Assembly (NCBI RefSeq): GCF_014396585.1
Contig: NZ_CP060717.1
Coordinates: 1,054,001-1,118,000, forward strand
Length of the DNA stretch: 64,000 nt
Direction: 5' to 3'
Source of the DNA: Sphingomonas rhizophila
Lineage (GTDB): Bacteria > Pseudomonadota > Alphaproteobacteria > Sphingomonadales > Sphingomonadaceae
Position 1 is the first letter of the stretch. Every line of letters starts with the position of its first letter. The translations under genes were made by a program, and so were the position numbers. This document shows positions 1-64,000 of this stretch, one piece after another. The notes under the pieces were generated by a model. It saw only the letters and a list, made by a program, of their open reading frames with translations, did no database searches and was not told where the DNA came from.

Positions 1-565
1 CCGCTTCAAGGATATCTTCGAGGAAGTCTACAACGCCGAGTTCAAGGCGGACTTCGAGAACGCAGGCATCGAATATCAGCACCGCCTGATCGACGACATG
101 GTTGCATCGGCGCTGAAGTGGAGCGGCAAGTTTGTCTGGGCCTGCAAGAACTACGACGGCGACGTACAGTCGGACCAGGTGGCGCAGGGCTTCGGATCGC
201 TGGGCCTGATGACCAGCGTCCTGATGACCCCGGACGGCAAGACGGTCGAGGCGGAGGCTGCGCACGGCACCGTCACCCGTCACTATCGCCAGCACCAGCA
301 GGGCAAGGCGACTTCGACGAACCCGATCGCGTCGATCTTCGCCTGGACCGGCGGCCTCAAGTTCCGCGGCCGGGTCGACGAGACCCCGGACGTCGTGAAG
401 TTCGCCGAGACGCTGGAGCGGGTCTGTGTTCGTACCGTCGAGGAAGGCAAGATGACGAAGGACCTGGCCATCCTGGTCGGCCCGGACCAGCCATGGATGA
501 CCACTGAGCAATTTTTCGAGGCGATCCGCGAAAACCTCGAAAAGGAAATGGCCGCCTGGGCCTAA
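1..565 (+). CDS. icd: NADP-dependent isocitrate dehydrogenase, C-terminal part
   Basis: The window opens inside this gene, reading from base 2, so about 187 C-terminal residues are present. The enzyme oxidatively decarboxylates isocitrate to 2-oxoglutarate in the TCA cycle. The visible part matches the dimeric NADP-IDH family: a DDMVAS stretch near residue 33 of the fragment, the [10 protein letters not shown] metal/substrate segment, and [11 protein letters not shown] in the cofactor region. The ending EKEMAAWA is typical of alphaproteobacterial Icd. Its TAA stop overlaps the convergent downstream gene by four bases. The N-terminal half lies outside the window; I see no damage in the visible part. 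Confidence 0.95.
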
Positions 566-1767
566 GCGGTTGAAAAGGCGTCCGGCGAGCGCACCCGCTC
601 TCGCCGGACGCCGAGCCCGATCAGCCGGCCGGGGATCCGGCGAAGCAGCGGAAAGCGGTCGAGCAGCTTGACCAGCGCCGGCGCGCGCACGGGTCCTCCG
701 CCCAGCACCCGCCCGATGACATTGTCCTGCGCTGCCTTCTGGCCCGCCTGGATCAACCGGGTCGGCAGCAGGCGGCGTTCCTGGACCTTCGACAAGAGGT
801 GATCGACAGCTTCCCCTCGCGCCAGCGGAGCAGCGAGGATATTGGCCGTGGCGACCGCATCCTGGATGGCGAGGTTGATTCCGATCCCGCCGATTGGTGA
901 CATGGCATGCGCGGCATCGCCGATCGCCAGCAGACCAGGCCGCGACCATTCGATCAACCGATCGAGCGACACCGTCAGCAAGTGGAGCTCCTCGCGCGAT
1001 TTGAGAACCTCGCCTGATAAGTCGAGATCGAGAAAGGCTTTCTGCATCTCGCTGCGAAGCCATTCCATTCCTCGGCCGATCACGGTGCCGGCCGTGCCCT
1101 TGGGGATCAGATAGGCGGCCTGCCAATAGGTATCGCGGTCGATCAGGACCGCCATGCGACCTTGCGCGACGGAACCGCGCAATGCCTCGCCCCCGTCGCT
1201 CACCTTGGGTAGCCGGAACCAAAGCACGTCCATCGGCGCACCCAGGGATTCCACCTTGAGCATGCCGGTCGCACGGACCAGCGACGATCGGCCGTCGGCG
1301 GCGACGACCAGCCTGCCTGCCCGCTCCTCACGGCCCGATCGATAGCGGACGCCGGCAATGCGGCCGCCTTGCTCGACGAAGCCGGCGACCGGCTCTTCCA
1401 TCGTGAGCGCGAAGGTTGGCAACTCCGTCGCATGGTCGCGAAGGAAATCGAGGAAGTCCCACTGCGGCATCATTGCGATGAAAGGCGCCGGGGTGTCGAG
1501 ATGCGATAGATCGCCGATCGTATACTCGCGATTTTCGATGGCGATCCTGGCGCTGTCGATCCTGTTGTGGGGCCGGGACAGGAAGTCGCGAAGGAGCCCT
1601 AGCTGGTCGAGGATCTCCATCGTCGAGGGGTGGACGGTGTCGCCCCGAAAGTCGCGAAAGAAGTCGGCGTGTTTTTCGATCACCTTGGTGCTGATGCCCG
1701 CTCGAGCAAGCAGGTAGCCGGTCATCATGCCGGCCGGTCCGCCGCCGACGATCAGGACATCAGCCAT
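562..1767 (-). CDS. FAD-dependent aromatic-ring hydroxylase-like oxidoreductase
   Basis: A 401-residue flavoprotein of the UbiH/p-hydroxybenzoate hydroxylase superfamily. It opens with the dinucleotide-binding motif [17 protein letters not shown] (about residues 8-24), has an RGDTVHPST segment near residue 42 and the second FAD motif [14 protein letters not shown] near residue 285. These bind FAD and NAD(P)H in enzymes that insert one oxygen atom into a substrate. The substrate cannot be read from the sequence; the family covers polyketide, phenol and quinone-precursor hydroxylases. It stands alone on the minus strand, convergent with icd, so no pathway partner is visible. Confidence 0.85.
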
Positions 1768-1829
1768 GGCGGAGTGACGATGATGTCATGTGCCGACAAT
1801 GTCAGAATTGCCGACGTTGCGGAAGCGCG

Positions 1830-2038
1830 TCAGGCCTTCTTTAGAGCCGAGGGTTTATGCGCCGCGCGCTTGCCGCTCTTGTCGCTTTCGACCAGATATT
1901 CGGGATTATCCTTGCTGGCGGCAACCTTGTGCCCTTGATCTGGGTCGGCGATGTCAGCTTGCGGACGACCTTCCCAGTCGAATGGCCGCCGCTGGAATCC
2001 CAGGACACCTTGTCGCCCTTGTGCAAATTTTCGGTCAT
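1830..2038 (-). CDS. DUF2945 (hypervirulence-associated TUDOR-like) small protein, frameshifted
   Basis: A small basic protein of about 69 residues once one base is restored. The first part (MTENLHKGDKVSWDSSGGHS, then TGKVVRKLTSPTQIKG) and the second part in the neighbouring frame (HKVAASKDNPEYLVESDKSG and onward to ALKKA) together match the DUF2945 family end to end. The break is at bases 1932-1934, where the GGG of the coding strand should be GGGG. As deposited, the reading frame gives a 65-residue chimera with an unrelated tail. The family folds as a small beta-barrel; its function is unknown. It is divergent from the antiporter gene, with 98 bases between the start codons. Confidence 0.75.
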
Positions 2039-2136
2039 GACTGCTCCTCGGCGACATCAACGTATTTTTGCGTCGTCGGTGCCGTGACTTGGGCGCTTGG
2101 CCGTGTAACAGGCACGGCGTGGCTGGAACGTTGAGC

Positions 2137-3851
2137 ATGACCCCCGCGCTGAGCGACGCGCTGACCATTCTCGGCGCGGCGGGCATCGTCATTCCAGCCT
2201 TCGCCCGGCTCAGGATCAATCCGGTCATCGGTTTCATCATGGTCGGCATCATCGCCGGACCTTACGGACTCGGTTCCCTAACCGGCCAGTGGCCGTGGTT
2301 GTCGTACCTGTCGATCTCCGATCCGGAGGGTATCGCACCGTTCGCGGATTTCGGGATCGTCCTGCTTCTTTTCACGATTGGCCTGGAGCTCAGCTTCCGC
2401 CGGCTGATTGCCATGCGTGGGCAGGTGTTCGGTGTCGGTGCGGCGCAACTCTTCCTGAATGCGGCGCTAATCGGCGTGGCGTTGTGGATTGGCGGGATGG
2501 CGCCGCGCAGCGCGTCCTGGCTTGCTGTGGCACTCGCGATGTCATCGACCGCCCTGGTCCTCCCGATTTCGGGTACACAGGGTGCCGTCGGCAAGACTGC
2601 ACTTGCAATGCTTCTCTTTGAAGACCTGGCGCTGGTGCCCATCCTGCTGCTCATCGGCGCGGCTGCTGGCAGCTTTGGCCAGATTGCGCTTCACGGCACC
2701 ATCGCGATCGCCGCCATTCTGCTGGTCGGCCGCTTCGTACTGCCCGTCCTATTTGCGCAAGCCGCACGCGCCAAGAAGCCCGAGTTGTTCTTGGCGATCT
2801 CGCTGCTGGTCGTCATCCTGTCCGCCTTCATTACCGCGGAAGTCGGCCTGTCGCCCATCCTTGGGGCCCTGATCGCCGGCCTGGTCATCGCGGAGACGGA
2901 TTATGGCCACGAGGTCGAACTGGTCATCGAGCCGTTCAAGGGGCTGGCGCTGGGCGTCTTTCTGATCACGATCGGGATGCGCATCGACCTCAGCTCCCTG
3001 GCGGATAACTGGATCCGAGTCGTCGGTGCACTGACCGTCGTCCTCCTGATCAAGGCCGTGGTGACCGGCGCCCTCATTCGCCTGTCCGGCGGTGCCAGGG
3101 GACGGCGGCGGAGGCCGGATTACTGATGGCGAGCCCTTCGGAAACCTCGTTGATCGTCCTCGGTGCCGCAGGCGTTGCCGGGATCATATCGCAGGAGACG
3201 GTGTCCTTCTGGTCAGCCGCGACGGCAATCGGGCTGACGCTGACACCGCTGCTCGCCAGCATCGGCCAGTCGGCCGCCCGCCGGGTCGATCGCGCGGCGG
3301 TCGAGCGTGAACACATCGGGCCGGTCGCCGGCAAGACCGTTATCCTCGGCTTTGGGCGGGTCGGACGGATGGTTGCCGACATGCTCGGCCAGCATGAGCG
3401 CGAATATATCGCGATCGACAGCGACATCGACGGTCACCTGGAGGCGCGCCGCGCCGGATATCCCACCATCTTCGGCGATGCGTCGCGCCGGGATATGCTG
3501 GAACGGATGAGCATTGGTGAGGCGGTCGCGGTGGTCCTGACCATGGACGATCCCGTGTTGACGGCGCGAATCACTCGCCTGCTTCGCGAAGAACATCCTT
3601 CGCTGCCCATCATAGCCCGCGCCCGCGATGCGGATCATGCCGCCGCACTTTATCGGGCGGGTGCAACTGACGCGATTCCTGAGACGCTCGAAGCATCGCT
3701 GCAATTAAGCGAAGCGGTCCTGATCGAGCAGGGCGTGGCGATGGGCAAGATCATCGTGTCGGTTCATGAGAAGCGCGAACAGCTTCGAGAAATGATCCGG
3801 TCGGATGCCCGGATGGAGCACAGCCCCCGGCTCAAGGGACTTGAGCGGTGA
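2137..3851 (+). CDS. KefB/KefC-type monovalent cation:proton antiporter, frameshifted
   Basis: An inner-membrane CPA2-family antiporter exchanging K+ (or Na+) for H+, about 571 residues after repair. Residues 1 to about 320 are a run of hydrophobic helices containing LLLFTIGLELSF and the MLLFEDLALVPILLL segment typical of the family. From about residue 395 comes a TrkA-N/RCK nucleotide-binding domain starting VILGFGRVGRMVAD. The two parts lie in different frames: the break is the GGGG at 3098-3101, where one more G restores GGARGTAAEAGLLMASPSET across the junction. I chose ATG 2137 because the sequence upstream is not antiporter-like. The TGA overlaps the next gene's GTG, so the two are probably co-translated. 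Confidence 0.85.
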
Positions 3852-4924
3852 GCGACACTCCCATCGTGTCGGCCATCGTTACCGTCTTTAATCGAAAGGC
3901 GACGGTCACCGCGGCGGTCGACAGTCTCCGCCGGCAGACGGTCAACGACATCGAGATCGTCGTCGTCGATGACGGATCGACCGATGGGTCGCCGGAAGCT
4001 GTCGCCGCCCTTGCCGACCCCCGCGTGAGGGTTGTCCGGCATGACTGCAATCGCGGCATTCCGGCCGCTCGAAACACGGGATTATCGGCGGCGCGGGGTC
4101 GGTTCATCGCCTGGCTCGATAGTGACGATCTTGCCAGACCGAATCGGTTCGAGCGCCAACTCCGCTTCCTGGAGGCACATCCCGATATCGTGATGTGCGG
4201 GAGTTGGGCGGGGCGGATCGGCACCAAGGGGATGAAACGCGGCGCCAGGGTAAGCGTCACCGAACCCGAGGAAGTGAAACCGGCCCTCCTATTCCGAAGC
4301 TGCTTTCAGCAATCGTCGGTTTTCGGACATGCGGAGATATTGGGGCGCGAGTCGTACCGCCTTGAATTCCCGGTTTGCGAGGACATCGACCTGTTCGTGC
4401 GCCTGTCGCGGACGCATCGGATTGCCAATATGGCGGAAATCCTGGTGGATAGGCGACAGCACGACGGACAGACCGTCCAGCGAATGGCCGACCTGATCCG
4501 CGACCGAAAGGCGGCCATTTACCAGCCGCTGCTCGAGCAGCTTGATCTTGAGCCGTCCGGCGAAGACGTCGAGCGCCACGTCCGCATCGGCAATCCCGGA
4601 CGCGGCGACGTCAACGAGGCGTTGATTGCCTGGGCCGAGGCATGGCTGACGCGCATCAAGCGGCACAACGATTGGAAACAGATCTACGACTGCGGGGGAT
4701 TGGACCTGGCCGTCGGCGTCGTTTGGCTCAGACTGGCGCTTGCTTCCCGGAAAACTCACGGCTTCGCCGCGTTCGGTCGCGCGCTGAGCTCGCCACTGCT
4801 CCGCCCGCTTCTCGATCGACGGGGCCGCGGGCTGGCCCGGTCAGCAATCCCAGCGATGCTTGGCTGGAACCGTGTCCAGAGCGACGGGAACCAAACGCAC
4901 GTGCCGCGCCTTGTGAGCCGGTGA
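3848..4924 (+). CDS. Family 2 glycosyltransferase
   Basis: A 358-residue GT-A fold glycosyltransferase starting at GTG 3848, which overlaps the antiporter stop as GTGA. The N-terminal 220 residues carry the family marks: [14 protein letters not shown], then [25 protein letters not shown] and the metal-binding WLDSDDL (DXD-type). The enzyme would transfer a sugar from a nucleotide donor to a lipid, protein or polysaccharide acceptor. The last 130 residues are not recognisable beyond helical character, and no membrane segment is obvious. Being wedged between an antiporter and a disulfide-reductase-like gene gives no hint of the acceptor. Confidence 0.85.
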
Positions 4925-5889
4925 GCGATACCCCTCCCCTTGATTGTCTCGTCATCGGCGGCGGCCCGGCTGGGCTGACCGCAGCGATTTACCTGTCACG
5001 CTACCACCTCGCCATCATGGTGGTCGACGGCGGCAAGAGCCGCGCCGCGTGGATCCCGACCAGTCATAACCATGCCGGCTTCCCTGACGGGATCAATGGC
5101 GTCGAGCTTCTGGAGCGAATGCGCGAGCAGGCGCGACGATTCGGCACGAAGATCGAATCCGGACAGGTGACGCGGCTTGAGCGTGATATCGACACCGGCC
5201 TGTTCACCGCTGAGTGGGGATCAGGCCCGGTCAGGGCCCGATCCGTGCTGCTTGCCACCGGCGTTACCAACCGCCGCCCCCCGATCGATCCAGAAATTCA
5301 TGACGACGCCATGGCCCGGGGCCTGATCCGCTATTGTCCCATTTGCGACGGTTACGAGGTAACCGACAAGCGCGTCGGAATCATCGGCACCGGCGAGCGC
5401 GGAGTTGCGGAGGCTGTCTTCCTTCGCAGCTACACCGGCGACGTCACGTTGGTCGCGCCCGACGGCGCGCACCAGCTTGCCTCAGAAGAGTTGGATCGGC
5501 TGAAGGCGGTCGATATCCGCCTGGTGGACGGACCGATCACGCACATCGAACCGGGTGAAAGCACGATCGCAGTTCAGGCGTCGGAAGAATTGACCTTCGA
5601 CAGCATCTACCCGGCCCTGGGATCGGACACGCACATCCAGCTTGCCGAAATGGTGGGCGCGACCCTGACCGAGGATTGCTGCATCGGGGTCGACGATCAC
5701 CAACGCACCGATGTGGACGGCCTCTACGCGGCCGGCGACGTTGTGCACGGCCTCGACCAGATCAGCCATGCCATGGGTGAAGGTGGCGTCGCGTCAACCA
5801 CGATCCGCAACGACCTGGCCAAGCTGTCTCCCCTGCTTCGCGATCCCGTCGGCGAGGAGAGCCTCGATAAGCTCGAATCCGGCGCTTAG
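4921..5889 (+). CDS. Thioredoxin reductase-like NAD(P)/FAD disulfide oxidoreductase
   Basis: A 322-residue class II pyridine nucleotide-disulfide oxidoreductase from GTG 4921, overlapping the preceding stop as GTGA. FAD binding: [12 protein letters not shown] (residues 11-22) and, near the C-terminus, [16 protein letters not shown]. The redox pair is Cys139-Pro-Ile-Cys142 in YCPICDGYE, in the place where E. coli TrxB has CATC. An NAD(P) motif GIIGTGERG follows at about residue 155. It should pass electrons from NAD(P)H to a small dithiol partner, but the partner may not be thioredoxin. Co-transcription with the KefB-type antiporter is notable because such antiporters are redox-gated. Confidence 0.85.
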
Positions 5890-6389
5890 GCGAGGAAGTC
5901 CGGGTCGAGGACGATGCGGTCGTCGTCGAGGCGAGCGACCGGATCGCGAAACGGCACCAGGCTCTTGCGGCCGGAGGGAAGCTCGACCTCGATCAGGTCG
6001 CCCGCTCCGAAATTTTCCACCGCGACGACCGTGCCGATCGCGTTGCCGTCCTCGTCGAGGCACGGCAGCCCGATCAGGTCGGCGTGGTAATATTCGCCTT
6101 CGTCCAACGGAGGCAGGGTGTCGCGTTCGACTTCGATCAGCGAGCCGCGCAACGCCTCGGCGGCGGAACGGTCGGTGACGCCCTCGAAGCGGGCGATCGC
6201 GGTCTTGCCGGCCTCTTTTGCGGAAAGCAGCCGCAGGGTTTGACCGCCGACGAACACGTTGGGCTGGGCAGCGAGGCCGGCAATGCTGTCGCCGAACAGC
6301 TTGAGCCTGACCTCGCCCTTGATCCCATGCGCCCCGGCGACCGCGGCGAGCGCGACGCGCTTGCCCGCCCCGGTCTCCGATGACGTCAT
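5886..6389 (-). CDS. rimM: Ribosome maturation factor RimM
   Basis: A 167-residue 16S processing factor that binds ribosomal protein S19 and helps mature the 30S head. The N-terminal RimM barrel begins [21 protein letters not shown], and the C-terminal PRC-barrel includes [18 protein letters not shown] and [20 protein letters not shown]. It lies three bases downstream of rpsP in the same direction, the usual order. In most proteobacteria trmD and rplS follow; here the next gene is the convergent disulfide oxidoreductase, overlapping by four bases, so the operon ends at rimM. Confidence 0.95.
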
Positions 6390-6392
6390 GCC

Positions 6393-7082
6393 TTACTCGG
6401 CCTTTTCTTCGGCCTCGCCCTCGGCCGGAGCCTGGGCACTTTCACCGGTCACTTCGGTCGGCTCGTCGCCGGCGTCGCTGTTCGGGGTCGCTTCGTTGGC
6501 TTCCTGGCCGGCCGACGCTTCGACGGCGGCTTCCGTCGCTTCTGCCGAAACCGGCTCGGCCGGGGCTTCCTCGCCAGCCGACGCTTCGGTGGCGGCTTCG
6601 GCGGCGACAGGTTCGTCAGCCGGGAGGTCGGCAGTGTCCGACGGCGCCTGCTCGGCGGCGACTTCGGTCTCCTCGGTCACAGCCGGCTCGGCGGCGGGCT
6701 CTTCGGCCGGCGCGGCCGCGGCCGCCGCCTTGGCTTCCTCAGCCTCGGCCAGCTTGGCTGCACGCTCTTCGGCGCGCTCCTTGGCCTTGTCGCCCGGTTC
6801 GGCCTTCTTCGGATTGTTGCGGGCGGCGCGCTCCCGGATGCCGGCGGCATCGAGGAAACGGGCGACGCGGTCCGACGGCTGCGCGCCGACGCTCAGCCAA
6901 TGCGAGATGCGGTCGGCGTCGAGCTTCACGCGCTCCGGCGAATCCTTGGCCAGCAGCGGGTTGTAGGTGCCGACCTTCTCGATGAAGCGTCCATCGCGCG
7001 CGTTCCGGCTGTCGGCGACGACGACGCGGTAATAGGGGCGCTTCTTGGAGCCGCCACGGGCGAGACGAATTGCAACTGCCAT
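6393..7082 (-). CDS. rpsP: 30S ribosomal protein S16 with a very long acidic Ala/Glu tail
   Basis: The first 90 or so residues are a standard S16: [20 protein letters not shown], then [21 protein letters not shown]16 is usually 75-90 residues, and some alphaproteobacterial versions reach 110-165, but this one is 229. After a basic linker (about residues 88-115) comes a low-complexity region rich in Ala, Glu, Pro, Thr and Val, with loose repeats such as [11 protein letters not shown] and [11 protein letters not shown]. The tail is in frame, has no stop, and ends just before rimM. It is probably disordered and negatively charged on the ribosome surface; its role is unknown. Confidence 0.93.
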
Positions 7083-7117
7083 TTCTTCTTCCTTCAGTCT
7101 AATCAGTGAATTACAGG

Positions 7118-8577
7118 TTATTTCTTCGAAAACTTGTCAAAACCGGGCGGGAGGTTGAAGCCGGGCCCGCCGCCGAGGCCGGGAAGCCCCGGCATGCCGC
7201 CAGGAAGCTGGCCGCCGGGGCAAGTCCGCCGAGCGCCTTTTCCATGCCGCCGCCGCCGAACATCGCCGCCAGCTTGCCGAAACCGCCTAATTTCTTCAGG
7301 CGCTTCATCGCGTTGGCCATCTCCTGATGCATCTTCATCAGCTTGTTGACCTCCTGGACGGTGGTCCCGCTGCCCTTGGCGATGCGGATCTTGCGCTTGG
7401 CGTTGATGAGGTCAGGCCGTGCCCGCTCCTTCGGGGTCATCGAGCTCATCATGGCTTCGAGGCGGACCAGCGCCTTGTCGTCCACCGCGCCCGGCTTCAC
7501 CATGCCCTTCATGCCCGGCATCATGCCGGCCAGCGCGCCGAGGCCGCCCATCCGCTGCATTTGCGAAATCTGAAGCCGAAGATCATCGAGGTCGAACTTC
7601 CCCTTGGCCATCTTGGCCGCGAGCTTTTCCGCATCCTCGATCTGCACGGTCTCGGCGGCGCGTTCGACCAGGCTGACGACGTCGCCCATGCCGAGGATGC
7701 GCCCGGCGACACGCGACGGGTGGAACGCCTCAAGCGCATCCATGGCCTCGCCGGTGCCGGCGAACTTGATCGGCTTGCCGGTAACCGAGCGCATCGACAG
7801 CGCCGCGCCGCCGCGCGCATCGCCGTCCATGCGGGTCAGGATGACGCCCGACAGATCGACTTCGCCGGCGAATCCCTTGGCGACGTTGACCGCGTCCTGC
7901 CCCGTCAGGCTGTCGACGACGAGCAGCGTTTCGACCGGCTTCGACGCCGCGGCGACCGCCTTCATCTCGCTCATCAGCGCATCGTCAACGTGGAGGCGGC
8001 CGGCGGTGTCGAGCAGGAGGATGTCGAAACCCTGGAGACGGGCCGATTGCAGCGCGCGCTCGGCGATCGCGACCGGCTGCTGCCCAGCGACGATCGGCAG
8101 CGTCTCCACCCCGACCTGGCGACCAAGCACGGCCAGCTGCTCCTGCGCCGCCGGGCGGGCGACGTCGAGCGAGGCCATCAGGACCTTTTTGCGGTCTTTC
8201 TCCTTGAGCCGCTTGGCGAGCTTCGCGGTCGTCGTGGTCTTACCCGAGCCTTGCAGGCCGACCATCATGACGACAGCGGGCGGATTAACGTCGAGGTGAA
8301 GGTCCGCTCCTTCCCCGCCGAGCATCTCGGTCAGCGCGTCATTGACGATCTTGACGACCATCTGGCCCGGCGTGACCGAGCGGATTACTTCCTGGCCAAC
8401 GGCCTGCTCGGTGATCTTGTCGACGAATTCGCGGGCGACCGGCAACGCGACGTCCGCCTCGAGCAGGGCGACGCGCACTTCGCGCATCGCGGCGCGCACC
8501 TCGTCCTCCGACAGCGCGCCGCGACCGCGGAGCTTGTCGAAGACGCCGGACAGGCGGTCGCTCAGGCTTTCGAACAT
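7118..8577 (-). CDS. ffh: Signal recognition particle GTPase Ffh, frameshifted near its C-terminus
   Basis: SRP54 homologue (about 486 residues) that binds signal sequences with 4.5S RNA and docks with FtsY at the membrane. It has the N domain from [18 protein letters not shown], the G domain with P-loop GLQGSGKT (107-114), [10 protein letters not shown] and [10 protein letters not shown], and a Met-rich M domain ([20 protein letters not shown]). The deposited frame breaks at the GGGG of bases 7217-7220. With one base added, the end becomes a Gly/Pro-rich stretch finishing [10 protein letters not shown] at 7118, a normal alphaproteobacterial Ffh end, whereas the uncorrected frame gives an unrelated tail. 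FtsY is encoded about 3 kb away on the other strand. Confidence 0.95.
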
Positions 8578-8724
8578 CCAAAACTCTCCAACGCGACAAG
8601 GCGAAAACGCATGAGACGCCGGCGGGCGAAACCTCGCCGGCCAGCGCGCATCCGTGGACGCTTCATCGATGTCATGTCCGTTAAGACAGGGCGCCCTACG
8701 CGCGGGGGACGCGAAGGTCAAGGT

Positions 8725-9270
8725 TCAGAAGGCGGCGCCAAGCGCCAGCGCTTCCCGTTCTTCCGGTGTCGAGACCCTTCCCAATGCCTTGTTGCGGCCG
8801 GGAAAGCGGCCGAAGCGCATGACTTGGTCCCGGTGCCGCCGTGCGAAATCGAGGGTGTTCGGATCGCCAAGGCGCTCAAACTCCGCGACGCTGCGGTCCT
8901 GCATGGCCACGTCCTCGCTGTGCATCAGTGGCATCAACAGGAACTGACGCCACGGCGGCGGCGTAGTGTCGATCCAGCCGCGTTCCAGAGCCTCCAGCGC
9001 GAGCGACAAGGCGAGCGCGTCGGCCTCGAATGCTCGGGCCGTGCCGCGATGAACGTTTCGGCTGAACTGATCGAGCAAGACAATCGCTGCGGTCAGGGCA
9101 GTCTCGTTGTGACGCCACGCCGCCGCACGGTCAGCCAGCACCTGATCGCGCAGTGCGCCGAAGCGACGAGCAATATGGGCATCGAGCTCTGCGTCCTTGG
9201 CGAACCACCTCTCCTCGCCAACTTCGTCGAACCAGAAGGCAAGGACCGCTTGCGCCGCGTCCGATGTCAC
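8725..9270 (-). CDS. DUF924 family protein
   Basis: A 181-residue soluble helical protein of the DUF924 family, whose members resemble tetratricopeptide-like folds but have no established function. Typical family segments are VLAFWFDE at the start, LLDQFSRNVHRGTARAFEAD in the middle and LMHSEDVAMQDRSV, then FGRFPGRNKALGR near the end. I place the start at GTG 9270, which overlaps the upstream gene's TGA as GTGA; the open frame continues far upstream but is out of context there, lying antisense to dapF. The 147 bases between it and the ffh start hold no obvious feature. Confidence 0.85.
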   Translation of the reverse strand: MTSDAAQAVLAFWFDEVGEERWFAKDAELDAHIARRFGALRDQVLADRAAAWRHNETALTAAIVLLDQFSRNVHRGTARAFEADALALSLALEALERGWIDTTPPPWRQFLLMPLMHSEDVAMQDRSVAEFERLGDPNTLDFARRHRDQVMRFGRFPGRNKALGRVSTPEEREALALGAAF

Positions 9271-9686
9271 CTCGGACCGCGAGGTCCACGCGGAGCGCCG
9301 CCCGGACGGCCGCCGCCAGGTCCGCCACCCGGGCCTCGCCGGCCGGGACCTTTGCGATTGTCGCGGCGATCGGTCGGGACGCGCCGCTCCCGCTCCGGCA
9401 CGCGATCGATCGGCCGCGACTGCATTTCGGCCTTCGGGCCAATGGCGTAGCCGTCCTTGAGGAACTGGTTGAACGCAGTGCGGACGCTCTGGTTGACCGA
9501 ATCCTGCAAAGCCTTGGGCAAGTCGGCAAAGGCGGCATTGCGGTGAACGCCCTGGAGATCGCGGAGCAGATTGTTGGGCAAGCCACTGGCGCCGGCGCGA
9601 AGGGCCTCGATCGCCTCGACGACCGCGGCGATCAGGACGGATTGCATGACGTCGGACGCCGATTTGGTCACTTCGCTTCCTCTCAT
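9267..9686 (-). CDS. Conserved hypothetical protein with RG/GPR-rich tail
   Basis: A 139-residue protein of unknown function. Residues 1-85 or so form a compact helical domain (KSASDVMQSVLIAAVVEAIE, LPNNLLRDLQGVHRN). Residues 86-108 are charged, and the last 30 residues consist almost only of Gly, Arg and Pro (RRGPGGGPGGGRPGG and similar). RG-rich tails often bind RNA, but that is only an inference here. The start may be ATG 9686 or GTG 9671 (MRGSEVTKSAS or VTKSAS). It overlaps the DUF924 gene by GTGA, suggesting coupled translation, and is divergent from dapF with 50 bases between. Confidence 0.7.
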   Translation of the reverse strand: MRGSEVTKSASDVMQSVLIAAVVEAIEALRAGASGLPNNLLRDLQGVHRNAAFADLPKALQDSVNQSVRTAFNQFLKDGYAIGPKAEMQSRPIDRVPERERRVPTDRRDNRKGPGRRGPGGGPGGGRPGGAPRGPRGPR

Positions 9687-9736
9687 TGACCCGCCGCCGG
9701 TGGACGAACGGGCGAACGCCTCCTAAGTCCGCGCTC

Positions 9737-10543
9737 GTGACGCGGCAATTCCACAAGATGCATGGGCTCGGCAACGATTTCGTCGTGTTCGATGCGCGCG
9801 CCGAGCCGCTGACGGTGACACCGGCGCTGGCGCGGGCGCTTGGCGACCGGAAAACCGGGGTTGGATTCGACCAGTTGATCGTCCTGACACCGAGCCCTGC
9901 CGCGGACCTGCGCATGGACATCTGGAACGCCGATGGCGGCATGGCGGAGGCGTGCGGCAATGCCTCACGCTGCGTCGTCGCGCTGACCGGGGCGCAAACG
10001 ATCGAGACTGAGGGCGGGGTAATCGAGGGAGCGGCAATCGGCGCGGAGGTCGAGGTGGCGATGGGCGAGCCCCGCTTCGACTGGAACCAGATCCCGCTGG
10101 CGGATGCGATGGACACGCGGCCGTTGCCGCTGGCATGGGACGAGCTGGCGTCTCCCGACGCAGTCAATGTCGGCAATCCGCATCTCTGCTTTTTTGTGCA
10201 AGACAGCGACGCTATCCCGTTGGAAAAACTGGGGCCGCAGATCGAACATGACCCCGCATTCCCGGAGCGGATCAACGTCAATGTGGCGTCGGTCGAGCCG
10301 GATGGGTCGCTGAAACTGCGCACGTGGGAGCGTGGGGCGGGCCTGACCTTGGCGTGTGGGACCGGGGCCTGCGCCACGGGCGTTGCGGCGATCCGTCGGC
10401 GACTCGCGACCTCGCCGGTGACGGTGCGGACGCACGGCGGCAACCTGATGATTTCGTGGGCGCCCGGCGAGCCGGTGCGGATGCGCGGCGCCGCGACCCA
10501 CGTCTTCACTGGCACGATCGACCTGGATTCCCTACCCGCGTGA
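9737..10543 (+). CDS. dapF: Diaminopimelate epimerase
   Basis: Interconverts LL- and meso-diaminopimelate, the last shared step before lysine and peptidoglycan cross-link synthesis. The 268 residues show both catalytic cysteines: Cys73 in EACGNASRC and Cys207 in LACGTGACATG. The start MHGLGNDFVV and the NVGNPHLCFFV segment are family hallmarks. I chose GTG 9737 (VTRQFHKMHGLG), since the in-frame extension upstream is unlike any DapF. Its stop overlaps mtaB by GTGA, so it heads the dapF-mtaB-ftsY-yciB-ABC transcription unit. dapA lies elsewhere in the window. Confidence 0.96.
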   Translation: MTRQFHKMHGLGNDFVVFDARAEPLTVTPALARALGDRKTGVGFDQLIVLTPSPAADLRMDIWNADGGMAEACGNASRCVVALTGAQTIETEGGVIEGAAIGAEVEVAMGEPRFDWNQIPLADAMDTRPLPLAWDELASPDAVNVGNPHLCFFVQDSDAIPLEKLGPQIEHDPAFPERINVNVASVEPDGSLKLRTWERGAGLTLACGTGACATGVAAIRRRLATSPVTVRTHGGNLMISWAPGEPVRMRGAATHVFTGTIDLDSLPA

Positions 10544-11727
10544 GCGTCGAGACGATCACCCTGGGCTGCCGGCTCAATTTCGCCGAGAGCGAGGCGATGC
10601 GCGGTCTCGCGCCCAACGGCGCGCTGGTCGTCAATAGCTGCGCCGTGACCAACGAAGCCGTACGACAGACGCGCCAAGCCATCCGCCGCGCCCACCGCGA
10701 ACGGCCAGGACGGCCAATCATCGTGACCGGCTGCGCGGCCCAGCTTGACCCGCAGGCGTTCGCCGCGATGCCCGAAGTGGCCAAGGTCATCGGCAATGCC
10801 GACAAGTATCGCGCAGCCGCTTTTTCCAGCGATTCCAGGGTAGTGGCCAGTGACGTCATGACGGCAGCCGCACCGCCAGTGGCTGCGGGGTTTCTGGCGC
10901 GTGTGCGGAGTTTCGTCGCGATCCAGAGCGGCTGCGACCATCGCTGCACCTTCTGTTCGATCTGGCAGGCGCGCGGGCCAAGCCGCTCACTGCCTTACCC
11001 CGCGGTGCGCGAGGCAGTGGAGCGTGAGTTGCTGGGGGGCGCGCGGGAGATCGTACTCACCGGGGTCGACATCACCAGTTACGAGGGCGGGCTTGGCGCG
11101 CTGTGTCAGCGACTGCTGACCGAGGTGAGCGGGTTGAAGCGGCTCCGTTTGTCGTCCCTCGACAGCATCGAGGTAGACGACGCCCTGCTGGAGTTGTTCG
11201 GCGACGCGCGGATGATGCCGCATGTTCATTTGTCGCTGCAGGCCGGCGATGACCTGATACTCAAGCGGATGAAGCGGCGGCATTTGCGTGCCGACGCGGT
11301 GCGGCTGGTCGAACGGCTCAAGGCCGAGCGCGACGTCAGCATCGGTGCCGACCTGATTGCCGGATTCCCGACGGAAACCGCAGAGGCCGCAGCCAATACA
11401 CTGCGCCTGATTGAAGATTGCGACATCGTCGCCGCCCACGTTTTCCCCTTCTCGCCTCGGCCCAACACCCCGGCCGCGCGAATGCCACAGGTGGAACGTG
11501 AAATCGTCAAGGCGCGCGCCGCCCGGCTGCGCGACCGGGCATCGGCCCACCGCGACGCGTGGTTGCAGCGACTAGTCGGGACGGCGATGCCGGTGCTGAT
11601 TGAAAACAGTGCCAAGGGGCACAGCGACCAGTTCGCGCCGGTCCGCATCGACGGATCGACCCGCGGCGACAGTGGCATTGCTAGGATCGTCGGGCGCGAC
11701 GACCAGCATCTAATCGGGATTTTTTAA
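10540..11727 (+). CDS. mtaB: tRNA t6A37 methylthiotransferase MtaB
   Basis: A radical-SAM methylthiotransferase (395 residues) that converts t6A37 of ANN-decoding tRNAs to ms2t6A37. The N-terminal UPF0004 domain begins ETITLGCRLNFAESEAM and includes VNSCAVTNEA and VTGCAAQ, whose cysteines hold one iron-sulfur cluster. The radical-SAM cluster motif is CDHRCTFCSIWQARGPSRS. A TRAM-like C-terminus follows. MtaB rather than MiaB is favoured by the GCRLN start and the short length. The start is GTG 10540, overlapping dapF by four bases, and its stop overlaps ftsY by one base (taATG). Confidence 0.9.
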   Translation: MSVETITLGCRLNFAESEAMRGLAPNGALVVNSCAVTNEAVRQTRQAIRRAHRERPGRPIIVTGCAAQLDPQAFAAMPEVAKVIGNADKYRAAAFSSDSRVVASDVMTAAAPPVAAGFLARVRSFVAIQSGCDHRCTFCSIWQARGPSRSLPYPAVREAVERELLGGAREIVLTGVDITSYEGGLGALCQRLLTEVSGLKRLRLSSLDSIEVDDALLELFGDARMMPHVHLSLQAGDDLILKRMKRRHLRADAVRLVERLKAERDVSIGADLIAGFPTETAEAAANTLRLIEDCDIVAAHVFPFSPRPNTPAARMPQVEREIVKARAARLRDRASAHRDAWLQRLVGTAMPVLIENSAKGHSDQFAPVRIDGSTRGDSGIARIVGRDDQHLIGIF

Positions 11728-12641
11728 TGAGTTGGCTCGAACGCCTGACAGGCGGTTTTAAAAAGACGGCGGACCGGGTCGGAGAGAATATCGCTGGCCT
11801 CGCAACGAAGCAGGCGCTCGACTCGTCGACACTCGACGACATTGAGGAGGCGCTGATCGCGTCTGATCTTGGCCCGGAAGCGTCGCGGCGGATCCGCGAA
11901 GCGATCGCCTCCCGCCGCTACGAGCAGCTCGACGAGCGCGGGCTGCGGACCATCCTCGCCGAGGAGATCGAAGCGATTCTGGCGCCGGTCGCCAAGCCGC
12001 TCGATGTGTGGGGCTTTCCTCGGCCGCACGTCATCCTGGTGATCGGCGTCAACGGCAGCGGCAAGACGACCACCATCGGAAAGCTTGCCCACCTGCTGCA
12101 AGAGCAGGATTATGGCGTCATGCTGGCGGCCGGCGACACGTTCCGGGCGGCGGCCATCGAGCAACTCAAGATCTGGGGCGACCGGATCGGCGCGCCGGTC
12201 ATCACCGGCAAGGAAGGCGGGGATGCGGCCGGTATCGTCTATGACGGGGTCAAGCAGGCGACCGCGACCGGAATCGACGCTCTGATCGTCGACACCGCCG
12301 GGCGTTTGCAGAACAAGGCACACCTCATGGACGAGCTGTCCAAGGTTCGCCGTGTGTTGGGTCGCCTGAACCCGGAGGCCCCGCACGACGTTCTGCTCGT
12401 TCTCGACGCCACCACCGGGCAAAATGCCCTCAACCAGATCGAGGTCTTCAAGGAGAGCGCGGGCGTGACTGGCCTCATCATGACGAAACTCGACGGCACC
12501 GCCCGCGGCGGCGTGCTGGTGGCGGCCGCCGAGAAGTTCGGAATGCCGATCCACGCGATCGGCGTCGGCGAGGGTGTCGACGATTTGCGACCGTTCGACC
12601 CCAAGGCGGTGGCGCGGGCCATAGCGGGCTTGCCGGCATGA
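11727..12641 (+). CDS. ftsY: Signal recognition particle receptor FtsY
   Basis: A 304-residue SRP GTPase that receives ribosome-Ffh complexes at the inner membrane. It has a short NG-type N domain (SWLERLTGGFKKTADRVGEN), then GVNGSGKTTTIGKL (P-loop), DTFRAAAIEQL, DTAGRLQNKAHLM and TKLDGTARGG. It lacks the long acidic A domain of E. coli FtsY, as is common in alphaproteobacteria. It overlaps mtaB by one base and yciB by ATGA. Ffh, its partner, is encoded about 3 kb upstream on the opposite strand. Confidence 0.96.
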   Translation: MSWLERLTGGFKKTADRVGENIAGLATKQALDSSTLDDIEEALIASDLGPEASRRIREAIASRRYEQLDERGLRTILAEEIEAILAPVAKPLDVWGFPRPHVILVIGVNGSGKTTTIGKLAHLLQEQDYGVMLAAGDTFRAAAIEQLKIWGDRIGAPVITGKEGGDAAGIVYDGVKQATATGIDALIVDTAGRLQNKAHLMDELSKVRRVLGRLNPEAPHDVLLVLDATTGQNALNQIEVFKESAGVTGLIMTKLDGTARGGVLVAAAEKFGMPIHAIGVGEGVDDLRPFDPKAVARAIAGLPA

Positions 12642-13246
12642 CCGACGCTACTTCGCGCAAGGAGCTTGGCGGCGGCATGCGCCTGGCGCTCGACCTCGGC
12701 CCCCTCCTCCTCTTCTTCCTTGCCAACGCCAAGGTCGGAATCTTTTTCGCGACCGGCGTCTTTATCGTCGCCATCCTTGTTTCGATGGCGGTCAGCTACG
12801 CCCTGGTCCGCCACGTGACCGCGCTGCAGATGTTTTCGGCGGTGATGGTGGTGGTGATGGGCGGCCTAACCATCTGGCTTCACAACGAAACCTTCATCAA
12901 ATTGAAGCCGACGATCTACTACGGCTTCGTTGCGGCGATCCTGGGCTTCGGACTGGCGACCGGGCGGCCGCTCCTCAAGAATGTACTCGGCGGCGCCTAT
13001 CCGGGACTGGATGCGGAAGGCTGGCGCAAGCTGACGCGCAACTGGGCGCTGTTCTTCGTCGTCATGGCCATCGCCAACGAGCTTGTCTGGCGCAACAGCA
13101 GCACCAGCTTCTGGGTCGGATACAAGTTGTGGGGCGCGATTCCGGCCACGCTCCTCTTCGCCATCGCCAACGTGCCGATGCTGATGCGGCACGGCCTTAA
13201 CAAGGAGGACGCCGTGAACGCATCCGAACCGGCGCCCGTCGAATGA
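12638..13246 (+). CDS. yciB: Inner membrane septation-type protein YciB/IspZ
   Basis: A 202-residue polytopic inner-membrane protein. Five or six hydrophobic segments are visible (for example [20 protein letters not shown] and [14 protein letters not shown]). The [14 protein letters not shown] block and the [12 protein letters not shown]...NELVWR region are characteristic of the YciB/IspZ (intracellular septation protein A) family, implicated in envelope integrity and division in enterobacteria. Overlapping starts (ATGA with ftsY, ATGA with the ABC ATPase) place it within the same operon. Confidence 0.92.
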
Positions 13247-14181
13247 GCGAGCCTATCCTCAGCATCAAGGGCCTGACCAAAGTCTATGGCAGCGGCCAGG
13301 AAGCGTTGAAAGGCGTCGATCTCGACATCATGCCGGGCGAGATTTTCGCCCTGCTCGGTCCGAACGGTGCGGGCAAGACGACCCTGATCTCGATCGTGTG
13401 CGGCATCGTTACCGCCAGCGGCGGGACCGTGACCGTCGCCGGCCATGATAACCGAACTCATTTCCGCGCCGCCCGAACCCTGGTTGGGCTGGTGCCGCAG
13501 GAATTGACTACCGATGCCTTCGAGACGGTGTGGGCCACCGTCAGCTTCAGCCGCGGCCTTTTCGGCAAGCCGCGCGACGACAAGAAGATCGAGGATATTC
13601 TTCGACGGCTGTCGCTATGGGACAAGCGCAAGGCGAAGATGATGGAATTGTCTGGCGGCATGAAGCGCCGGGTGATGATCGCCAAGGCGTTGAGCCACGA
13701 ACCCGCACTGCTGTTCCTCGACGAACCCACCGCCGGAGTCGATGTCGAGCTTCGCCGCGACATGTGGGAAATGGTCCGCAAGCTGCGGGCCGACGGGACG
13801 ACCGTGGTTCTGACGACCCACTACATCGAGGAGGCCGAAGAAATGGCCGACCGCGTCGGGGTCATTCGCCAGGGCGAACTGGTGGCGCTGGGCGACAAGG
13901 CCGAACTGATGCAGCGCATGGGCAAGAAAACCCTGAAAATCGCGCTCGACGAACCGTTGGCCACCGTCCCGCCCGAGCTGGACGAATGGGGACCAGTGCT
14001 CGAGGATGACGGATATACGCTGTGCTATCGCTTCGACAGCCACGCCGAGACTACCGGCATCGGCGGCCTGATGCGCCGCATCGACACCCTCAACCTGGGT
14101 TACAAGGACCTATCGACCCAGCAATCTAGCCTTGAGGACATCTTCGTGAGCCTGGTCCATGGCGAGAGGGACGCGGCATGA
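13243..14181 (+). CDS. ABC transporter ATP-binding protein (YadG type)
   Basis: A 312-residue ABC ATPase. It has Walker A GPNGAGKT (residues 39-46), a Q-loop in [14 protein letters not shown], signature LSGGMKRR, Walker [13 protein letters not shown] and the H-loop TTHYIEEAE. The C-terminal 80 residues are the accessory domain often seen in drug- or lipid-export ATPases of the YadG/CcmA group. It pairs with the permease that starts inside its last codons (ATGA). The exported substrate cannot be inferred from the sequence. Confidence 0.92.
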
Positions 14182-14939
14182 ACTGGTCGGGCATCAAGGC
14201 GATCTATTACTTCGAAATGGCTCGGGCGGGACGCACGCTGTGGCAGAGCCTCGTTGCACCGGTGATCACTACCTCGCTGTACTTCGTCGTCTTCGGGTCG
14301 GCGATCGGTGGGCGGATGACGGACATGGCCGGCGTCGATTACGCCAGCTTCATCGTGCCCGGCCTGATCCTGCTGTCGGTCCTGACGCAGTCGATCTTCA
14401 ACGCCAGCTTTGGCATTTATTTCCCGAAGTTTACCGGCACGATCTACGAACTACTCTCAGCGCCAATATCACCCATCGAGACGGTTATCGCCTATGTTGG
14501 CGCCGCGGTCAGCAAGTCAGTGGTGCTGGCGCTGGTCACGCTGTTGACGGCAACGCTGTTCGTGCCAGTGCAGATCGCCCACCCGGTGCTGATGGTCATC
14601 GCGCTGATCCTGATTTCAACCGCCTTCTGCCTGCTCGGCTTCGCGATCGGCATCTGGGCCAAGAATTTCGAGCAGTTGCAGGTCGTGCCGCTGCTGGTGG
14701 TGACGCCTCTCACCTTCCTTGGCGGCGTCTTTTATTCGACTGCCGCGCTCGGCGAGCCGTGGCGCACGGTAATCCACGCCAACCCGATCCTCTACCTGGT
14801 GTCGGGCTTTCGCTGGACCTTCTTCGAAATCGTCGATGTGCCGCTGACCGCCAGCATTGCCGCGTTGGCGCTGTCCATCGCGCTTCCGCTGGCGGTCATC
14901 GTCTGGATCTTCAAGACCGGATACCGGCTGAAGAGCTAA
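14178..14939 (+). CDS. ABC-2 type transporter permease (YadH type)
   Basis: A 253-residue integral membrane subunit with about six hydrophobic segments. It includes the ABC-2 features [19 protein letters not shown] at the cytoplasmic N-terminus, a central [20 protein letters not shown] and the conserved [14 protein letters not shown] region near residue 180. It forms the export channel for the upstream ATPase, two copies of each being usual. It ends the six-gene plus-strand operon that starts at dapF; its stop overlaps the convergent sodB stop by four bases. Confidence 0.92.
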
Positions 14940-15559
14940 CCCTGCTGGTCGGCGCGCGAAACGCCCTGGCCGTCAAGGTTCTGGGCAACGAAGTCCCAGT
15001 TGATGACGTTTTCGAGCACGGACTTTAGGTAGCGTGGCCGCTCATTGCGATAATCGATGTAGTAGGCATGCTCCCACACATCGAGCGTCAGCAGCGGTGT
15101 CATGCCGTGAACGACCGGCGTGTCGGCGTCGTGAAGTGACGTCACTTCCAGCTTGCCGTTGTTGAGGATCAGCCAACCCCAGCCCGACGCGAAGTGGTTG
15201 GCGCTCTCGGTGGCGAGCTTTTCCAGCAAGGTGTCCTGACCGCCGAAGTCGTTGTCGATCATCTCTTTCAACTTGCCCGACGGCGCGGTCGCACCGGCCG
15301 GAGCAAGGCATTGCCAGAAGAAGCTGTGGTTCCAGATCTGGGCACTGTTGTTGAACAGACCCTTGTCGCCCTTGTCCTTCGCGGCCTTGATGACCTCGAC
15401 CAGGGAGGCGCCTTCAAGCCCCTTCTCGCCGAGCATGCCGTTGGTCTTGTCGATATAGGCCTTGTGATGCTTGCCGTGGTGATAGTCGAAGGTCTCGGCA
15501 GACATGAAATCGCCGAGGGCGTCCTTGGCAAAAGGCAGGTCGGGAAGCGTGAAGGCCAT
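14936..15559 (-). CDS. sodB: Fe/Mn superoxide dismutase
   Basis: A 207-residue superoxide dismutase converting superoxide to peroxide and oxygen. The metal ligands are visible: a His in the FDYHHGKHHKAY segment (about residues 24-35), the His of IWNHSFFW, and Asp and His in DVWEHAYYIDYRN. The overall pattern is closer to the iron-type enzymes, but iron and manganese forms cannot be separated with certainty by eye. The start ATG 15559 gives the normal MAFTLPDLPF opening. It has no signal peptide, so it is cytoplasmic. Regulation by iron is known for sodB in other bacteria; I see no convincing Fur site here. Confidence 0.95.
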   Translation of the reverse strand: MAFTLPDLPFAKDALGDFMSAETFDYHHGKHHKAYIDKTNGMLGEKGLEGASLVEVIKAAKDKGDKGLFNNSAQIWNHSFFWQCLAPAGATAPSGKLKEMIDNDFGGQDTLLEKLATESANHFASGWGWLILNNGKLEVTSLHDADTPVVHGMTPLLTLDVWEHAYYIDYRNERPRYLKSVLENVINWDFVAQNLDGQGVSRADQQG

Positions 15560-15609
15560 TGGGGCAACTCCTGGGTTAGATGCGTCGCGTGATGAACGCC
15601 CCTACCCCC

Positions 15610-15632
15610 GCCGTGTTGCAAGTCAACGCGGC
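15610..15632 (-). terminator. Hairpin directly after pspF (possible terminator)
   Basis: The arms GCCGTGTTG and CAACGCGGC pair across a five-base loop with one G-T wobble. The hairpin sits just beyond the pspF stop codon. There is no T-run behind it on the minus strand, so it may be only a weak or Rho-assisted terminator, or an RNA-stabilising stem between pspF and sodB. Confidence 0.35.
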
Positions 15633-15633
15633 C

Positions 15634-16680
15634 TTAATCGCCCGACGCTTCCATCAACTTGTGCCGCTTGAGCGCATGGCGAAGCTGGTCGTAGCTGAGA
15701 CCGAGCGCCGATGCCGTCGCCCGCTGATTGAATCGGTTGCGCGCCAGGGCGTCCTCCAGCAGCAACCGCTCGTAGCTGTTGACGGCCGCGCGGAGGTCGT
15801 CGGTCGTCAGAGGTGCGGCCATTGGCGCGGCGGAGGGCGCTTCGTCCGTTGGCTCCATCGGCGCGGGACGCGGCGTCGACGGCAGGATCGGATCCTTCCC
15901 CATCACCCAGGGTGAACTGAACGGATCGAACTGGATTTCCGTAATGGGCCGTTCCGGGTTCTCGTGACGATAAACCGCGCGTTCGACGACGTTCCGCAAC
16001 TCCCGGACGTTGCCGGGCCATTGGTATTCCTCCAGCTTGGCGATGGCTTCCGGCGCGAAGCCGGGCCAGTTCGTCCAATCGAGCTCGACCGCCATTCGCC
16101 GCGCGAAATGCTCGGCCAGCAGGATGATGTCGCCTTCGCGGACGCGAAGCGGCGGTAATGTGACAACTTCGAAGCTCAACCGGTCCAGCAAGTCGGCGCG
16201 AAATCGGCCCTCGTCGACCAGGCGGGGGAGATGCTCGTTGGTGGCCGCGACGATCCGGACATCGACGTTGATCGGCTTGGACGCGCCGATGCGTGTAATC
16301 TCCCCATATTCGACCGCGCGTAGCAGCCGGTCCTGTGCCGGCGACGACAAGGTGGCCAGTTCATCGAGAAAGAGGGTTCCGCCATCGGCTTCCTCGAAGC
16401 GTCCGTGGCGCGTTTTCGCGGCGCCGGTGAAACTGCCCGCCTCATGGCCGAACAATTCCGCCTCGATCAGATTTTCCGGGAGCGCCGCGCAGTTCATCGT
16501 CACGAGCGGGCCGGACCAGCGCGACGACAAGTGGTGCAGGCGCTCGGCGATCAGCTCCTTGCCGGTGCCCCGTTCGCCGATGACGAGGACGGGGCGATTG
16601 AGCGGCGCTGCACGGCTCGCCCGCTCGACCGCGTCGAGGAACGCTAGGCTCTGGCCGACGAACTGATTGGCGCGTTCCAT
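15634..16680 (-). CDS. pspF: Phage-shock operon sigma-54 activator PspF
   Basis: A 348-residue bacterial enhancer-binding protein lacking a receiver domain, as PspF does. The AAA+ domain starts around residue 8; its Walker A is GERGTGKE, the sigma-54 contact loop reads GSFTGA (canonical GAFTGA) and Walker B is GGTLFLDE. The C-terminal Fis-type helix-turn-helix ends with NQRATASALGLSYDQLRHAL. PspF hydrolyses ATP to open sigma-54 promoters and in E. coli is held inactive by PspA. It is transcribed divergently from pspA across a 178-base region that contains a sigma-54 promoter and a palindrome, exactly the classical psp arrangement. Confidence 0.93.
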   Translation of the reverse strand: MERANQFVGQSLAFLDAVERASRAAPLNRPVLVIGERGTGKELIAERLHHLSSRWSGPLVTMNCAALPENLIEAELFGHEAGSFTGAAKTRHGRFEEADGGTLFLDELATLSSPAQDRLLRAVEYGEITRIGASKPINVDVRIVAATNEHLPRLVDEGRFRADLLDRLSFEVVTLPPLRVREGDIILLAEHFARRMAVELDWTNWPGFAPEAIAKLEEYQWPGNVRELRNVVERAVYRHENPERPITEIQFDPFSSPWVMGKDPILPSTPRPAPMEPTDEAPSAAPMAAPLTTDDLRAAVNSYERLLLEDALARNRFNQRATASALGLSYDQLRHALKRHKLMEASGD

Positions 16681-16707
16681 TCCCGTCCCCGAAACTTGGC
16701 CAACTCT

Positions 16708-16725
16708 TGGTGGTAAATCCCACCA
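16708..16725. promoter_or_regulatory. Palindrome, candidate PspF upstream activating site
   Basis: A perfect inverted repeat TGGTGG-TAAATC-CCACCA lies in the pspF-pspA intergenic region about 100 bases upstream of the predicted pspA transcription start. Enhancer sites for PspF in E. coli lie at similar distances. Only 27 bases separate it from the pspF start codon, so binding could also repress pspF, as PspF autoregulates in E. coli. The assignment is from position and symmetry alone. Confidence 0.55.
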
Positions 16726-16799
16726 TCTGGCAAGAAATTTCGGCCCGCCGTTGGTCGAAAAATGCCGTTTTTATCGGATTTTCGTCGACGGACGGATTA

Positions 16800-16815
16800 T
16801 GGCACGTACCATGCA
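16800..16815 (+). promoter_or_regulatory. Sigma-54 promoter of the psp operon
   Basis: TGGCACGTACCATGCA matches the -24/-12 consensus TGGCAC-N5-TTGCA at every position but one (A for the first T of the -12 element). The GG and GC dinucleotides have the required spacing. Transcription would start near 16826, giving a leader of about 33 bases to the pspA ATG at 16859, with GGAG at 16849-16852 as ribosome binding site. The divergent PspF gene is the expected activator. Confidence 0.85.
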
Positions 16816-16858
16816 AGAAAGATGGCACAAAGGCCTTGTTACGAACTTGGAGTGCTAG

Positions 16859-17527
16859 ATGGGTATCTTTTCCCGAACCCGGGACATCTTCGCCGCCAAC
16901 ATGACCGAACTGCTCGATCGGGCGGAAGACCCGGCGCGCATGATCCGAATGATCATCCTGGAAATGGAAGAAACGCTGGTCGAGGTGCGCGCCTCTGCGG
17001 CGCGGTCGATCGCTGATGGCAAGGAAATGCGGCGCGCGTTGTCGCGGCTCGACGAAATCCAGACCGGCTGGACCGAAAAGGCCGAGCTGGCCCTGTCCAA
17101 GAACCGCGAGGACTTGGCCAAGGCGGCGTTGATGGAGCGGCAGAAGGCGGCGGACATGGCCGAGGGCCTGCGCGGCGAGATTGCGGTCATCGAGGAAACG
17201 CTGAAAAGTTACGAGGCCGACATCGCCAAGCTGCAGGGCAAGCTGCGCGAGGCTCGCGCCCGTCAGAATGCGATCGCGACCCGCTTTGAAAGCGCTCTCA
17301 CGCGCGCCAAGGCGAGCGAGCTGCTCAACGGTGGCCGCACCCAGGACGCCTTCGCGCGCTTCGACATCCTCGAGCGTCGCGCCGACCTCGCCGAGGGCCA
17401 TGCCGATGCGCTGGGCATGACGGGGCCCAAGAGCCTTGAGGAAGAGATCGCCGATCTTCGGTCCTCGGACCGGGTCGATGCGGAACTGGAAGCGATGAAG
17501 GCCGCGATGAAGGCCAAAGGGGAATAG
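16859..17527 (+). CDS. pspA: Phage shock protein A
   Basis: A 222-residue PspA/Vipp1 (bacterial ESCRT-III-like) protein. It is almost entirely helical coiled coil: MGIFSRTRDIFAANMTELLD, RAEDPARMIRMIILEMEETL and long heptads through residue 190. In other bacteria PspA binds the inner membrane under stress, oligomerises to seal it, and in its resting state inhibits PspF. Length and start are normal. It is the first gene after the sigma-54 promoter, and pspB begins four bases after its stop codon. Confidence 0.96.
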   Translation: MGIFSRTRDIFAANMTELLDRAEDPARMIRMIILEMEETLVEVRASAARSIADGKEMRRALSRLDEIQTGWTEKAELALSKNREDLAKAALMERQKAADMAEGLRGEIAVIEETLKSYEADIAKLQGKLREARARQNAIATRFESALTRAKASELLNGGRTQDAFARFDILERRADLAEGHADALGMTGPKSLEEEIADLRSSDRVDAELEAMKAAMKAKGE

Positions 17528-17530
17528 ACG

Positions 17531-17821
17531 ATGGAATTCGGAGATCTGATGGGCCTGGTGGTCGCCATGGGCGTGCTGTTCATCGGCCTGCCCTGGCTGG
17601 TGTTCCACTACATCACCAAATGGAAGACGGCGGCCCGGCTGACCGGCTCGGATGAAAAGCTGCTCGATGAGCTGCACGATGCCGCCCGCCGTCTCGATGA
17701 TCGCCTCTGCTCGATCGAGCGCATCATGACGGCCGAAAATCCGGACTGGCGCCGCCAGTGCCTTCCGCCCGAGGAAAATTATCGCGAACGCCTGCTGCCC
17801 AGCCGGGAGGACGCACGATGA
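17531..17821 (+). CDS. pspB: Phage shock protein B
   Basis: A 96-residue inner-membrane protein with one N-terminal transmembrane helix (LMGLVVAMGVLFIGLPWLVF), then an amphipathic coiled coil holding KLLDELHDAARRLDDR and SIERIMTAENPDWR, as in PspB. With PspC it senses membrane stress and frees PspF from PspA. The tail after residue 75 (about 20 residues) is longer than in E. coli PspB, which is about 74 residues. The SIERIMTAEN segment is related to the motif repeated in the five small downstream proteins. Confidence 0.9.
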   Translation: MEFGDLMGLVVAMGVLFIGLPWLVFHYITKWKTAARLTGSDEKLLDELHDAARRLDDRLCSIERIMTAENPDWRRQCLPPEENYRERLLPSREDAR

Positions 17822-18207
17822 GCACGCAACCCCCAAGCCGCACGAGCTTCTACCTCGACAAGCGCCATGGGAAGGTGATGGGCGTCTGCTCCGGCATCGC
17901 CAATTACACCGGCCTCGACGTCACGCTGGTCCGCATCATGATGGCCTCGGCGATGTTCATGAGCGGTTTCTCCATCCTGCCTCTCTACTTCATCGCCGGC
18001 TGGATCGCCGACGACCAGCCGCGGGAGCTGCAGCACGATACCAAGGAAGATCGCCGCTTCTGGCAGGGCGTGCGCGCGTCGCCGGCCCAGAGCGCGCGCG
18101 ACATCCGTTCGCGGATGCGCGAAATTGACCGCCGCATCGGCGACATCGAGATGTACGTCACGACGCAGAACCGCAGCCTGGCGCGCGAAATCGAAGACCT
18201 GCGCTAG
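17818..18207 (+). CDS. pspC: Phage shock protein C
   Basis: A 129-residue PspC-domain membrane protein. The domain is clear: FYLDKRHGKVMGVCSGIANY, then TGLDVTLVRI, followed by a hydrophobic helix (ILPLYFIAGWIADDQP). The last 60 residues are a charged coiled coil ending TTQNRSLAREIEDLR, the same ending found in the next five proteins. The start is ATG 17818, overlapping the pspB stop as ATGA. Its partner is PspB; together they form the membrane sensor of the Psp response. Confidence 0.93.
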   Translation: MSTQPPSRTSFYLDKRHGKVMGVCSGIANYTGLDVTLVRIMMASAMFMSGFSILPLYFIAGWIADDQPRELQHDTKEDRRFWQGVRASPAQSARDIRSRMREIDRRIGDIEMYVTTQNRSLAREIEDLR

Positions 18208-18225
18208 AAGGAAACGGGGGCAATC

Positions 18226-18453
18226 ATGGATCTTGGACCGCTCATTCCCATCGTCGCCATCCTCTCGGGCCTTGGCTGGGGATGGCTAGCGTTGAAACAC
18301 CGCGAACTGAAATTGAAAGGTTCGGGATCGAAAGCGGAAATCGAAACGCTCCGCGCCGAAAACAAGCAGCTTCACGACCGCCTCGCCGTGCTTGAGCGGA
18401 TCGCTACCGACCAACCATCCGCGCTGTCGCGCGAGATCGAAACGCTACGTTAG
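18226..18453 (+). CDS. Small Psp-associated membrane/coiled-coil protein 1
   Basis: A 75-residue protein, 18 bases after pspC. Residues 5-22 (PLIPIVAILSGLGWGWLA) form one membrane helix. A basic stretch follows (KHRELKLKGSGSK), and residues 40-75 form a coiled coil ending LERIATDQPSALSREIETLR. No family name is known to me. The layout (one helix, basic patch, short coiled coil) resembles PspB, and the ending resembles that of PspC. It is the first of five consecutive genes with this plan. The role in sensing or tuning the Psp response is inferred from position only. Confidence 0.8.
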   Translation: MDLGPLIPIVAILSGLGWGWLALKHRELKLKGSGSKAEIETLRAENKQLHDRLAVLERIATDQPSALSREIETLR

Positions 18454-18463
18454 GGGAATTCAC

Positions 18464-18751
18464 ATGGGTCCAAGTCCGGGCGAAGTCATCGCCATCCTGT
18501 TCTCGATCTCGGTACCGGCCTTTCTGGTTTACTACCTCGCCAAGCGCTGGTTCCAGCTCAAGGAACGCCGGCTTGAGGTCGAGGCGCTCGTCGCCACGAG
18601 CAAGTCCGCTGGGCCCTCTGCGGTCACCCGCGACTTCGAACAGCGCCTCGCCGTCCTGGAGAGGATCGTTACCGATCAGAATAACTCGCTGAGCCGGGAA
18701 ATCGACGCGCTGGCGCTCGATCGTCCGCGCAACGTCGAGGCCGTCCGCTGA
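18464..18751 (+). CDS. Small Psp-associated membrane/coiled-coil protein 2
   Basis: A 95-residue protein from ATG 18464 (MGPSPGEVIAILF); a longer frame upstream overlaps the preceding gene and is not preferred. The membrane helix is at residues 6-24 (EVIAILFSISVPAFLVYYL), followed by KRWFQLKERRLEVEALV, which closely matches protein 3 (FKQWVQLKEQQLEAE). The C-terminal motif is LERIVTDQNNSLSREIDAL. Its stop codon overlaps the next start by one base. Function unknown; a paralogue of its neighbours. Confidence 0.8.
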   Translation: MGPSPGEVIAILFSISVPAFLVYYLAKRWFQLKERRLEVEALVATSKSAGPSAVTRDFEQRLAVLERIVTDQNNSLSREIDALALDRPRNVEAVR

Positions 18752-19038
18752 TGGACATTACTGGCATCTTCGCCATTTTTTGCCTGTTCGGCCTGCCCGT
18801 CCTGCTGATTTTCGGCCGGCCCTTCTTCAAGCAGTGGGTCCAGCTCAAGGAACAGCAGCTTGAAGCGGAATCGCGCCTGGCTGCGGAAAAGGCGGCGCAG
18901 TACGCCGCGTCCAATCGCGACCTTGAGGCGCGGGTTCGCGTTCTTGAGCAAATCGTCACCGACCGTGGTATTGAAACGGCGGCGCAAATCGAGGCGCTCC
19001 GCGCGCCGCGCCTTACTGTTGGAGACAGGAATTCATGA
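18751..19038 (+). CDS. Small Psp-associated membrane/coiled-coil protein 3
   Basis: A 95-residue protein. The N-terminal helix is ITGIFAIFCLFGLPVLLIFG (residues 3-22), then FFKQWVQLKEQQLEAESRL begins a coiled coil. The motif is present but more diverged: RVRVLEQIVTDRGIETAAQI and then EALR. The WVQLKEQQLEAE segment is shared with protein 2, so these two are the closest pair in the array and probably arose by a recent duplication. ATGA overlap with the next gene indicates co-translation. Confidence 0.8.
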   Translation: MDITGIFAIFCLFGLPVLLIFGRPFFKQWVQLKEQQLEAESRLAAEKAAQYAASNRDLEARVRVLEQIVTDRGIETAAQIEALRAPRLTVGDRNS

Positions 19039-19334
19039 ACCCCTTGGAAATGGTCGTCATCATCGTGGCGATCGTCACGATCGGTAACATCATCCGCGTA
19101 AAGCAGATGGCCAAGTACGGTCTCCGCGACGATCGCGGTTCGCGCCGGAGCCGTCACCGCGACGAGATCGGGGGATTTGGCAGCGAGGACTACGACCGCG
19201 ACGACACTGCCGAAACCGTGCGGCTCCGCGAAGAGGTGCGTATGCTGAAGGAGCGCATCCACACGCTCGAGCGGATCACGGTTGACAAGGAAAACAGCCT
19301 GTCGCGGCAAATCGACGATCTGCGCAACCAGTAG
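19035..19334 (+). CDS. Small Psp-associated membrane/coiled-coil protein 4
   Basis: A 99-residue protein. It has a short membrane helix at residues 5-20 (EMVVIIVAIVTIGNII), a strongly charged, probably disordered middle (DDRGSRRSRHRDEIG, then SEDYDRDD) and a coiled-coil end with LERITVDKENSLSRQIDDLR. The charged middle is unique to this member. The start overlaps the previous stop as ATGA. Confidence 0.8.
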   Translation: MNPLEMVVIIVAIVTIGNIIRVKQMAKYGLRDDRGSRRSRHRDEIGGFGSEDYDRDDTAETVRLREEVRMLKERIHTLERITVDKENSLSRQIDDLRNQ

Positions 19335-19349
19335 GATATCCAGCAAGGA

Positions 19350-19655
19350 GTGGCGTCGATGGTGGTGATGGACGAAACAGTTGTCCTGCTGATGATCACC
19401 GCCTTGTGGTTCATGGCGGCATACATCGCCTATCAGAAGCTGTTCGTGGTCCGGAAGCTGCGCAAGCAGATCGACGGGTTGACGCAGTCGGCGCTGGATG
19501 CAGCCCGGAGCGTGCCACACTCGGCGCCGGACGCCGACAGCGGAATCGACGTCAAGCGGCTTCAACAACGCCTCGAGGTGCTGGAGCGGATCGCGGTCGA
19601 GAAAGAGGACAGCCTGTCCCGCCAGATCGACGAATTGCGCCTCGCCAGCAGGTGA
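19350..19655 (+). CDS. Small Psp-associated membrane/coiled-coil protein 5
   Basis: A 101-residue protein and the last of the array. The membrane helix is residues 10-27 (VVLLMITALWFMAAYIAY), then a basic stretch KLFVVRKLRKQ, a linker and the motif LERIAVEKEDSLSRQIDELR. The start may be GTG/ATG near 19350 or ATG 19362 (MVVMDE or MDETVV), so the N-terminus is uncertain by a few residues. The stop overlaps a GTG that could extend the downstream sufE frame. Confidence 0.8.
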   Translation: MASMVVMDETVVLLMITALWFMAAYIAYQKLFVVRKLRKQIDGLTQSALDAARSVPHSAPDADSGIDVKRLQQRLEVLERIAVEKEDSLSRQIDELRLASR

Positions 19656-19687
19656 TTTCTGATGGCCGCGCTGCTACGGGCGCGCCG

Positions 19688-20113
19688 GTGACCGCATCCC
19701 TTCCCGACCTGGCGGATATCGCCGACGAATATGAGTTTCTCGACAGCGAGGACCGCTATCGGTTGCTGATCGATCTTGGGCGCAAGCTGGAGCCGATGCC
19801 AGACGCGTTGAAGACCGATGCGACCAAGGTTCGCGGCTGTTCGGCATCGGTATGGGTCTACCCCACCGAAAGGACGGACGGGCGCCTTCATTTCCTGGCC
19901 GACAGTAACGCGGCAATCACCAAGGGAGTGGTCGCATTGATCCTGACGGCAGTGCAGGACAAGCCTGCCGCGGAAGTCGCGGCAATGGACATCGCAGGGG
20001 CGCTCGCGCCGTTCGACCTTTCGCGCGAACTGTCGTCCAACCGGACTCAAGGCATTCCCAACATGATTGCGCTGGTCAAGGATACTGCCACGCGGCTGGC
20101 GGTCAGGTCATGA
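19688..20113 (+). CDS. sufE: SufE family cysteine desulfuration protein
   Basis: A sulfur acceptor (141 residues) that takes persulfide from the desulfurase SufS for Fe-S cluster assembly. The acceptor Cys51 is in TKVRGCSASVW, the place of the GCQSQVW motif, and LSSNRTQGIPNM near the C-terminus is typical. I prefer GTG 19688 (VTASLPDLADI); GTG 19652, overlapping the preceding stop, would add 12 residues. No suf operon is nearby, so this is a free-standing SufE, possibly co-transcribed with the psp array. Confidence 0.9.
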   Translation: MTASLPDLADIADEYEFLDSEDRYRLLIDLGRKLEPMPDALKTDATKVRGCSASVWVYPTERTDGRLHFLADSNAAITKGVVALILTAVQDKPAAEVAAMDIAGALAPFDLSRELSSNRTQGIPNMIALVKDTATRLAVRS

Positions 20114-20565
20114 GCCGTCCGCCGGAGGAAGTATTCTCGGGTCGCGAAGGCAGCTTTGATCCTGCTGCCTTCTTCGCCTTGGCGCGCACGGTCGGCCATG
20201 GCCGAGCGCTCGGGCTCGATTTTCGAAATGCCGGCGAGAATTGGGTGGAGTTGGCCCTGCCCTGGCGGGAAGAACTGGTGGGCGTCCCGGACACGGGCGT
20301 ACTCGCCTCAGGGGCAATCGTCAGCCTGCTCGATACATGCGGCGGGGCGTCGGTGTGGCAATCCATGCGCCGCTTCCAGCATCTCGCGACGATCGATCTC
20401 CGGCTCGACTATTTCAAACCGGCTCAGAAGGGCGAGACGGTCATCGCACGCTGCCACTGCGACAAGTTGACCCGGCAGATCGCCTTCGTGTCGGGCATCG
20501 CCCATATTGGCGACCCCGCTCACCCAGTGGCGCGGGCTACCGGCACCTTCATGATCAACCCTTAG
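20110..20565 (+). CDS. PaaI-type hotdog-fold acyl-CoA thioesterase
   Basis: A 151-residue hotdog-fold protein. The segment TGVLASGAIVSLLDTCGGAS corresponds to the catalytic Asp/Glu helix of PaaI-type thioesterases (family consensus HGG...ALADTA), and LATIDLRLDYFKPA and GTFMI mark the later strands. The usual His of HGG is replaced by SG, so activity may be altered. It would hydrolyse an acyl-CoA thioester of unknown chain. It starts within the sufE stop (ATGA) and overlaps the convergent DnaJ-like gene by four bases. Confidence 0.83.
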   Translation: MSRPPEEVFSGREGSFDPAAFFALARTVGHGRALGLDFRNAGENWVELALPWREELVGVPDTGVLASGAIVSLLDTCGGASVWQSMRRFQHLATIDLRLDYFKPAQKGETVIARCHCDKLTRQIAFVSGIAHIGDPAHPVARATGTFMINP

Positions 20566-21100
20566 GCCGACGTGGCCTGCCGACGCTCTTCGGCGCGGCG
20601 TAGCACCTCGTACGCGGCCTGGACCTGCTGGAAGCGCCTGGCCGCTTCCTCGTCATCCCGGTTGACGTCCGGGTGGAATTGCTTGGCGAGGCGACGATAG
20701 GCGGTCTTCACCGCGGCCATGTCCGCGTCGCTTTCCAGTTCCAGCGCGCCCAGTGCCCGCATCTCGTCACGGCTGCGCGTTCCGTCGCCCGGACCGGCCC
20801 ACTGGTAGTGTGCGGACTTGCGGAAGGCCGATGCCCCCGCCTCTTCGTCGGCCGCGCGGCGGGCGGCTTCTTCGGCGGTCAGGCCGGCGAAATAGTCCCA
20901 GTTCTTGTTGTATTCGGCGGCGTGGCTCTCGCAGAACATCCACCGTTCGGGCTGTTCGGCGCCTTGGGTGCGGGCCGGTCGCCGACATTGTCGCATCCTT
21001 CACGATCGCAAAGACGCACGCGCGCGGCATCCCGGCCCTTGGAGCCATAGGGGCGCCAGCGGGGAAACCCCCAGTCGTCTGATCGCTTCGAACGGGCCAT
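20562..21100 (-). CDS. DnaJ-domain protein with Cys-rich N-terminus, frameshifted
   Basis: About 179 residues after repair. The J-domain is at the C-terminus: AVKTAYRRLAKQFHPDVNRD, with the HPD motif that stimulates the Hsp70 ATPase. The N-terminal half begins MARSKRSDDWGFPRWRPYGS and holds cysteines (VRLCDREGCD, then WMFCESHAAEYN) that could bind zinc. The two halves are in different frames; adding one base in the GGG of 20949-20951 joins NSP to ERWMFCES. The layout, with the J-domain last, fits the small alphaproteobacterial DnaJ-like proteins rather than DnaJ itself. It lies 54 bases downstream of rnpB. Confidence 0.85.
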
Positions 21101-21154
21101 CACTTCCTTCATTATCGGACCAGCGCCCGTCCCGCCAGTTCAGGCGGAGGGAAT

Positions 21155-21521
21155 GCCAGGGGACCTGTAAGCCGGGTTCTGTCCATCCCTTGCGGGACTG
21201 GGCGACCATTCCTCTAGGACGAAGGTTACCCTTCGCCTCAAGCAACCAACCCGGGCGCCGGGCCGGAACAGGCCCATGTGGCGCCCCTATTCGGTCTTGC
21301 ACCCGGTGGGGTTTACCGCGCCGGAGCCGTTGCCGCCTCCGCGGTGCGCTCTTGCCGCACCCTTTCGACCTTACCCGGCCGAAGCCGGGCGGTATGCTTT
21401 CTGTGGCACTGTCCCTGAAGCGGCGAACCGCCCCGCCGGGTGTTACCCGGCACCGTCGTTCCGTGGAGCCCGGACTTTCCTCGCCTCATCGAAATGAGCC
21501 GCGGTCGCCCGGTCCCCTGGC
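21155..21521 (-). ncRNA. rnpB: RNase P RNA (class A)
   Basis: The catalytic RNA of RNase P, which trims tRNA 5' ends. On the minus strand the conserved 5' block GAGGAAAGTCCGGGCTCC is at 21482-21465 and the matching 3' block GGACAGAACCCGGCTTA is at 21185-21169. The outer helix P1 is formed by GCCAGGGGACC (21521-21511) and GGTCCCCTGGC (21165-21155), a perfect 11-base pairing, which I used to set the ends; mature ends may differ by a few bases. The internal sequence CACAGAAAGCATACCGCC is also family-typical. It lies between ampD and the DnaJ-like gene. Several open frames run through it and are not genes. Confidence 0.95.
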
Positions 21522-21535
21522 GTCCTCGATATGGG

Positions 21536-22216
21536 CTATTGCGGACGCGGGAGCAACAGGGCGAGCAGCTTCGCCCGGCACTCCCCGTCGATGATGCCGT
21601 CGATCAGGTCGGGGCGGAAACGGCGCTGGAATGCGATGGTCGCCTTCAGACCGTCGGTGACGTCATAACCAAAGCGCTCCAGCGCCAACAGGAACCCTGC
21701 ATCGGTCCAGTAAGGATCCATCAGGTCGCGTGAGGGGCTTGGCAGCGCAAGGCGCCGCTTCGCCAGTTCCCACCACGGGAAGAGTTCACCCGGGTCTTCC
21801 TTGCGGGCCGGAGCGATGTCGGAATGGCCGACGACATTCCCCCGGCTGATGCCGTGCCGCGCCTTGATTTCGGCCAACAGGGGGATCAGCGCCGCGATCT
21901 GCTCGTCGGGAAAGGCGCGATAGCCGAATTCATGGCCCGGATTGACGATCTCGATCCCGACGCTGGCCGAATTAACGTCGGTCACGCCACGCCAGTAACT
22001 TTTGCCGGCATGCCAGGCGCGATGCTCTTCATCGACGAGGCGGAGAACCTCTCCATCTTCCTTGATGACATAATGCGCCGACACCTTCGCGTCCGGGCTC
22101 GTGAGCCGGGCGATTGCGCCTTCCGCATCGGGCATCCCCGTGTAGTGGAGGACCACCATCGAGACCGGCAGCTTGCGCTTGTCAAAATTTGGCGATGGGC
22201 AATCGATTGGGGCCAT
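21536..22216 (-). CDS. N-acetylmuramoyl-L-alanine amidase (AmpD family) with peptidoglycan-binding end
   Basis: A 226-residue zinc amidase that cuts the bond between muramic acid and the stem peptide. Zinc ligands fit the His of VVLHYTGMP near residue 25 and the His/Asp of VVGHSDIAPARKEDPG near residue 133; SVGIEIVNPG lies between. The last 60 residues (LERFGYDVTDGLKATIAFQR) resemble a PG-binding-1 fold. I chose ATG 22216 over GTG 22228. No signal peptide is seen, so it is probably a cytoplasmic recycling enzyme of the AmpD type. The 25-38 bases between cheR and this gene suggest it is at the end of the chemotaxis transcript. Confidence 0.88.
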   Translation of the reverse strand: MAPIDCPSPNFDKRKLPVSMVVLHYTGMPDAEGAIARLTSPDAKVSAHYVIKEDGEVLRLVDEEHRAWHAGKSYWRGVTDVNSASVGIEIVNPGHEFGYRAFPDEQIAALIPLLAEIKARHGISRGNVVGHSDIAPARKEDPGELFPWWELAKRRLALPSPSRDLMDPYWTDAGFLLALERFGYDVTDGLKATIAFQRRFRPDLIDGIIDGECRAKLLALLLPRPQ

Positions 22217-22253
22217 GCCGCATGGCACACGTGGCGGCCCGTTGCGTCAAGTC

Positions 22254-23120
22254 CTAGCCGTTGGCGGCGCGGCGTTCCGTTGGCGGGACAGGATCGCGGC
22301 GCTCCTGGCGATAAAGCCCGCGCCACTCGCGGTCGGCAACCAGCTTGTTGGTCTGGCCGATGACCGTCTCGCCCGCGCCCAGCATCAGCAAGCCGTCAGG
22401 TGCCAGCGCCGACGCAAGCCGGTCGAACGCCAGCTTCTTTTTGTCTGCATTCAGGTAAAGGAGGACGTTTCGGCACAGAACGATGTCGAACTGTCCGGCA
22501 CCGGGGTGCGGCGGCGGCTCGAGAATATTGTGTACCTGGAATCGGACATTCTTGCGCAGGGCTTCAATCGCGCGCCAGCCGGCGTCGGTTTCCTCGAACC
22601 AGCGGATCATCTGCGTCACGCCCAGCCCGCGCTGGACCTCGAACTGCGTGTAAATGCCCGATCGCGCGCGGTTGACGACATTCTCGCTGACGTCGGAGCC
22701 GACGATGTCGATCGACCAACCGTTCCACCGCAGGGGGTCTTCGGCGAACATCATGGCCAGCGAATAGGCTTCCTGGCCGGTCGAGCAGCCCGCCGACCAG
22801 ATGCGTAGCCGCTTCGACGTCCCGCGAACCTCGGTGAGGCGTGGCAGCACGGTCTGGCGAAGCATGTCGAACGGAGTGCGGTCGCGGAAGAAATAGGTTT
22901 CGTTGTTGAGCAGCGCCTCGACCACCTGCTGCGAGAGCGATGGCTCCTTGCCCATGACGAGGATGGTGATCAGCTCGTCGAGCGTGGCGATACCGCGCTC
23001 ACGAAGAAGGGAGCTGAGTGCGGTTTCGATTCGCCAGCGCCGACTCATGGTCAGTTGCTGGCCGGTCTTGGCTTCGAGCAGCCCGGCGAGGATGCGGCTG
23101 CTGCTGTCGCTTACCTGCAC
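22254..23120 (-). CDS. cheR: Chemotaxis protein methyltransferase CheR
   Basis: A 288-residue S-adenosylmethionine-dependent glutamate methyltransferase that modifies chemoreceptors. The N-terminal helical domain contains LNNETYFFRDRTPFDMLRQ, a CheR hallmark, and the SAM-binding domain contains IWSAGCSTGQEAYSLAM and FDIVLCRNVLLYLN. The start is GTG 23120 (VQVSDSSS), overlapping cheB by ten bases; the frame upstream of it is antisense-like. No pentapeptide-binding tail is evident. Confidence 0.93.
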   Translation of the reverse strand: MQVSDSSSRILAGLLEAKTGQQLTMSRRWRIETALSSLLRERGIATLDELITILVMGKEPSLSQQVVEALLNNETYFFRDRTPFDMLRQTVLPRLTEVRGTSKRLRIWSAGCSTGQEAYSLAMMFAEDPLRWNGWSIDIVGSDVSENVVNRARSGIYTQFEVQRGLGVTQMIRWFEETDAGWRAIEALRKNVRFQVHNILEPPPHPGAGQFDIVLCRNVLLYLNADKKKLAFDRLASALAPDGLLMLGAGETVIGQTNKLVADREWRGLYRQERRDPVPPTERRAANG

Positions 23121-24219
23121 GCGGCCTCCTCGGCGCGCGCGACGATGGCGCGGGCGATCTGGGCCGGTTGCATCACGCCGCAGACCAAACCCGCCTCGGT
23201 GACGGTGCGCGGCATGCCCCACACGGCGCAGCTTGCTTCGTCCTGGGCATAGACACCGCCGCCACAGGCGACGAGCTTGGCGGCGCCTTCGACCCCGTCC
23301 CGGCCCATGCCGGTTAGAACGACGCCGATTGCGGCACTTCCCAGCAGGGCGCCGGCCGACGCGAACATAGGGTCGACAGAAGGCATGCAGCCGGAACTGA
23401 CGCGGTGTTTTTCCAGGCGGACCGTCAGTCGATCCTTGATGCTTCCGACGGCCAGGTGGGCGTCGCCCGGCGCGACGTAGATCTGGTCAGGCTGAAGTCG
23501 CATGCCGTCTTCGGCAACGACAGCTTCACGACCGGATGTGGTCGACAATTGCCGGGCAAACACCGGCATGAACGGCGCCGGCAAGTGCTGTGTCACGAGG
23601 ATCGGTGCCGCGATCCGCTCCTTCATATTCTCGAAGAAGCTACCAAGAGCGTGGATGCCGCCGGTCGATGCGCCGATCGCCACGAGCTTGACCGGCCCGG
23701 CGGGCGTGCTGCGCAGCGGAACGAGCCCTACCCGCCGCGAAGCCGCCGTCGCCTGCTCCACCGGCTGCGTAATGTCGGCGTAGCCAAGCGCGCGGAGCTT
23801 GCCGAGGAGGATCTCGGAAAAGCGCCCGTTGAAGCGGCCCGTACCCGGCTTGGGAAGCGTGTCAGCCGCGCCGAGCGCAAGCGCTGCAACGGTCTCTTCA
23901 GCCCCTCTTCCGCCAGGCTCGATACGATCAGGACACGTGCGCCTCGGGCGGCCTCCAGAATCCGTGGGATCGACTTCAAACCGCCCGCGCCCGGCATCTC
24001 CAGGTCGAGCAGGACAATATCGACCTTGACCTGTCCCAGCGCCTCGACCGCATCCTCGCCCGTCCCGGCCACCGCGGCGATCTCAAACAGGCCGTCCGCG
24101 ACAATCATCCGCGAGAGGACCGCACGGGCGACCATAGAGTCGTCCACGATCATCAGCCGGATAGGCCGACGGGCGGCCGTTCCGGCCGGCCGTGAAGTGG
24201 CGAGCGCGCCCTTCAACAT
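23111..24219 (-). CDS. cheB: Chemotaxis response regulator methylesterase CheB, frameshifted
   Basis: Removes methyl groups from chemoreceptors when phosphorylated by CheA. About 369 residues after repair: a receiver domain with RLMIVDDSMVARA and IVLLDLEMPG (phospho-Asp), a linker, and a methylesterase domain with the catalytic serine in LVAIGASTGG, the His of VTQHLPAPF and VVLTGMGRDG with the Asp. The two domains are in different frames in the deposited sequence. One G added to GGGG (bases 23902-23905) restores SLAEEGAEETVAALALGAAD into the linker. It overlaps cheR by ten bases and follows cheY after seven. Confidence 0.93.
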
Positions 24220-24226
24220 GTTGTCC

Positions 24227-24592
24227 TTACGCGACGCCGACGAGCTGGAGCTTGATGTGCAGCGTCTCGCGATCGAAAGGCTTCATGACATATTCGTCCG
24301 CGCCTGCTTCGAGCGCCGCGCGAATGTGGGCCATGTCGTTCTCGGTCGTGCAGAAGACGACCTTGGGTTGGTCGGAATGACCACGCTGACGCAGCAACTT
24401 CAAAAACTCCATGCCGCTCATGACCGGCATATTCCAGTCGAGCAGCACGACGTCGGGCATGCTCGCTTCGCAACGGTCGAGCGCCTCTCGTCCGTCGCCG
24501 GCTTCCTCGACCTGGAACTCCAGCGTTTCCAGGATGTGACGGGCGACCTTGCGGATCACCTTGCTGTCATCGACGATCAGGCAAGTCTTCAT
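24227..24592 (-). CDS. cheY: Chemotaxis response regulator CheY
   Basis: A 121-residue single receiver domain: CLIVDDSKVIRKVARHILE at the start (acidic pocket), VVLLDWNMPVMSG with the phospho-Asp near residue 52, VVFCTTEND with the Thr switch and EYVMKPFD with the conserved Lys. Phosphorylated by CheA, it would bind the flagellar motor or a downstream target. It sits between cheW and cheB, in the normal order. No cheZ or second cheY is in the window. Confidence 0.95.
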   Translation of the reverse strand: MKTCLIVDDSKVIRKVARHILETLEFQVEEAGDGREALDRCEASMPDVVLLDWNMPVMSGMEFLKLLRQRGHSDQPKVVFCTTENDMAHIRAALEAGADEYVMKPFDRETLHIKLQLVGVA

Positions 24593-24649
24593 CAGTGGCA
24601 GTTCCCGTTAATTGTCGCGCCGGTGTAGACGGCAAGGGTAACCAAGGGC

Positions 24650-25104
24650 TTAAGCAGCGATGGCATTCCGTTCGGTATTCGGGCCGGTGACCAGTGCCGC
24701 CACATCGACCAGCAGCAGTGGTCCTTCTTCCGTCTCGACCATACCGCGCGACACGCGTTCCCAGCCTGCCTCCATCGCCGCCCGGATCGGGCTTGCGTCG
24801 GACAGGGCTTCGACCACGTCCTCAACGGCGTCGACGGTAAGCGCGTAGTGATGACTTTCCAGTTCCACGACCGCCGCTTCGACCAAGCCGCCCCGGCCAG
24901 TGCCTCGCTGGAGCCAAGCTCCAGGCTTCGACGGCAATCGATGACGGTCAGAACCCGGCTGCGTAGCGCGGAAAGTCCCGCGATGTGCGCGGGTGCGCGC
25001 GGCACCGGGATGAGCGTGTCGAGTTCGACAACGCCTTCGACCTGGTCGGCGAGCAGCGCGACGCGGCTGCCGGCGATCGTCACGATGAGCAGCAATTCGT
25101 TCAT
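24650..25104 (-). CDS. cheW: Chemotaxis adaptor CheW, frameshifted
   Basis: A coupling protein linking chemoreceptors to CheA, 151 residues after repair. The first half reads ELLLIVTIAGSRVALLADQV and IPVPRAPAHIAGLSALRSRV; the second, in another frame, LESHHYALTVDAVEDVVEAL and GPLLLVDVAALV. They join when one base is added to the CCCC of 24891-24894, giving SEALAGGGLVEAAVVELE. As deposited, the frame runs on into an unrelated tail. The ATG overlaps the cheA stop by one base. Confidence 0.92.
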
Positions 25105-27461
25105 CAGGCCCTCCCCGCCCCCGCAGTTTTCAGAGCCACCAGCAGGCCGGTCCGATCATAGCGGTAGATGCTGTCCTTCCCGTCGGCGGCATCCGGATTG
25201 GCCGAAAGGCGCAGCAGGCGGCCCGCTTCCGGCGCAACCGCATCCGGATCTCCGCTGATGACCAGGTCGACGTCCGCGTCGTCGTCTTCACCGACGACGA
25301 TGTAGCCCGCCGCTTCGACGATCGGACGCAGCATGTTCTGCATCCACGCATCGTTCGACGGCAGGCGGCAGACCAGCGGCTTCGACGGCACGGCCACCGC
25401 TCCGACATGCTCGGCGAACAGCCAGTGCGCGTCGAGAAGCTCGGCAGGTTCGCCGCCGATCAGGGTCACGCCGGCGACCTGGCCCAGGATCGATGCGGCG
25501 ATCACCTCATGCTCGATCGTCATCAGGTCGATGACCTCGGCGAAGGCATAGCCCAGCTCGTTTTGACCGTCGTTGAGGCGGAAAACACGGATCTTGCTGT
25601 CCTTGTTCGGGTCATGATCCCGGGCGTCGAGACCCGCGAGCGGAAGGATGCTCTCGCCGAGCTGGACCCGCAGCTGGCCCGCGCCGAGGCGGATCGAGCC
25701 CGACCAGACTTCCTCGATCCGGTCGACCACGCCAAGGCGTATGGCACGGCGAACACCGTCGAGTCCGCGGAACAGCAGCACCGAGACATTGTCGTTGGCT
25801 ACCGTCTTCGCGGTTTCGGCGACGCGACTTCCCCGTTCCTGCGCTTCAAGGCGAACGCCGCCGACTTCGGCGAGCCCTGCCGGGTCGAACAGCAGGATCG
25901 GGCTGCCATCGTCGGCCAGCGTCGTCCCGGCATAGAGGCCGGTGCCCATGACTGCCGGGGCCGCCGGTTTCACGACCAGTTCCTCATGGTCGTGGATGCG
26001 GTCGACCGCGAGGGCGAAGACATCGCCACCGGCGGGCTTGAGCACAACCAACGTGCGGTCTTCATCGGTCATGTCGCTTTGCAGGCCGAGCACATCGGCA
26101 AGGGCAATTTCCGGCACGCGCCGCCCACGGATGGTCGCGACTCCCGATCCGCCGATGCGGTCGAGGCTGACCGACGACCCGTTGGCGCGCACGATTTCTT
26201 CGATGGCGGCGCGGGGAATCGCGAAATGCTGGGTGCCGATCGAAACGGTAAGCGCCGGGATAATGGTCAGGGTGAGCGGGACACGAAGGGTCATTCGGGT
26301 GCCGCTGCCAGGGGTAGAATCGACCTCGACGACACCGCCGATGCGCTCGACGTTGGATCGGACAACGTCCATCCCAACGCCGCGGCCGGAAATCGCGGTC
26401 ACGGCCTTCGCCGTCGACAATCCAGCCTCGAAGATCAGCGCCAGACGGTCGCGCGGCGACAGCCCCGCTGCATCCTCTTTCGACAGCACGCCGTTGGCTA
26501 CTGCCTTCTCAACCAGCTTCTTGCCGTCGATGCCCTTACCGTCGTCGACGATATCGATGAGGATCTGGTTTCCAGACTGTCGCGCCGACACCGACAGGAG
26601 CCCGATTTCACGCTTCCCGGCCTTGAGTCGCTCGATAGGTGTTTCGATCCCATGGTCGATCGCATTGCGAATGATGTGGGTCAGCGGATCGCGGATCATC
26701 TCGATCATTTCGCGATCCAGTTCGACGTCGCCGCCCTCGATATCGACCAGCACCTGCTTGCCAAGCTCGGCCGACAGGTCACGGACCATTCGCGGCAGGG
26801 CGACGAACAGGTTCTCGATCCGCTGCATGCGCGTCCGCGTGATCGCGTCGCGCATCTCCGCGATGATGCCCGACAAGCGTTCGAACGCGCCATCGACAGC
26901 AACGTCACCGGGCGCTTCGCGAAGTCGGCGCGCAAGCTCGTTGCGGGCGAGCACCATGTCACTCACACCGGACATGACGCGGTCGAGCAATTCGACCGAC
27001 AGGCGGATCGTTCGGGGGGCAGCGGCGGTGGACGGCGTCTTGACGGCAGCGTCGGCGGTGGCGGCCGCTTCAATCTTGGCAGCCGGCGCATCGCCCTGCG
27101 CTTCAAGCGCTTCGATCAGCGACTCATCGTCGCCGGCCGGAAATTCTGCGTTGGCTTCGATTGCGGCGACCATTTCGCCGATGCGGTCGATGATCGCGAG
27201 TACGCCGCTGACCAGCGCCGGATCGGGCGCGCGGCGGCCCGCACGGCAATCGGCCAGCGCGTCTTCGGCAGCATGGCTAAGCGCCTCGAGGCGCGGGAAG
27301 TCGAAGAAGCCGCAGTTGCCTTTGACGGTGTGGACGAAGCGGAAGATGGAATCGAGACGCGCCCGATCGCCGGGGCTGGCTTCCCAGGCCACGATCTCGC
27401 CGCCCAGGGATTCGAGCATCTCACGGCATTCCGCCACGAAATCGGCAATCAGATCATCCAT
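25104..27461 (-). CDS. cheA: Chemotaxis histidine kinase CheA with a pseudo-receiver tail
   Basis: A 785-residue kinase that feeds phosphate to CheY and CheB. The Hpt domain carries His44 (VHTVKGNCGF). A dimerisation domain (about 165-230, RLSVELLDRVMSGVSDMVLA) and an ATP-binding domain follow (HIIRNAIDHGIE, DIVDDGKGID, GRGVGMDVVRSNV). There are then two CheW-like domains (about 445-570 and 585-690). The last 80 residues (KPLVCRLPSNDAWMQNMLRP, EAAGYIVVG, DVDLVISGDPD) have the outline of a receiver domain but lack its acidic pocket. P2, the CheY-binding domain, is not evident. Start ATG 27461 is preferred over 27479. Confidence 0.94.
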   Translation of the reverse strand: MDDLIADFVAECREMLESLGGEIVAWEASPGDRARLDSIFRFVHTVKGNCGFFDFPRLEALSHAAEDALADCRAGRRAPDPALVSGVLAIIDRIGEMVAAIEANAEFPAGDDESLIEALEAQGDAPAAKIEAAATADAAVKTPSTAAAPRTIRLSVELLDRVMSGVSDMVLARNELARRLREAPGDVAVDGAFERLSGIIAEMRDAITRTRMQRIENLFVALPRMVRDLSAELGKQVLVDIEGGDVELDREMIEMIRDPLTHIIRNAIDHGIETPIERLKAGKREIGLLSVSARQSGNQILIDIVDDGKGIDGKKLVEKAVANGVLSKEDAAGLSPRDRLALIFEAGLSTAKAVTAISGRGVGMDVVRSNVERIGGVVEVDSTPGSGTRMTLRVPLTLTIIPALTVSIGTQHFAIPRAAIEEIVRANGSSVSLDRIGGSGVATIRGRRVPEIALADVLGLQSDMTDEDRTLVVLKPAGGDVFALAVDRIHDHEELVVKPAAPAVMGTGLYAGTTLADDGSPILLFDPAGLAEVGGVRLEAQERGSRVAETAKTVANDNVSVLLFRGLDGVRRAIRLGVVDRIEEVWSGSIRLGAGQLRVQLGESILPLAGLDARDHDPNKDSKIRVFRLNDGQNELGYAFAEVIDLMTIEHEVIAASILGQVAGVTLIGGEPAELLDAHWLFAEHVGAVAVPSKPLVCRLPSNDAWMQNMLRPIVEAAGYIVVGEDDDADVDLVISGDPDAVAPEAGRLLRLSANPDAADGKDSIYRYDRTGLLVALKTAGAGRA

Positions 27462-27520
27462 TGGATCGGTGGGTCCCAAACTGTTCAGGACCTCTATGCA
27501 GCCAAGGAGTTAACGCGCCG

Positions 27521-28273
27521 TTATCCCTGCACAGGCGAACCCGCTACCGGCAGGTCGACCCCGATCAGCAGGACCTCGTCGGCCGGATCGCTCAACTGGA
27601 TGGTTCCCCCAGCCTCGGCAGCAAGGCTGTGGGCCAGCCAGGCCCCGGCCGCGCGCGGATCGACGGTCCCGTTGGAATGACCCTCGGCGATGGTTTGGCG
27701 AAGCTTGGGATCGAGCAGGATCCGGGGGCCTTCCGCGCGGATCACAATCTCGATGCCGCTGTCACGCTGCTCGGCGCCGACGTCGAGGCGGCCACCCCGC
27801 ACAAGCGCGTCGCCGGCAATCATGGCGAGGTTGAGCAGCAGCTTGACCGCGCCTTTCGGCAACTTGTCATCTGCGACCATCCAGCCAAGTTCGATGCGCT
27901 TGTCCGCCCCATACAGGCCCTGTAGCGCCGTGTGCGCCTCGCGCGTGTCGACCTCGTCACCGAAACCGCCAGCCGCGCCGAACGCCAGACGGAAGAATTT
28001 GAGCTTGTTGGCGCTGGCCCGGGCACTTTCGGCGAGCAGTTCTAGGCAGCGTTCCCGCATCTCGGGGTCCTGCTCGTCAGCCAACAGTTCGATGCCGTTG
28101 TTGAGCGCGCCGACCGGGGACATGAGGTCGTGGCACAGGCGGCTGCACATCAGGCTGGCGAGTTCGATGGGGGTCATCCGCGCCTGATGGCGGTAAGCGC
28201 GCTCCTTCGCAAGGTCGCTGAAGCTCGCTGCCCCACCCTTGAACAGTTGCAGCATGAGACCCATATCGACCAT
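27521..28273 (-). CDS. chpT: Histidine phosphotransferase ChpT
   Basis: The alphaproteobacterial phosphotransferase that carries phosphate from the hybrid kinase CckA to CtrA and CpdR in the cell-cycle phosphorelay. The 250 residues show the phospho-His48 in LMCSRLCHDLMSPVGALNNG and a degenerate ATPase-like C-terminal fold (AVKLLLNLAMIAGDALVRGG), the typical ChpT architecture. It lies 60 bases upstream of cheA in the same direction, so cell-cycle and chemotaxis genes are joined. Its ATG is only three bases from the ATG of the divergent rluD. CckA is encoded about 10 kb away in this window. Confidence 0.9.
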   Translation of the reverse strand: MVDMGLMLQLFKGGAASFSDLAKERAYRHQARMTPIELASLMCSRLCHDLMSPVGALNNGIELLADEQDPEMRERCLELLAESARASANKLKFFRLAFGAAGGFGDEVDTREAHTALQGLYGADKRIELGWMVADDKLPKGAVKLLLNLAMIAGDALVRGGRLDVGAEQRDSGIEIVIRAEGPRILLDPKLRQTIAEGHSNGTVDPRAAGAWLAHSLAAEAGGTIQLSDPADEVLLIGVDLPVAGSPVQG

Positions 28274-28276
28274 CGG

Positions 28277-29235
28277 ATGTCGGGGACCCAAGCATTATCG
28301 AAGTCGCGCTGGCGCCGGCCCATCAGGGATGGCGGCTGGATCGCGCACTCGCCGACGCGGTCCCGACCTTGTCGCGCGAGCGCTTGAAGACGCTGGTACG
28401 GGCGGGAGCGCTTCACCGCCCGGACGGCTCGGCGCTGCGCGACCCCGCCACCAAGATGCGCGGGGATGAACGGTTTGCGCTTTCAGTGCCGCCGCCAACC
28501 CCGGCGCACAACGAGCCGCAGGACATTCCACTCGGGGTTATGTTCGAGGACGAGCACCTGCTGGTCGTCGACAAGCCGGCCGGATTGGTGGTCCACCCGG
28601 CAGCAGGCAACCTGGACGGCACGCTGGTCAATGCCCTGCTCCACCACTGCGGGGGATCGCTGAGCGGCATCGGCGGCGTCGCCCGGCCCGGCATCGTCCA
28701 CCGCATCGACAAGGATACATCGGGCCTGCTGGTCGTCGCCAAGAACGACCGCGCCCATGAAGGCTTGGCCAAGCAGTTCGCCGACCACTCGATCGATCGC
28801 CGCTACCTGGCGTTCGTTTCGGGCGTGCCGGCGTTGCAGGCCGGAAGCGTCGATGCCCCGCTGGCGCGTTCGACCGCCGACCGGAAGAAGGTCGCGATCG
28901 TCAAGGACGGGCGAGGCAAGCGGGCGGTGACGCACTGGACCAGGCTGAAAAGCTGGCGCGACGCGGCGATGGTCGAATGTCGGCTCGAAACGGGCCGCAC
29001 GCACCAGGTCCGCGTGCACATGGCCTCGATCGGGCATCCGCTGCTCGGCGACCCGGTCTACGGGCGGGCGCCGCATCAACGGCTTCGCGAACTGCTTCAT
29101 CGGCTCGATTTTCGCCGGCAGGCGCTCCACGCGGCGCATCTCGGCTTCGTTCACCCGATTACCAAGGGTCGTTTGTCGTTCGACAGCGCCCTTCCGTCGG
29201 ACATGCAGGAACTGTTCACCGCACTTGGTGTATAG
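28277..29235 (+). CDS. rluD: Ribosomal large-subunit pseudouridine synthase RluD-type, frameshifted at the start
   Basis: A pseudouridine synthase for 23S rRNA, about 319 residues after repair. The N-terminal S4-like domain (WRLDRALADAVPTLSRERLK) precedes the catalytic domain with GIVHRIDKDTSGLLVVAKND, where the Asp of RxDxxTSG is the nucleophile; RTHQVRVHMASIGHPLLGDP follows. The S4 segment has no ATG, GTG or TTG upstream in its own frame before residue 31. Adding one base to GGGG (28282-28285) or CCC (28287-28289) connects it to ATG 28277, so I place the start there. An alternative is TTG 28369, which would cut the S4 domain. Confidence 0.9.
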
Positions 29236-29288
29236 GATTGGAAAGGCTAGGACGGTGCCAACGGCCCGGCCAGGGAGTGAGCAACACG

Positions 29289-30194
29289 ATGGCGAATGCT
29301 AAGGGTATCGTATCGATCCCCGCCTCCGGTGGTGAAGCGGGCCTCAATCGCTACCTCACCGAAATCAAGAAATTCCCGATCCTCGCCCCCGAGGAGGAAT
29401 TCATGCTGGCCAAGCGCTGGCGTGAGCAGGGCGACACCGACGCCGCGGCGCAGCTGGTCAACAGCCACCTTCGTCTCGTGGCGAAGATCGCCATGGGCTA
29501 TCGCGGCTACGGCCTGCCGGTCAGCGAACTGATCAGCGAAGGCAACATCGGCCTTATGCAGGGCGTAAAGAAGTTCGAACCGGATCGCGGCTTCCGCCTG
29601 GCGACCTACGCCATGTGGTGGATCCGCGCTTCGATCCAGGAATTCATTCTGCGCAGCTGGTCGCTCGTGAAGATGGGTACCACCGCGGCCCAGAAGAAGC
29701 TGTTCTTCAACCTGCGCCGGATGAAAAACCAGATCGACGCGTTCGAAGAGGGCGATTTGAAGCCCGCCGACGTGGCGAAAATCGCGACGGACCTTGGTGT
29801 CACGGAAGACGAGGTCGTGTCGATGAACCGGCGCATGGGCCACGGTGGCGACACCAGCCTCAATGCGCCGCTCAAGGACACCGACGGCGAAGGCCAGTGG
29901 CAGGACTTTCTGGTCGACAGCGGCCCGTTGCAGGATGAAATCCTGGCGGACGATGAGGAACGCCAAGTGCGGCACGATTTGCTGACGCAGGCGATGGACA
30001 GCCTCAACGACCGTGAGAAGCACATCCTGACCGAGCGCCGCTTAATCGAGGATCCCAAGACCCTCGAGGACCTGAGCCAGGTCTACGGCGTCAGCCGCGA
30101 GCGTATCCGCCAGATCGAGGTCCGCGCGTTCGAGAAGCTTCAGGCCGCGCTGCTCCGGCTCGCTAACGACCAGCGGTTGCTTCCCGCCGCCTAA
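29289..30194 (+). CDS. rpoH: RNA polymerase sigma factor RpoH (sigma-32)
   Basis: The heat-shock sigma factor, 301 residues. Region 2 (EEEFMLAKRWREQGDTDAAA, then HLRLVAKIAMGYRGYGLPVS) contains the RpoH box QKKLFFNLRRMKNQI near residue 137, unique to sigma-32, and region 4 ends with YGVSRERIRQIEVRAFEKLQ. ATG 29289 gives the normal start MANAKGIVS; the frame runs upstream into rluD and is not used. It is separated from rluD by 53 bases. Control by DnaK and FtsH is expected by analogy; no heat-shock promoter was recognised in the gap. Confidence 0.95.
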   Translation: MANAKGIVSIPASGGEAGLNRYLTEIKKFPILAPEEEFMLAKRWREQGDTDAAAQLVNSHLRLVAKIAMGYRGYGLPVSELISEGNIGLMQGVKKFEPDRGFRLATYAMWWIRASIQEFILRSWSLVKMGTTAAQKKLFFNLRRMKNQIDAFEEGDLKPADVAKIATDLGVTEDEVVSMNRRMGHGGDTSLNAPLKDTDGEGQWQDFLVDSGPLQDEILADDEERQVRHDLLTQAMDSLNDREKHILTERRLIEDPKTLEDLSQVYGVSRERIRQIEVRAFEKLQAALLRLANDQRLLPAA

Positions 30195-30324
30195 CCCCCG
30201 GCGCGGCCCGGAATAAGGGCTTGCATCCGAAACAATGGAGTCCGACGCTCTTCGCCTGGAGAGCGCGGTGCCGCTCGACGCGCGACTCGCGCCCCGCCCT
30301 GATCGACGGAGGAAGGAGAGTCGC

Positions 30325-32351
30325 ATGCCTGGAGAACTCAAAGGCACGAGGGTCATCGCGCTGGTCGGACCGGCCGGCGCGGGTAAGACAGGCCTGGCCG
30401 AAGCGATGTTGTTCGCGGCCGGCGCGGTCGACCGTCATGGATCGACCGGCAAGGGCAACAGCGTTGGCGACAGCAGCCCGGAAGCGCGGAGCCGCGGTGG
30501 CTCGACCGAAACCAACCTCTACAACTTCGAATATCTCGGCGAAAAGTTCGCCATCGTCGATGCACCCGGGTCAATCGGCTTTTCCAGCGATGGCGCGCGT
30601 GCCGTCGCGCTGGCCGACATCGCCATCGTCGTCGTCGACCCGGACCCCGCCCGCGCCGCCTTGGCAGCTCCGGCCATGCGCATGCTCGATGAGCACGGGA
30701 TCCCGCACCTGCTGTTCGTCAACCGCATTGATCAGGCGCATGGGCGGATCCGCGACCTGCTGACCGCGCTCCAGCCGATGAGCGTATCGCCGCTCATCGC
30801 ACGACAGATCCCGATCCGCGAAGGCGACAAGGTAACCGGCTTCGTCGACCTCGCGCTTGAGCGCGCCTTCCATTACATCCCTGGCAAGCCCAGCGAGCAG
30901 ATCACGCTTCCCAGCGATCTCGCCGATCGCGAGGCCGAGGCGCGCACGCACATGCTCGAACAGCTCGCCGACCATGACGACGGCCTGCTCGAACAATTGC
31001 TGATGGACCAAACGCCGGAGCCAGGGACGATCTTCGCCGACCTGGCGCGCGAAACCAGCGACAATCTGGGCGTATCCGTGTTGTTCGGCTCGGCCGAGAA
31101 TGGATGGGGCGTGCGCCGCCTGCTCAAGGCGCTACGCCACGAAGCCCCGGGTCCTCAATCGACTGCAAATCGGCTCGGAGTCGAAGGCCCTGCCCTTCAT
31201 GCGTTCAAAACTTTTCACGGCGGCGCCGTCGGCCGGCTGGTGCTCAGCCGCATCCTTGGCGGGAAGATCGCCGAGGGCGCCGAGCTTCGCGACCCCGACA
31301 GCCATGCCATTCGCCTGGGGCGCTATTCGCCGTTCAAGGCGACAAGACGACCAAAATCCATGAAGCCGGCGACGGCGACATCGCCGCGGTCGCAAAGGTC
31401 GATCAGCTGAGATGCGGACAGTGGCTCACGCTCAGCGGCAAGTCACCGCCGCCGATCGACGTCCAAATGCCGTCGCGCAACTGCGCTCTGGCGATCGAGC
31501 CCGCCGATCGCAAGGACGATGTCCGACTGTCTAGCGCGCTGCAGCGCCTGTTGGAGGAAGACCCGAGCCTCAGCCTCGAGCAGGACGAGGCCAGCCATGA
31601 AATGCGCTTGAAGGGCGTCAACGACGAGCATCTCAAGACCACGATGGCTCGGCTCAAGCGGCGCTACGGGGTCGAGGTGAAGCATCGCGCGCCGACGATC
31701 GGCTATCGCGAATCCATCCGTCGCCCGGTGACCAAGCGCGGACGTCACAAAAAGCAATCTGGAGGCCACGGCCAGTTTGGCGACGTCATTATCGAAGTCG
31801 CGCCACAAGCCCGCGGTGCGGGCTTCAAGTTCGCGGAGCGGATCTCGGGCGGAGCGGTTCCCAAGCAGTGGATTCCGGCGGTCGAACAGGGCGTTCGCGA
31901 TGCGCTTGCGAAGGGGCCGCTCGGTTTCCCTGTGGTTGACGTCACGGTCACCCTGACCGACGGCAGCTATCACAGCGTTGACAGTTCGGAGCTGGCGTTC
32001 CGCCTGGCCGGCAAGCTGGCGATGCAGGAGGCACTGGCCGAGGCGGCCCCGCACCTTCTGGAGCCGGTGCAGCGCCTGACGGTGGTGACGCCCTCCGCAT
32101 CGACGAGCCGGGTGTCGTCGGCGCTTGCCAGCAGGCGTGGCCAGATGCTTGGCATGGCGCCGCGCGACGGGTGGACCGGCTGGGACCGGATCGAGGCGCT
32201 GCTTCCGGAGAGCGAGATCGACGGCCTCGAGGCCGAGTTGCGGTCCCTCAGCCAGGGCCTCGCCACCTATGAGGCAACCTTCGATCATCTCGCCGAGCTC
32301 AACGGCGTCCTCGCCGACAAGGTCGTGCAGAAGCAGGCGGAGCCCGCCTGA
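30325..32351 (+). CDS. Divergent elongation factor G paralogue, frameshifted
   Basis: A full-length EF-G-like protein (about 675 residues after repair). The G domain starts RVIALVGPAGAGKTG (P-loop 15-22), but G3 reads VDAPGS where EF-G has DTPGH, and G4 reads VNRID where EF-G has NKMD. Domains III-V follow: MPSRNCALAIEPADRKD, SGGHGQFGDVIIEV, FPVVDVTVTLTDGSYHSVDS. The loss of the catalytic His suggests weak GTP hydrolysis and a role other than bulk translocation. The break is at GG 31338-31339; GGG restores FKGDKTTKIHEAG. ATG 30325 has a strong ribosome site, GGAAGGAGAG. The canonical fusA is not in the window. Confidence 0.88.
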
Positions 32352-33674
32352 TTAGGCCTCCTTCGGGTCCGGCAGGTTGCCGTCCTCCGGCGCAGCCTCG
32401 TCAGGCTCGCCGGAGGAAATGACCTGCGCCGCGACAAGGTCGCCGACCACGTTGAGCGTCGTTCGGCACATGTCGAGGAAGCGATCGACGCCCAGCACGA
32501 GCGCAATCGCCTGCGGGTCAATGCCGACCATGGCCAGGATCAGAGCCACGACGGGCAGCGAGCCCGCGGGGACACCGGCCGTGCCAATCCCGCCGAGGAT
32601 GCACACCGCCATCACCATCAGCTGTTGCCAGATCGTGAGCTCTATCCCGAAGAATTGGGCAAGGAAGATGACGGTCACGCCTTCGAACATGGCCGTGCCG
32701 TTCTGGTTTGCGGTCGCGCCGATGGTGAGGACGAAGCGGGAGACGCGGCGCGGAAGTCGCAGGTTGTTTTCCGCAACCCGCAATGCCGTCGGCAGGGTTG
32801 CGTTCGACGAGGCCGTCGAGAACGCCATCACCGCGGCTTCCTGTATTTGGCGGAAGAACAACAGCGGGTTCTTGCCGCCCAGGGTCGAGAGCAATGCGGG
32901 ATAGACGATCAGCAACTGGATACCGAGCGCCAGCAGGACCACGCCGACATAGGCCGACAAGCGGATCAGCAGGTCCCATCCGAACAGCGCCGCCAGGTTG
33001 AACATGAAACAGGCGACGGCAATCGGCGCCAGTTTGATGACCACGAGGATCAGGCGCATGGTCACGTCGAAGATCCCTTCGAACCCGCGCTGGAGCGCGC
33101 GAGCGTTGGGAGTATCCGTGATCAGGAGCCCGATCCCGAAGAACAGCGCGAAGAACATCACGGACAGGATCGAGCTGTTCGAACCCATCACTTCGACAAG
33201 GTTGTTCGGAATGATGCTGACGAAGGCGTCCACCCCGCCCGGTTGTTCGGCGCCAGCCTTGACGATCTCGCCTGCGCGCCCGGCCGAATCCTCGAGCATC
33301 TGGCTCGCGACCGCCCGGTCGACCCCCGCCCCGGGCCTCAGCACGTTGACCACGACCAGACTGACCGCCACCGCGATCGACGACACCACGACCGTATAGG
33401 CCAGGGTGCGAAGACCGACCCGCCTCAGGGCTCGGATTTCGCCCATCTCCGCAATGCCGACGACCAGCGCGGAAAACAGTAGCGGAATGACTAGCATGAA
33501 CAGCAATCGAAGGAAGATCTGTCCGATCGGCTGCGTGACATAGGTGGTGACGAATTCGACCCACGCGGCATCCCGCTGTGTGGAAAAGGCGATGAGGCCA
33601 AGGACCAGGCCGACGACGAAGCCGATCAGCATCTTCCATTGCAGCGAAAGGCCACCGCGCGTGGTCTCGGTCAT
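32352..33674 (-). CDS. Dicarboxylate/amino acid:cation symporter (DAACS family)
   Basis: A 440-residue integral membrane symporter of the GltP/DctA family. About eight hydrophobic segments and the re-entrant serine-rich loop AFSTASSNATLPTALRV are visible, followed by NQNGTAMFEGVTVIFLAQ and the helix-8 region LPVVALILAMVGIDPQAIAL, then VDRFLDMCRTTLNVVGD. It carries glutamate/aspartate or C4-dicarboxylates inward with Na+ or H+; the exact substrate cannot be fixed by eye. It is convergent with and immediately adjacent to the EF-G-like gene. Confidence 0.9.
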   Translation of the reverse strand: MTETTRGGLSLQWKMLIGFVVGLVLGLIAFSTQRDAAWVEFVTTYVTQPIGQIFLRLLFMLVIPLLFSALVVGIAEMGEIRALRRVGLRTLAYTVVVSSIAVAVSLVVVNVLRPGAGVDRAVASQMLEDSAGRAGEIVKAGAEQPGGVDAFVSIIPNNLVEVMGSNSSILSVMFFALFFGIGLLITDTPNARALQRGFEGIFDVTMRLILVVIKLAPIAVACFMFNLAALFGWDLLIRLSAYVGVVLLALGIQLLIVYPALLSTLGGKNPLLFFRQIQEAAVMAFSTASSNATLPTALRVAENNLRLPRRVSRFVLTIGATANQNGTAMFEGVTVIFLAQFFGIELTIWQQLMVMAVCILGGIGTAGVPAGSLPVVALILAMVGIDPQAIALVLGVDRFLDMCRTTLNVVGDLVAAQVISSGEPDEAAPEDGNLPDPKEA

Positions 33675-33727
33675 CGTTTTCCCCTATTATTCCTGACCAA
33701 CGGGCATTGCGGTCGAAGGCCGAGCCG

Positions 33728-34993
33728 TCAAGCGCCGGAGCGTCCGAACGGCTCTTCCAACGAGGCAGGCGGGACACTGAACCATCGCGGTCCGGAAGCC
33801 GTCACCCGGAAACAGTCTTCCAGGCGAATGCCGAACTTGCCCGGTAGGTAGATTCCCGGCTCATTGGAAAAGCACATGCCGGGCGCAAGTGGCGTCGTTT
33901 CGCCATGAACCAGGTTGACGGGCTCGTGCCCCTCCATGCCAATGCCGTGACCTGTGCGGTGTGACAGGCCGGGGAGTTTGTAACCCGGACCGTAGCCCCA
34001 TGCTGTGTAAGCCGCCCGGACCGCGTCGTCGACGCTTCCGGCAGTCCGCCCGACACGAGCCGCCGCGAAGGCTATTTTCTGGCCGCGCGCGACCTGATCC
34101 CAGACCTTCCGCTGCTCCTTTGTCGGATCGGCGCCCCATACGAAGCTTCGCGAGATGTCGGACTGGTAGCCGTGCACCGAGCAGCCGCAATCGAACAGGA
34201 CGTTGGTGCCTCGCTCGATGACGTGACGCTTGCCGCTGCCGTGCGGATAAGCGGTGGCTTCGCCCAGCAGCACCAGGCCGCCGTCATACTCGCCGCCCAG
34301 CGCGCGCGTCGCCGCGCCGATTAATCCGTCGATGTCGCCGCGGGTCATGCCGGCCTTCACCCGCGGCCAGGCATGGCGGAATGCGGCGAGGGTAATGTCG
34401 GACGCGGCCTGCATCAGCGAGATTTCGGTGGGCGATTTGACCATTCGGCAGGCGCGCACGACGGGGTTCGCGCTCACCATCCGCAACGATGGCAAGCTGG
34501 CGCGCAGACGATCGACGATGAAGTAGCGATTTGTCTCTTCGATGCCGACCGGGCCGCCGGCGATGTTGCGCTCACGAAGGAAACCAGCAACCAACCGCAA
34601 CGGGTCTTCATCTTCGTCCCAGGTCCTTATTTCTGCCGGAATGGTGAGGCTTTCGCCCACCGATGGCTTCTCGAAGAATGGCGTCACGATGATCGCGTCG
34701 CCGCTGGACGGAATGACCACGGCTGTCAGACGCTCCGAACGCCACCAACGAACGCCGGTGAAATAATCGAGGCTCGGGCCGGACTCGACGATGACCGCGC
34801 CAATGCCATTGGCCCGCATCAGGCGTTGGGCCTTCGCAATGCGCGTCAGGCGCTCGGCCGGTGCGATGGCCGGTGGCAACGCGACAGGTTTCAGGTCCCG
34901 AGCTTCCTCGATTGCCGCCCGGGCCATTCCGGTCATGGGTACCGCGCTCAAAGCGCCCGCACCGGCAATCAGGGAACGTCGAGTGAACTGCAT
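33728..34993 (-). CDS. Secreted M24-family (Xaa-Pro type) metallopeptidase
   Basis: A 421-residue peptidase with a twin-arginine signal at its N-terminus (MQFTRRSLIAGAGALSAVPM, then TGMARA), so probably exported folded. I start at ATG 34993; the frame upstream has no signal-like sequence. The creatinase-like N-domain is followed by the pita-bread fold with LFDCGCSVHGYQSDISRSFV (metal Asp), GHGIGMEGHEPV (His) and FSNEPGIYLPGKFGIRLEDC (Glu). The family removes N-terminal residues before proline. The first metal Asp of the usual DxG pair is inside FDCGC. It is 53 bases downstream of the symporter gene's start. Confidence 0.88.
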   Translation of the reverse strand: MQFTRRSLIAGAGALSAVPMTGMARAAIEEARDLKPVALPPAIAPAERLTRIAKAQRLMRANGIGAVIVESGPSLDYFTGVRWWRSERLTAVVIPSSGDAIIVTPFFEKPSVGESLTIPAEIRTWDEDEDPLRLVAGFLRERNIAGGPVGIEETNRYFIVDRLRASLPSLRMVSANPVVRACRMVKSPTEISLMQAASDITLAAFRHAWPRVKAGMTRGDIDGLIGAATRALGGEYDGGLVLLGEATAYPHGSGKRHVIERGTNVLFDCGCSVHGYQSDISRSFVWGADPTKEQRKVWDQVARGQKIAFAAARVGRTAGSVDDAVRAAYTAWGYGPGYKLPGLSHRTGHGIGMEGHEPVNLVHGETTPLAPGMCFSNEPGIYLPGKFGIRLEDCFRVTASGPRWFSVPPASLEEPFGRSGA

Positions 34994-35064
34994 GAGGCCG
35001 GCCTTCTCGCTTTTTGTCTGGCAAGCATGTTGCATGGCTGCCGTCGATAGGCCAGCAGCGCCGG

Positions 35065-36296
35065 ATGATTGGCGACGAGCATCCCGCACCGCCCGGCGGA
35101 CGTCCCGGGCGGAGGGAAACGGTGACCCTTCTCGCCGGCCTGATGGCGCTCAACGCCTTCGCCATCGACGCGATGATCCCCGCCCTTCCGGAAATTGGCG
35201 GTCAGCTTGGAGTGGCCGACGAAAATCGGCGCCAGTTGGTGGTCATCGTCTACATGGCAGGATTTGGTGTCGGCCAGTTGTTCTGGGGGCCGTTGGCCGA
35301 CCGCTTCGGGCGCAAGAGCGTGCTGGCGATCGGAGTGGTGCTGTACGCACTCTTCGCCGCTCTCTGCGGCCTGGCATGGAGCTTCCCCGTGCTGATCGGC
35401 GGGCGGCTGGCAATGGGCATGTCGGCGGCGGTGACCCGAGTCCTCGTGCTCGCGATGGTTCGCGACCTGTTCGATGGCGAGGCCATGGCGCGCGTGATGA
35501 GCCTGGTCTTCATGGTGTTCATGTTGGTGCCGGTGCTGGCACCCAACCTTGGTCAACTGATCCTGCTCGTGGCATCATGGCGAGCGATCTTCATCGTGCT
35601 CGCGGCCTTCGCCGGAGTGATGTGGTTGTGGAGCTTCCTGCGTCTTCCGGAGACCCTTCATCCCGAATACCGCCGCGCACTTAATCCAGCCCTAATCGCT
35701 TCGGCCGCGCGGCAGGCGGCGACCGACCGGCTGTCGATTGGCTATACCCTGGCGATGACCGCGCTGTTCGGCGGATTGACGGCTTACATTGCGTCGATCC
35801 AGCAGATTGTTTTCGACGTTTTCAGGGCCCCCCACCTCATCGGCCCGGTATTCGCAGCCGTCGCCGCGCCGATGGCGTTGGCGAGTTGGGGCAACGCGAA
35901 AATCGTCGGGCGCCTCGGCCTCCGGCGCGTGGGCCATGGCGGACTGATTGCCTTTGTCGCCGTCACAGGCCTGCACGTCCTGGTTGCCCGCGTGCCGGGC
36001 GAGCCGCTCTGGCTTTTTGTCACGCTGATGGGCCTGACCCTCACGGCCTTTGCCTTCACCACCTCCAACTTCGGGACGCTGGCGATGACCAACATGGCGG
36101 CCATTGCCGGCACTGCATCGTCGGTTCAGGGCGTCGTCGGCACCGTCGTCGGGCAATCATCGGCTTTGCCATCGGACAGGCATTCGACGGGACGGCTTTC
36201 CCGTTCGTCATCGGCCTGTTTGCCTGCGGTGTGGCGAGCTTCGGGATCGTGTTGTGGACGGAACGCGGCCGGCTGCTGACCCCAATCGCCGCCTGA
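35065..36296 (+). CDS. MFS drug/metabolite efflux transporter (Bcr/CflA type), frameshifted
   Basis: About 410 residues after repair, with some twelve membrane helices. The start is at ATG 35065. TLLAGLMALNAFAIDAMIPA, then LPEIGGQLGV, and the motif-A loop ADRFGRKSVLAIG identify the Bcr/CflA drug-resistance group. The last helices are in another frame: one more G in the GGG at 36151-36153 joins GVVGTVVG to AIIGFAIGQAFDGTAFPF, and the protein then ends WTERGRLLTPIAA. It is divergent from the M24 peptidase. A bidirectional terminator separates it from recA. Confidence 0.87.
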
Positions 36297-36305
36297 CGCA
36301 AACGA

Positions 36306-36344
36306 AAGGGCGCCCCGGTCGACCAGGGCGCCCTTCCAGTTTTT
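36306..36344 (+). terminator. Rho-independent terminator between the MFS gene and recA
   Basis: The arms AAGGGCGCCC (36306-36315) and GGGCGCCCTT (36326-36335) pair perfectly over a ten-base loop, which itself contains the self-complementary GGTCGACC. TTTTT follows at 36340-36344. It terminates the plus-strand MFS transcript; its stem should also help stop recA transcription arriving from the other side, though with a weak T-tract there. Confidence 0.85.
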
Positions 36345-36352
36345 GCCCAGCC

Positions 36353-37420
36353 CTAGAGGTCGTCGGCGTCGCCCGGTCCGACCATCAGCGCTTCGCCGAC
36401 CTGGTCGGTCTTGCCGCGAACCGCATTCTCGATCCGCTGGGCCATCTCTGGGTTGTCCTTGAGGAACTGCTTGGCGTTCTCGCGGCCCTGGCCGATGCGG
36501 GTAGAGTCATAGCTGAACCAGGCGCCCGACTTGTCGACGATACCCGCCTTGACGCCCAAGTCGAGGATCTCGCCGACCTTTGACACGCCTTCGCCGTACA
36601 TGATGTCGAACTCGACCTGCTTGAACGGGGGCGCGACCTTGTTCTTGACGACCTTCACCCGGGTGGTGTTGCCGACGATATCGTCGCGATCCTTGATCTG
36701 TCCGGTACGACGGATGTCGAGGCGAACGGAAGCATAGAATTTCAGCGCATTGCCGCCCGTCGTCGTTTCCGGATTGCCGTACATCACGCCGATCTTCATG
36801 CGCACCTGGTTGATGAAGATGACCATGCAACGCGAGCGGCTGATCGAACCGGTCAGCTTTCGCAGTGCCTGGCTCATCAGGCGGGCCTGGAGGCCGACGT
36901 GGCTGTCGCCCATCTCGCCCTCGATTTCCGCCCGCGGCACCAGCGCAGCGACCGAATCGACCACCAGCACGTCGATCGCGTTCGACCGCACCAGCGTGTC
37001 GACGATCTCCAGCGCCTGCTCACCCGTGTCGGGCTGCGACACGATCAACTCGTCGATGTTGACGCCAAGCTTGCGGGCGTAAACCGGGTCCAGCGCGTGC
37101 TCGGCGTCGACGAAAGCGGCCGTCCCGCCGGTCTTCTGCGCTTCGGCGATGGCATGAAGCGCCAGCGTCGTCTTGCCCGAGCTTTCCGGACCGTAGATTT
37201 CGATGACGCGACCACGTGGGAGACCGCCGACGCCAAGCGCGATGTCGAGACCAAGGCTTCCGGTCGAAATCGTCTCGATCTCGATCTTCTCGCGGCTGCC
37301 CAGCTTCATCGCCGAGCCCTTGCCGAACGCGCGGTCGATCTGCGCAAGCGCCGCTTCCAATGCCTTCTGACGATCCGTACTCACGCTATCTCCGTCAATT
37401 ACCTTGAGCTGCGCTGCCAT
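36353..37420 (-). CDS. recA: Recombinase RecA
   Basis: A 355-residue strand-exchange protein and SOS co-protease. It has the Walker A GPESSGKT (77-84), the MAW-type region, loop L1/L2 stretch [20 protein letters not shown] and the acidic end GDADDL. It is normal in length and sequence. A LexA-type GAAC-N7-GAAC box about 75 bases upstream indicates SOS induction. It is followed by a hairpin terminator shared with the MFS gene. Confidence 0.98.
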
Positions 37421-37494
37421 GACCCTGTTCCCTTCGTCAATCGAATGGCGGTTGTCCCCGCGACTATCGGCTACGTATCCTATTTGTTCCGGCG

Positions 37495-37509
37495 GAACAA
37501 GTGGGGAAC
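37495..37509 (-). promoter_or_regulatory. Alphaproteobacterial SOS (LexA) box upstream of recA
   Basis: GAACAAGTGGGGAAC fits GAAC-N7-GAAC; on the recA strand it reads GTTC-N7-GTTC, the direct-repeat LexA operator known in alphaproteobacteria. It is located 75 bases upstream of the recA start, where it could cover the promoter. It lies within 22 bases of the end of the upstream receiver gene. Confidence 0.85.
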
Positions 37510-37530
37510 ATTCGGCCGCCTAAGTTTGCG

Positions 37531-37884
37531 CTACTCGGCCAAGGCAGCATCGATGACCGGAGTGACCCGGTCGATCGTGTAGGGCTTTTCGATCATCGCC
37601 ACGTCGGCGAATTCGCCCGGCGGCGGTTCGACATGACCGCCGCTCGCAAGAACGAACGGGATGCCGCGGTCCCGAAGCTGGGTGGCGACCGGCCAAACGC
37701 TTTCGCCCTTCAGGTTCACGTCAAGGATGGCCAGGTCGAACGGTTCGCCGTCGAGGGCGCGCATCGCCTCGTCGACGCTTTCGCAAGGTCCGCGCACTTC
37801 ATGGCCGAGCGAGAGGATGAAATCCTCCAGCATCATGGCGATCAGCGGCTCGTCCTCGACGATCAGGATACTACGGTTACTCAC
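37531..37884 (-). CDS. Single-domain response regulator (receiver only)
   Basis: A 117-residue free-standing receiver: SILIVEDEPLIAMMLEDFIL, phospho-Asp in LAILDVNLKGES, the Ser switch in FVLASGG and the Lys in MIEKPYT. It has no output domain, so it acts by protein contact or as a phosphate sink. It lies 38 bases downstream of cckA in the same direction and upstream of recA; the partner kinase cannot be named from sequence, though the family is often found with HWE/HisKA2 kinases. Confidence 0.88.
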   Translation of the reverse strand: MSNRSILIVEDEPLIAMMLEDFILSLGHEVRGPCESVDEAMRALDGEPFDLAILDVNLKGESVWPVATQLRDRGIPFVLASGGHVEPPPGEFADVAMIEKPYTIDRVTPVIDAALAE

Positions 37885-37922
37885 GTCGCCATGGATAGCA
37901 TCGCTTCCCGCCGATGAAAGAC

Positions 37923-40325
37923 TTAATTGGCGTCAGCCTTCTGCGCCAATGCCTTACGTACCGCCTCCGCCAGCTCTTGGACCGAAAAAGGCTTCGGCAG
38001 GAATGCGACGTTGGCGATGTCGATCGACTTGCGCAGCTGCTCCTCGGCGTAGCCGGACATGAACAGGATGGGCAATTCGGGATGGGTCTTGCGTGCTTCG
38101 CGCACCATGGTCGGTCCGTCCATGAGGGGCATGACGACGTCCGAGACCAGCAAGTCGATGGCATGACCTCCGTCGAGCTGCTCGAGCGCCTCCTCTCCGT
38201 TGGTCGCAGTAAGTACCCGATAGCCGTGCCTAGTCAGTGCCCGCTCCGCGACGGTCCGGACCATTGGCTCGTCTTCCACCAGCAGGACGGTTCCAGTGCC
38301 CCACAGCTCTTCGTCCCCGGCTTTCGAGACGGGTTTCGCAGGCACCGCGGCGCCCTCCTCCACCCGATGAACCGGCAGGTAGATGGTGAACTGGGTGCCC
38401 GCCCCGACCTTGGAATCAGCGAAGATGAACCCACCGGACTGCTTGACGATGCCGTAGACGGTCGAAAGGCCAAGGCCAGTCCCCTTGCCGACCTCCTTGG
38501 TCGTGAAAAAGGGTTCGAACACTTTGCCAAGCACCGCCGCGGGGATGCCCGTGCCGGTGTCGGAAATCGACAATGTCGAGTAGTCGGCCACCGGGAGGAT
38601 GTCGGAGCCGAGGTCCGCCACCTGGTCGGCCCGGACGGCATAGGTCTGGATCGTCAGCGTGCCACCGCCCTTCGACGCCATCGCGTCACGGGCATTGACC
38701 GCGAGGTTGACGATGACCTGTTCAAGCTGCCCGGGATCGGCGCGAACGGGCCCGATGTCCCGGCCATGCTTGACCACCAGTTGCACGGTCTCGCCGAGCA
38801 GTCGTTTCAGGAGGTGCGATACCTCGCTGACGACGTCGGGAAGCTGCAGCACCTGCGGCCGCAACGTCTGCTGGCGCGAAAAGGCGAGCAGCTGACGGGT
38901 CAGGCCGGCGGCGCGGTTGGAGTTCGACTTGATCTGCTGAATGTCGTCATAGTCGCTGTCGCCGGGCGTGTGACGCATCAGCATCAGGTCGCAATGGCCG
39001 ATAATCGCGGTCAGGATATTGTTGAAGTCGTGGGCAACGCCGCCGGCAAGTTGCCCCACTGCCTGCATCTTCGTCGCCTGCGCCACCTGCCGCTTGAGCT
39101 TCGCTTCCTCGCTATTGTCCTTGAGCAGGAGCAGCACGGCGGCGTCACCGAGGCCGCGAAGCCCCGCGACTGTCAGGGCGACCGGCTCGCCCGGCTGATG
39201 GTTTAGGCGGACTGCCAGATCGCCCGCCATCGCCGGACCACGCGCGTTGCGCCGCACCGCGTCCGCCACCGCCGCCTTGTCCTCCTTGGCGACCAGATCG
39301 CCCGGATAGGACGGCATCGATCCTGCCGGCAGACCAGCCGCGGTGCGGAATGCCTTGTTCATGGTCAGGAAGCGGCCGTCACGATCGACCAGCGCAAGCC
39401 CGATCGGCAACATTTCCAGAAGCACCTGGACGTTGGCCGAGTTGGCGAGGCTAGGGCCGTCGCGCGTCTCGAACATCAACAAGGTGCCGGCCCCGCCCTC
39501 CCGGTTCGGATCGAGCGGAACATGGACGGCGCGAAGCGGCACGCCTTCCTTGTCCGCCCTTAATTGGACGGTTTCATCCTCATGGATGTCGACAATATCG
39601 GCGAAGCGGACCGGGCCGTCCTGGCGCTGGGCGCCGGTCAGCGCGCGGTCGGCAAACGGCTTGTTTGCGGCAAGCAGCAGCCCGTCGTCGTCAACCAGGG
39701 CAGCCAGCACTCCGGCGGAAGCGAGACGCTCCCCGGTCGCCCCGGCGATGCGCCGTGCGGCGACGACGATTGCGTCAGGCTCATCGCCCGAGGGAAAGCG
39801 CCACAATAGCTGCTCGCCATGGGCGCCGACCCGCTCAATCTCGACCGCCAGGGCGCCGCTTGGTCCGGCGATCCGCGCAGCGCAGGACGCTCCGTCGCGC
39901 CAAGCCGCGAGGCGCGCCTCGACGAGGCTGTCGCGCGATTCGGGGTCCGAGCTTAGGTCCAGCGGCGTCGGCAATCCTTCGAAGCGTTCGCGATACGCAT
40001 GATTGACGACGAGCAGCTTTCCTTCGGAATCGGTTATCGCCGCCGGGTCGATGGAAATGTCCAGACTGGCGCCGAGCAATGAGTAGTCGGGAACCGCGCG
40101 CGCCTCGACCAGCGGCACTCGGACCGAGCGCCGGTCGATGATGAATGCGGCGACCAGCATGATGATGAGCCCGCTGAAAAACAGGCCGGACAGCAGCGGC
40201 TCGCCGATGACGTAGAACAGGATTGCCCCGCTGGCCGCCGCCGCCGCAACGAGGCCCGGGACGAACCACCGGACACCGCTATCGAGCGGCCGCGCGTCAA
40301 GCGGGGCAAGATCCTGGTGAAGCAC
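37923..40325 (-). CDS. cckA: Hybrid histidine kinase CckA
   Basis: An 800-residue inner-membrane hybrid kinase at the top of the CckA-ChpT-CtrA cell-cycle phosphorelay. Two membrane helices (about 20-40 and 43-62) are followed by PAS-like domains (about 85-400). The DHp helix has phospho-His432 (GGVAHDFNNILTAIIGHCDL), and the ATP-binding domain includes LEQVIVNLAVNARDAM and GKGTGLGLSTVYGIVKQSGG. The C-terminal receiver (about 680-800) has VLLVEDEPMVRTVAERAL and phospho-Asp in LVSDVVMPLMDG. The AHDFNN box is characteristic of CckA. ChpT is encoded in the same window. Confidence 0.95.
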   Translation of the reverse strand: MLHQDLAPLDARPLDSGVRWFVPGLVAAAAASGAILFYVIGEPLLSGLFFSGLIIMLVAAFIIDRRSVRVPLVEARAVPDYSLLGASLDISIDPAAITDSEGKLLVVNHAYRERFEGLPTPLDLSSDPESRDSLVEARLAAWRDGASCAARIAGPSGALAVEIERVGAHGEQLLWRFPSGDEPDAIVVAARRIAGATGERLASAGVLAALVDDDGLLLAANKPFADRALTGAQRQDGPVRFADIVDIHEDETVQLRADKEGVPLRAVHVPLDPNREGGAGTLLMFETRDGPSLANSANVQVLLEMLPIGLALVDRDGRFLTMNKAFRTAAGLPAGSMPSYPGDLVAKEDKAAVADAVRRNARGPAMAGDLAVRLNHQPGEPVALTVAGLRGLGDAAVLLLLKDNSEEAKLKRQVAQATKMQAVGQLAGGVAHDFNNILTAIIGHCDLMLMRHTPGDSDYDDIQQIKSNSNRAAGLTRQLLAFSRQQTLRPQVLQLPDVVSEVSHLLKRLLGETVQLVVKHGRDIGPVRADPGQLEQVIVNLAVNARDAMASKGGGTLTIQTYAVRADQVADLGSDILPVADYSTLSISDTGTGIPAAVLGKVFEPFFTTKEVGKGTGLGLSTVYGIVKQSGGFIFADSKVGAGTQFTIYLPVHRVEEGAAVPAKPVSKAGDEELWGTGTVLLVEDEPMVRTVAERALTRHGYRVLTATNGEEALEQLDGGHAIDLLVSDVVMPLMDGPTMVREARKTHPELPILFMSGYAEEQLRKSIDIANVAFLPKPFSVQELAEAVRKALAQKADAN

Positions 40326-40328
40326 GCC

Positions 40329-42389
40329 CTACCAGATACGCACCCGGTCCGCCGGCGCAAGGTAAAGCTTCTGGCCAGGCTTGGGCTCAAACGCCCCGTA
40401 CCACGGGTCCATGTTGCGCACGATGTTGGCGCGCTGCTCTGCGGGCGAGTGCGGATCCGTCAGGAGCCGCTGTCGAAGATTGGCCTCCCGATAATTGCGC
40501 CGCCACACTTGTGCCCAACCGAGATAGAAGCGCTGGTCACCGGTCAGGCCGTCGATGACGGGCGCTTCCTTGCCGCCCAACGAGGCCTTGTACGCATCGT
40601 AGGCGGCGCTGAGGCCGGCAAGGTCGGCACTGTTCTCGCCGAGAGTCAGCTGCCCGTTGACATGCTGGCCGGGTAGCGGCTCGTAAGCGTTATATTGCGC
40701 GACAAGGCGCTCGCTCAGCGCCTTGAACTTGGCGAGATCGGCATCGCTCCACCACTTCGCCAGCCGCCCTTGTGTGTCGAATTTCGAGCCTTGGTCGTCG
40801 AAGTGATGGCTGATCTCGTGGCCGATGACCGCGCCGATGCCGCCATAGTTGATCGCCGGGTCCGCATTCGGGTCGAAAAACGGCGGCTGCAAGATCGCCG
40901 CCGGGAAGGTGATCGCCACCAGCGTCGGATTGGCCTGCGCGTTGACGGTCATCGGAGCGAGTCCCCACTCCCACCGGTAAATGTCCTTGCCGAGCTTGCC
41001 GACGTTGTATTCGTGTGCCCATTGGTTGGCGCGCAGGTTGTTGCCAAAGGCGTCGTCGGCAGCGATCCGCAGCGCCGAATAATCGCGCCACTGCGACGGG
41101 TAGCCGATCCGCGGCGTGAACGCCGCCAGCTTTGCGTGAGCACCTGCCTTGGTCGCCGGCGACATCCAGTCGAGGCGGTCGATGCGCGCATTCATGGCGG
41201 TGATGATATTGCGCACCATCTCGTCGGCCACGGCCTTGGTTTCTGGCGGGAAGTATTTCGCGACGTAGATCTTGCTGACTTCGTCGGCGAGGACGCCGGT
41301 GGTAAAACGGACCGAACGTTTCCAGCGTTGTTCCTGCTGTGGGGTGCCCGACAGGGTCGTCCCGTAAAAAGCGAAGTTTTCCGCATCGAACGCCCGCGGC
41401 AGTACGTCGGCGAATGAATCGAGTGATCGGACGAGCAGCTGGTCGCGCAGTACCGGTACGGGTGTGCGTCCGATCAGGCGCGCGATGCCGCTGATCGCGC
41501 TCGGCTGCCCGACGATCACCGTGTCGACGGGCGTTCCGATGCCCCGGAAATAGGTGGCGAAGTCGAAGCCGGGGGCGGATTTGACGAGGTCGGCGACGGC
41601 CAGCTTGTTGTAGGTCTTGTCGGCATCGCGGCTCTGAGTGCGGGTCCAGCTGACCTTGGCGATCTCGGTCTCGAAGTTGACGACAGCGCGGGCACGTGCC
41701 GCGGCATTGGGTTCACCGGCCAACGTCAGCATCTTCGCCAGGTGTGCCTCATAAGCCGCCTTGGCCTCGGCGAGCTTCGGTTCCTTGCTGAGGTAATAGT
41801 CGCGATCCGGAAGGCCGAGACCGGCCTGACGCATCAGCAGCACGTAAGTGTTGGGATCCTTGGCATCCTGACCCACGCCCGCCGCGAACGGGACGCCGAT
41901 GCCGTTACGGTCAGCCTCGGCCGCCAACGTCGCGTAGCCAGAGCGCGATTTCAGCGATGTGATGCGGGTCAGCCAGGGCTTGATCGGCGCAAGGCCCTTT
42001 GCCTCGATCGCGGCAGTGTCGAGGTAAGACGAGTAGGCGGCCCCGATCCGCGATGAGGGATCGGCCTTCGCCGCTTCGAGCAACTCGTGCGTTCGCTTAT
42101 CCGAGAGATCCTGAAGCTCTTCGAAAGCGCCGTAGGTCGCCTTGTCGGCGGGAATGGCGGTGTTGCGCGCATAGGTGCCGTTGGCGAAACCGTAGAAGTC
42201 GTCGCCGGGCTGGATCGAGCGATCCATGCCGGCCGAGTCAAAGCCGAACGTTCCAATCGCGGCTTTTGGAAGCGCGGCGACCGCAGCCGGCTCCGCGACC
42301 GGCGGGGCGCTGGAAACAGCTTGGTCGGTCGAGGCGCATCCGGCGAGCGCGGTGGTGGCGACGAGCGCGATGAACAACGACGATTTCAT
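40329..42389 (-). CDS. M13 family (neprilysin-like) metallopeptidase lipoprotein
   Basis: A 686-residue exported zinc endopeptidase. The signal MKSSLFIALVATTALAGCAS carries a lipobox (LAGC), so Cys17 is the lipidated residue and the protein is membrane-anchored. Zinc motif VIGHEISHHFDDQG (HExxH) is near residue 522, and the third ligand GENSADLAG near residue 588; NAYEPLPGQHVNG and the end DRVRIW complete the M13 catalytic domain (the terminal tryptophan is typical). It degrades small peptides; the natural substrate is unknown. It lies three bases downstream of cckA's start side, on the same strand. Confidence 0.93.
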   Translation of the reverse strand: MKSSLFIALVATTALAGCASTDQAVSSAPPVAEPAAVAALPKAAIGTFGFDSAGMDRSIQPGDDFYGFANGTYARNTAIPADKATYGAFEELQDLSDKRTHELLEAAKADPSSRIGAAYSSYLDTAAIEAKGLAPIKPWLTRITSLKSRSGYATLAAEADRNGIGVPFAAGVGQDAKDPNTYVLLMRQAGLGLPDRDYYLSKEPKLAEAKAAYEAHLAKMLTLAGEPNAAARARAVVNFETEIAKVSWTRTQSRDADKTYNKLAVADLVKSAPGFDFATYFRGIGTPVDTVIVGQPSAISGIARLIGRTPVPVLRDQLLVRSLDSFADVLPRAFDAENFAFYGTTLSGTPQQEQRWKRSVRFTTGVLADEVSKIYVAKYFPPETKAVADEMVRNIITAMNARIDRLDWMSPATKAGAHAKLAAFTPRIGYPSQWRDYSALRIAADDAFGNNLRANQWAHEYNVGKLGKDIYRWEWGLAPMTVNAQANPTLVAITFPAAILQPPFFDPNADPAINYGGIGAVIGHEISHHFDDQGSKFDTQGRLAKWWSDADLAKFKALSERLVAQYNAYEPLPGQHVNGQLTLGENSADLAGLSAAYDAYKASLGGKEAPVIDGLTGDQRFYLGWAQVWRRNYREANLRQRLLTDPHSPAEQRANIVRNMDPWYGAFEPKPGQKLYLAPADRVRIW

Positions 42390-42489
42390 GCAGTACCCCT
42401 GAGTCGAATGACGTTGCGCCCGACCCTAATCGTCGCAGCCAATGGAAGATACGCCGTTCGACCGAAGCGCTTCGGGAAACGACGAGCGG

Positions 42490-43020
42490 TTAGCGCCGCC
42501 GCGCCTTCCATCGTTTGGCGATGTGCCACCGCCAAGCGATCGAGCCGAGGGCATAGCCGGTCACCGCGGTGATGATCGCCAGGGTCACGATGCCCAGAGC
42601 GAGCGGCGCGGACGCGTGCTGCGCCCAACTCAGCCATGTCTCGACATGCCCCTGCAACTGGGTCGCTGGCAGCGTGGGATTGCTGCCCCTGGCCTCGAGT
42701 TCCCATTCGCCGATCCGCCAGGCGGCAAGGTAGATCGGCGGGATCGTCACCGGATTGATCAAGACGGTGACGGCCGCTGCCAGCGCAATGTTGGCGCGGG
42801 TCGGGATCGACAGCAAAGCTGCAAGCATCATGTGCATCACGGGGACGAGGATCCCGACGCCGAGACCGATCGCAATGGCCCGCGGCACGGATCGGCGATG
42901 CATCTGCCACAATCCCGGCCTGCCGAGGTGGCGGGCGAACGGACGAAGCAACGGCCACGCCTGGACGGCTTCCCGGCGCGGTATCCGGCTCGCCACCCAA
43001 TCGCGCAGCCGGCTAGCCAC
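42490..43020 (-). CDS. DUF2062 family membrane protein
   Basis: A 176-residue protein from GTG 43020, overlapping smpB by eight bases. Three hydrophobic segments are visible ([60 protein letters not shown]). The [19 protein letters not shown] and NPVTIPPIY blocks are the core of the DUF2062 family, whose function is unknown. Coupling with smpB is common in sphingomonads as far as I recall. Confidence 0.85.
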
Positions 43021-43495
43021 GATTGCGCAACAGCCGGCCCTGCTCCCGCTTCCAGTCGCGTTCCTTGATGGTGTCGCGCTTGTCGTGAACCTTCTTGCCT
43101 CGCGCAAGCGCCAGTTCGACCTTCGCCTTGCCGGAGGAATTGAAATAGATCGAGAGCGGGATCAGCGTCAGCCCCTGGCGATTGATCGCGCCATGCATCT
43201 TGTTGATCTCGCGCTGCTTGAGCAGCAGCTTCCGGCGGCGGCGAGGCTCGTGGTTCATCCAGCTGCCCGCGCCATATTGCGGGATCGAGCTGTTGATCAG
43301 CCACACCTCCTCGTCCTCGACCGTCGCATAGCTTTCGGCAATCGACCCTTCGCCGGTGCGAAGAGCTTTCACCTCCGTACCCTGCAGCGCGATCCCCGCT
43401 TCGAACCGCTCCTCCACGAAATAGTCGTATCGGGCGCGCCGGTTCTCGGCGACGACCTTCGTCTTGTCGAAAGGGGTGGGCAGCGCTTTGGACAT
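43013..43495 (-). CDS. smpB: tmRNA-binding protein SmpB
   Basis: A 160-residue RNA-binding protein that delivers tmRNA to stalled ribosomes. It has [20 protein letters not shown], the [19 protein letters not shown] signature, [20 protein letters not shown] and the basic tail [20 protein letters not shown] that mimics the codon-anticodon duplex. Start and length are normal. It follows dapA by six bases and overlaps the DUF2062 gene, so the three form one operon. Confidence 0.96.
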
Positions 43496-43501
43496 GGATG
43501 C

Positions 43502-44377
43502 TTAGATGAGGCCGGCGTGCCTCAATGCAACATCCACCGCCGCTTTGGACGCGTCGGAAGGTTCGCTGAGCGGCAGTCTGAGCTCGGTCGAAAAGCCGGG
43601 TCGCACCTTCGACAACGCGTATTTCGCAGGCCCCGGGGATGCATCGGTGAACAGCGCGACGTGAAGCGGATAAAGCTTGTCCTGCAACGCCAACGCCTCG
43701 TCCCAGCGGCCTTCGCGGGTCGCCTCCTGGAATTCGGCGCACAGTTTCGGCGCGACATTGGCGCTGACTGAAATGCACCCCACCCCGCCGGATGCGTTGA
43801 AAGCGAGCGCGGTCTCGTCATTCCCGGACAATTGGCAGAACTGCTCGCCGCATTCCAAGCGCTGGGCGGTCACGCGGCCGAGGTTGCCGGTGGCGTCTTT
43901 GATGCCGATGACCGACGGGATCTTCGCGACCTCGCCCAGGGTCTCGACGCTGATGTCGACCACCGTCCGGCCGGGGACATTGTAAACGACGATTGGAAGG
44001 TCGCAGGCATCCGCGAGCGCCCGGAAGTGGGCAACCAGGCCCGCCTGGCTCGGCCGGTTGTAATAGGGAAGCACAACGAGTGCTGCATGGGCGCCCGCCG
44101 CTTTTGCCGCCTTCATATGTTCGATGGCGGTCGCCGTGTTGTTGCTGCCGCAGCCGGCGATCACCGGCACCCTGCCGCGGGACACCGTCACCGCCAGCTC
44201 GATCAGTCGGTGCTGCTCGTCATGGGTTAGCGTCGGCACTTCGCCGGTCGTGCCGCAAGGGACGAGCGCCGACGATCCCTCCTCGATTTGCCACTCGACC
44301 AGCGCTCGGAATGCCGCTTCATCGACTCGTCCTGCCGCAAATGGCGTCACCAGGGCGGGTATCGAGCCGAAAAACAT
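43502..44377 (-). CDS. dapA: 4-hydroxy-tetrahydrodipicolinate synthase
   Basis: Condenses pyruvate with aspartate semialdehyde, the first committed step to diaminopimelate and lysine. The 291-residue TIM barrel starts MFFGSIPALVTPFAAGRVDE, has the GTTGEVPTLTHDE loop, the Tyr of LPYYNRPSQ, VYNVPGRT and the Schiff-base Lys in VIGIKDATGNLGR near residue 162. The start ATG 44377 is chosen over the longer frame. It heads dapA-smpB-DUF2062; dapF is 34 kb away. Confidence 0.96.
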   Translation of the reverse strand: MFFGSIPALVTPFAAGRVDEAAFRALVEWQIEEGSSALVPCGTTGEVPTLTHDEQHRLIELAVTVSRGRVPVIAGCGSNNTATAIEHMKAAKAAGAHAALVVLPYYNRPSQAGLVAHFRALADACDLPIVVYNVPGRTVVDISVETLGEVAKIPSVIGIKDATGNLGRVTAQRLECGEQFCQLSGNDETALAFNASGGVGCISVSANVAPKLCAEFQEATREGRWDEALALQDKLYPLHVALFTDASPGPAKYALSKVRPGFSTELRLPLSEPSDASKAAVDVALRHAGLI

Positions 44378-44463
44378 GATTAGGTCCTTTGCGAGGGGCC
44401 GCGGCTCGATTAGCTGGACGCGGGCCGCGTTGTTCAGCGCCTGATAAGGACAGGGTGTCAAGA

Positions 44464-46550
44464 ATGTCCAGCATGAGAAAAGCCGGAGTCGCCACTGCAT
44501 TGTTGACCACGGCAACCGCCATTGCCGCGACTGCCGCCGCACAGTCGATGGGAGGTCGTCCGCCGCTCGAGATCAATCTGCCTTCCGAGACCCCGGCCCC
44601 GGCCCGCGTGTTCACGCCAGCTCCGACCGCCGCCTCGACACCGACGGCCATGACCGGCGGCGGCAACCAGAGCTTTGCGCCGTACGTCGCGAGTTCCAGC
44701 GTCGGTGCGGCCATCTCCGAATGGCGCCGGCTTCGGCAAAGCGAAGGACATTCTTTTTCGACCTACGCCTATTTCCTGAACGCCAACCCGGGCTTTCCCG
44801 GCGAGAGCGCCATGCGGCGTTCCGCGGAAAGGAACATGCGCCCGGGCGAACAGCCTTCGCTCGTCATCGCCTTTTTCCGCACCGACAAGCCGCTGACCGG
44901 CAATGGCTGGGCGCGTCTCGCGGAATCGCAACAGGCGCTTGGCCGTCATGCCGAAGCTCTTTCCAGCGCCAGGGCTGCGCTCGCGACCAGCGATCTCAGC
45001 ATCGTCGATGAAGGTTCGCTCGTGTCCCGCTTCCCGGGCCGTTTCCTGACCACTGACTATGATCGCCGCCTCGACGCCCTGCTCGCCGATCGCAAGGTTG
45101 GCGACGCATCGCGACTGTTAGGCTCCGTCAGCCCGGCTCGCCGGGCGACCTTCCAGGCGAGGCTCGCGATGTTGCAGCGCTCGCCGGATGCCGAAGCAAT
45201 GTTCTCGCCGGTCGCCGGCCAGGTAAGTAGCGACGCCGGCCTGCTCATCGACCGCCTCCGCTATCTTCGGGACAATGGCGGCGAAGCTGCGGCCCGCGCC
45301 CTTGCCGCCCGGCCGCATGCCTTCACGTACCGACCGGCCAACGTCGAAAAATATTACGAGCTGATGCTGATCCTGGCCCGCGGGCATCCGAGGACGGCCA
45401 GCACCAGACGGCCTACGACATCGGCCGCCAGCTCGACGACAGCCTCCCGCCGGGCGAGTTGCCGAGCCAGCAACGCTATGGCGTCCGCGACGAATATACT
45501 TCGCTGGCGTGGCTCGCCGCCTCCTCCGCACTTCGGATCGGCCGCCCGGCTTCGGCGATGACGCTGTTCGACAAGTACGCGAACGGCGGCAAGTCGCTGC
45601 AGGTAGCGAGCAAGGGCTATTACTGGGCGGGCCGCGCAGCGTTGCAGGCAGGCCAACTTGCCGACTCCAACCGCTATTTCGAGCGGGCGGCAGTCTCCCC
45701 CGACCAGTTCTACGGCCAGTTGGCGCTGGAACGGCTTGGCCGCAAGGTGCCGGCTCCCGGGGGCCTGCCGACATTGCTCGTTACGGACGCCCAGCGTGTC
45801 GCTTTCCAGAACAAGCGCCTCGTCGCCGCTGTTCGCCAGCTCGGCATGCAGGGACAGCGCTCGGACCAGACTCTCTTCATTCGGGCCTTGTCCGATGCGC
45901 TCGACAATGACGGCGAGCGTGTCCTGGCCGTCCAGCTGGCCAACTACATCAGCCGCCCCGACCTGGCGGTTTGGACCGCGCGCGCCGCGCGGAACCAGGG
46001 ATCGAACTTCTACTATCGTGCGGCCTACCCGACCCACAACTTCGCCGCCTCGACCGGAAGGGTGTGGTCCCTCGCGCACGGCATTACTCGCCAGGAATCG
46101 AGCTTCGACCGCGACGTTGTCAGCCACGCCAATGCCCATGGCATGATGCAGGTCGTGCCGAGTACCGGGCGCGAACAGGCGGGCAAGATGGGGATTGCCT
46201 TCGATACTTCCCGATTGACCAGCGATCCGGCGTTCAACGTGATGATCGGCACCGCTTACTTCCAGCGGCTCCTGAACAATTACGGCGGCAGCTATCCGCT
46301 GGCCGTCGCCGCCTACAACGCCGGCCCGGGCAACGTTCGCAAGTGGCTAAACCGATATGGCGACCCGCGAACCTCGGGACGCGACGTGCTGACCTGGATC
46401 GAGGCGATCCCGTTCGACGAGACCCGCGGCTATGTGCAGCGTGTCCTCGAGAACAGCGTCGTCTACGACACGATCAACCCGACCATGCCGCCTGCGTCGG
46501 GTAGCGTTCACCTGTCGTCCTACCTCGGCAAGACCGCCCGGCCGGGCTGA
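44464..46550 (+). CDS. Soluble-type lytic transglycosylase (Slt70-like), frameshifted
   Basis: An exported murein lytic transglycosylase, 695 residues after repair. A signal peptide (MRKAGVATALLTTATAIAAT, then AAAQ) precedes a Pro/Thr linker, a long helical U-shaped region (about 110-480) and a GH23 domain with catalytic Glu in HGITRQESSFDRD, ANAHGMMQVVP and AAYNAGPGNVRKW. It cleaves glycan strands with 1,6-anhydro ends. The frame breaks in the GGG at 45382-45384; adding one G gives LILARGASEDGQHQTAYDIG. Start ATG 44464 or 44473. greB starts inside its stop codon. Confidence 0.92.
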
Positions 46551-47047
46551 TGAGCGACGACCGGCGGCCGCCGCGCTTCATTACGCCGGACGGCATGGCG
46601 CGGCTGCGCGCAGAGTATGATCAGTTATTCGGGGTCGAACGCCCCAAGCTGGTCGACACCATCGCTTGGGCGGCCGACAACGGCGACCGGTCCGAAAACG
46701 GCGATTACATCTATGGCCGCAAGCGCCTCCGCGAGATCGACCGCCGTCTTGGCTACCTGTCGAAAGCGATGAAGGGCGCAAAGGTGGTCGACCCGGCGTC
46801 TCAGCGCGAGCGCGATACCGTCCGCTTCGGCGCGACGGTCGAATTGGCCGACGAGGATGACAATCGGCGAATCATCACGCTGGTCGGCGAGGACGAGTCC
46901 GATGCCGACCAGGGCCGGGTCAGCTGGGCCGCGCCGATCGCCCGGGCGCTGATCGGCGCAAGGGTCGGCGACGAGCGCATCGTGCGCCTGCCTTCGGGTG
47001 AAAAGAGCTACGAACTGATGGCGATCCGCTACCCGGAGCCAGGCTAG
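46550..47047 (+). CDS. greB: Transcription elongation factor GreB
   Basis: A 165-residue transcript-cleavage factor that rescues backtracked RNA polymerase. The N-terminal coiled coil holds ITPDGMARLRAEYDQLFG and ENGDYIYGRKRLREIDRRLG, where the acidic tip is DNGDRSENGD. YGRKRLREID is the GreB rather than GreA form. The FKBP-like C-domain contains GATVELADEDDNRRIITLVG. It overlaps the transglycosylase stop by one base and the convergent PPK2-type gene's uncorrected end. Confidence 0.93.
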   Translation: MSDDRRPPRFITPDGMARLRAEYDQLFGVERPKLVDTIAWAADNGDRSENGDYIYGRKRLREIDRRLGYLSKAMKGAKVVDPASQRERDTVRFGATVELADEDDNRRIITLVGEDESDADQGRVSWAAPIARALIGARVGDERIVRLPSGEKSYELMAIRYPEPG

Positions 47048-47050
47048 CCT

Positions 47051-47817
47051 TCAGGCCTGCTTCTGGCTCGGGAAGGATACGACATTCTCCCCGTCCGCTG
47101 GCGGATCCTTGGGATGGCCTTTTCCAGGCCGGCCGTGATTTCCTGCAGGAAGGCGATCTGGCGCGAGGCGCTATCGTTGGCGTCGACCACCCTCCACGGC
47201 GCCCAGCGCGTATCGGTCTGCGCGAACATGTCCTCGACCAGTGGCAGTGACGCTTCGCGCTTCTCGGCACGGCTGAATTCGTCAGGACCGACCAGCGAAC
47301 GGGTCCAGGGATCGGCCTGCCGTGAGCGTAGCCGGGCTAACTGGGTATCCCCGGTGACATGCAGGAACAGCTTGAGAATCAGCGTGCCATGATCGTGCTG
47401 CTGAGATTCGAATTCGTTGACCTCGTCCATCGCGCGGATCCACTCGCGCTCGCTCAGCTCCCCGTCCAGCCGCCGGTCGATCGCCCGACGATAGTAGCTG
47501 GGCAGGAACACCGTCGCTTCGCCCGATACCGGCAGGCCATTCCAATAGGGAGCGAGCCAATGGCGCCCATTGTTGCTGGGCATGCGCGACGGGCAGCGGA
47601 CATTGACCTGGCACGGGTCCCATGCCGCCATCAGTCCGCGCAGCGCATCGCGCTTACCCGATGCCGCCCAACCCTCGACGATCAGCATTATCCGCTTTCC
47701 GTGGGCAATCTGCGCGCGCTGGAGATGCCCCAGCCGGTCCTGAAGCGCGGTGAGCGCTTCGGCATGGTTCCCGGCGAACGGCTCCCCTCGTTCAAAATCG
47801 GTTAAATCGATCGGCAC
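47051..47817 (-). CDS. PPK2-family polyphosphate kinase-like protein, variant Walker A, frameshifted near the end
   Basis: A 255-residue (after repair) PPK2-fold protein; the family moves phosphate between polyphosphate and nucleotides. The P-loop is LIVEGWAASGKRDALRG (about 46-62). Active family members normally read EGWDAAGKGG or GRDAAGKGG, so the catalytic Asp is Ala here. RHWLAPYWNGLP, YYRRAIDRRLDGEL and FLHVTGDTQLARLRSRQADP are family-like. The deposited C-terminus is out of frame; one base added to GGG (47111-47113) gives DPPADGENVVSFPSQKQA and a TGA at 47051. Activity is uncertain because of the P-loop. Confidence 0.78.
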
Positions 47818-47838
47818 ATCACTGGCGTAACCGAACCG

Positions 47839-47873
47839 AAAATCATCCGCAATCGCGCGATCGATTGCGGATG
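47839..47873 (-). terminator. Rho-independent terminator of aspS
   Basis: The arms CATCCGCAATCG (47844-47855) and CGATTGCGGATG (47862-47873) form a perfect 12-base stem over CGCGAT. On the minus strand the stem is followed by ATTTTC. It sits seven bases after the aspS stop codon and in front of the PPK2-like gene's start. Confidence 0.8.
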
Positions 47874-47879
47874 GGACAG

Positions 47880-49667
47880 TCAGGGCTTGGGCGCGCCGTC
47901 GGCGACGATGCGGATCGACAATTCCTTCAGCTGCTTCGACGTAACCTCGGCGGGCGCGTTCATCAGAAGGTCCTCCGCCTTCTGGTTCATCGGGAAGACG
48001 ATGACCTCGCGAATGTTCGGCTCATCGGCCAATAGCATCACGATCCGGTCGATGCCGGGCGCCGAACCGCCGTGCGGCGGGGCGCCATATTTGAACGCGC
48101 CGATCATGCCTGGGAAGTTGGTGTCGACTTCCTCGCGCGTGTAGCCGGCGATCTCGAACGCCTTGTACATGATGTCCGGGCGGTGGTTACGGATCGCGCC
48201 CGAGCTCAGTTCCACGCCGTTGCAGACGATGTCGTACTGCCACGCCAGAATATCGAGCGGGTCCTTGCCCTCTAGCGCCTCCATCCCGCCCTGCGGCATC
48301 GAGAAAGGATTGTGGCTGAAGTCGATCTTCTTCTGATCGTCATTATATTCGAACATCGGAAAGTCGACGATCCAGCAGAATCGGAACGCGCCCTTCTCGA
48401 TCAGGTCGAGTTGTTCGGCGACCCGGGTGCGCGCCAGGCCTGCCAGCTTGGCCGCGTCTGCTTCCTTGCCGGCGGCGAAGAAGATGCCGTCGTCCGGACC
48501 AAGGCCCATCGCCTCGGCGATCCGGTCCATGCCTTCGCTGCCGTGATTCTTGGCGATCGGACCGCCCCACTCCCCGCCCTTGCGGGTGGCGTAACCGAGC
48601 CCGGCGAACCCTTCTCCGCGCGCCCACTCGTTCATGTCATCGAAGAACTTCCGGCTCTTCTCGGCGGTGCCCGGCGCCGCAAGCGCGCGAACCTTCATGC
48701 CCTTGTCGACCATACCCGCGAACAGCCCAAAGCCCGACCCGGCGAAATGGTCGCCAACGTCGTGAATCAGGATGGGGTTGCGAAGGTCCGGCTTGTCGCT
48801 GCCATACTTCAGGATCGCGTCCTTGTAGGCAATGCGCGGATATTCACCCGCCGGAGTCACCGACCGCTCACCGGCGAATTCGGCGAACACGCCCGAGAGG
48901 ACCGGCTCGATCGCCGCGAAGACGTCGTCCTGAGTGACGAAGCTCATCTCGAAATCAAGCTGGTAGAATTCGCCCGGGCTGCGGTCGGCGCGAGCGTCCT
49001 CGTCGCGGAAGCAGGGGGCGATCTGGAAATAGCGGTCGAAGCCGGCGACCATCAGCAACTGCTTGAACATCTGCGGCGCCTGCGGGAGCGCGTAGAACTT
49101 GCCCGGATGAACCCGGCTCGGGACTAGATAGTCGCGCGCACCTTCCGGCGACGACGCGGTCAGGATCGGAGTCTGGAACTCGGTGAAGCCCTGGTCGATC
49201 ATCCGGCGGCGGATCGAGGCGATCACCTTTGACCGCAGCAGGATGTTGGCGTGCAGCCGCTCCCGCCGAAGGTCGAGGTAGCGGTACTTGAGGCGGATTT
49301 CCTCGGGATAGTCCTGCTCTCCGGCTACCGGCATCGGCAGTTCGGCGGCGGACGACTGGACTTCGACCTGGCGAGCGATGACTTCGATGTCCCCGGTCGC
49401 CAGCTTGGCATTCACCGCCCCGCCCTCGCGAGCGACGACGTCGCCCGTAATCGTCACCACCGATTCGGCACGCAGCGAATCGAGCAGCTTAAGCGCATCG
49501 CTCCCCGCCGCCGCCACGACCTGGGTGAGCCCGTAGTGGTCACGAAGGTCGATGAACAAAACGCCGCCATGGTCGCGCTTGCGATGGATCCAGCCCGACA
49601 GCTTGACGGACGAGCCGACATCGGTGGCGCGCAGGTCAGCGCAAGTGTGCGTACGGTAGGCGTGCAT
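47880..49667 (-). CDS. aspS: Aspartyl-tRNA synthetase
   Basis: A class II synthetase of bacterial type, 595 residues. The anticodon-binding OB fold starts at [20 protein letters not shown] and [20 protein letters not shown]; motif 2 is [20 protein letters not shown] and motif 3 is [20 protein letters not shown]. Between motifs 2 and 3 lies the GAD domain. ATG 49667 is used; the frame upstream is not synthetase-like. Whether it is discriminating or charges tRNA-Asn too cannot be read here. It is followed by a hairpin terminator. Confidence 0.96.
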
Positions 49668-49776
49668 CGGTAAGCTCGCAGAAAGATTGGCAGGAAGGCG
49701 GAAATTTCGCCGGGCCGCTTCACCTTGGGAGGTTCGCTTTGTCAAGGCGCGCGCACCTCGCTATGGCCCGCGCAAC

Positions 49777-50976
49777 ATGAAAATCCACAAGCTGATCACC
49801 AAGTCCGACGAACTCAAATCCCTGGTCGAGCGTCTTTCTACCCACGACTTCGTCGCGGTCGACACCGAGTTCATGCGGGAGAACACTTACTGGCCGGAGC
49901 TCTGCCTGCTGCAGATTGCCAGTGTCGAGGAAGCCGCGGCGATCGATCCGCTGGCCGACGGGCTCGACATGCAGCCGCTGCTCGACCTGCTGGTCGACAA
50001 CGACGAGGTACTGAAAGTCTTCCACGCCGGTGGTCAGGACCTCGAAATCGTCCACAACCTGACCGGCAAGCTGCCGGTGCCGCTGTTCGACACGCAGGTC
50101 GCGGCCATGGCGCTCGGCTATGGCGAGCAGATCGGCTACTCGAACCTCGTCGAAAGCATGCTGGGCCATAGCCTCGACAAGGGTGCGCGCTTCACGGACT
50201 GGTCGCGCCGCCCGCTCGACAAGCGCCAGATCGACTATGCCATCGCCGACGTCACCCACCTCGCGACGATCTTCCCGAAGATGGTGGCCAAGCTCCGCAA
50301 GACCGGACGCGGCGACTGGCTCGATGACGAGATGGAGCGCCTGGCCGATCCGTCGAGCTTTGCCTTCGCCCCCGAAGACGCCTGGAAGCGGCTCAAGCTG
50401 CCGACGCGCAACCCGGCTGTTCTGGGCCGATTGAAAGCGCTTGCCGCATGGCGGGAATCGGAAGCGCGGGGCAAGAACCTGCCGCGCGGCCGGATCGTCA
50501 AGGACGATACGCTCGCTGAGCTCGCGTCTCATCCGCCCAAGACGCAGGACGATCTCGGCAAGGTGCGCGGACTTTCGGCAGGCTGGCGTGGCAACGACAT
50601 CGGCGCCCGGTTGATGTCGGCCTTGGGCACGGCCGAGCCGCTCGGGGTCGATGACCTCCCCAGTCGCGAACCGCGCCGCCCCGGCCTGACCAAGGACGGG
50701 GCGCTGGTCAGCGACCTGTTGAAACTGCTGCTCAAGATCCGCGCGAAGGAAGTTGGAGTTGCGTCCAAATTGATTGCGAGGACCGACGAGATCGAGGCGT
50801 TGGCGGCCGGCGTTCGCTCCGACCTCGGAATCCTGTCGGGCTGGCGATTCGAGCAATTCGGCCGCGACGCGCTCGCCCTCGTCGAGGGTCAACTCGCCTT
50901 CGCGATCGAAAACGGCAAGCTCAAGATGACACGGGCAGCGGCGTCCGTGGAACCGGAGCCCGCCCCGCAGGATTGA
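49777..50976 (+). CDS. rnd: Ribonuclease D
   Basis: A 399-residue DEDD-family 3'-5' exoribonuclease for tRNA and small-RNA maturation. The exonuclease motifs are AVDTEFMREN (Exo I), FHAGGQDLEIV (Exo II) and YAIADVTHLATIFP (Exo III); an HRDC domain (NPAVLGRLKALAAWRESEAR) follows at about residue 215. A possible promoter TTGTCA-N16-CTATGG ends only about 15 bases before ATG 49777, so the leader may be very short. It is divergent from aspS with 109 bases between. Confidence 0.92.
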   Translation: MKIHKLITKSDELKSLVERLSTHDFVAVDTEFMRENTYWPELCLLQIASVEEAAAIDPLADGLDMQPLLDLLVDNDEVLKVFHAGGQDLEIVHNLTGKLPVPLFDTQVAAMALGYGEQIGYSNLVESMLGHSLDKGARFTDWSRRPLDKRQIDYAIADVTHLATIFPKMVAKLRKTGRGDWLDDEMERLADPSSFAFAPEDAWKRLKLPTRNPAVLGRLKALAAWRESEARGKNLPRGRIVKDDTLAELASHPPKTQDDLGKVRGLSAGWRGNDIGARLMSALGTAEPLGVDDLPSREPRRPGLTKDGALVSDLLKLLLKIRAKEVGVASKLIARTDEIEALAAGVRSDLGILSGWRFEQFGRDALALVEGQLAFAIENGKLKMTRAAASVEPEPAPQD

Positions 50977-51003
50977 GCCCCCAATGTCCTTGTGGAGCAC
51001 TTC

Positions 51004-51306
51004 ATGCGTGTTGCCGGTTCGATTTTCTTCATCACCTTGTCGCTCGCGGCCTGCGCGGCCGTGACGCCGACCAGCGATCCGGCGATCCCGCCCGCTCTTG
51101 ACGGCAGTTGCAGCAATGACGCGTTGGGTGCCTTTGTTGGGCAAAAGGCGACTCAGGACCTCGGCACGCAGATGCTTGCCGCGTCGGGCGCGCGGACTCT
51201 CCGCTGGGTGCCGCATGGCGCGATGGTGACCATGGAATACCGGGCGGACCGACTGACGGTTCGGCTCGACCCGGCCAACAAGGTGCTGTCCGCTTCCTGC
51301 GGCTAG
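51004..51306 (+). CDS. Peptidase inhibitor I78-like lipoprotein
   Basis: A 100-residue exported protein. The start MRVAGSIFFITLSLAACAAV is a lipoprotein signal with lipobox LAAC. The rest matches the inhibitor I78 family: CSNDALGAFVGQKATQDLG, then GARTLRWVPHGAMVTMEY, RADRLTVRLDP and a final SCG. Members inhibit serine peptidases of the elastase type in fungi; in bacteria this is not well established. An alternative GTG at 50992 would add four residues. It is convergent with ppx. Confidence 0.78.
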   Translation: MRVAGSIFFITLSLAACAAVTPTSDPAIPPALDGSCSNDALGAFVGQKATQDLGTQMLAASGARTLRWVPHGAMVTMEYRADRLTVRLDPANKVLSASCG

Positions 51307-52762
51307 GCGATCACCGCTTCAGTCTCCCGACCGAGCGATACGCCGAGCTGCTTTAATCGCCTGTCCACCGCTTCCGCGTGCAGTTCGGCGCTTCGTGGCG
51401 CGATCGTCAGCACGATCTTGCCCTTCTTCAGCGCCAGTGACGTCCGTCGAAGGACCGGTTCCGTTCCTGCCGAAAGGCGCTGGGCCAGGCGGAGGGCGCG
51501 CCCCCACGCTACCGCTCGCTTCTCTTCCTCCGGACCGAGCAGCGACGCGATCGACGACGGAGCCGTGTCGCCGCCGAACGCCGTGCACAAGGTGCGGCCG
51601 AGGATCGCTCGCCCGCGCGCATCGATGCCCACCCAATTGCCGTGGATGGCAAGGTCGACGGCGCGTTCGGCCCGGTAGTCGGGATGGGCATTCCAGGCGA
51701 TATCGCCGAGCAGGCAGGCGGCCAGTCTCAACCGCTTGGCGTCATGATCATCGTCGAGGAACAGCGGCGCAATCCATTGATCCAGCGCCGCGCCATGATC
51801 GCCGAACCTGCCCAGGCGCTCGCCAATTTCCAGCGCCGCCGCAAGCAACGGGTCTTCGGCACGAGTGGCGGCATCGAGGTCGCGATAGAGCAATCCCTCG
51901 CGAAGGCCGAACGCGGAAATGACGGTCCGCTTGGGACCGAGCAACTCGACCATAGTTTCGAGGATCGCAATCGCTGCCGGCATGGCCGCCAGGCGCGTCG
52001 TCGACAGCCCGAAGCGGTCCTTCAGTTCGGCGGTGCTCGACCCGGCGACCACGGCCCCGATCTCCTTGAGCCGCTCGGGCGAAGGACATGCTGGTGAACG
52101 ATCGGCAAGGGATGGCCGCTGCTTCGCAGGTCCAGTTGCCCGAGCGCGCGGAACGAGCCACCGACGAGGTAGAGGGAGTGGCCCCTGGCGGCACTCCCCA
52201 GGCGCGTTCCTTGCAGGCCCTCCGCGATCTGGTTCCGGAGCGCCTTGCGGTCCGGCTCGGCACCGATGCGCAGGACACCGAGCGGCAGGGACACCCCCTC
52301 GCCCGCCGCGTCACGGGCCACACCGACGAGCTCCAGGCTCCCGCCACCGAGGTCGGCAACGACCCCGTTCGCGCGCGGGATCGCCGAGATGACCCCCAGC
52401 CCCGCGAGTTCGGCTTCCTCGGCGCCGGAAAGCAACCGCGGCTTCAGGCCGAGCGCGGTCACCTGCTTCAGAAAGGCCGGACCGTTGCTCGCTTCCCGAA
52501 CCGCCGCGGTCGCCACGGTGTGGATCTTCTTCAGGCCCATCTCGCGGGCCAATCGACGGTAGCGGGCCAGTGCCTCCAGGGTGCGGGCAACCGCGACTTC
52601 ATCGAGCGCACCGTTCTTGGCGAGCCCTTTTCCCAGCGCCGCGGTGATCTTCTCGTTGAACAGGTTGGTCGGCACGCGCGGCGCGCCGCCATAGGCGACG
52701 AAGCGCACCGAGTTGGAGCCGATGTCGATGATCCCCACTGGCTGGAAACGCCGGTCACTCAT
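51303..52762 (-). CDS. ppx: Exopolyphosphatase/GppA phosphatase, frameshifted
   Basis: A Ppx/GppA ASKHA-fold phosphatase hydrolysing polyphosphate or pppGpp, about 486 residues after repair. The N-terminal half has GIIDIGSNSVRFVAYGG, TVATAAVREASNG and GVVADLGGGSLELV; the C-terminal half, in another frame, is an HD-like helical region (RLRLAACLLGDIAWNAHPDY). One base added near GGG 52077-52079 (or AA 52082-52083) restores HVLRPERLKEIGAVVAGSS. It starts within the ppk1 stop codon (ATGA), so the polyphosphate-making and -breaking enzymes are co-translated. Confidence 0.92.
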
Positions 52763-54905
52763 CGAAGGTCACCGATGCCGCGCTGGACGAGGCGAAGCTT
52801 GGGAACCTCCTTGCCGGCGAGCGCATGTCCCCGCCCCGACAGCGACGGGTTGGTCATGAAATATTGGTGTAGGTTGAAGTGCCGCCTGCCAGGTTTGACG
52901 CGCGAGTAACTGCCGTCGGGGCCAAGCGTCCAACTTTGCTCGTTGTCGATCAGGTTGGCGACCATGACCTGGTCGAGGACCTGGGCGTGGACGGTGGCGT
53001 TTTCCAGCGGGAGCAGGAATTCAACGCGCCGATCGAAGTTGCGCGGCATCCAGTCGGCGGAAGAAATGAACACTTTCGCACCCTTGTGCGGCAGCTTGGC
53101 GCCATTGGCGAAGACGAAAATCCGGCTATGCTCCAGGAAGCGACCGACGATCGACTTCACCCGGATGTTGTCCGACAGGCCGGAAACGCCCGGACGAAGG
53201 CAACAAACGCCCCGAACGATCAACTCAATCGTCACGCCGGCGGCACTGGCGGCATAGAGGCGGTCGATGATCGCTGCATCGACCAGGCTGTTCATCTTCG
53301 CCCAGATCGCCGCTGGCTTGCCTTCCTTGGCGTTGGCGATTTCCGCGTCGATCAACGACAGGAATTTTTCACGAAGGTTTCGAGGGCTGAGCGTCAACAG
53401 TTCGAGGCCGCGTGGCTGAACGTAGCCGGTGATCAGGTTGAACAGCTTGGCTGCATCCCGCGCAGCCCGACGCGAAGCGGTGAAGAAGCTGAGATCAGTG
53501 TAAATCTTGGCCGTCGTCGGATGGTAGTTGCCAGTACCGAAGTGGCAGTAGGTCCGCATCCGCTCGCCTTCGCGGCGGATGACCATCGATACCTTGGCGT
53601 GCGTCTTCCATTCGACGAAGCCGTAGATGACCTGAACGCCGGCCCGCTCCAGGCGACTGGCCCACAGGAGATTCTGCTCTTCGTCGAAACGGGCCTTCAG
53701 CTCCACGACCGCCGTCACCGATTTGCCGGCCTCCGCAGCGGCCACCAGCGCATCGACGATCGCCGACTGCTTGCCGGCGCGGTAAAGCGTCTGCTTGATG
53801 GCAACGACGTCAGGGTCCTCCGCGGCCTGGGTCAGGAAGGCCACCACCGCCTCGAAACTTTCGTACGGGTGGTGAATGATGAAATCCTTGGTTCGGATCG
53901 CAGCGAAGCTGTCCCCGCTGCTTTCGAGGATCCGCTCCGGGAACCGCGGGGTGTAAGGGGCGAATTTGAGCTGCGGGAAGTCGATCTCCACCAGCTGGGA
54001 CAGGTCGGTCAGCCCGATCATTCCGGCGCTTTCGGTGACCAGCGCCGACTTTGCGCCAAGACCTTCGCGTACCTGGGCCTCCAGGTCCGGCGGCGTGTCG
54101 GCTGAGAATTCCAGTCGGATGACCCGACCGCGACGGCGGCGCTTGATCGCCGAGCGGAAGTAGCGGACGAGGTCTTCGGCATCCTCCTCCACCTCGATGT
54201 CGCTGTCGCGAAGCAGCCGAAACGCGCCGGACGCCTTGAGCTCGAAACCCGGGAAAAGCTGGTCGAGGTGGGCTTCGATAACGGATTCGATTGCGATGTA
54301 CCTGACCGTCCCCGGCGTTCGGGGAGCCGGATGAACCTCGGCATTGTCGACGGGATCATCAGCAATTCGGTCACTGCTTCCTTGGCCCGGCCATGGGTCA
54401 TCGAGAAGACAAGACTGAAGCCCAGGTTGGGAATGAACGGAAACGGGTGCGCCGGGTCGATCGCCTGCGGAGTCAGCACCGGCAGGATCTGCTCCCGGAC
54501 GTGATCGGTCAGCCATTGCGCTTCGGCCGTCGTCAACTGGCCGGCGGTGATGACTTCGAGCCCTGCCTCGCAAAGCGCCTCACGAAGTACCATCCATTCG
54601 GCCTGCTGGGCGACGACAAGCTGATCGGTTTCGGTGGCGATCGCTTCCAGTTGCTGAGTGGGGGTCCGGCCGTCGGCGGACAGATCCTCGATCCCGCGAA
54701 GTTGCTGACCCGTCAGGCCCGCGACACGAGTCATGAAGAATTCGTCGAGGTTGGACCCGGAGATCGACAGGAAGCGAAGCCGCTCGAGCAGCGGATGCGA
54801 CGGGTTCGTCGCCTCTTCCAGCACCCGCAGGTTGAAACTCAGCCACGAGAGCTCGCGATTGAAGAAGCGCGAAGGATCAGTGGCGATGATCGCGGTCTTG
54901 GTCAT
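52759..54905 (-). CDS. ppk1: Polyphosphate kinase 1, frameshifted
   Basis: Makes long-chain polyphosphate from ATP; 715 residues after repair. The N-domain begins RFFNRELSWLSFNLRVLEEA; the catalytic part includes IHHPYESFEAVVAFL, KQTLYRAGKQSAIVDALVAA, the autophosphorylated-His region THAKVSMVIRREGERMRTYC and HFGTGNYHPTTAKIYTDLSF. The frame is broken at CCCC 54310-54313; one more base joins FIRLPER to GTVRYIAIESVIEAHL. Overlap with ppx (ATGA) and hdaA (four bases) shows tight operon structure. Confidence 0.94.
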
Positions 54906-55530
54906 GCGGCGCCTCGATGGTCGATCAGGCCGCCCTCGCCCAACGCACGGCGGATGGTCGGCATCGTCAGCCGTAACCGTTCGGCGATGGCGAAGCGATC
55001 GATGGCTTCGACGATGCGTTCGGCATTGTAATAACTGCGTTCGATCCGTGACGAGACGAAGACAAGCGCTTCCTCGGGGATGTGCAGGCCCCGGTCCGCG
55101 AACAGCTGTGCGATGATGCCGCGAAACAGGGCGTCATCAGGCTGCTGGATCGTCGTCACCGGGGTAACCGCCAGGCGCGTGCGAAGGTCCGGCAATCGCG
55201 GTTCCCAAAATGGCGGCGCACCGTCGGCGACCAGCACGAGGGGCGCCCGCTTTCCTGCGCCGCGTTCCAGGCATGGAACAGCATCTCTTCGTCCTGATGC
55301 TCGGCCTGGTCGATCAGCTTCCCGCCGACGCGGTTGCAGAACCCCCGGGCAAGCAATGTCCGCCCCGACCGGCGCGGCCCGGTCAGAATCGTCGCCTTCA
55401 CCGGCCACATCGTCCAGCGCTGAAAATGTTCGAACGCCGCCCGGTTCGCGTCCGACACAAGGAATCGACTGTCGTCCTGATGTTGCGGCCAGTCGAGCGG
55501 GAGCGCGATCTGATCCGGCGCACGGGTCAC
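54902..55530 (-). CDS. hdaA: DnaA-related regulator HdaA (Hda), frameshifted
   Basis: Stimulates DnaA-ATP hydrolysis with the sliding clamp, preventing over-initiation. About 209 residues after repair. The N-terminus carries a clamp-binding motif QIALPLDW (E. coli Hda uses QLSLPL), followed by ILTGPRRSGRTLLARGF; the P-loop Arg in place of Lys is also seen in E. coli Hda. The C-terminal part includes LFRGIIAQLFADRGLHIPEE and RIERSYYNAERIVEAIDRFA. The break is in CCC 55246-55248; one more base gives AQESGAPLVLVADGAPPFWE. The start GTG 55530 overlaps the upstream stop. Confidence 0.92.
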
Positions 55531-56759
55531 GGCGACGGATTTCCCTGGGGCGATGGCGGCGCCGACGGCAAGGTCGCCGGGCGTCGCGAAATACGCAGTG
55601 TCCCGCCCGCCTGGCTCACGTTCCAGTTGCGGGCCAGCAGCGCATTGCGCAGCGCGTCGATATCCCCGGCATAGGTGACGAACAGCGTACTCGTTCCGCC
55701 AAACGCAAGGCTGCGTTCGGTCACGGCCTGAACGCCCGGCGTGTTGCGGATGTAGCCGATGGCCGCCTGCAGCGAAGCCGGGTCGGGTGTCTCGACGATC
55801 AGCTGGATGGCAGTATCGGGACCCGTCGGCTTGACCGCTTCCTTCTCCTCGACGGGCGGAGGCGGCGGGACGATGATGAGCGACGGGTCGCCGCGAACGA
55901 TGCCGGCGGCAGCGGCCTGCGCAAACAAGGCATCCATCCGCTGAACGCCCTCGTTCATCATGCGCGGAAGGTCGGCGCTGTCCTTGGCAGTGAGTTCGAA
56001 AGAGCCGAGCAACTGCCGATCCGGGCCGAAGCTTCCGGTGAAGCGCGCGATCGATGGTCCGCCGGGATAAAGCCGCCGCAGTTCGACCTCGGCGACCAAC
56101 ACATTGGCCGCCCCATAGAGATCGAGGATGTTCCGCCACCAGGCACGACCGGGGCGACGGACCTGCGCCGCGTTGACCAGCAGCGGATCGACCCCCGTGC
56201 CAGAGACTCGAACATAGTCGATCGGACTTTGGACGGTTCGGAACTGCGCCCATGCCCGCTGCCAGGGATTGCGCGATTCAACGGCAACCGGGCTGCCCGC
56301 GCTGATCATCACCGGGATGAGCAGCATCGGCGCCGACCGCCGCACCTGTCCGGCCACGCCGAGCATTTCTCCCGCCCGGGCGCGATCGAACAGGATGCCT
56401 AGGTCGGCGATGTAGCGGTTGGGCCCGATCTGCTCGCGCTCGATGATGATCGAGCTGACCAAGCCATCGAGCACCGAATCGGGCAGGTTGGGCGCTTCGC
56501 TGACCGGGCGGCCACGGCTCTTTGCCCACATCGCCTTGAAGCCCTCGCGCTGGGCGACGCGCCAGCCGGCATAGCGCGCTTCGGCGCCGGTCTTGCCACC
56601 GACATCGACATGGATACCGGTGATTTCGAGGGTCCCGCTGCTGTCGATCGGCGGAATTCCCCGGTCCCCCGATTCCATCTGCGCGACCAAAGCGCCGCCG
56701 ACGGCAAGCGCGGCGACGGCGGTGATCGTGAGGAAGGCGGTGCGCCGCGGCGAAGGCAT
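55527..56759 (-). CDS. Conserved exported protein of unknown function upstream of hdaA
   Basis: A 410-residue protein from ATG 56759. The N-terminus [20 protein letters not shown] and GGALVAQ is a signal peptide or membrane anchor. Then come [20 protein letters not shown] and a repeat-free region with [20 protein letters not shown], then [12 protein letters not shown]. The last 90 residues ([20 protein letters not shown], then [19 protein letters not shown]) look like a ferredoxin-like alpha/beta module. I cannot assign a family with confidence (it may be annotated as a DUF2066 or heavy-metal-associated-like protein elsewhere). It lies between purM, divergent, and hdaA, which begins inside its stop codon. 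Confidence 0.75.
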
Positions 56760-56820
56760 GGGGCGCTTTTGGCGACAACGGCGTGGAAATCCAAGCGCGT
56801 TGTGGCTAGGCGGCGTTTCC

Positions 56821-57924
56821 ATGACCGAAAGCCGCGACAACAACCCTTACACCTACGCCGGCGCCGGCGTGTCGATCGAGGCCGGCAACGCGCTGGTCAA
56901 AGCGATCGGCCCACTGGCCAAGTCGACGGCTCGTCCCGGGGCGAGCGCAGAACTGGGTGGTTTTGGCGGCTTCTTCGACCTGAAGGCCGCTGGCTACGAC
57001 GATCCGCTGCTGGTCGCTGCCAATGATGGTGTCGGTACGAAGCTCAAGTTGGCCATCGATCTCGGCAAGCATGATGGCGTCGGCGTTGACCTAGTGGCGA
57101 TGTGCGTCAACGACCTCATCGTCCAGGGCGCCGAGCCGCTGTTCTTCCTCGACTATTACGCTTCAGGGAAGCTCGACCCCGAGGTGGCGCAGACAGTCGT
57201 CGCATCGATCGCCGACGGTTGCCGCCAGGCCGGATGCGCCCTGATCGGTGGCGAAACCGCCGAAATGCCGGGCATGTACGCGGACGGCGACTATGACCTC
57301 GCCGGCTTCTGCGTCGGCGCCGTCGATCGCGCCAAGGTGCTCACCGGTACGAAAGTCGAACCTGGCGACGTGCTGCTTGGGCTCGCCAGCAGCGGCGTCC
57401 ACTCCAATGGATTCTCACTGGTCCGTCGCCTGATCGCCGACAAGGGCTGGAAGCTCGACCGCCCGGCACTGTTCGATCAGGAACGGTTGCTCGGCGACCT
57501 GCTGCTGGAGCCGACGCGGATCTACGTGAAGAGCCTGCTGCCCCTCGTTCGGGACGGGCGTATTGCTGCCTTGGCCCACATTACCGGTGGCGGACTTCTC
57601 GAAAATATTCCGCGGGTTATGCCCGAAGGTTCACATGCGGTGGTCGATGCCGGCCAGTGGCCGCTGCCCCCGCTGTTCGCCTTCCTGCAGGCCGGAGGTT
57701 CGATCGAACCGGCCGAACTGGCGCGGACATTCAACTGCGGGATTGGAATGGTCGCGGTAGTTCGCGAAGGCGACGTCGACGCGGTCAGGACGGCGCTGGT
57801 GGCGGCCGGGGAATCAGTTCACGTCATCGGCCGCGTCGAGACGGGCCATGCTGGTTGCACGGTGCGCGGGCCGGCCGGGACCTGGAGCGCCCGCGAGGAC
57901 TGGTCGGCGAGCCATCATGGCTGA
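56821..57924 (+). CDS. purM: Phosphoribosylformylglycinamidine cyclo-ligase
   Basis: AIR synthetase of purine synthesis, 367 residues from ATG 56821 ([17 protein letters not shown]). It has [67 protein letters not shown] and [17 protein letters not shown], all PurM signatures. Length is normal. purN follows with an eight-base overlap, as in many bacteria; the exported-protein gene is divergent with 61 bases between. Confidence 0.97.
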
Positions 57925-58876
57925 TCGCGGCCGCGTCGCGGTGCTGATTTCAGGCCGCGGCTCGAACATGGCGGCCCTGATCTATGCCGCGCGCGCCAAC
58001 GACTGTCCCTACGAAGTCGCGCTGGTCAGCGGCGACCGGCCCGACGCACCGGGCCTGGCGCTCGCGAAGGCTGAAGGGGTGGAAGTCACACCCCTCGATG
58101 CGCGCGCGCTTGGCAAGGGATACTGGGACGAACTTCAATCCGCGCTCGACAGCGCCAAGGTCGACCTTGTCGCCCTGGCAGGTTTCATGCGCATCATTCC
58201 GGACGCCTTCGTGGACCGCTGGCAGGGCCGGATGATCAACATCCACCCGTCGCTACTGCCGCGCCACAAGGGTCTCGGAAGTCACGCCGCGGTCCTCGCC
58301 GCCGGCGAAGACAGCACCGGCGCGACGGTGCACCTCGTCACGTCGGACCTCGATTCCGGGGAAACACTCGGCCAGGTCGAGGTCGCGGTCCTCGATGGCG
58401 ACACACCCGAAACCCTTGCCGAGCGAGTGCTCATCGCCGAACATCAGCTTTATCCCCGGGTGCTCGCCGAATACGCCGCCCGGCCGTTCGATGCCGGCTG
58501 GATCGAAGCGCAGGTGGACCGGCTGGCCCGGCAGCTTCCCGAAATTGGTCGAAAGACCAGCCACGGGTCGCCGGGCTGGACCGTCGGCGGCGAGAAAGGA
58601 AAGCTGTTCGCCATCCTCGCCGACCGCCATCATGGCGAAGACGCCGTCGGCTTGCTGGTCAAGGCGAGCGGCCCGGACGAAATGACCGGCCTGATCGAAG
58701 CTCAGCCCGAACTCTACTACTGGCCCAAATATTACGGCGCGTCGGGCTGGCTGGCGTTGAAACTCAACCGCCGCGACATCGACTGGGACCAGGTGGCGGA
58801 CTGGCTCGAGCGTAGCTGGAACGCCTGCGCCCGGCCCCGGCTGACCAAGCTGCGGCGGATCGCCGACGAGTTCTGA
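57917..58876 (+). CDS. purN: Phosphoribosylglycinamide formyltransferase fused to an MmcQ/YjbR-like domain
   Basis: Residues 1-190 are a complete Pur[61 protein letters not shown] and [20 protein letters not shown]. Formyl is passed from 10-formyl-THF to GAR. Residues 195-319 are an MmcQ/YjbR-type domain ([51 protein letters not shown]), normally a free protein of unknown function. Usual PurN length is about 190-220; here it is 319. The junction ([15 protein letters not shown]) has no stop in any obvious way. It may be a real fusion or the product of a sequence error. Confidence 0.88.
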
Positions 58877-58917
58877 AGCGTGGTGACGCCGTCCGCGCGA
58901 CAAGCTAACCCGGCGTC

Positions 58918-59427
58918 ATGACCGATACGTCACCCGAAGCGCGGGCGGTTCGCCGTCGCTGGATCAACCTCGGCGAATTCGTCGCGGTCGCCGGCCTGAT
59001 CATTTCGGGCCTCGCATTGTGGAACAGCTGGGGCGGCGACAAGGAACGGGAGCCGGATCCGGTCGCCGAACGAACGCGAGCCATCCCGATCGCTCTTCGC
59101 GGCACGGTTTCGGACGATGGCAAGACGCTGACCCTGTCACCCATAGAGACTGGCCATTCCCTCGACCGGGCCACGCTGACCGCGAATGGCAAGTCGGTCG
59201 ATATCGGCAGCGACGGCGAAGTCTCGGCGTCAGACCTCCAGAGGTTGGTGGATAAGCCGGGCGACAACAGCGCCGAGAACTTGTTGCCGGTGACGATGTC
59301 CATCCATTACGTCGAGGCGGGCGAGGACAAGTCGAGCAAGGGCAGCTACCGCATCCGGTTTCGCTGGACGAACGGCGGCATTTTCGATGGCCGCGACCTC
59401 AGGATCACCGGTTTTTCACGCGGCTAG
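58918..59427 (+). CDS. Hypothetical membrane-anchored protein
   Basis: A 169-residue protein I do not recognise. Residues 18-40 (NLGEFVAVAGLIISGLALWN) form one membrane helix, preceded by a basic stretch (RAVRRRW), so the C-terminal 125 residues are probably periplasmic. They contain beta-rich sequence with repeated polar turns (LRGTVSDDGKTLTLSPIETG, RIRFRWTNGGIFDGRDL). It sits 41 bases after purN on the same strand. No motif gives a function. Confidence 0.65.
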   Translation: MTDTSPEARAVRRRWINLGEFVAVAGLIISGLALWNSWGGDKEREPDPVAERTRAIPIALRGTVSDDGKTLTLSPIETGHSLDRATLTANGKSVDIGSDGEVSASDLQRLVDKPGDNSAENLLPVTMSIHYVEAGEDKSSKGSYRIRFRWTNGGIFDGRDLRITGFSRG

Positions 59428-59451
59428 ACCAGCAAGGACGGGGGACCATCT

Positions 59452-59889
59452 TTGATCGCACTGCTGCTGTTCCTCGCCGATACACCGGCACAAATGCCGA
59501 TGCCGGCCTTCCTTTCGGGCTGCTGGACCTCCGAACAGGATGGTGAGTGGACCGAGGAGTGCTGGAGCACCACGCGTGGCGGGATGATGCTGGGATCAGC
59601 GCGCTCGGGTCGCGGGGATCGCGTGACGATGTGGGAATGGATGCGGATCGATCGCGGCGCGGACGGCAAGCCAACGTTCCACGCGTCGCCCAAGGGCGTC
59701 CCTTCGTCCGCCTTTCCGGCGGTCCGGGCCACCGCGACGGAGTTCGAAGTAATCAATGCCGCTCACGATTATCCGCAGCGGATCGTCTACCGCCGAACCG
59801 CCGACGGCCTGGAAGCGGAAATCTCCCTGGCCGACGGCAGCAAGGCCAATCGGTGGAGCTATCGCCGGAGCGACAGCCCCACCCGATAA
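59452..59889 (+). CDS. DUF6265-like exported protein
   Basis: A 145-residue protein beginning at TTG 59452. The N-terminal hydrophobic stretch (MIALLLFLADTPAQ) could act as a signal. The FLSGCWTSEQDGEWTEECWS, GGMMLGSARSGRGDRVTMWE and VINAAHDYPQRIVYRR segments match the DUF6265 lipocalin-like family as I remember it; no function is known. A short gap (24 bases) separates it from the previous gene, and it is convergent and immediately adjacent to ndk. Confidence 0.65.
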   Translation: MIALLLFLADTPAQMPMPAFLSGCWTSEQDGEWTEECWSTTRGGMMLGSARSGRGDRVTMWEWMRIDRGADGKPTFHASPKGVPSSAFPAVRATATEFEVINAAHDYPQRIVYRRTADGLEAEISLADGSKANRWSYRRSDSPTR

Positions 59890-60312
59890 TCAGCCGACGA
59901 TTTCGTCGTCGTTGAAGAAGTGGCGAATCTCGATCGCCGCATTCTCGTCGCTATCGCTGCCGTGGACGCTGTTCTCGCCGATCGACAGGGCGTGGGTCTT
60001 GCGAATGGTGCCTTCCGCGGCGTCAGCCGGGTTGGTGGCGCCCATGACGTCACGGTTCTTCTGGACGGCGTCTTCGCCTTCCAGGACCTGGACGACGACC
60101 GGCTCGCTGATCATGAAGTCGACCAGTTCGCCGAAAAAGGGGCGTTCCTTGTGAACGGCATAGAAGCCCTCGGCCTGTTCCCGGGTCATGTGGATGCGCT
60201 TCGACGCGACGACGCGCAGGCCCGCTTCCTCCAGCATCTTGGTGACGGCGCCCGTCAGGTTGCGGCGGGTGGCGTCGGGCTTGATGATCGAAAAGGTGCG
60301 GGTGACCGCCAT
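59890..60312 (-). CDS. ndk: Nucleoside diphosphate kinase
   Basis: Transfers phosphate from ATP to other nucleoside diphosphates; 140 residues from ATG 60312. The phospho-His117 is in [31 protein letters not shown] and [18 protein letters not shown] are family signatures. Typical length. A minus-strand promoter TTGCAT-N17-TAGAGG may be present in the 77-base gap upstream (weak). Confidence 0.97.
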
Positions 60313-60389
60313 GGAAGGCTCCATCGGATTGACAAAGGTTGGGAAGTGCGGCCCCTCTAGTTTCCTCATAGGGGGGATGCAAGACGGGC

Positions 60390-61127
60390 ATGGACGAGAC
60401 GCCGGTGCAACCGACCAAGGAGCCGGCGTGGAGCGCCATCCTCCGCTCGACCGACTTCTATCGCGATATCCTGGTCACCATCCTCGGCGTGCTGATCGCG
60501 CTGTGGATCGGGGAAAAGGCGGACGATGCGCGCTGGCGCAGCAAGGCGGCCAATGCCTCGGACGCCATCGACCGCGAACTGGCGGTATCCGCCGCAACCT
60601 TTGTCGAACGCGCGCTCCTACAGCCTTGCCTAACCCGCCGTTTGGCGGAACTCGATCGAATCGTCGCGTCGGTGCGGGCCGGGCAGTCGCTTCCCAAGGT
60701 CGGGGAATTTGGTGCCACGCCCTACCGGGCGCTCGAATCGGCAAGCTGGGACGATGCCCTCAACAGTGGTGCAATCGCCTACATGCCCGAGGGTAACAAG
60801 AGTTCGCTGGCCAGCACCTACCCGGCGATCAAGGAATTCAACCAGAATATCGGTGAGGAACAGCGTCTCTGGTATCGCCTCCGGCTGATCGAGAACTCGC
60901 CCGGGCCGTTATCGGAAAGCATGGTGACGGAACTGGCGACGTCGCTGAAATTGCTGACCTACCGCGTCCGGCTGAACGGCCTCATCGCGGACCAGCTGCT
61001 CTTGATGACCAAGGGGCGCCGGATCGAACCGGATTTGACGGCCATCTTCGGCCCCGATGCGACGCTGGCTTCCCTGAGACATGACGTGCAAAAGCGGAAG
61101 ATCTGCCAGCCATTGCCGGTCGGCTAG
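60390..61127 (+). CDS. Hypothetical membrane protein with N-terminal helix and helical soluble domain
   Basis: A 245-residue protein not recognised. Residues 24-44 ([20 protein letters not shown]) form a single membrane helix. The remainder is helical and charged ([39 protein letters not shown]). Similar helix-then-soluble proteins are common in sphingomonads but have no assigned role (the DUF6090 group is a possibility). It is divergent from ndk (77 bases) and overlaps holC convergently by four bases. Confidence 0.65.
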
Positions 61128-61564
61128 GCTTTCTTGACCCAGCGGCCCTCCTCCTGCGCCCAGTAATTGCGCTCGACCCCTTCCCGGCCGGCCAGCAGCT
61201 TCCACGCCAACCGCGCCGCGTCGATCACAGGCTCGTCGAAGACATAAAAAGCGCGATCATACCCGAGCGCGGCATCGCGCCACTCACCATCGCCGAGCAG
61301 AATGTTCCGCGCTCCGTTGGGCGCGTCAGTGAATTGCGAGAGCAGGACAGGTTGGGCCGAATCATCGACGCCGCCTGCAACTCCATGCGGCAGGAAACTC
61401 GCCGGTCCCTGGTCCCACAACTGGCGGTCGAGGCGTGCGATGGCCGCCTCGTCCGCCATCGTGACCAGCAAGCGTTGCTTCTCGCTGATCAGGCGGCCGG
61501 CGATCGATGTCACCACCCCGTCGAGGGTCGCGCTTCCGCCAAGCTGGTAGAAGTCGACCCTCAC
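61124..61564 (-). CDS. holC: DNA polymerase III chi subunit HolC
   Basis: A 146-residue clamp-loader accessory subunit linking the polymerase to single-stranded DNA binding protein. It starts at GTG 61564 (VRVDFYQLGG) and has DRQLWDQGPASFLPHGVAGG, RNILLGDG and AFYVFDEPVIDAARLAWKLL, typical of alphaproteobacterial HolC. The frame stays open further upstream, antisense-like to nothing known; the GTG is preferred because it gives the normal start. It lies 14 bases after the pepA stop, the usual pepA-holC pair. Confidence 0.9.
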   Translation of the reverse strand: MRVDFYQLGGSATLDGVVTSIAGRLISEKQRLLVTMADEAAIARLDRQLWDQGPASFLPHGVAGGVDDSAQPVLLSQFTDAPNGARNILLGDGEWRDAALGYDRAFYVFDEPVIDAARLAWKLLAGREGVERNYWAQEEGRWVKKA

Positions 61565-61578
61565 CGACTCGTCCGATC

Positions 61579-63027
61579 TCAGGCGAGGTCGGCGACGAGC
61601 TGGTCGAGCAGGCGGACGCCGTAACCGGTCGCGCCCTTGTCGTAGGTCGGCTTGGGCTTGTCGGACCAAGCCATGCCGGCGATGTCGAGGTGCGCCCAAC
61701 TGACGCCATCTTCGATATAGCGCTGCAGGAATTGCGCGGCGGTGATCGATCCCGCCTCGCGCGGTCCGACGTTCTTCATGTCGGCAATCGGCGAATCGAT
61801 CAGCCGGTCGTAGGCCTCGCCCAAAGGCTGGCGCCACAGCTTGTCGCCGGTTTCGTCTGCTGCCTTAGTCAGCTGCGCGGCGAGCTTGTCGTCGTTTGTG
61901 AAGAAGCCGGCGTATTCATGCCCCAGGCTGATCACCATGGCGCCAGTCAGGGTCGCGAGATCGACAATCGCCCGCGGACGATATTCCTTCTGCGCCCAGG
62001 TCAGCGCGTCGCACAGCACTAGGCGGCCTTCTGCGTCCGTGTTGATCACCTCGACCGTCTGGCCCGACATGGTGGTGACGACATCGCTCGGCCGCTGGGC
62101 GTTGCCGTCGGGCATGTTCTCGACGAGGCCGCAGATGCCGACGACGTTGGCCGGGGCCTTTCGCCTGGCGATGGCCAGCATGGCGCCGGCGACAGCGCCC
62201 GCGCCGCCCATGTCCCACTTCATCATCTCCATGCCCGCGGCCGGCTTGATCGAAATGCCGCCGGTGTCGAACGTCACGCCCTTGCCGACGAACACGAGCG
62301 GCTTGTCGCCCTGGGTACCGCCGTTCCATTCCATCACCAGCAACTGCGGCGCCCGGCGCGACCCCTGCGACACGCCGAGCAGCGCGCCCATGCCGAGCTT
62401 CTCCATCTCGGCCTGACCAAGGGCGCGAACCTTGAGACCGGCTTGTTCCATCGGCTCGCGGCAACGAGCGACGAAGCTTTCCGGATAGATGATGTTGGGC
62501 GGCTCGGTCACCAGTTTGCGAGTCAGCGCGAGGCCGTCGGCAAGCGCCGAATAACGATCGCCCCACAGCGACTCCGCCCCGTCAGGAGCGCCGACGATGG
62601 TGACCTGCTCCAGGGTCGGCTTCTGCTTGTCCTTGAGGCGGGTGCGATAGGCGTCGTGACGCCACGACCTCAGCACGGCGGCCAGCGCGACCCGCGCCGC
62701 GGAGTCCGCATCAAGCCCCGCGCCCGACAGGTCGATCACTGCTTCACGCTCGCCCGACGTCAGCAACCGGCCCGCCACGGCACCGCCAAGCTGCTCGGCC
62801 GCCGCCGCATCGGCACGGCCGATCCCGACAATCAACAATCGCCGCGCATCGTCGCCGGTCGTGAAATGTTCGACGACACTACCCGCATCCCCTTCGAACC
62901 GCTGCCGCTTCAGGATCGAGGCCAGCCCGTTGGGGTCAATCCCGGTGGCGACGATCGAGGGGCCGGTTGCCGGCAAAACGAGCACATGATCACCGGCGGG
63001 GCGGCTGGTGGCGAAGCGAATCTGCAT
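61579..63027 (-). CDS. pepA: Leucyl aminopeptidase (M17)
   Basis: A 482-residue cytoplasmic dimetal aminopeptidase of the M17 family. The C-terminal catalytic domain has VGKGVTFDTGGISIKPAAGM (metal Lys and Asp), the signature NTDAEGRLVLCDALT near residue 330, and a Tyr/Leu pocket region SLGHEYAGFFTNDD. The N-terminal macro-like domain is about residues 1-160. It would degrade dipeptides and tripeptides. It is divergent from lptD with 149 bases between. Confidence 0.95.
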   Translation of the reverse strand: MQIRFATSRPAGDHVLVLPATGPSIVATGIDPNGLASILKRQRFEGDAGSVVEHFTTGDDARRLLIVGIGRADAAAAEQLGGAVAGRLLTSGEREAVIDLSGAGLDADSAARVALAAVLRSWRHDAYRTRLKDKQKPTLEQVTIVGAPDGAESLWGDRYSALADGLALTRKLVTEPPNIIYPESFVARCREPMEQAGLKVRALGQAEMEKLGMGALLGVSQGSRRAPQLLVMEWNGGTQGDKPLVFVGKGVTFDTGGISIKPAAGMEMMKWDMGGAGAVAGAMLAIARRKAPANVVGICGLVENMPDGNAQRPSDVVTTMSGQTVEVINTDAEGRLVLCDALTWAQKEYRPRAIVDLATLTGAMVISLGHEYAGFFTNDDKLAAQLTKAADETGDKLWRQPLGEAYDRLIDSPIADMKNVGPREAGSITAAQFLQRYIEDGVSWAHLDIAGMAWSDKPKPTYDKGATGYGVRLLDQLVADLA

Positions 63028-63176
63028 GAAGGTCCTCGGGGCATGAACGATCGGGGTCGGCGCTCCTTAGGCCGCGCCGCCGGACTAGCAAAGCCTTGAG
63101 ACGGATTGCCGCCCTGCGCTCGAGGTGCAATAGGCTATTCACTCTGGCAAAAGCATCGAGCGGGACTGACACAAGC

Positions 63177-64000
63177 GTGCGAGCACTTCGGGGCTGCTGG
63201 ACGGCGTTGCCACTCCTTTTCGCGTTCTCCAACAACGCTGCCGCGCAGGATTCGCGGCCGGTCGCCGCGACGACTGCCGCCCCGGCGTCGTCCCCGGTCG
63301 ACTTTTCCGCCGACGTCGTCACCTACGACAGCGAGGCCGACCTTCTAACCGCGGAGGGGCGCGTGCGCATGGACCGCGACGGCTATTATGTCGCGGCGGA
63401 CAAGGTCGAATGGAGCCGCAGATCGGGTGCCGTCGTCGCCAGTGGTTCTGTCGTGCTGCTGTCGCCGGAAGGTGACCGGGTCATCGGCGAACGCGTCGTC
63501 CTCACCGATTCGCTTCGGGACGGAACGATCGAGAACCTGCTCGTCGTCCTCGACACCGGGGGACGCATTGCCGCCGACCGGGCGGTTCGCCGGGACGGTC
63601 GAACCACGCTCCAGAACGCCGTCTATTCGGCCTGTCCGGTCGTTGGCGACAAAGGGTGCCCGAAACGGCCGAGCTGGTCGATCAGCGCTGCCCAGGTCGT
63701 CCAGGACCCCGCGAACAACCGGATACGTTTTCGTGGCGGACGGTTGCACCTGTTCGGGGTCAGCCTGCCCCTTCTCCCGATCTTCTCCGTGAACACCGGC
63801 AATGGCGGCGGAGCGACCGGCGCCCTGATTCCGGACATCAGCATCTCCGCGTCGAATGGCTTCGAAGTCAGCCTGCCCTATTATTTCCGTCTGGCGCCCA
63901 ACCGCGACCTGACGATCACGCCGCATCTTTACACGAAGAACGTACCGGGGATCGAAGCGCGCTTTCGTAACCTCAACAGCCTGGGCGCGTTCCAGGTCGG
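63177..64000 (+). CDS. lptD: LPS-assembly protein LptD, N-terminal part
   Basis: The window ends inside this outer-membrane protein; about 274 residues are present. GTG 63177 gives a signal peptide (VRALRGCWTALPLLFAFSNN, then AAAQ). The periplasmic jellyroll follows with VDFSADVVTYDSEADLLTAE, RVRMDRDGYYVAADKVEW and SGSVVLLSPEGDRVIGERVV, where LptA-like strands receive LPS. The barrel starts near NGFEVSLPYYFRLAPNRDLT. LptD with LptE inserts LPS in the outer leaflet. In-frame to the window's end; a single frame with no break. Downstream surA is outside the window. Confidence 0.93.
   Translation, partial: MRALRGCWTALPLLFAFSNNAAAQDSRPVAATTAAPASSPVDFSADVVTYDSEADLLTAEGRVRMDRDGYYVAADKVEWSRRSGAVVASGSVVLLSPEGDRVIGERVVLTDSLRDGTIENLLVVLDTGGRIAADRAVRRDGRTTLQNAVYSACPVVGDKGCPKRPSWSISAAQVVQDPANNRIRFRGGRLHLFGVSLPLLPIFSVNTGNGGGATGALIPDISISASNGFEVSLPYYFRLAPNRDLTITPHLYTKNVPGIEARFRNLNSLGAFQV

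What the first reader, a model, noticed from the sequence alone, without database searches (positions are those of the whole stretch)
18226..19655. Tandem array of five paralogous membrane/coiled-coil proteins appended to pspABC
Five consecutive genes (75, 95, 95, 99 and 101 residues) each encode one N-terminal membrane helix, a basic patch and a coiled coil ending in a shared motif such as LERIATDQPSALSREIETLR. The same ending occurs in PspC (SLAREIEDLR), and PspB contains SIERIMTAEN. Overlaps of one or four bases, and short gaps elsewhere, imply one transcript behind the sigma-54 promoter. This looks like a lineage-specific expansion of the PspB/PspC sensor, perhaps a set of interchangeable coiled-coil partners that tune PspA or PspF to different membrane insults. 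I know of no description of it.
Basis: partly seen in the sequence, partly recalled or inferred. Interest (0 to 1): 0.72.

Follow-up and report, generated by a model that had tools for sequence, protein, structure and literature searches.

The report
PspB-like gene array behind pspABC
Behind a bacterium's membrane-stress genes lies a row of five small membrane-anchored proteins that share one end with the known stress sensors PspB and PspC, and nearly all relatives in its family carry a similar row, suggesting a sensor built from many exchangeable parts.

Summary
Five genes of 75-101 codons follow pspABC at the stated coordinates, downstream of a sigma-54-like site. Each protein has one N-terminal membrane helix and a shared C-terminal helix. 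Profiles show that this helix is homologous to PspB and to the PspC tail, not generic coiled coil. Pfam and NCBIfam models miss it.

The array is not a local expansion. All 49 psp loci of the family in my first sample hold 1-8 such genes (215 in all), and sufE lies downstream in 47. They form about six old classes in a fairly fixed order. The 7 of 149 family genomes with no profile hit also lack PspC. One later genome has psp without the array.

The shared helix carries R-h-x-x-h-E, a published coiled-coil trimerization motif, in 216 of 218 proteins. Its Arg and Glu are present in all 61 PspB and 61 PspC examined. The membrane halves hardly match.

Best reading: PspF/sigma-54-controlled accessory PspB-type subunits that assemble with PspB and PspC through a common coiled-coil code, giving PspA alternative membrane anchors. 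Homology and linkage are shown; assembly is inferred. A 2024 survey mentions 'PspB duplicates' in psp operons in one clause, so this is a new variant of a known kind.

The parts
15634..16680 (-). pspF, divergent activator of the psp operon
   Evidence: TIGR02974 491.5 bits, cut-off 443.55
16800..16815 (+). sigma-54 type promoter TGGCACG-N4-ATGCA ahead of pspA
   Evidence: the only exact match in the window (with one mismatch 2 found, 0.74 expected); site scoring >=12.5 of 15 at 51-63 nt before pspA in 13 of 15 genomes of the genus; rpoN present in the genome; consensus recalled
16859..17527 (+). pspA
   Evidence: TIGR02977 258.4 bits, cut-off 242.95
17531..17821 (+). pspB
   Evidence: TIGR02976 74.5 bits, cut-off 51.7
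17818..18207 (+). pspC; residues about 89-128 are the helix shared with the array
   Evidence: TIGR02978 119.7 bits, cut-off 104; AlphaFold2 helix 89-128
18226..18453 (+). array gene 1 (75 aa), divergent: coil half resembles classes T3/T1/T5, membrane half matches T0 and T2 weakly
18464..18751 (+). array gene 2 (95 aa), class T0, divergent copy
18751..19038 (+). array gene 3 (95 aa), class T0; predicted as one continuous helix 3-84
19035..19334 (+). array gene 4 (99 aa), class T3 (NPxEMVV type)
19350..19655 (+). array gene 5 (101 aa from GTG; 98 aa from ATG 19359), class T3 by clustering
19688..20113 (+). sufE, conserved gene that bounds the array downstream; not part of it
   Evidence: PF02657 117.9 bits, cut-off 27; downstream of all array genes in 47 of 49 family loci

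Best explanation
The five genes encode accessory subunits of the Psp membrane-stress sensor. Each is a PspB-type protein: a short N-terminus, one membrane helix running into a cytoplasmic coiled-coil helix that is homologous to PspB and to the tail of PspC. PspF and sigma-54 switch the whole pspABC-array transcript on together. Because nearly every member keeps the same R-h-x-x-h-E coiled-coil motif while the membrane halves differ, the subunits are expected to assemble with PspB and PspC (and each other) into mixed bundles, possibly trimers. That would vary what the bundle responds to in the membrane while keeping the same cytoplasmic face for releasing or anchoring PspA. Shown: the genes, homology, conserved motif, linkage to psp, purifying selection, and the upstream sigma-54-like site. 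Inferred: topology, co-transcription, mixed assembly, PspA docking, division of labour between membrane halves.
For: Homology: the array profile matches the PspC profile at E 1.8e-8 (95% probability, membrane helix plus tail), E. coli PspB at 3.8e-6, this genome's PspB at 3.6e-4, and the coiled-coil protein PspA only at 0.14. A profile of the five window proteins alone gives E. coli PspB 19.6 bits, but E. coli PspC only 0.6. Iterated, it finds 61 of 61 PspB and 61 of 61 PspC among 2337 ORFs at E<=1e-3, all its other 218 hits lie 3' of pspC, and reversed ORFs score no better than 3e-3. Linkage: 49 of 49 family loci of the first sample, 79 of 80 in a named-genome set; 7 of 7 family genomes without a profile hit lack PspC. 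Constancy against variability: coil half 41% identical between classes and 62% within a class, membrane half 12% and 21%. Motif at its aligned place, strict form: 216 of 218 array proteins; Arg 218, Glu 217 of 218; Arg and Glu in 61 of 61 PspB and 61 of 61 PspC; strict form anywhere in 58 of 61 PspB and 47 of 61 PspC. Selection: median dN/dS 0.11-0.38 against 0.07-0.09 for pspABC. Literature: the PspC C-terminal domain binds PspA in the on state in Yersinia (PMC5596341, passages); E. coli PspC needs its zipper, residues 77-98, to contact PspA (PMC3068692, passages), and its R-h-x-x-h-E-like stretch starts at residue 97; R-hxxhE specifies parallel three-stranded coiled coils (PMC3653964, passages).
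Against: No interaction, expression or phenotype was measured. In E. coli the PspB-PspC contact and PspB self-association do not need the PspB leucine zipper and map to the membrane region, and PspC was not found to self-associate (PMC3068692, passages), so a coiled-coil assembly rule is not proven even for the known pair. [quoted passage not shown] Class T2 proteins match the profile only to about position 64 of 80, so they lack the end of the shared helix. One family genome (G539) has pspABC directly followed by sufE with no array, so the array is dispensable. The structure model is a lone monomer helix and says nothing on partners. A sigma-54 site scoring >=12.5 within 400 nt was found in 37 of 61 loci only, without a shuffle control.
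Confidence: 0.5

Rival explanations
1. The array proteins are effectors, not sensor subunits: extra membrane anchors that recruit and spread PspA oligomers (or otherwise brace the membrane) once the response is on, with no role in signalling to PspF.
For: They lie after pspABC in the operon; they share the PspC tail, and the PspC C-terminal domain binds PspA in Yersinia (PMC5596341); PspB and PspC themselves act as effectors against secretins (same paper). Many copies would raise the number of docking sites.
Against: Simple dosage does not explain why about six classes with different membrane halves have been kept apart across genera in a fairly fixed order with no sign of homogenisation.
Confidence: 0.3
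2. The genes ride in the psp operon but do something separate, for example act as small-protein partners of other membrane complexes, with the shared coil used only for self-assembly.
For: Relatives exist away from psp: a zinc-ribbon fusion in this genome and two genes 80 kb from psp in G379. Median dN/dS of array classes is about 1.3-5 times that of pspABC.
Against: Presence follows PspC closely in the family (one exception) and the coil is homologous to PspB and the PspC tail.
Confidence: 0.15
3. Chance similarity of generic single-span coiled-coil proteins; no common descent with PspB or PspC.
For: Individual Pfam PspB scores are below the curated cut-off; coiled coils resemble one another; the array profile also reaches KcsA chains at E about 2e-3.
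Against: Profile searches are specific: 7 hits at E<=1 in a 2.56 Mb genome; control PspA E 0.14 against PspC 1.8e-8; conserved polar residues Arg and Glu at fixed spacing; no reversed decoy at E<=1e-3.
Confidence: 0.03

Closest known systems
PspB (PF06667, TIGR02976)
   Same: N-terminal membrane helix, cytoplasmic helix with R-h-x-x-h-E, place in the psp operon, homologous by profile
   Different: scores below curated cut-offs; lacks the PspB ending with Trp; most classes instead end like PspC (LAxEIExLR); many divergent copies
C-terminal tail of PspC (TIGR02978)
   Same: shared last helix including L-A-x-E-I-E-x-L-R; profile E 1.8e-8
   Different: no PspC domain in the array proteins
'PspB duplicates' in psp operons, Ravi et al. 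2024 mSystems, PMC11237479
   Same: same idea: extra PspB copies in the operon (one example accession given); also reports a divergent PspB fused to the C-terminus of PspC
   Different: one clause; in section 17 and the passages seen there is no description of arrays, classes, family-wide spread, order or motif, and 'sphingo' does not occur in the main text; the organism of its example and its supplement could not be checked here
Parallel coiled-coil trimerization motif R-hxxhE (PMC3653964, which cites Kammerer et al. 2005 for it)
   Same: R(g)-h(a)-x-x-h(d)-E(e) present in 216 of 218 array proteins
   Different: oligomeric state here untested

Membership tests
PspB | passes the curated Pfam or NCBIfam PspB cut-off | tested here: not met
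   PF06667 14.3, none, 14.1, 16.5, 11.5 bits for genes 1-5 against 25.6; TIGR02976 15.8, none, none, 18.7, 8.1 against 51.7; 1 of 29 diverse array proteins matches PF06667 at E<=1e-3, with 20.0 bits, below cut-off
PspB | single N-terminal membrane helix with C-terminus in the cytoplasm | tested here: met
   by prediction only: 212 of 218 have a 19-residue window with mean hydropathy >=1.6, median start residue 5; C-flank more positive than N-flank in 198 of 218
PspB | conserved cytoplasmic helix with Arg-x4-Glu | tested here: met
   Arg 218 of 218, Glu 217 of 218; both 61 of 61 in PspB
PspB | Trp-containing end after the helix | tested here: not met
   position 71 is Trp in 30 of 61 PspB (24 gapped) but mostly Leu in the array
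PspB | binds PspC and is needed for stress induction | not testable with these tools
   needs bench work
PspC | PspC domain (PF04024) | tested here: not met
   no PF04024 match for genes 1-5
R-hxxhE coiled coil | R-[ILVM]-x-x-[ILV]-E in the helix | tested here: met
   216 of 218 array proteins at the aligned place; shuffled proteins: mean 14.3, maximum 26, of 218 for the looser form anywhere, which also allows Met at d
R-hxxhE coiled coil | parallel three-stranded assembly | not testable with these tools
   no complex prediction or biophysics available

The most novel reading that the evidence does not exclude
This family runs a combinatorial Psp sensor: about six old classes of membrane-spanning subunits, each with its own membrane half, share one coiled-coil code with PspB and PspC and so can be built into many different mixed trimers. 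Cells would thereby tune one PspA/PspF switch to many membrane insults, and a soluble zinc-ribbon protein with the same coil would act as a competing partner.
Probability: 0.3. Interest if true: 0.8.

Novelty: new variant of a known kind. Interest (0 to 1): 0.57.

Why it matters
How PspB and PspC sense membrane stress and hand it to PspA is still not understood. This family keeps a natural library of PspB-like proteins (215 in 49 loci here) in which the cytoplasmic helix is held constant and the membrane part varied, so it offers ready-made swaps to map what is sensed where. It also points to one testable feature, the Arg-x4-Glu coiled-coil motif, that is present in E. coli PspB and, in a looser form, in E. 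coli PspC. Pfam and NCBIfam models do not catch the genes, so they probably stand as hypothetical proteins in most annotations (not checked).

Tried and rejected
Recent local expansion: rejected, since classes are shared by many genera and within-genome pairs of different classes are no more alike than between-genome pairs (0.41 and 0.41 in the coil half, 0.12 and 0.12 in the membrane half). Gene conversion: no sign, same numbers. Generic coiled coil: rejected. Solved-structure relatives: none convincing; the best hits of the array profile are KcsA chains at E about 2e-3 over membrane helix plus coil, and the window's PspC finds one chain at E 0.96. Structure prediction of gene 3 and of PspC gave mostly helices and no partner information, so no fold search was run. 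Internal promoters or terminators in 16600-20300: none above chance. A first scoring of sigma-54 sites within 250 nt of pspA was inconclusive over all 61 loci (22 of 61 at >=11.5 against 38 of 300 shuffles), partly because pspA starts were mis-set for some loci and because in many other genera the best site lies further upstream (no shuffle control). The SufE query was mis-framed and its 'no sufE' labels are void; SufE was placed properly. In one search the label 'array' means any profile hit 3' of pspC; one search checks that these lie before sufE in the 47 of 49 family loci where sufE was found within 4.5 kb. The odd repeated ORF near 21.2-21.5 kb proved to be RNase P RNA.

Full report
What is there. 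The window holds a standard psp locus: pspF on the minus strand (15634-16680), then pspA, pspB and pspC on the plus strand, each over the curated NCBIfam cut-off. Five small genes follow pspC at once (18226-19655), then sufE (19688-20113). Gaps and overlaps are 18, 10, -1, -4 and 15 nt (24 if gene 5 starts at ATG 19359). No promoter-like site was found, and terminator-like sites are no more than chance, in 16600-20300. TGGCACG-N4-ATGCA stands at 16800-16815, its start 59 nt before pspA. It is the only exact match in the window; with one mismatch allowed 2 are found and 0.74 expected, so the match alone is modest evidence. rpoN is in the genome. A site scoring >=12.5 of 15 stands at 51-63 nt before pspA in 13 of 15 genomes of the genus; in the other two my pspA start was probably wrong. 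Co-transcription is an inference from this layout.

Are they related to each other and to PspB and PspC? BLASTP links the five pairwise (E 9e-17 to 2e-3 in a seven-protein database). A profile of the five, run over the whole 2.56 Mb genome at E<=1, hits seven places only: the five genes, the PspC tail (1.3e-4) and a zinc-ribbon fusion (9.3e-7). Against 2337 plus-strand ORFs of 61 psp loci the same five-protein profile finds 211 array genes, 19 of 61 PspC and 5 of 61 PspB at E<=1e-3, and no reversed ORF at E<=1. After three rounds it finds 61 of 61 PspC, 61 of 61 PspB and 218 ORFs 3' of pspC, while reversed ORFs reach 3e-3 at best. 'Array' there means any hit 3' of pspC; in the 47 of 49 family loci where sufE was found within 4.5 kb, all of them lie before it. 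Profile-profile comparison gives E 1.8e-8 with PspC, 3.8e-6 with E. coli PspB, 3.6e-4 with this genome's PspB and 0.14 with the coiled-coil control PspA. So PspB, the PspC tail and the array belong to one superfamily. Ravi et al. (PMC11237479; passages and section 17 read) had already described a divergent PspB fused to the C-terminus of PspC.

How far does it reach? PspC occurs in 192 of 197 genomes of the order. I fetched 60 psp loci, chosen by hand from the listed rows to cover genera, 14 of them from the window's genus. With the window, all 49 loci of the window's family carry 1-8 array genes (1:2, 2:2, 3:7, 4:15, 5:15, 6:4, 7:3, 8:1 loci), 215 genes of 72-123 residues. Of 12 loci from other families of the order, 9 have none and 3 (of the 4 from one family) have one. 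In two other families sufE directly follows pspC, and in three more loci it lies 1.4-1.8 kb away, which suggests that the array grew between two genes that were already neighbours. Named hits of a class T0 profile (80 of at least 406 kept) include Sphingomonas, Sphingopyxis, Sphingobium, Novosphingobium, Altererythrobacter, Erythrobacter, Hephaestia and Stakelama. Two contigs equal in length to G092 and G088 of the window's genus are Sphingomonas alba and S. edaphi. So the family is Sphingomonadaceae in the broad GTDB sense (that circumscription is recalled). In 79 of the 80 loci pspA and pspC lie in the fetched stretch; the last is cut by a contig end. A 29-member profile hits 142 of 149 family genomes (84 of 89 genera); a hit need not be an array gene. 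All 7 without a hit also lack PspC. Of three genomes with a single hit and with PspC that I then read, one (G539) has pspABC then sufE with no array, one (G554) has only a class T2-like gene and one (G519) a single gene. In the class as a whole 22 of 289 genomes have any hit (at most 18 candidates per genome were scored): 5 belong to the family, G379 scores strongly, and the other 16 have E 1e-6 or weaker and may be PspB or PspC itself (not checked). G379, of another family, has two such genes about 80 kb from its psp locus, so linkage is not universal outside the family.

Structure of the array. Clustering gives seven classes with seven or more members (T0-T6), one with three (T7) and eight singletons. 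On a FastTree of 257 rows (one locus per genus, five from the window's) PspB, PspC tails, T1, T2, T4 and T6 are each one side of a branch (support 86, 99, 98, 97, 77, 88); T0, T5 and T3 are not (4, 3 and 5 changes). All labels together need 15 changes against 177 in shuffles (78 columns only, 119 of 254 inner branches open, long-branch warning). T2 is last in 31 of 31 arrays that have it; T5 precedes T1 in 19 of 21 pairs, T1 precedes T3/T4 in 41 of 45 and T0 precedes T3/T4 in 57 of 59. T0 occurs in 28, T2 in 27, T3/T4 in 27, T1 in 25, T5 in 14 and T6 in 8 of 31 genera. The window's set is one divergent singleton, two T0 and two T3. So this is an old, ordered gene set with local gains and losses.

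What is constant and what varies. In 218 aligned proteins the coil half is 41% identical between classes and 62% within a class; the membrane half 12% and 21%. Pairs in one genome are no closer than pairs across genomes, which argues against homogenisation. The constant part reads roughly L-x-x-R-h-x-V-L-E-R-I-a-T-D-x4-L-A-x-E-I-E-x-L-R. The Arg is present in 218 of 218 and the Glu in 217 of 218. Both are present in 61 of 61 PspB and 61 of 61 PspC, and in E. coli PspB (RIQALE, residue 56) and PspC (RLREME, residue 97). [quoted passage not shown] PMC5940361, passages). The strict form is at its aligned place in 216 of 218 array proteins, and anywhere in 217 of 218 array proteins, 58 of 61 PspB and 47 of 61 PspC (47 of 49 in the family, so none of 12 outside it). 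For the looser form that also allows Met at d, shuffled array proteins give a mean of 14.3 of 218, and 4 of 130 other downstream ORFs have it. AlphaFold2 predicts gene 3 as one helix, residues 3-84, mean pLDDT 83, pTM 0.37, and the PspC tail as a helix 89-128 in a poorer model, pLDDT 70. Flanking charge favours N-out, C-in in 198 of 218.

Are they working genes? In nine pairs of close genomes (not independent: drawn from seven genomes) median dN/dS is 0.11-0.38 for four array classes, against 0.07-0.09 for pspA, pspB and pspC, at median dS of 0.6-1.0: constrained, but looser.

Mechanism. In Yersinia PspB and PspC form a membrane complex, and in the on state the cytoplasmic C-terminal domain of PspC binds PspA and frees PspF (PMC5596341, passages). 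In E. coli the PspC zipper (residues 77-98) is needed for contact with PspA (PMC3068692, passages). The array adds several proteins with the same helix and different membrane parts, apparently under the same switch. The simplest reading is accessory PspB-type subunits that co-assemble with PspB and PspC. Extra PspA anchors without a role in signalling are the main rival. Against a coil-driven assembly rule: in E. coli the PspB-PspC contact does not need the PspB zipper and maps to the membrane region (PMC3068692, passages). None of this can be decided from sequence.

Known or new. Ravi et al. [quoted passage not shown] I could not check that organism or their supplement. A second survey (PMC9239133, passages) does not use the word sphingomonad. 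Library searches for psp with sphingomonads found no paper or listed none on such arrays among the rows shown (15 of 44; 15 of 1,064; 20 of 51); the library misses most subscription journals. A Zymomonas mobilis study reports induction of its psp genes on xylose (PMC8645129, passages) without mention of an array in the passages seen. None of the five window proteins passes a PspB or PspC cut-off, and of 29 diverse members 1 matches PspB at E<=1e-3, below cut-off. I file it as a new variant of a known kind.

Noticed in passing
L064:3808-4194 (own genome C1:318307-318690): A 128-residue protein joins an N-terminal zinc-ribbon-like domain (DUF6487, 23.9 bits, just under the cut-off 24) to the same coiled-coil helix as the array. 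Full-length relatives in 2 of 40 other genomes of the genus searched, 3 copies.
   Followed up: partly
L065:3268-4720 (own genome C1:376.8-378.2 kb): A second psp-like locus: another pspA, another pspC whose tail ends AREIEALRGEK, then a class T2-like small gene whose reading frame changes midway (pseudogene or assembly error). Among 59 family genomes 13 match this pspC at E<=1e-8, but only the own copy strongly; the rest are 8e-14 or weaker, some at the ordinary pspC.
   Followed up: partly
L171:3727-4209 (genome G379, another family): Two array-like genes side by side (64 and 76 aa) in another gene neighbourhood, about 80 kb from that genome's pspABC: homologues can live outside psp.
   Followed up: partly
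genome G597, contig 3, 3579512 and 3622641: Equally scoring array matches in opposite orientation about 43 kb apart suggest a duplicated inverted psp locus.
   Followed up: no
L056, L060, L062 downstream of pspC: In these three loci of one other family a second short protein that looks by eye like a PspC domain stands between pspC and the single array-like gene.
   Followed up: no
window 21152-21520, minus strand: RNase P RNA class A (RF00010, 295.3 bits); explains the long spurious ORFs there that recur in relatives.
   Followed up: yes
window 18226-18453: Array gene 1 looks mixed: its coil half matches classes T3/T1/T5 best (E from 5e-10), its membrane half matches T0 and T2 weakly (E about 1e-3 to 2e-3); a possible fusion of two classes.
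   Followed up: partly
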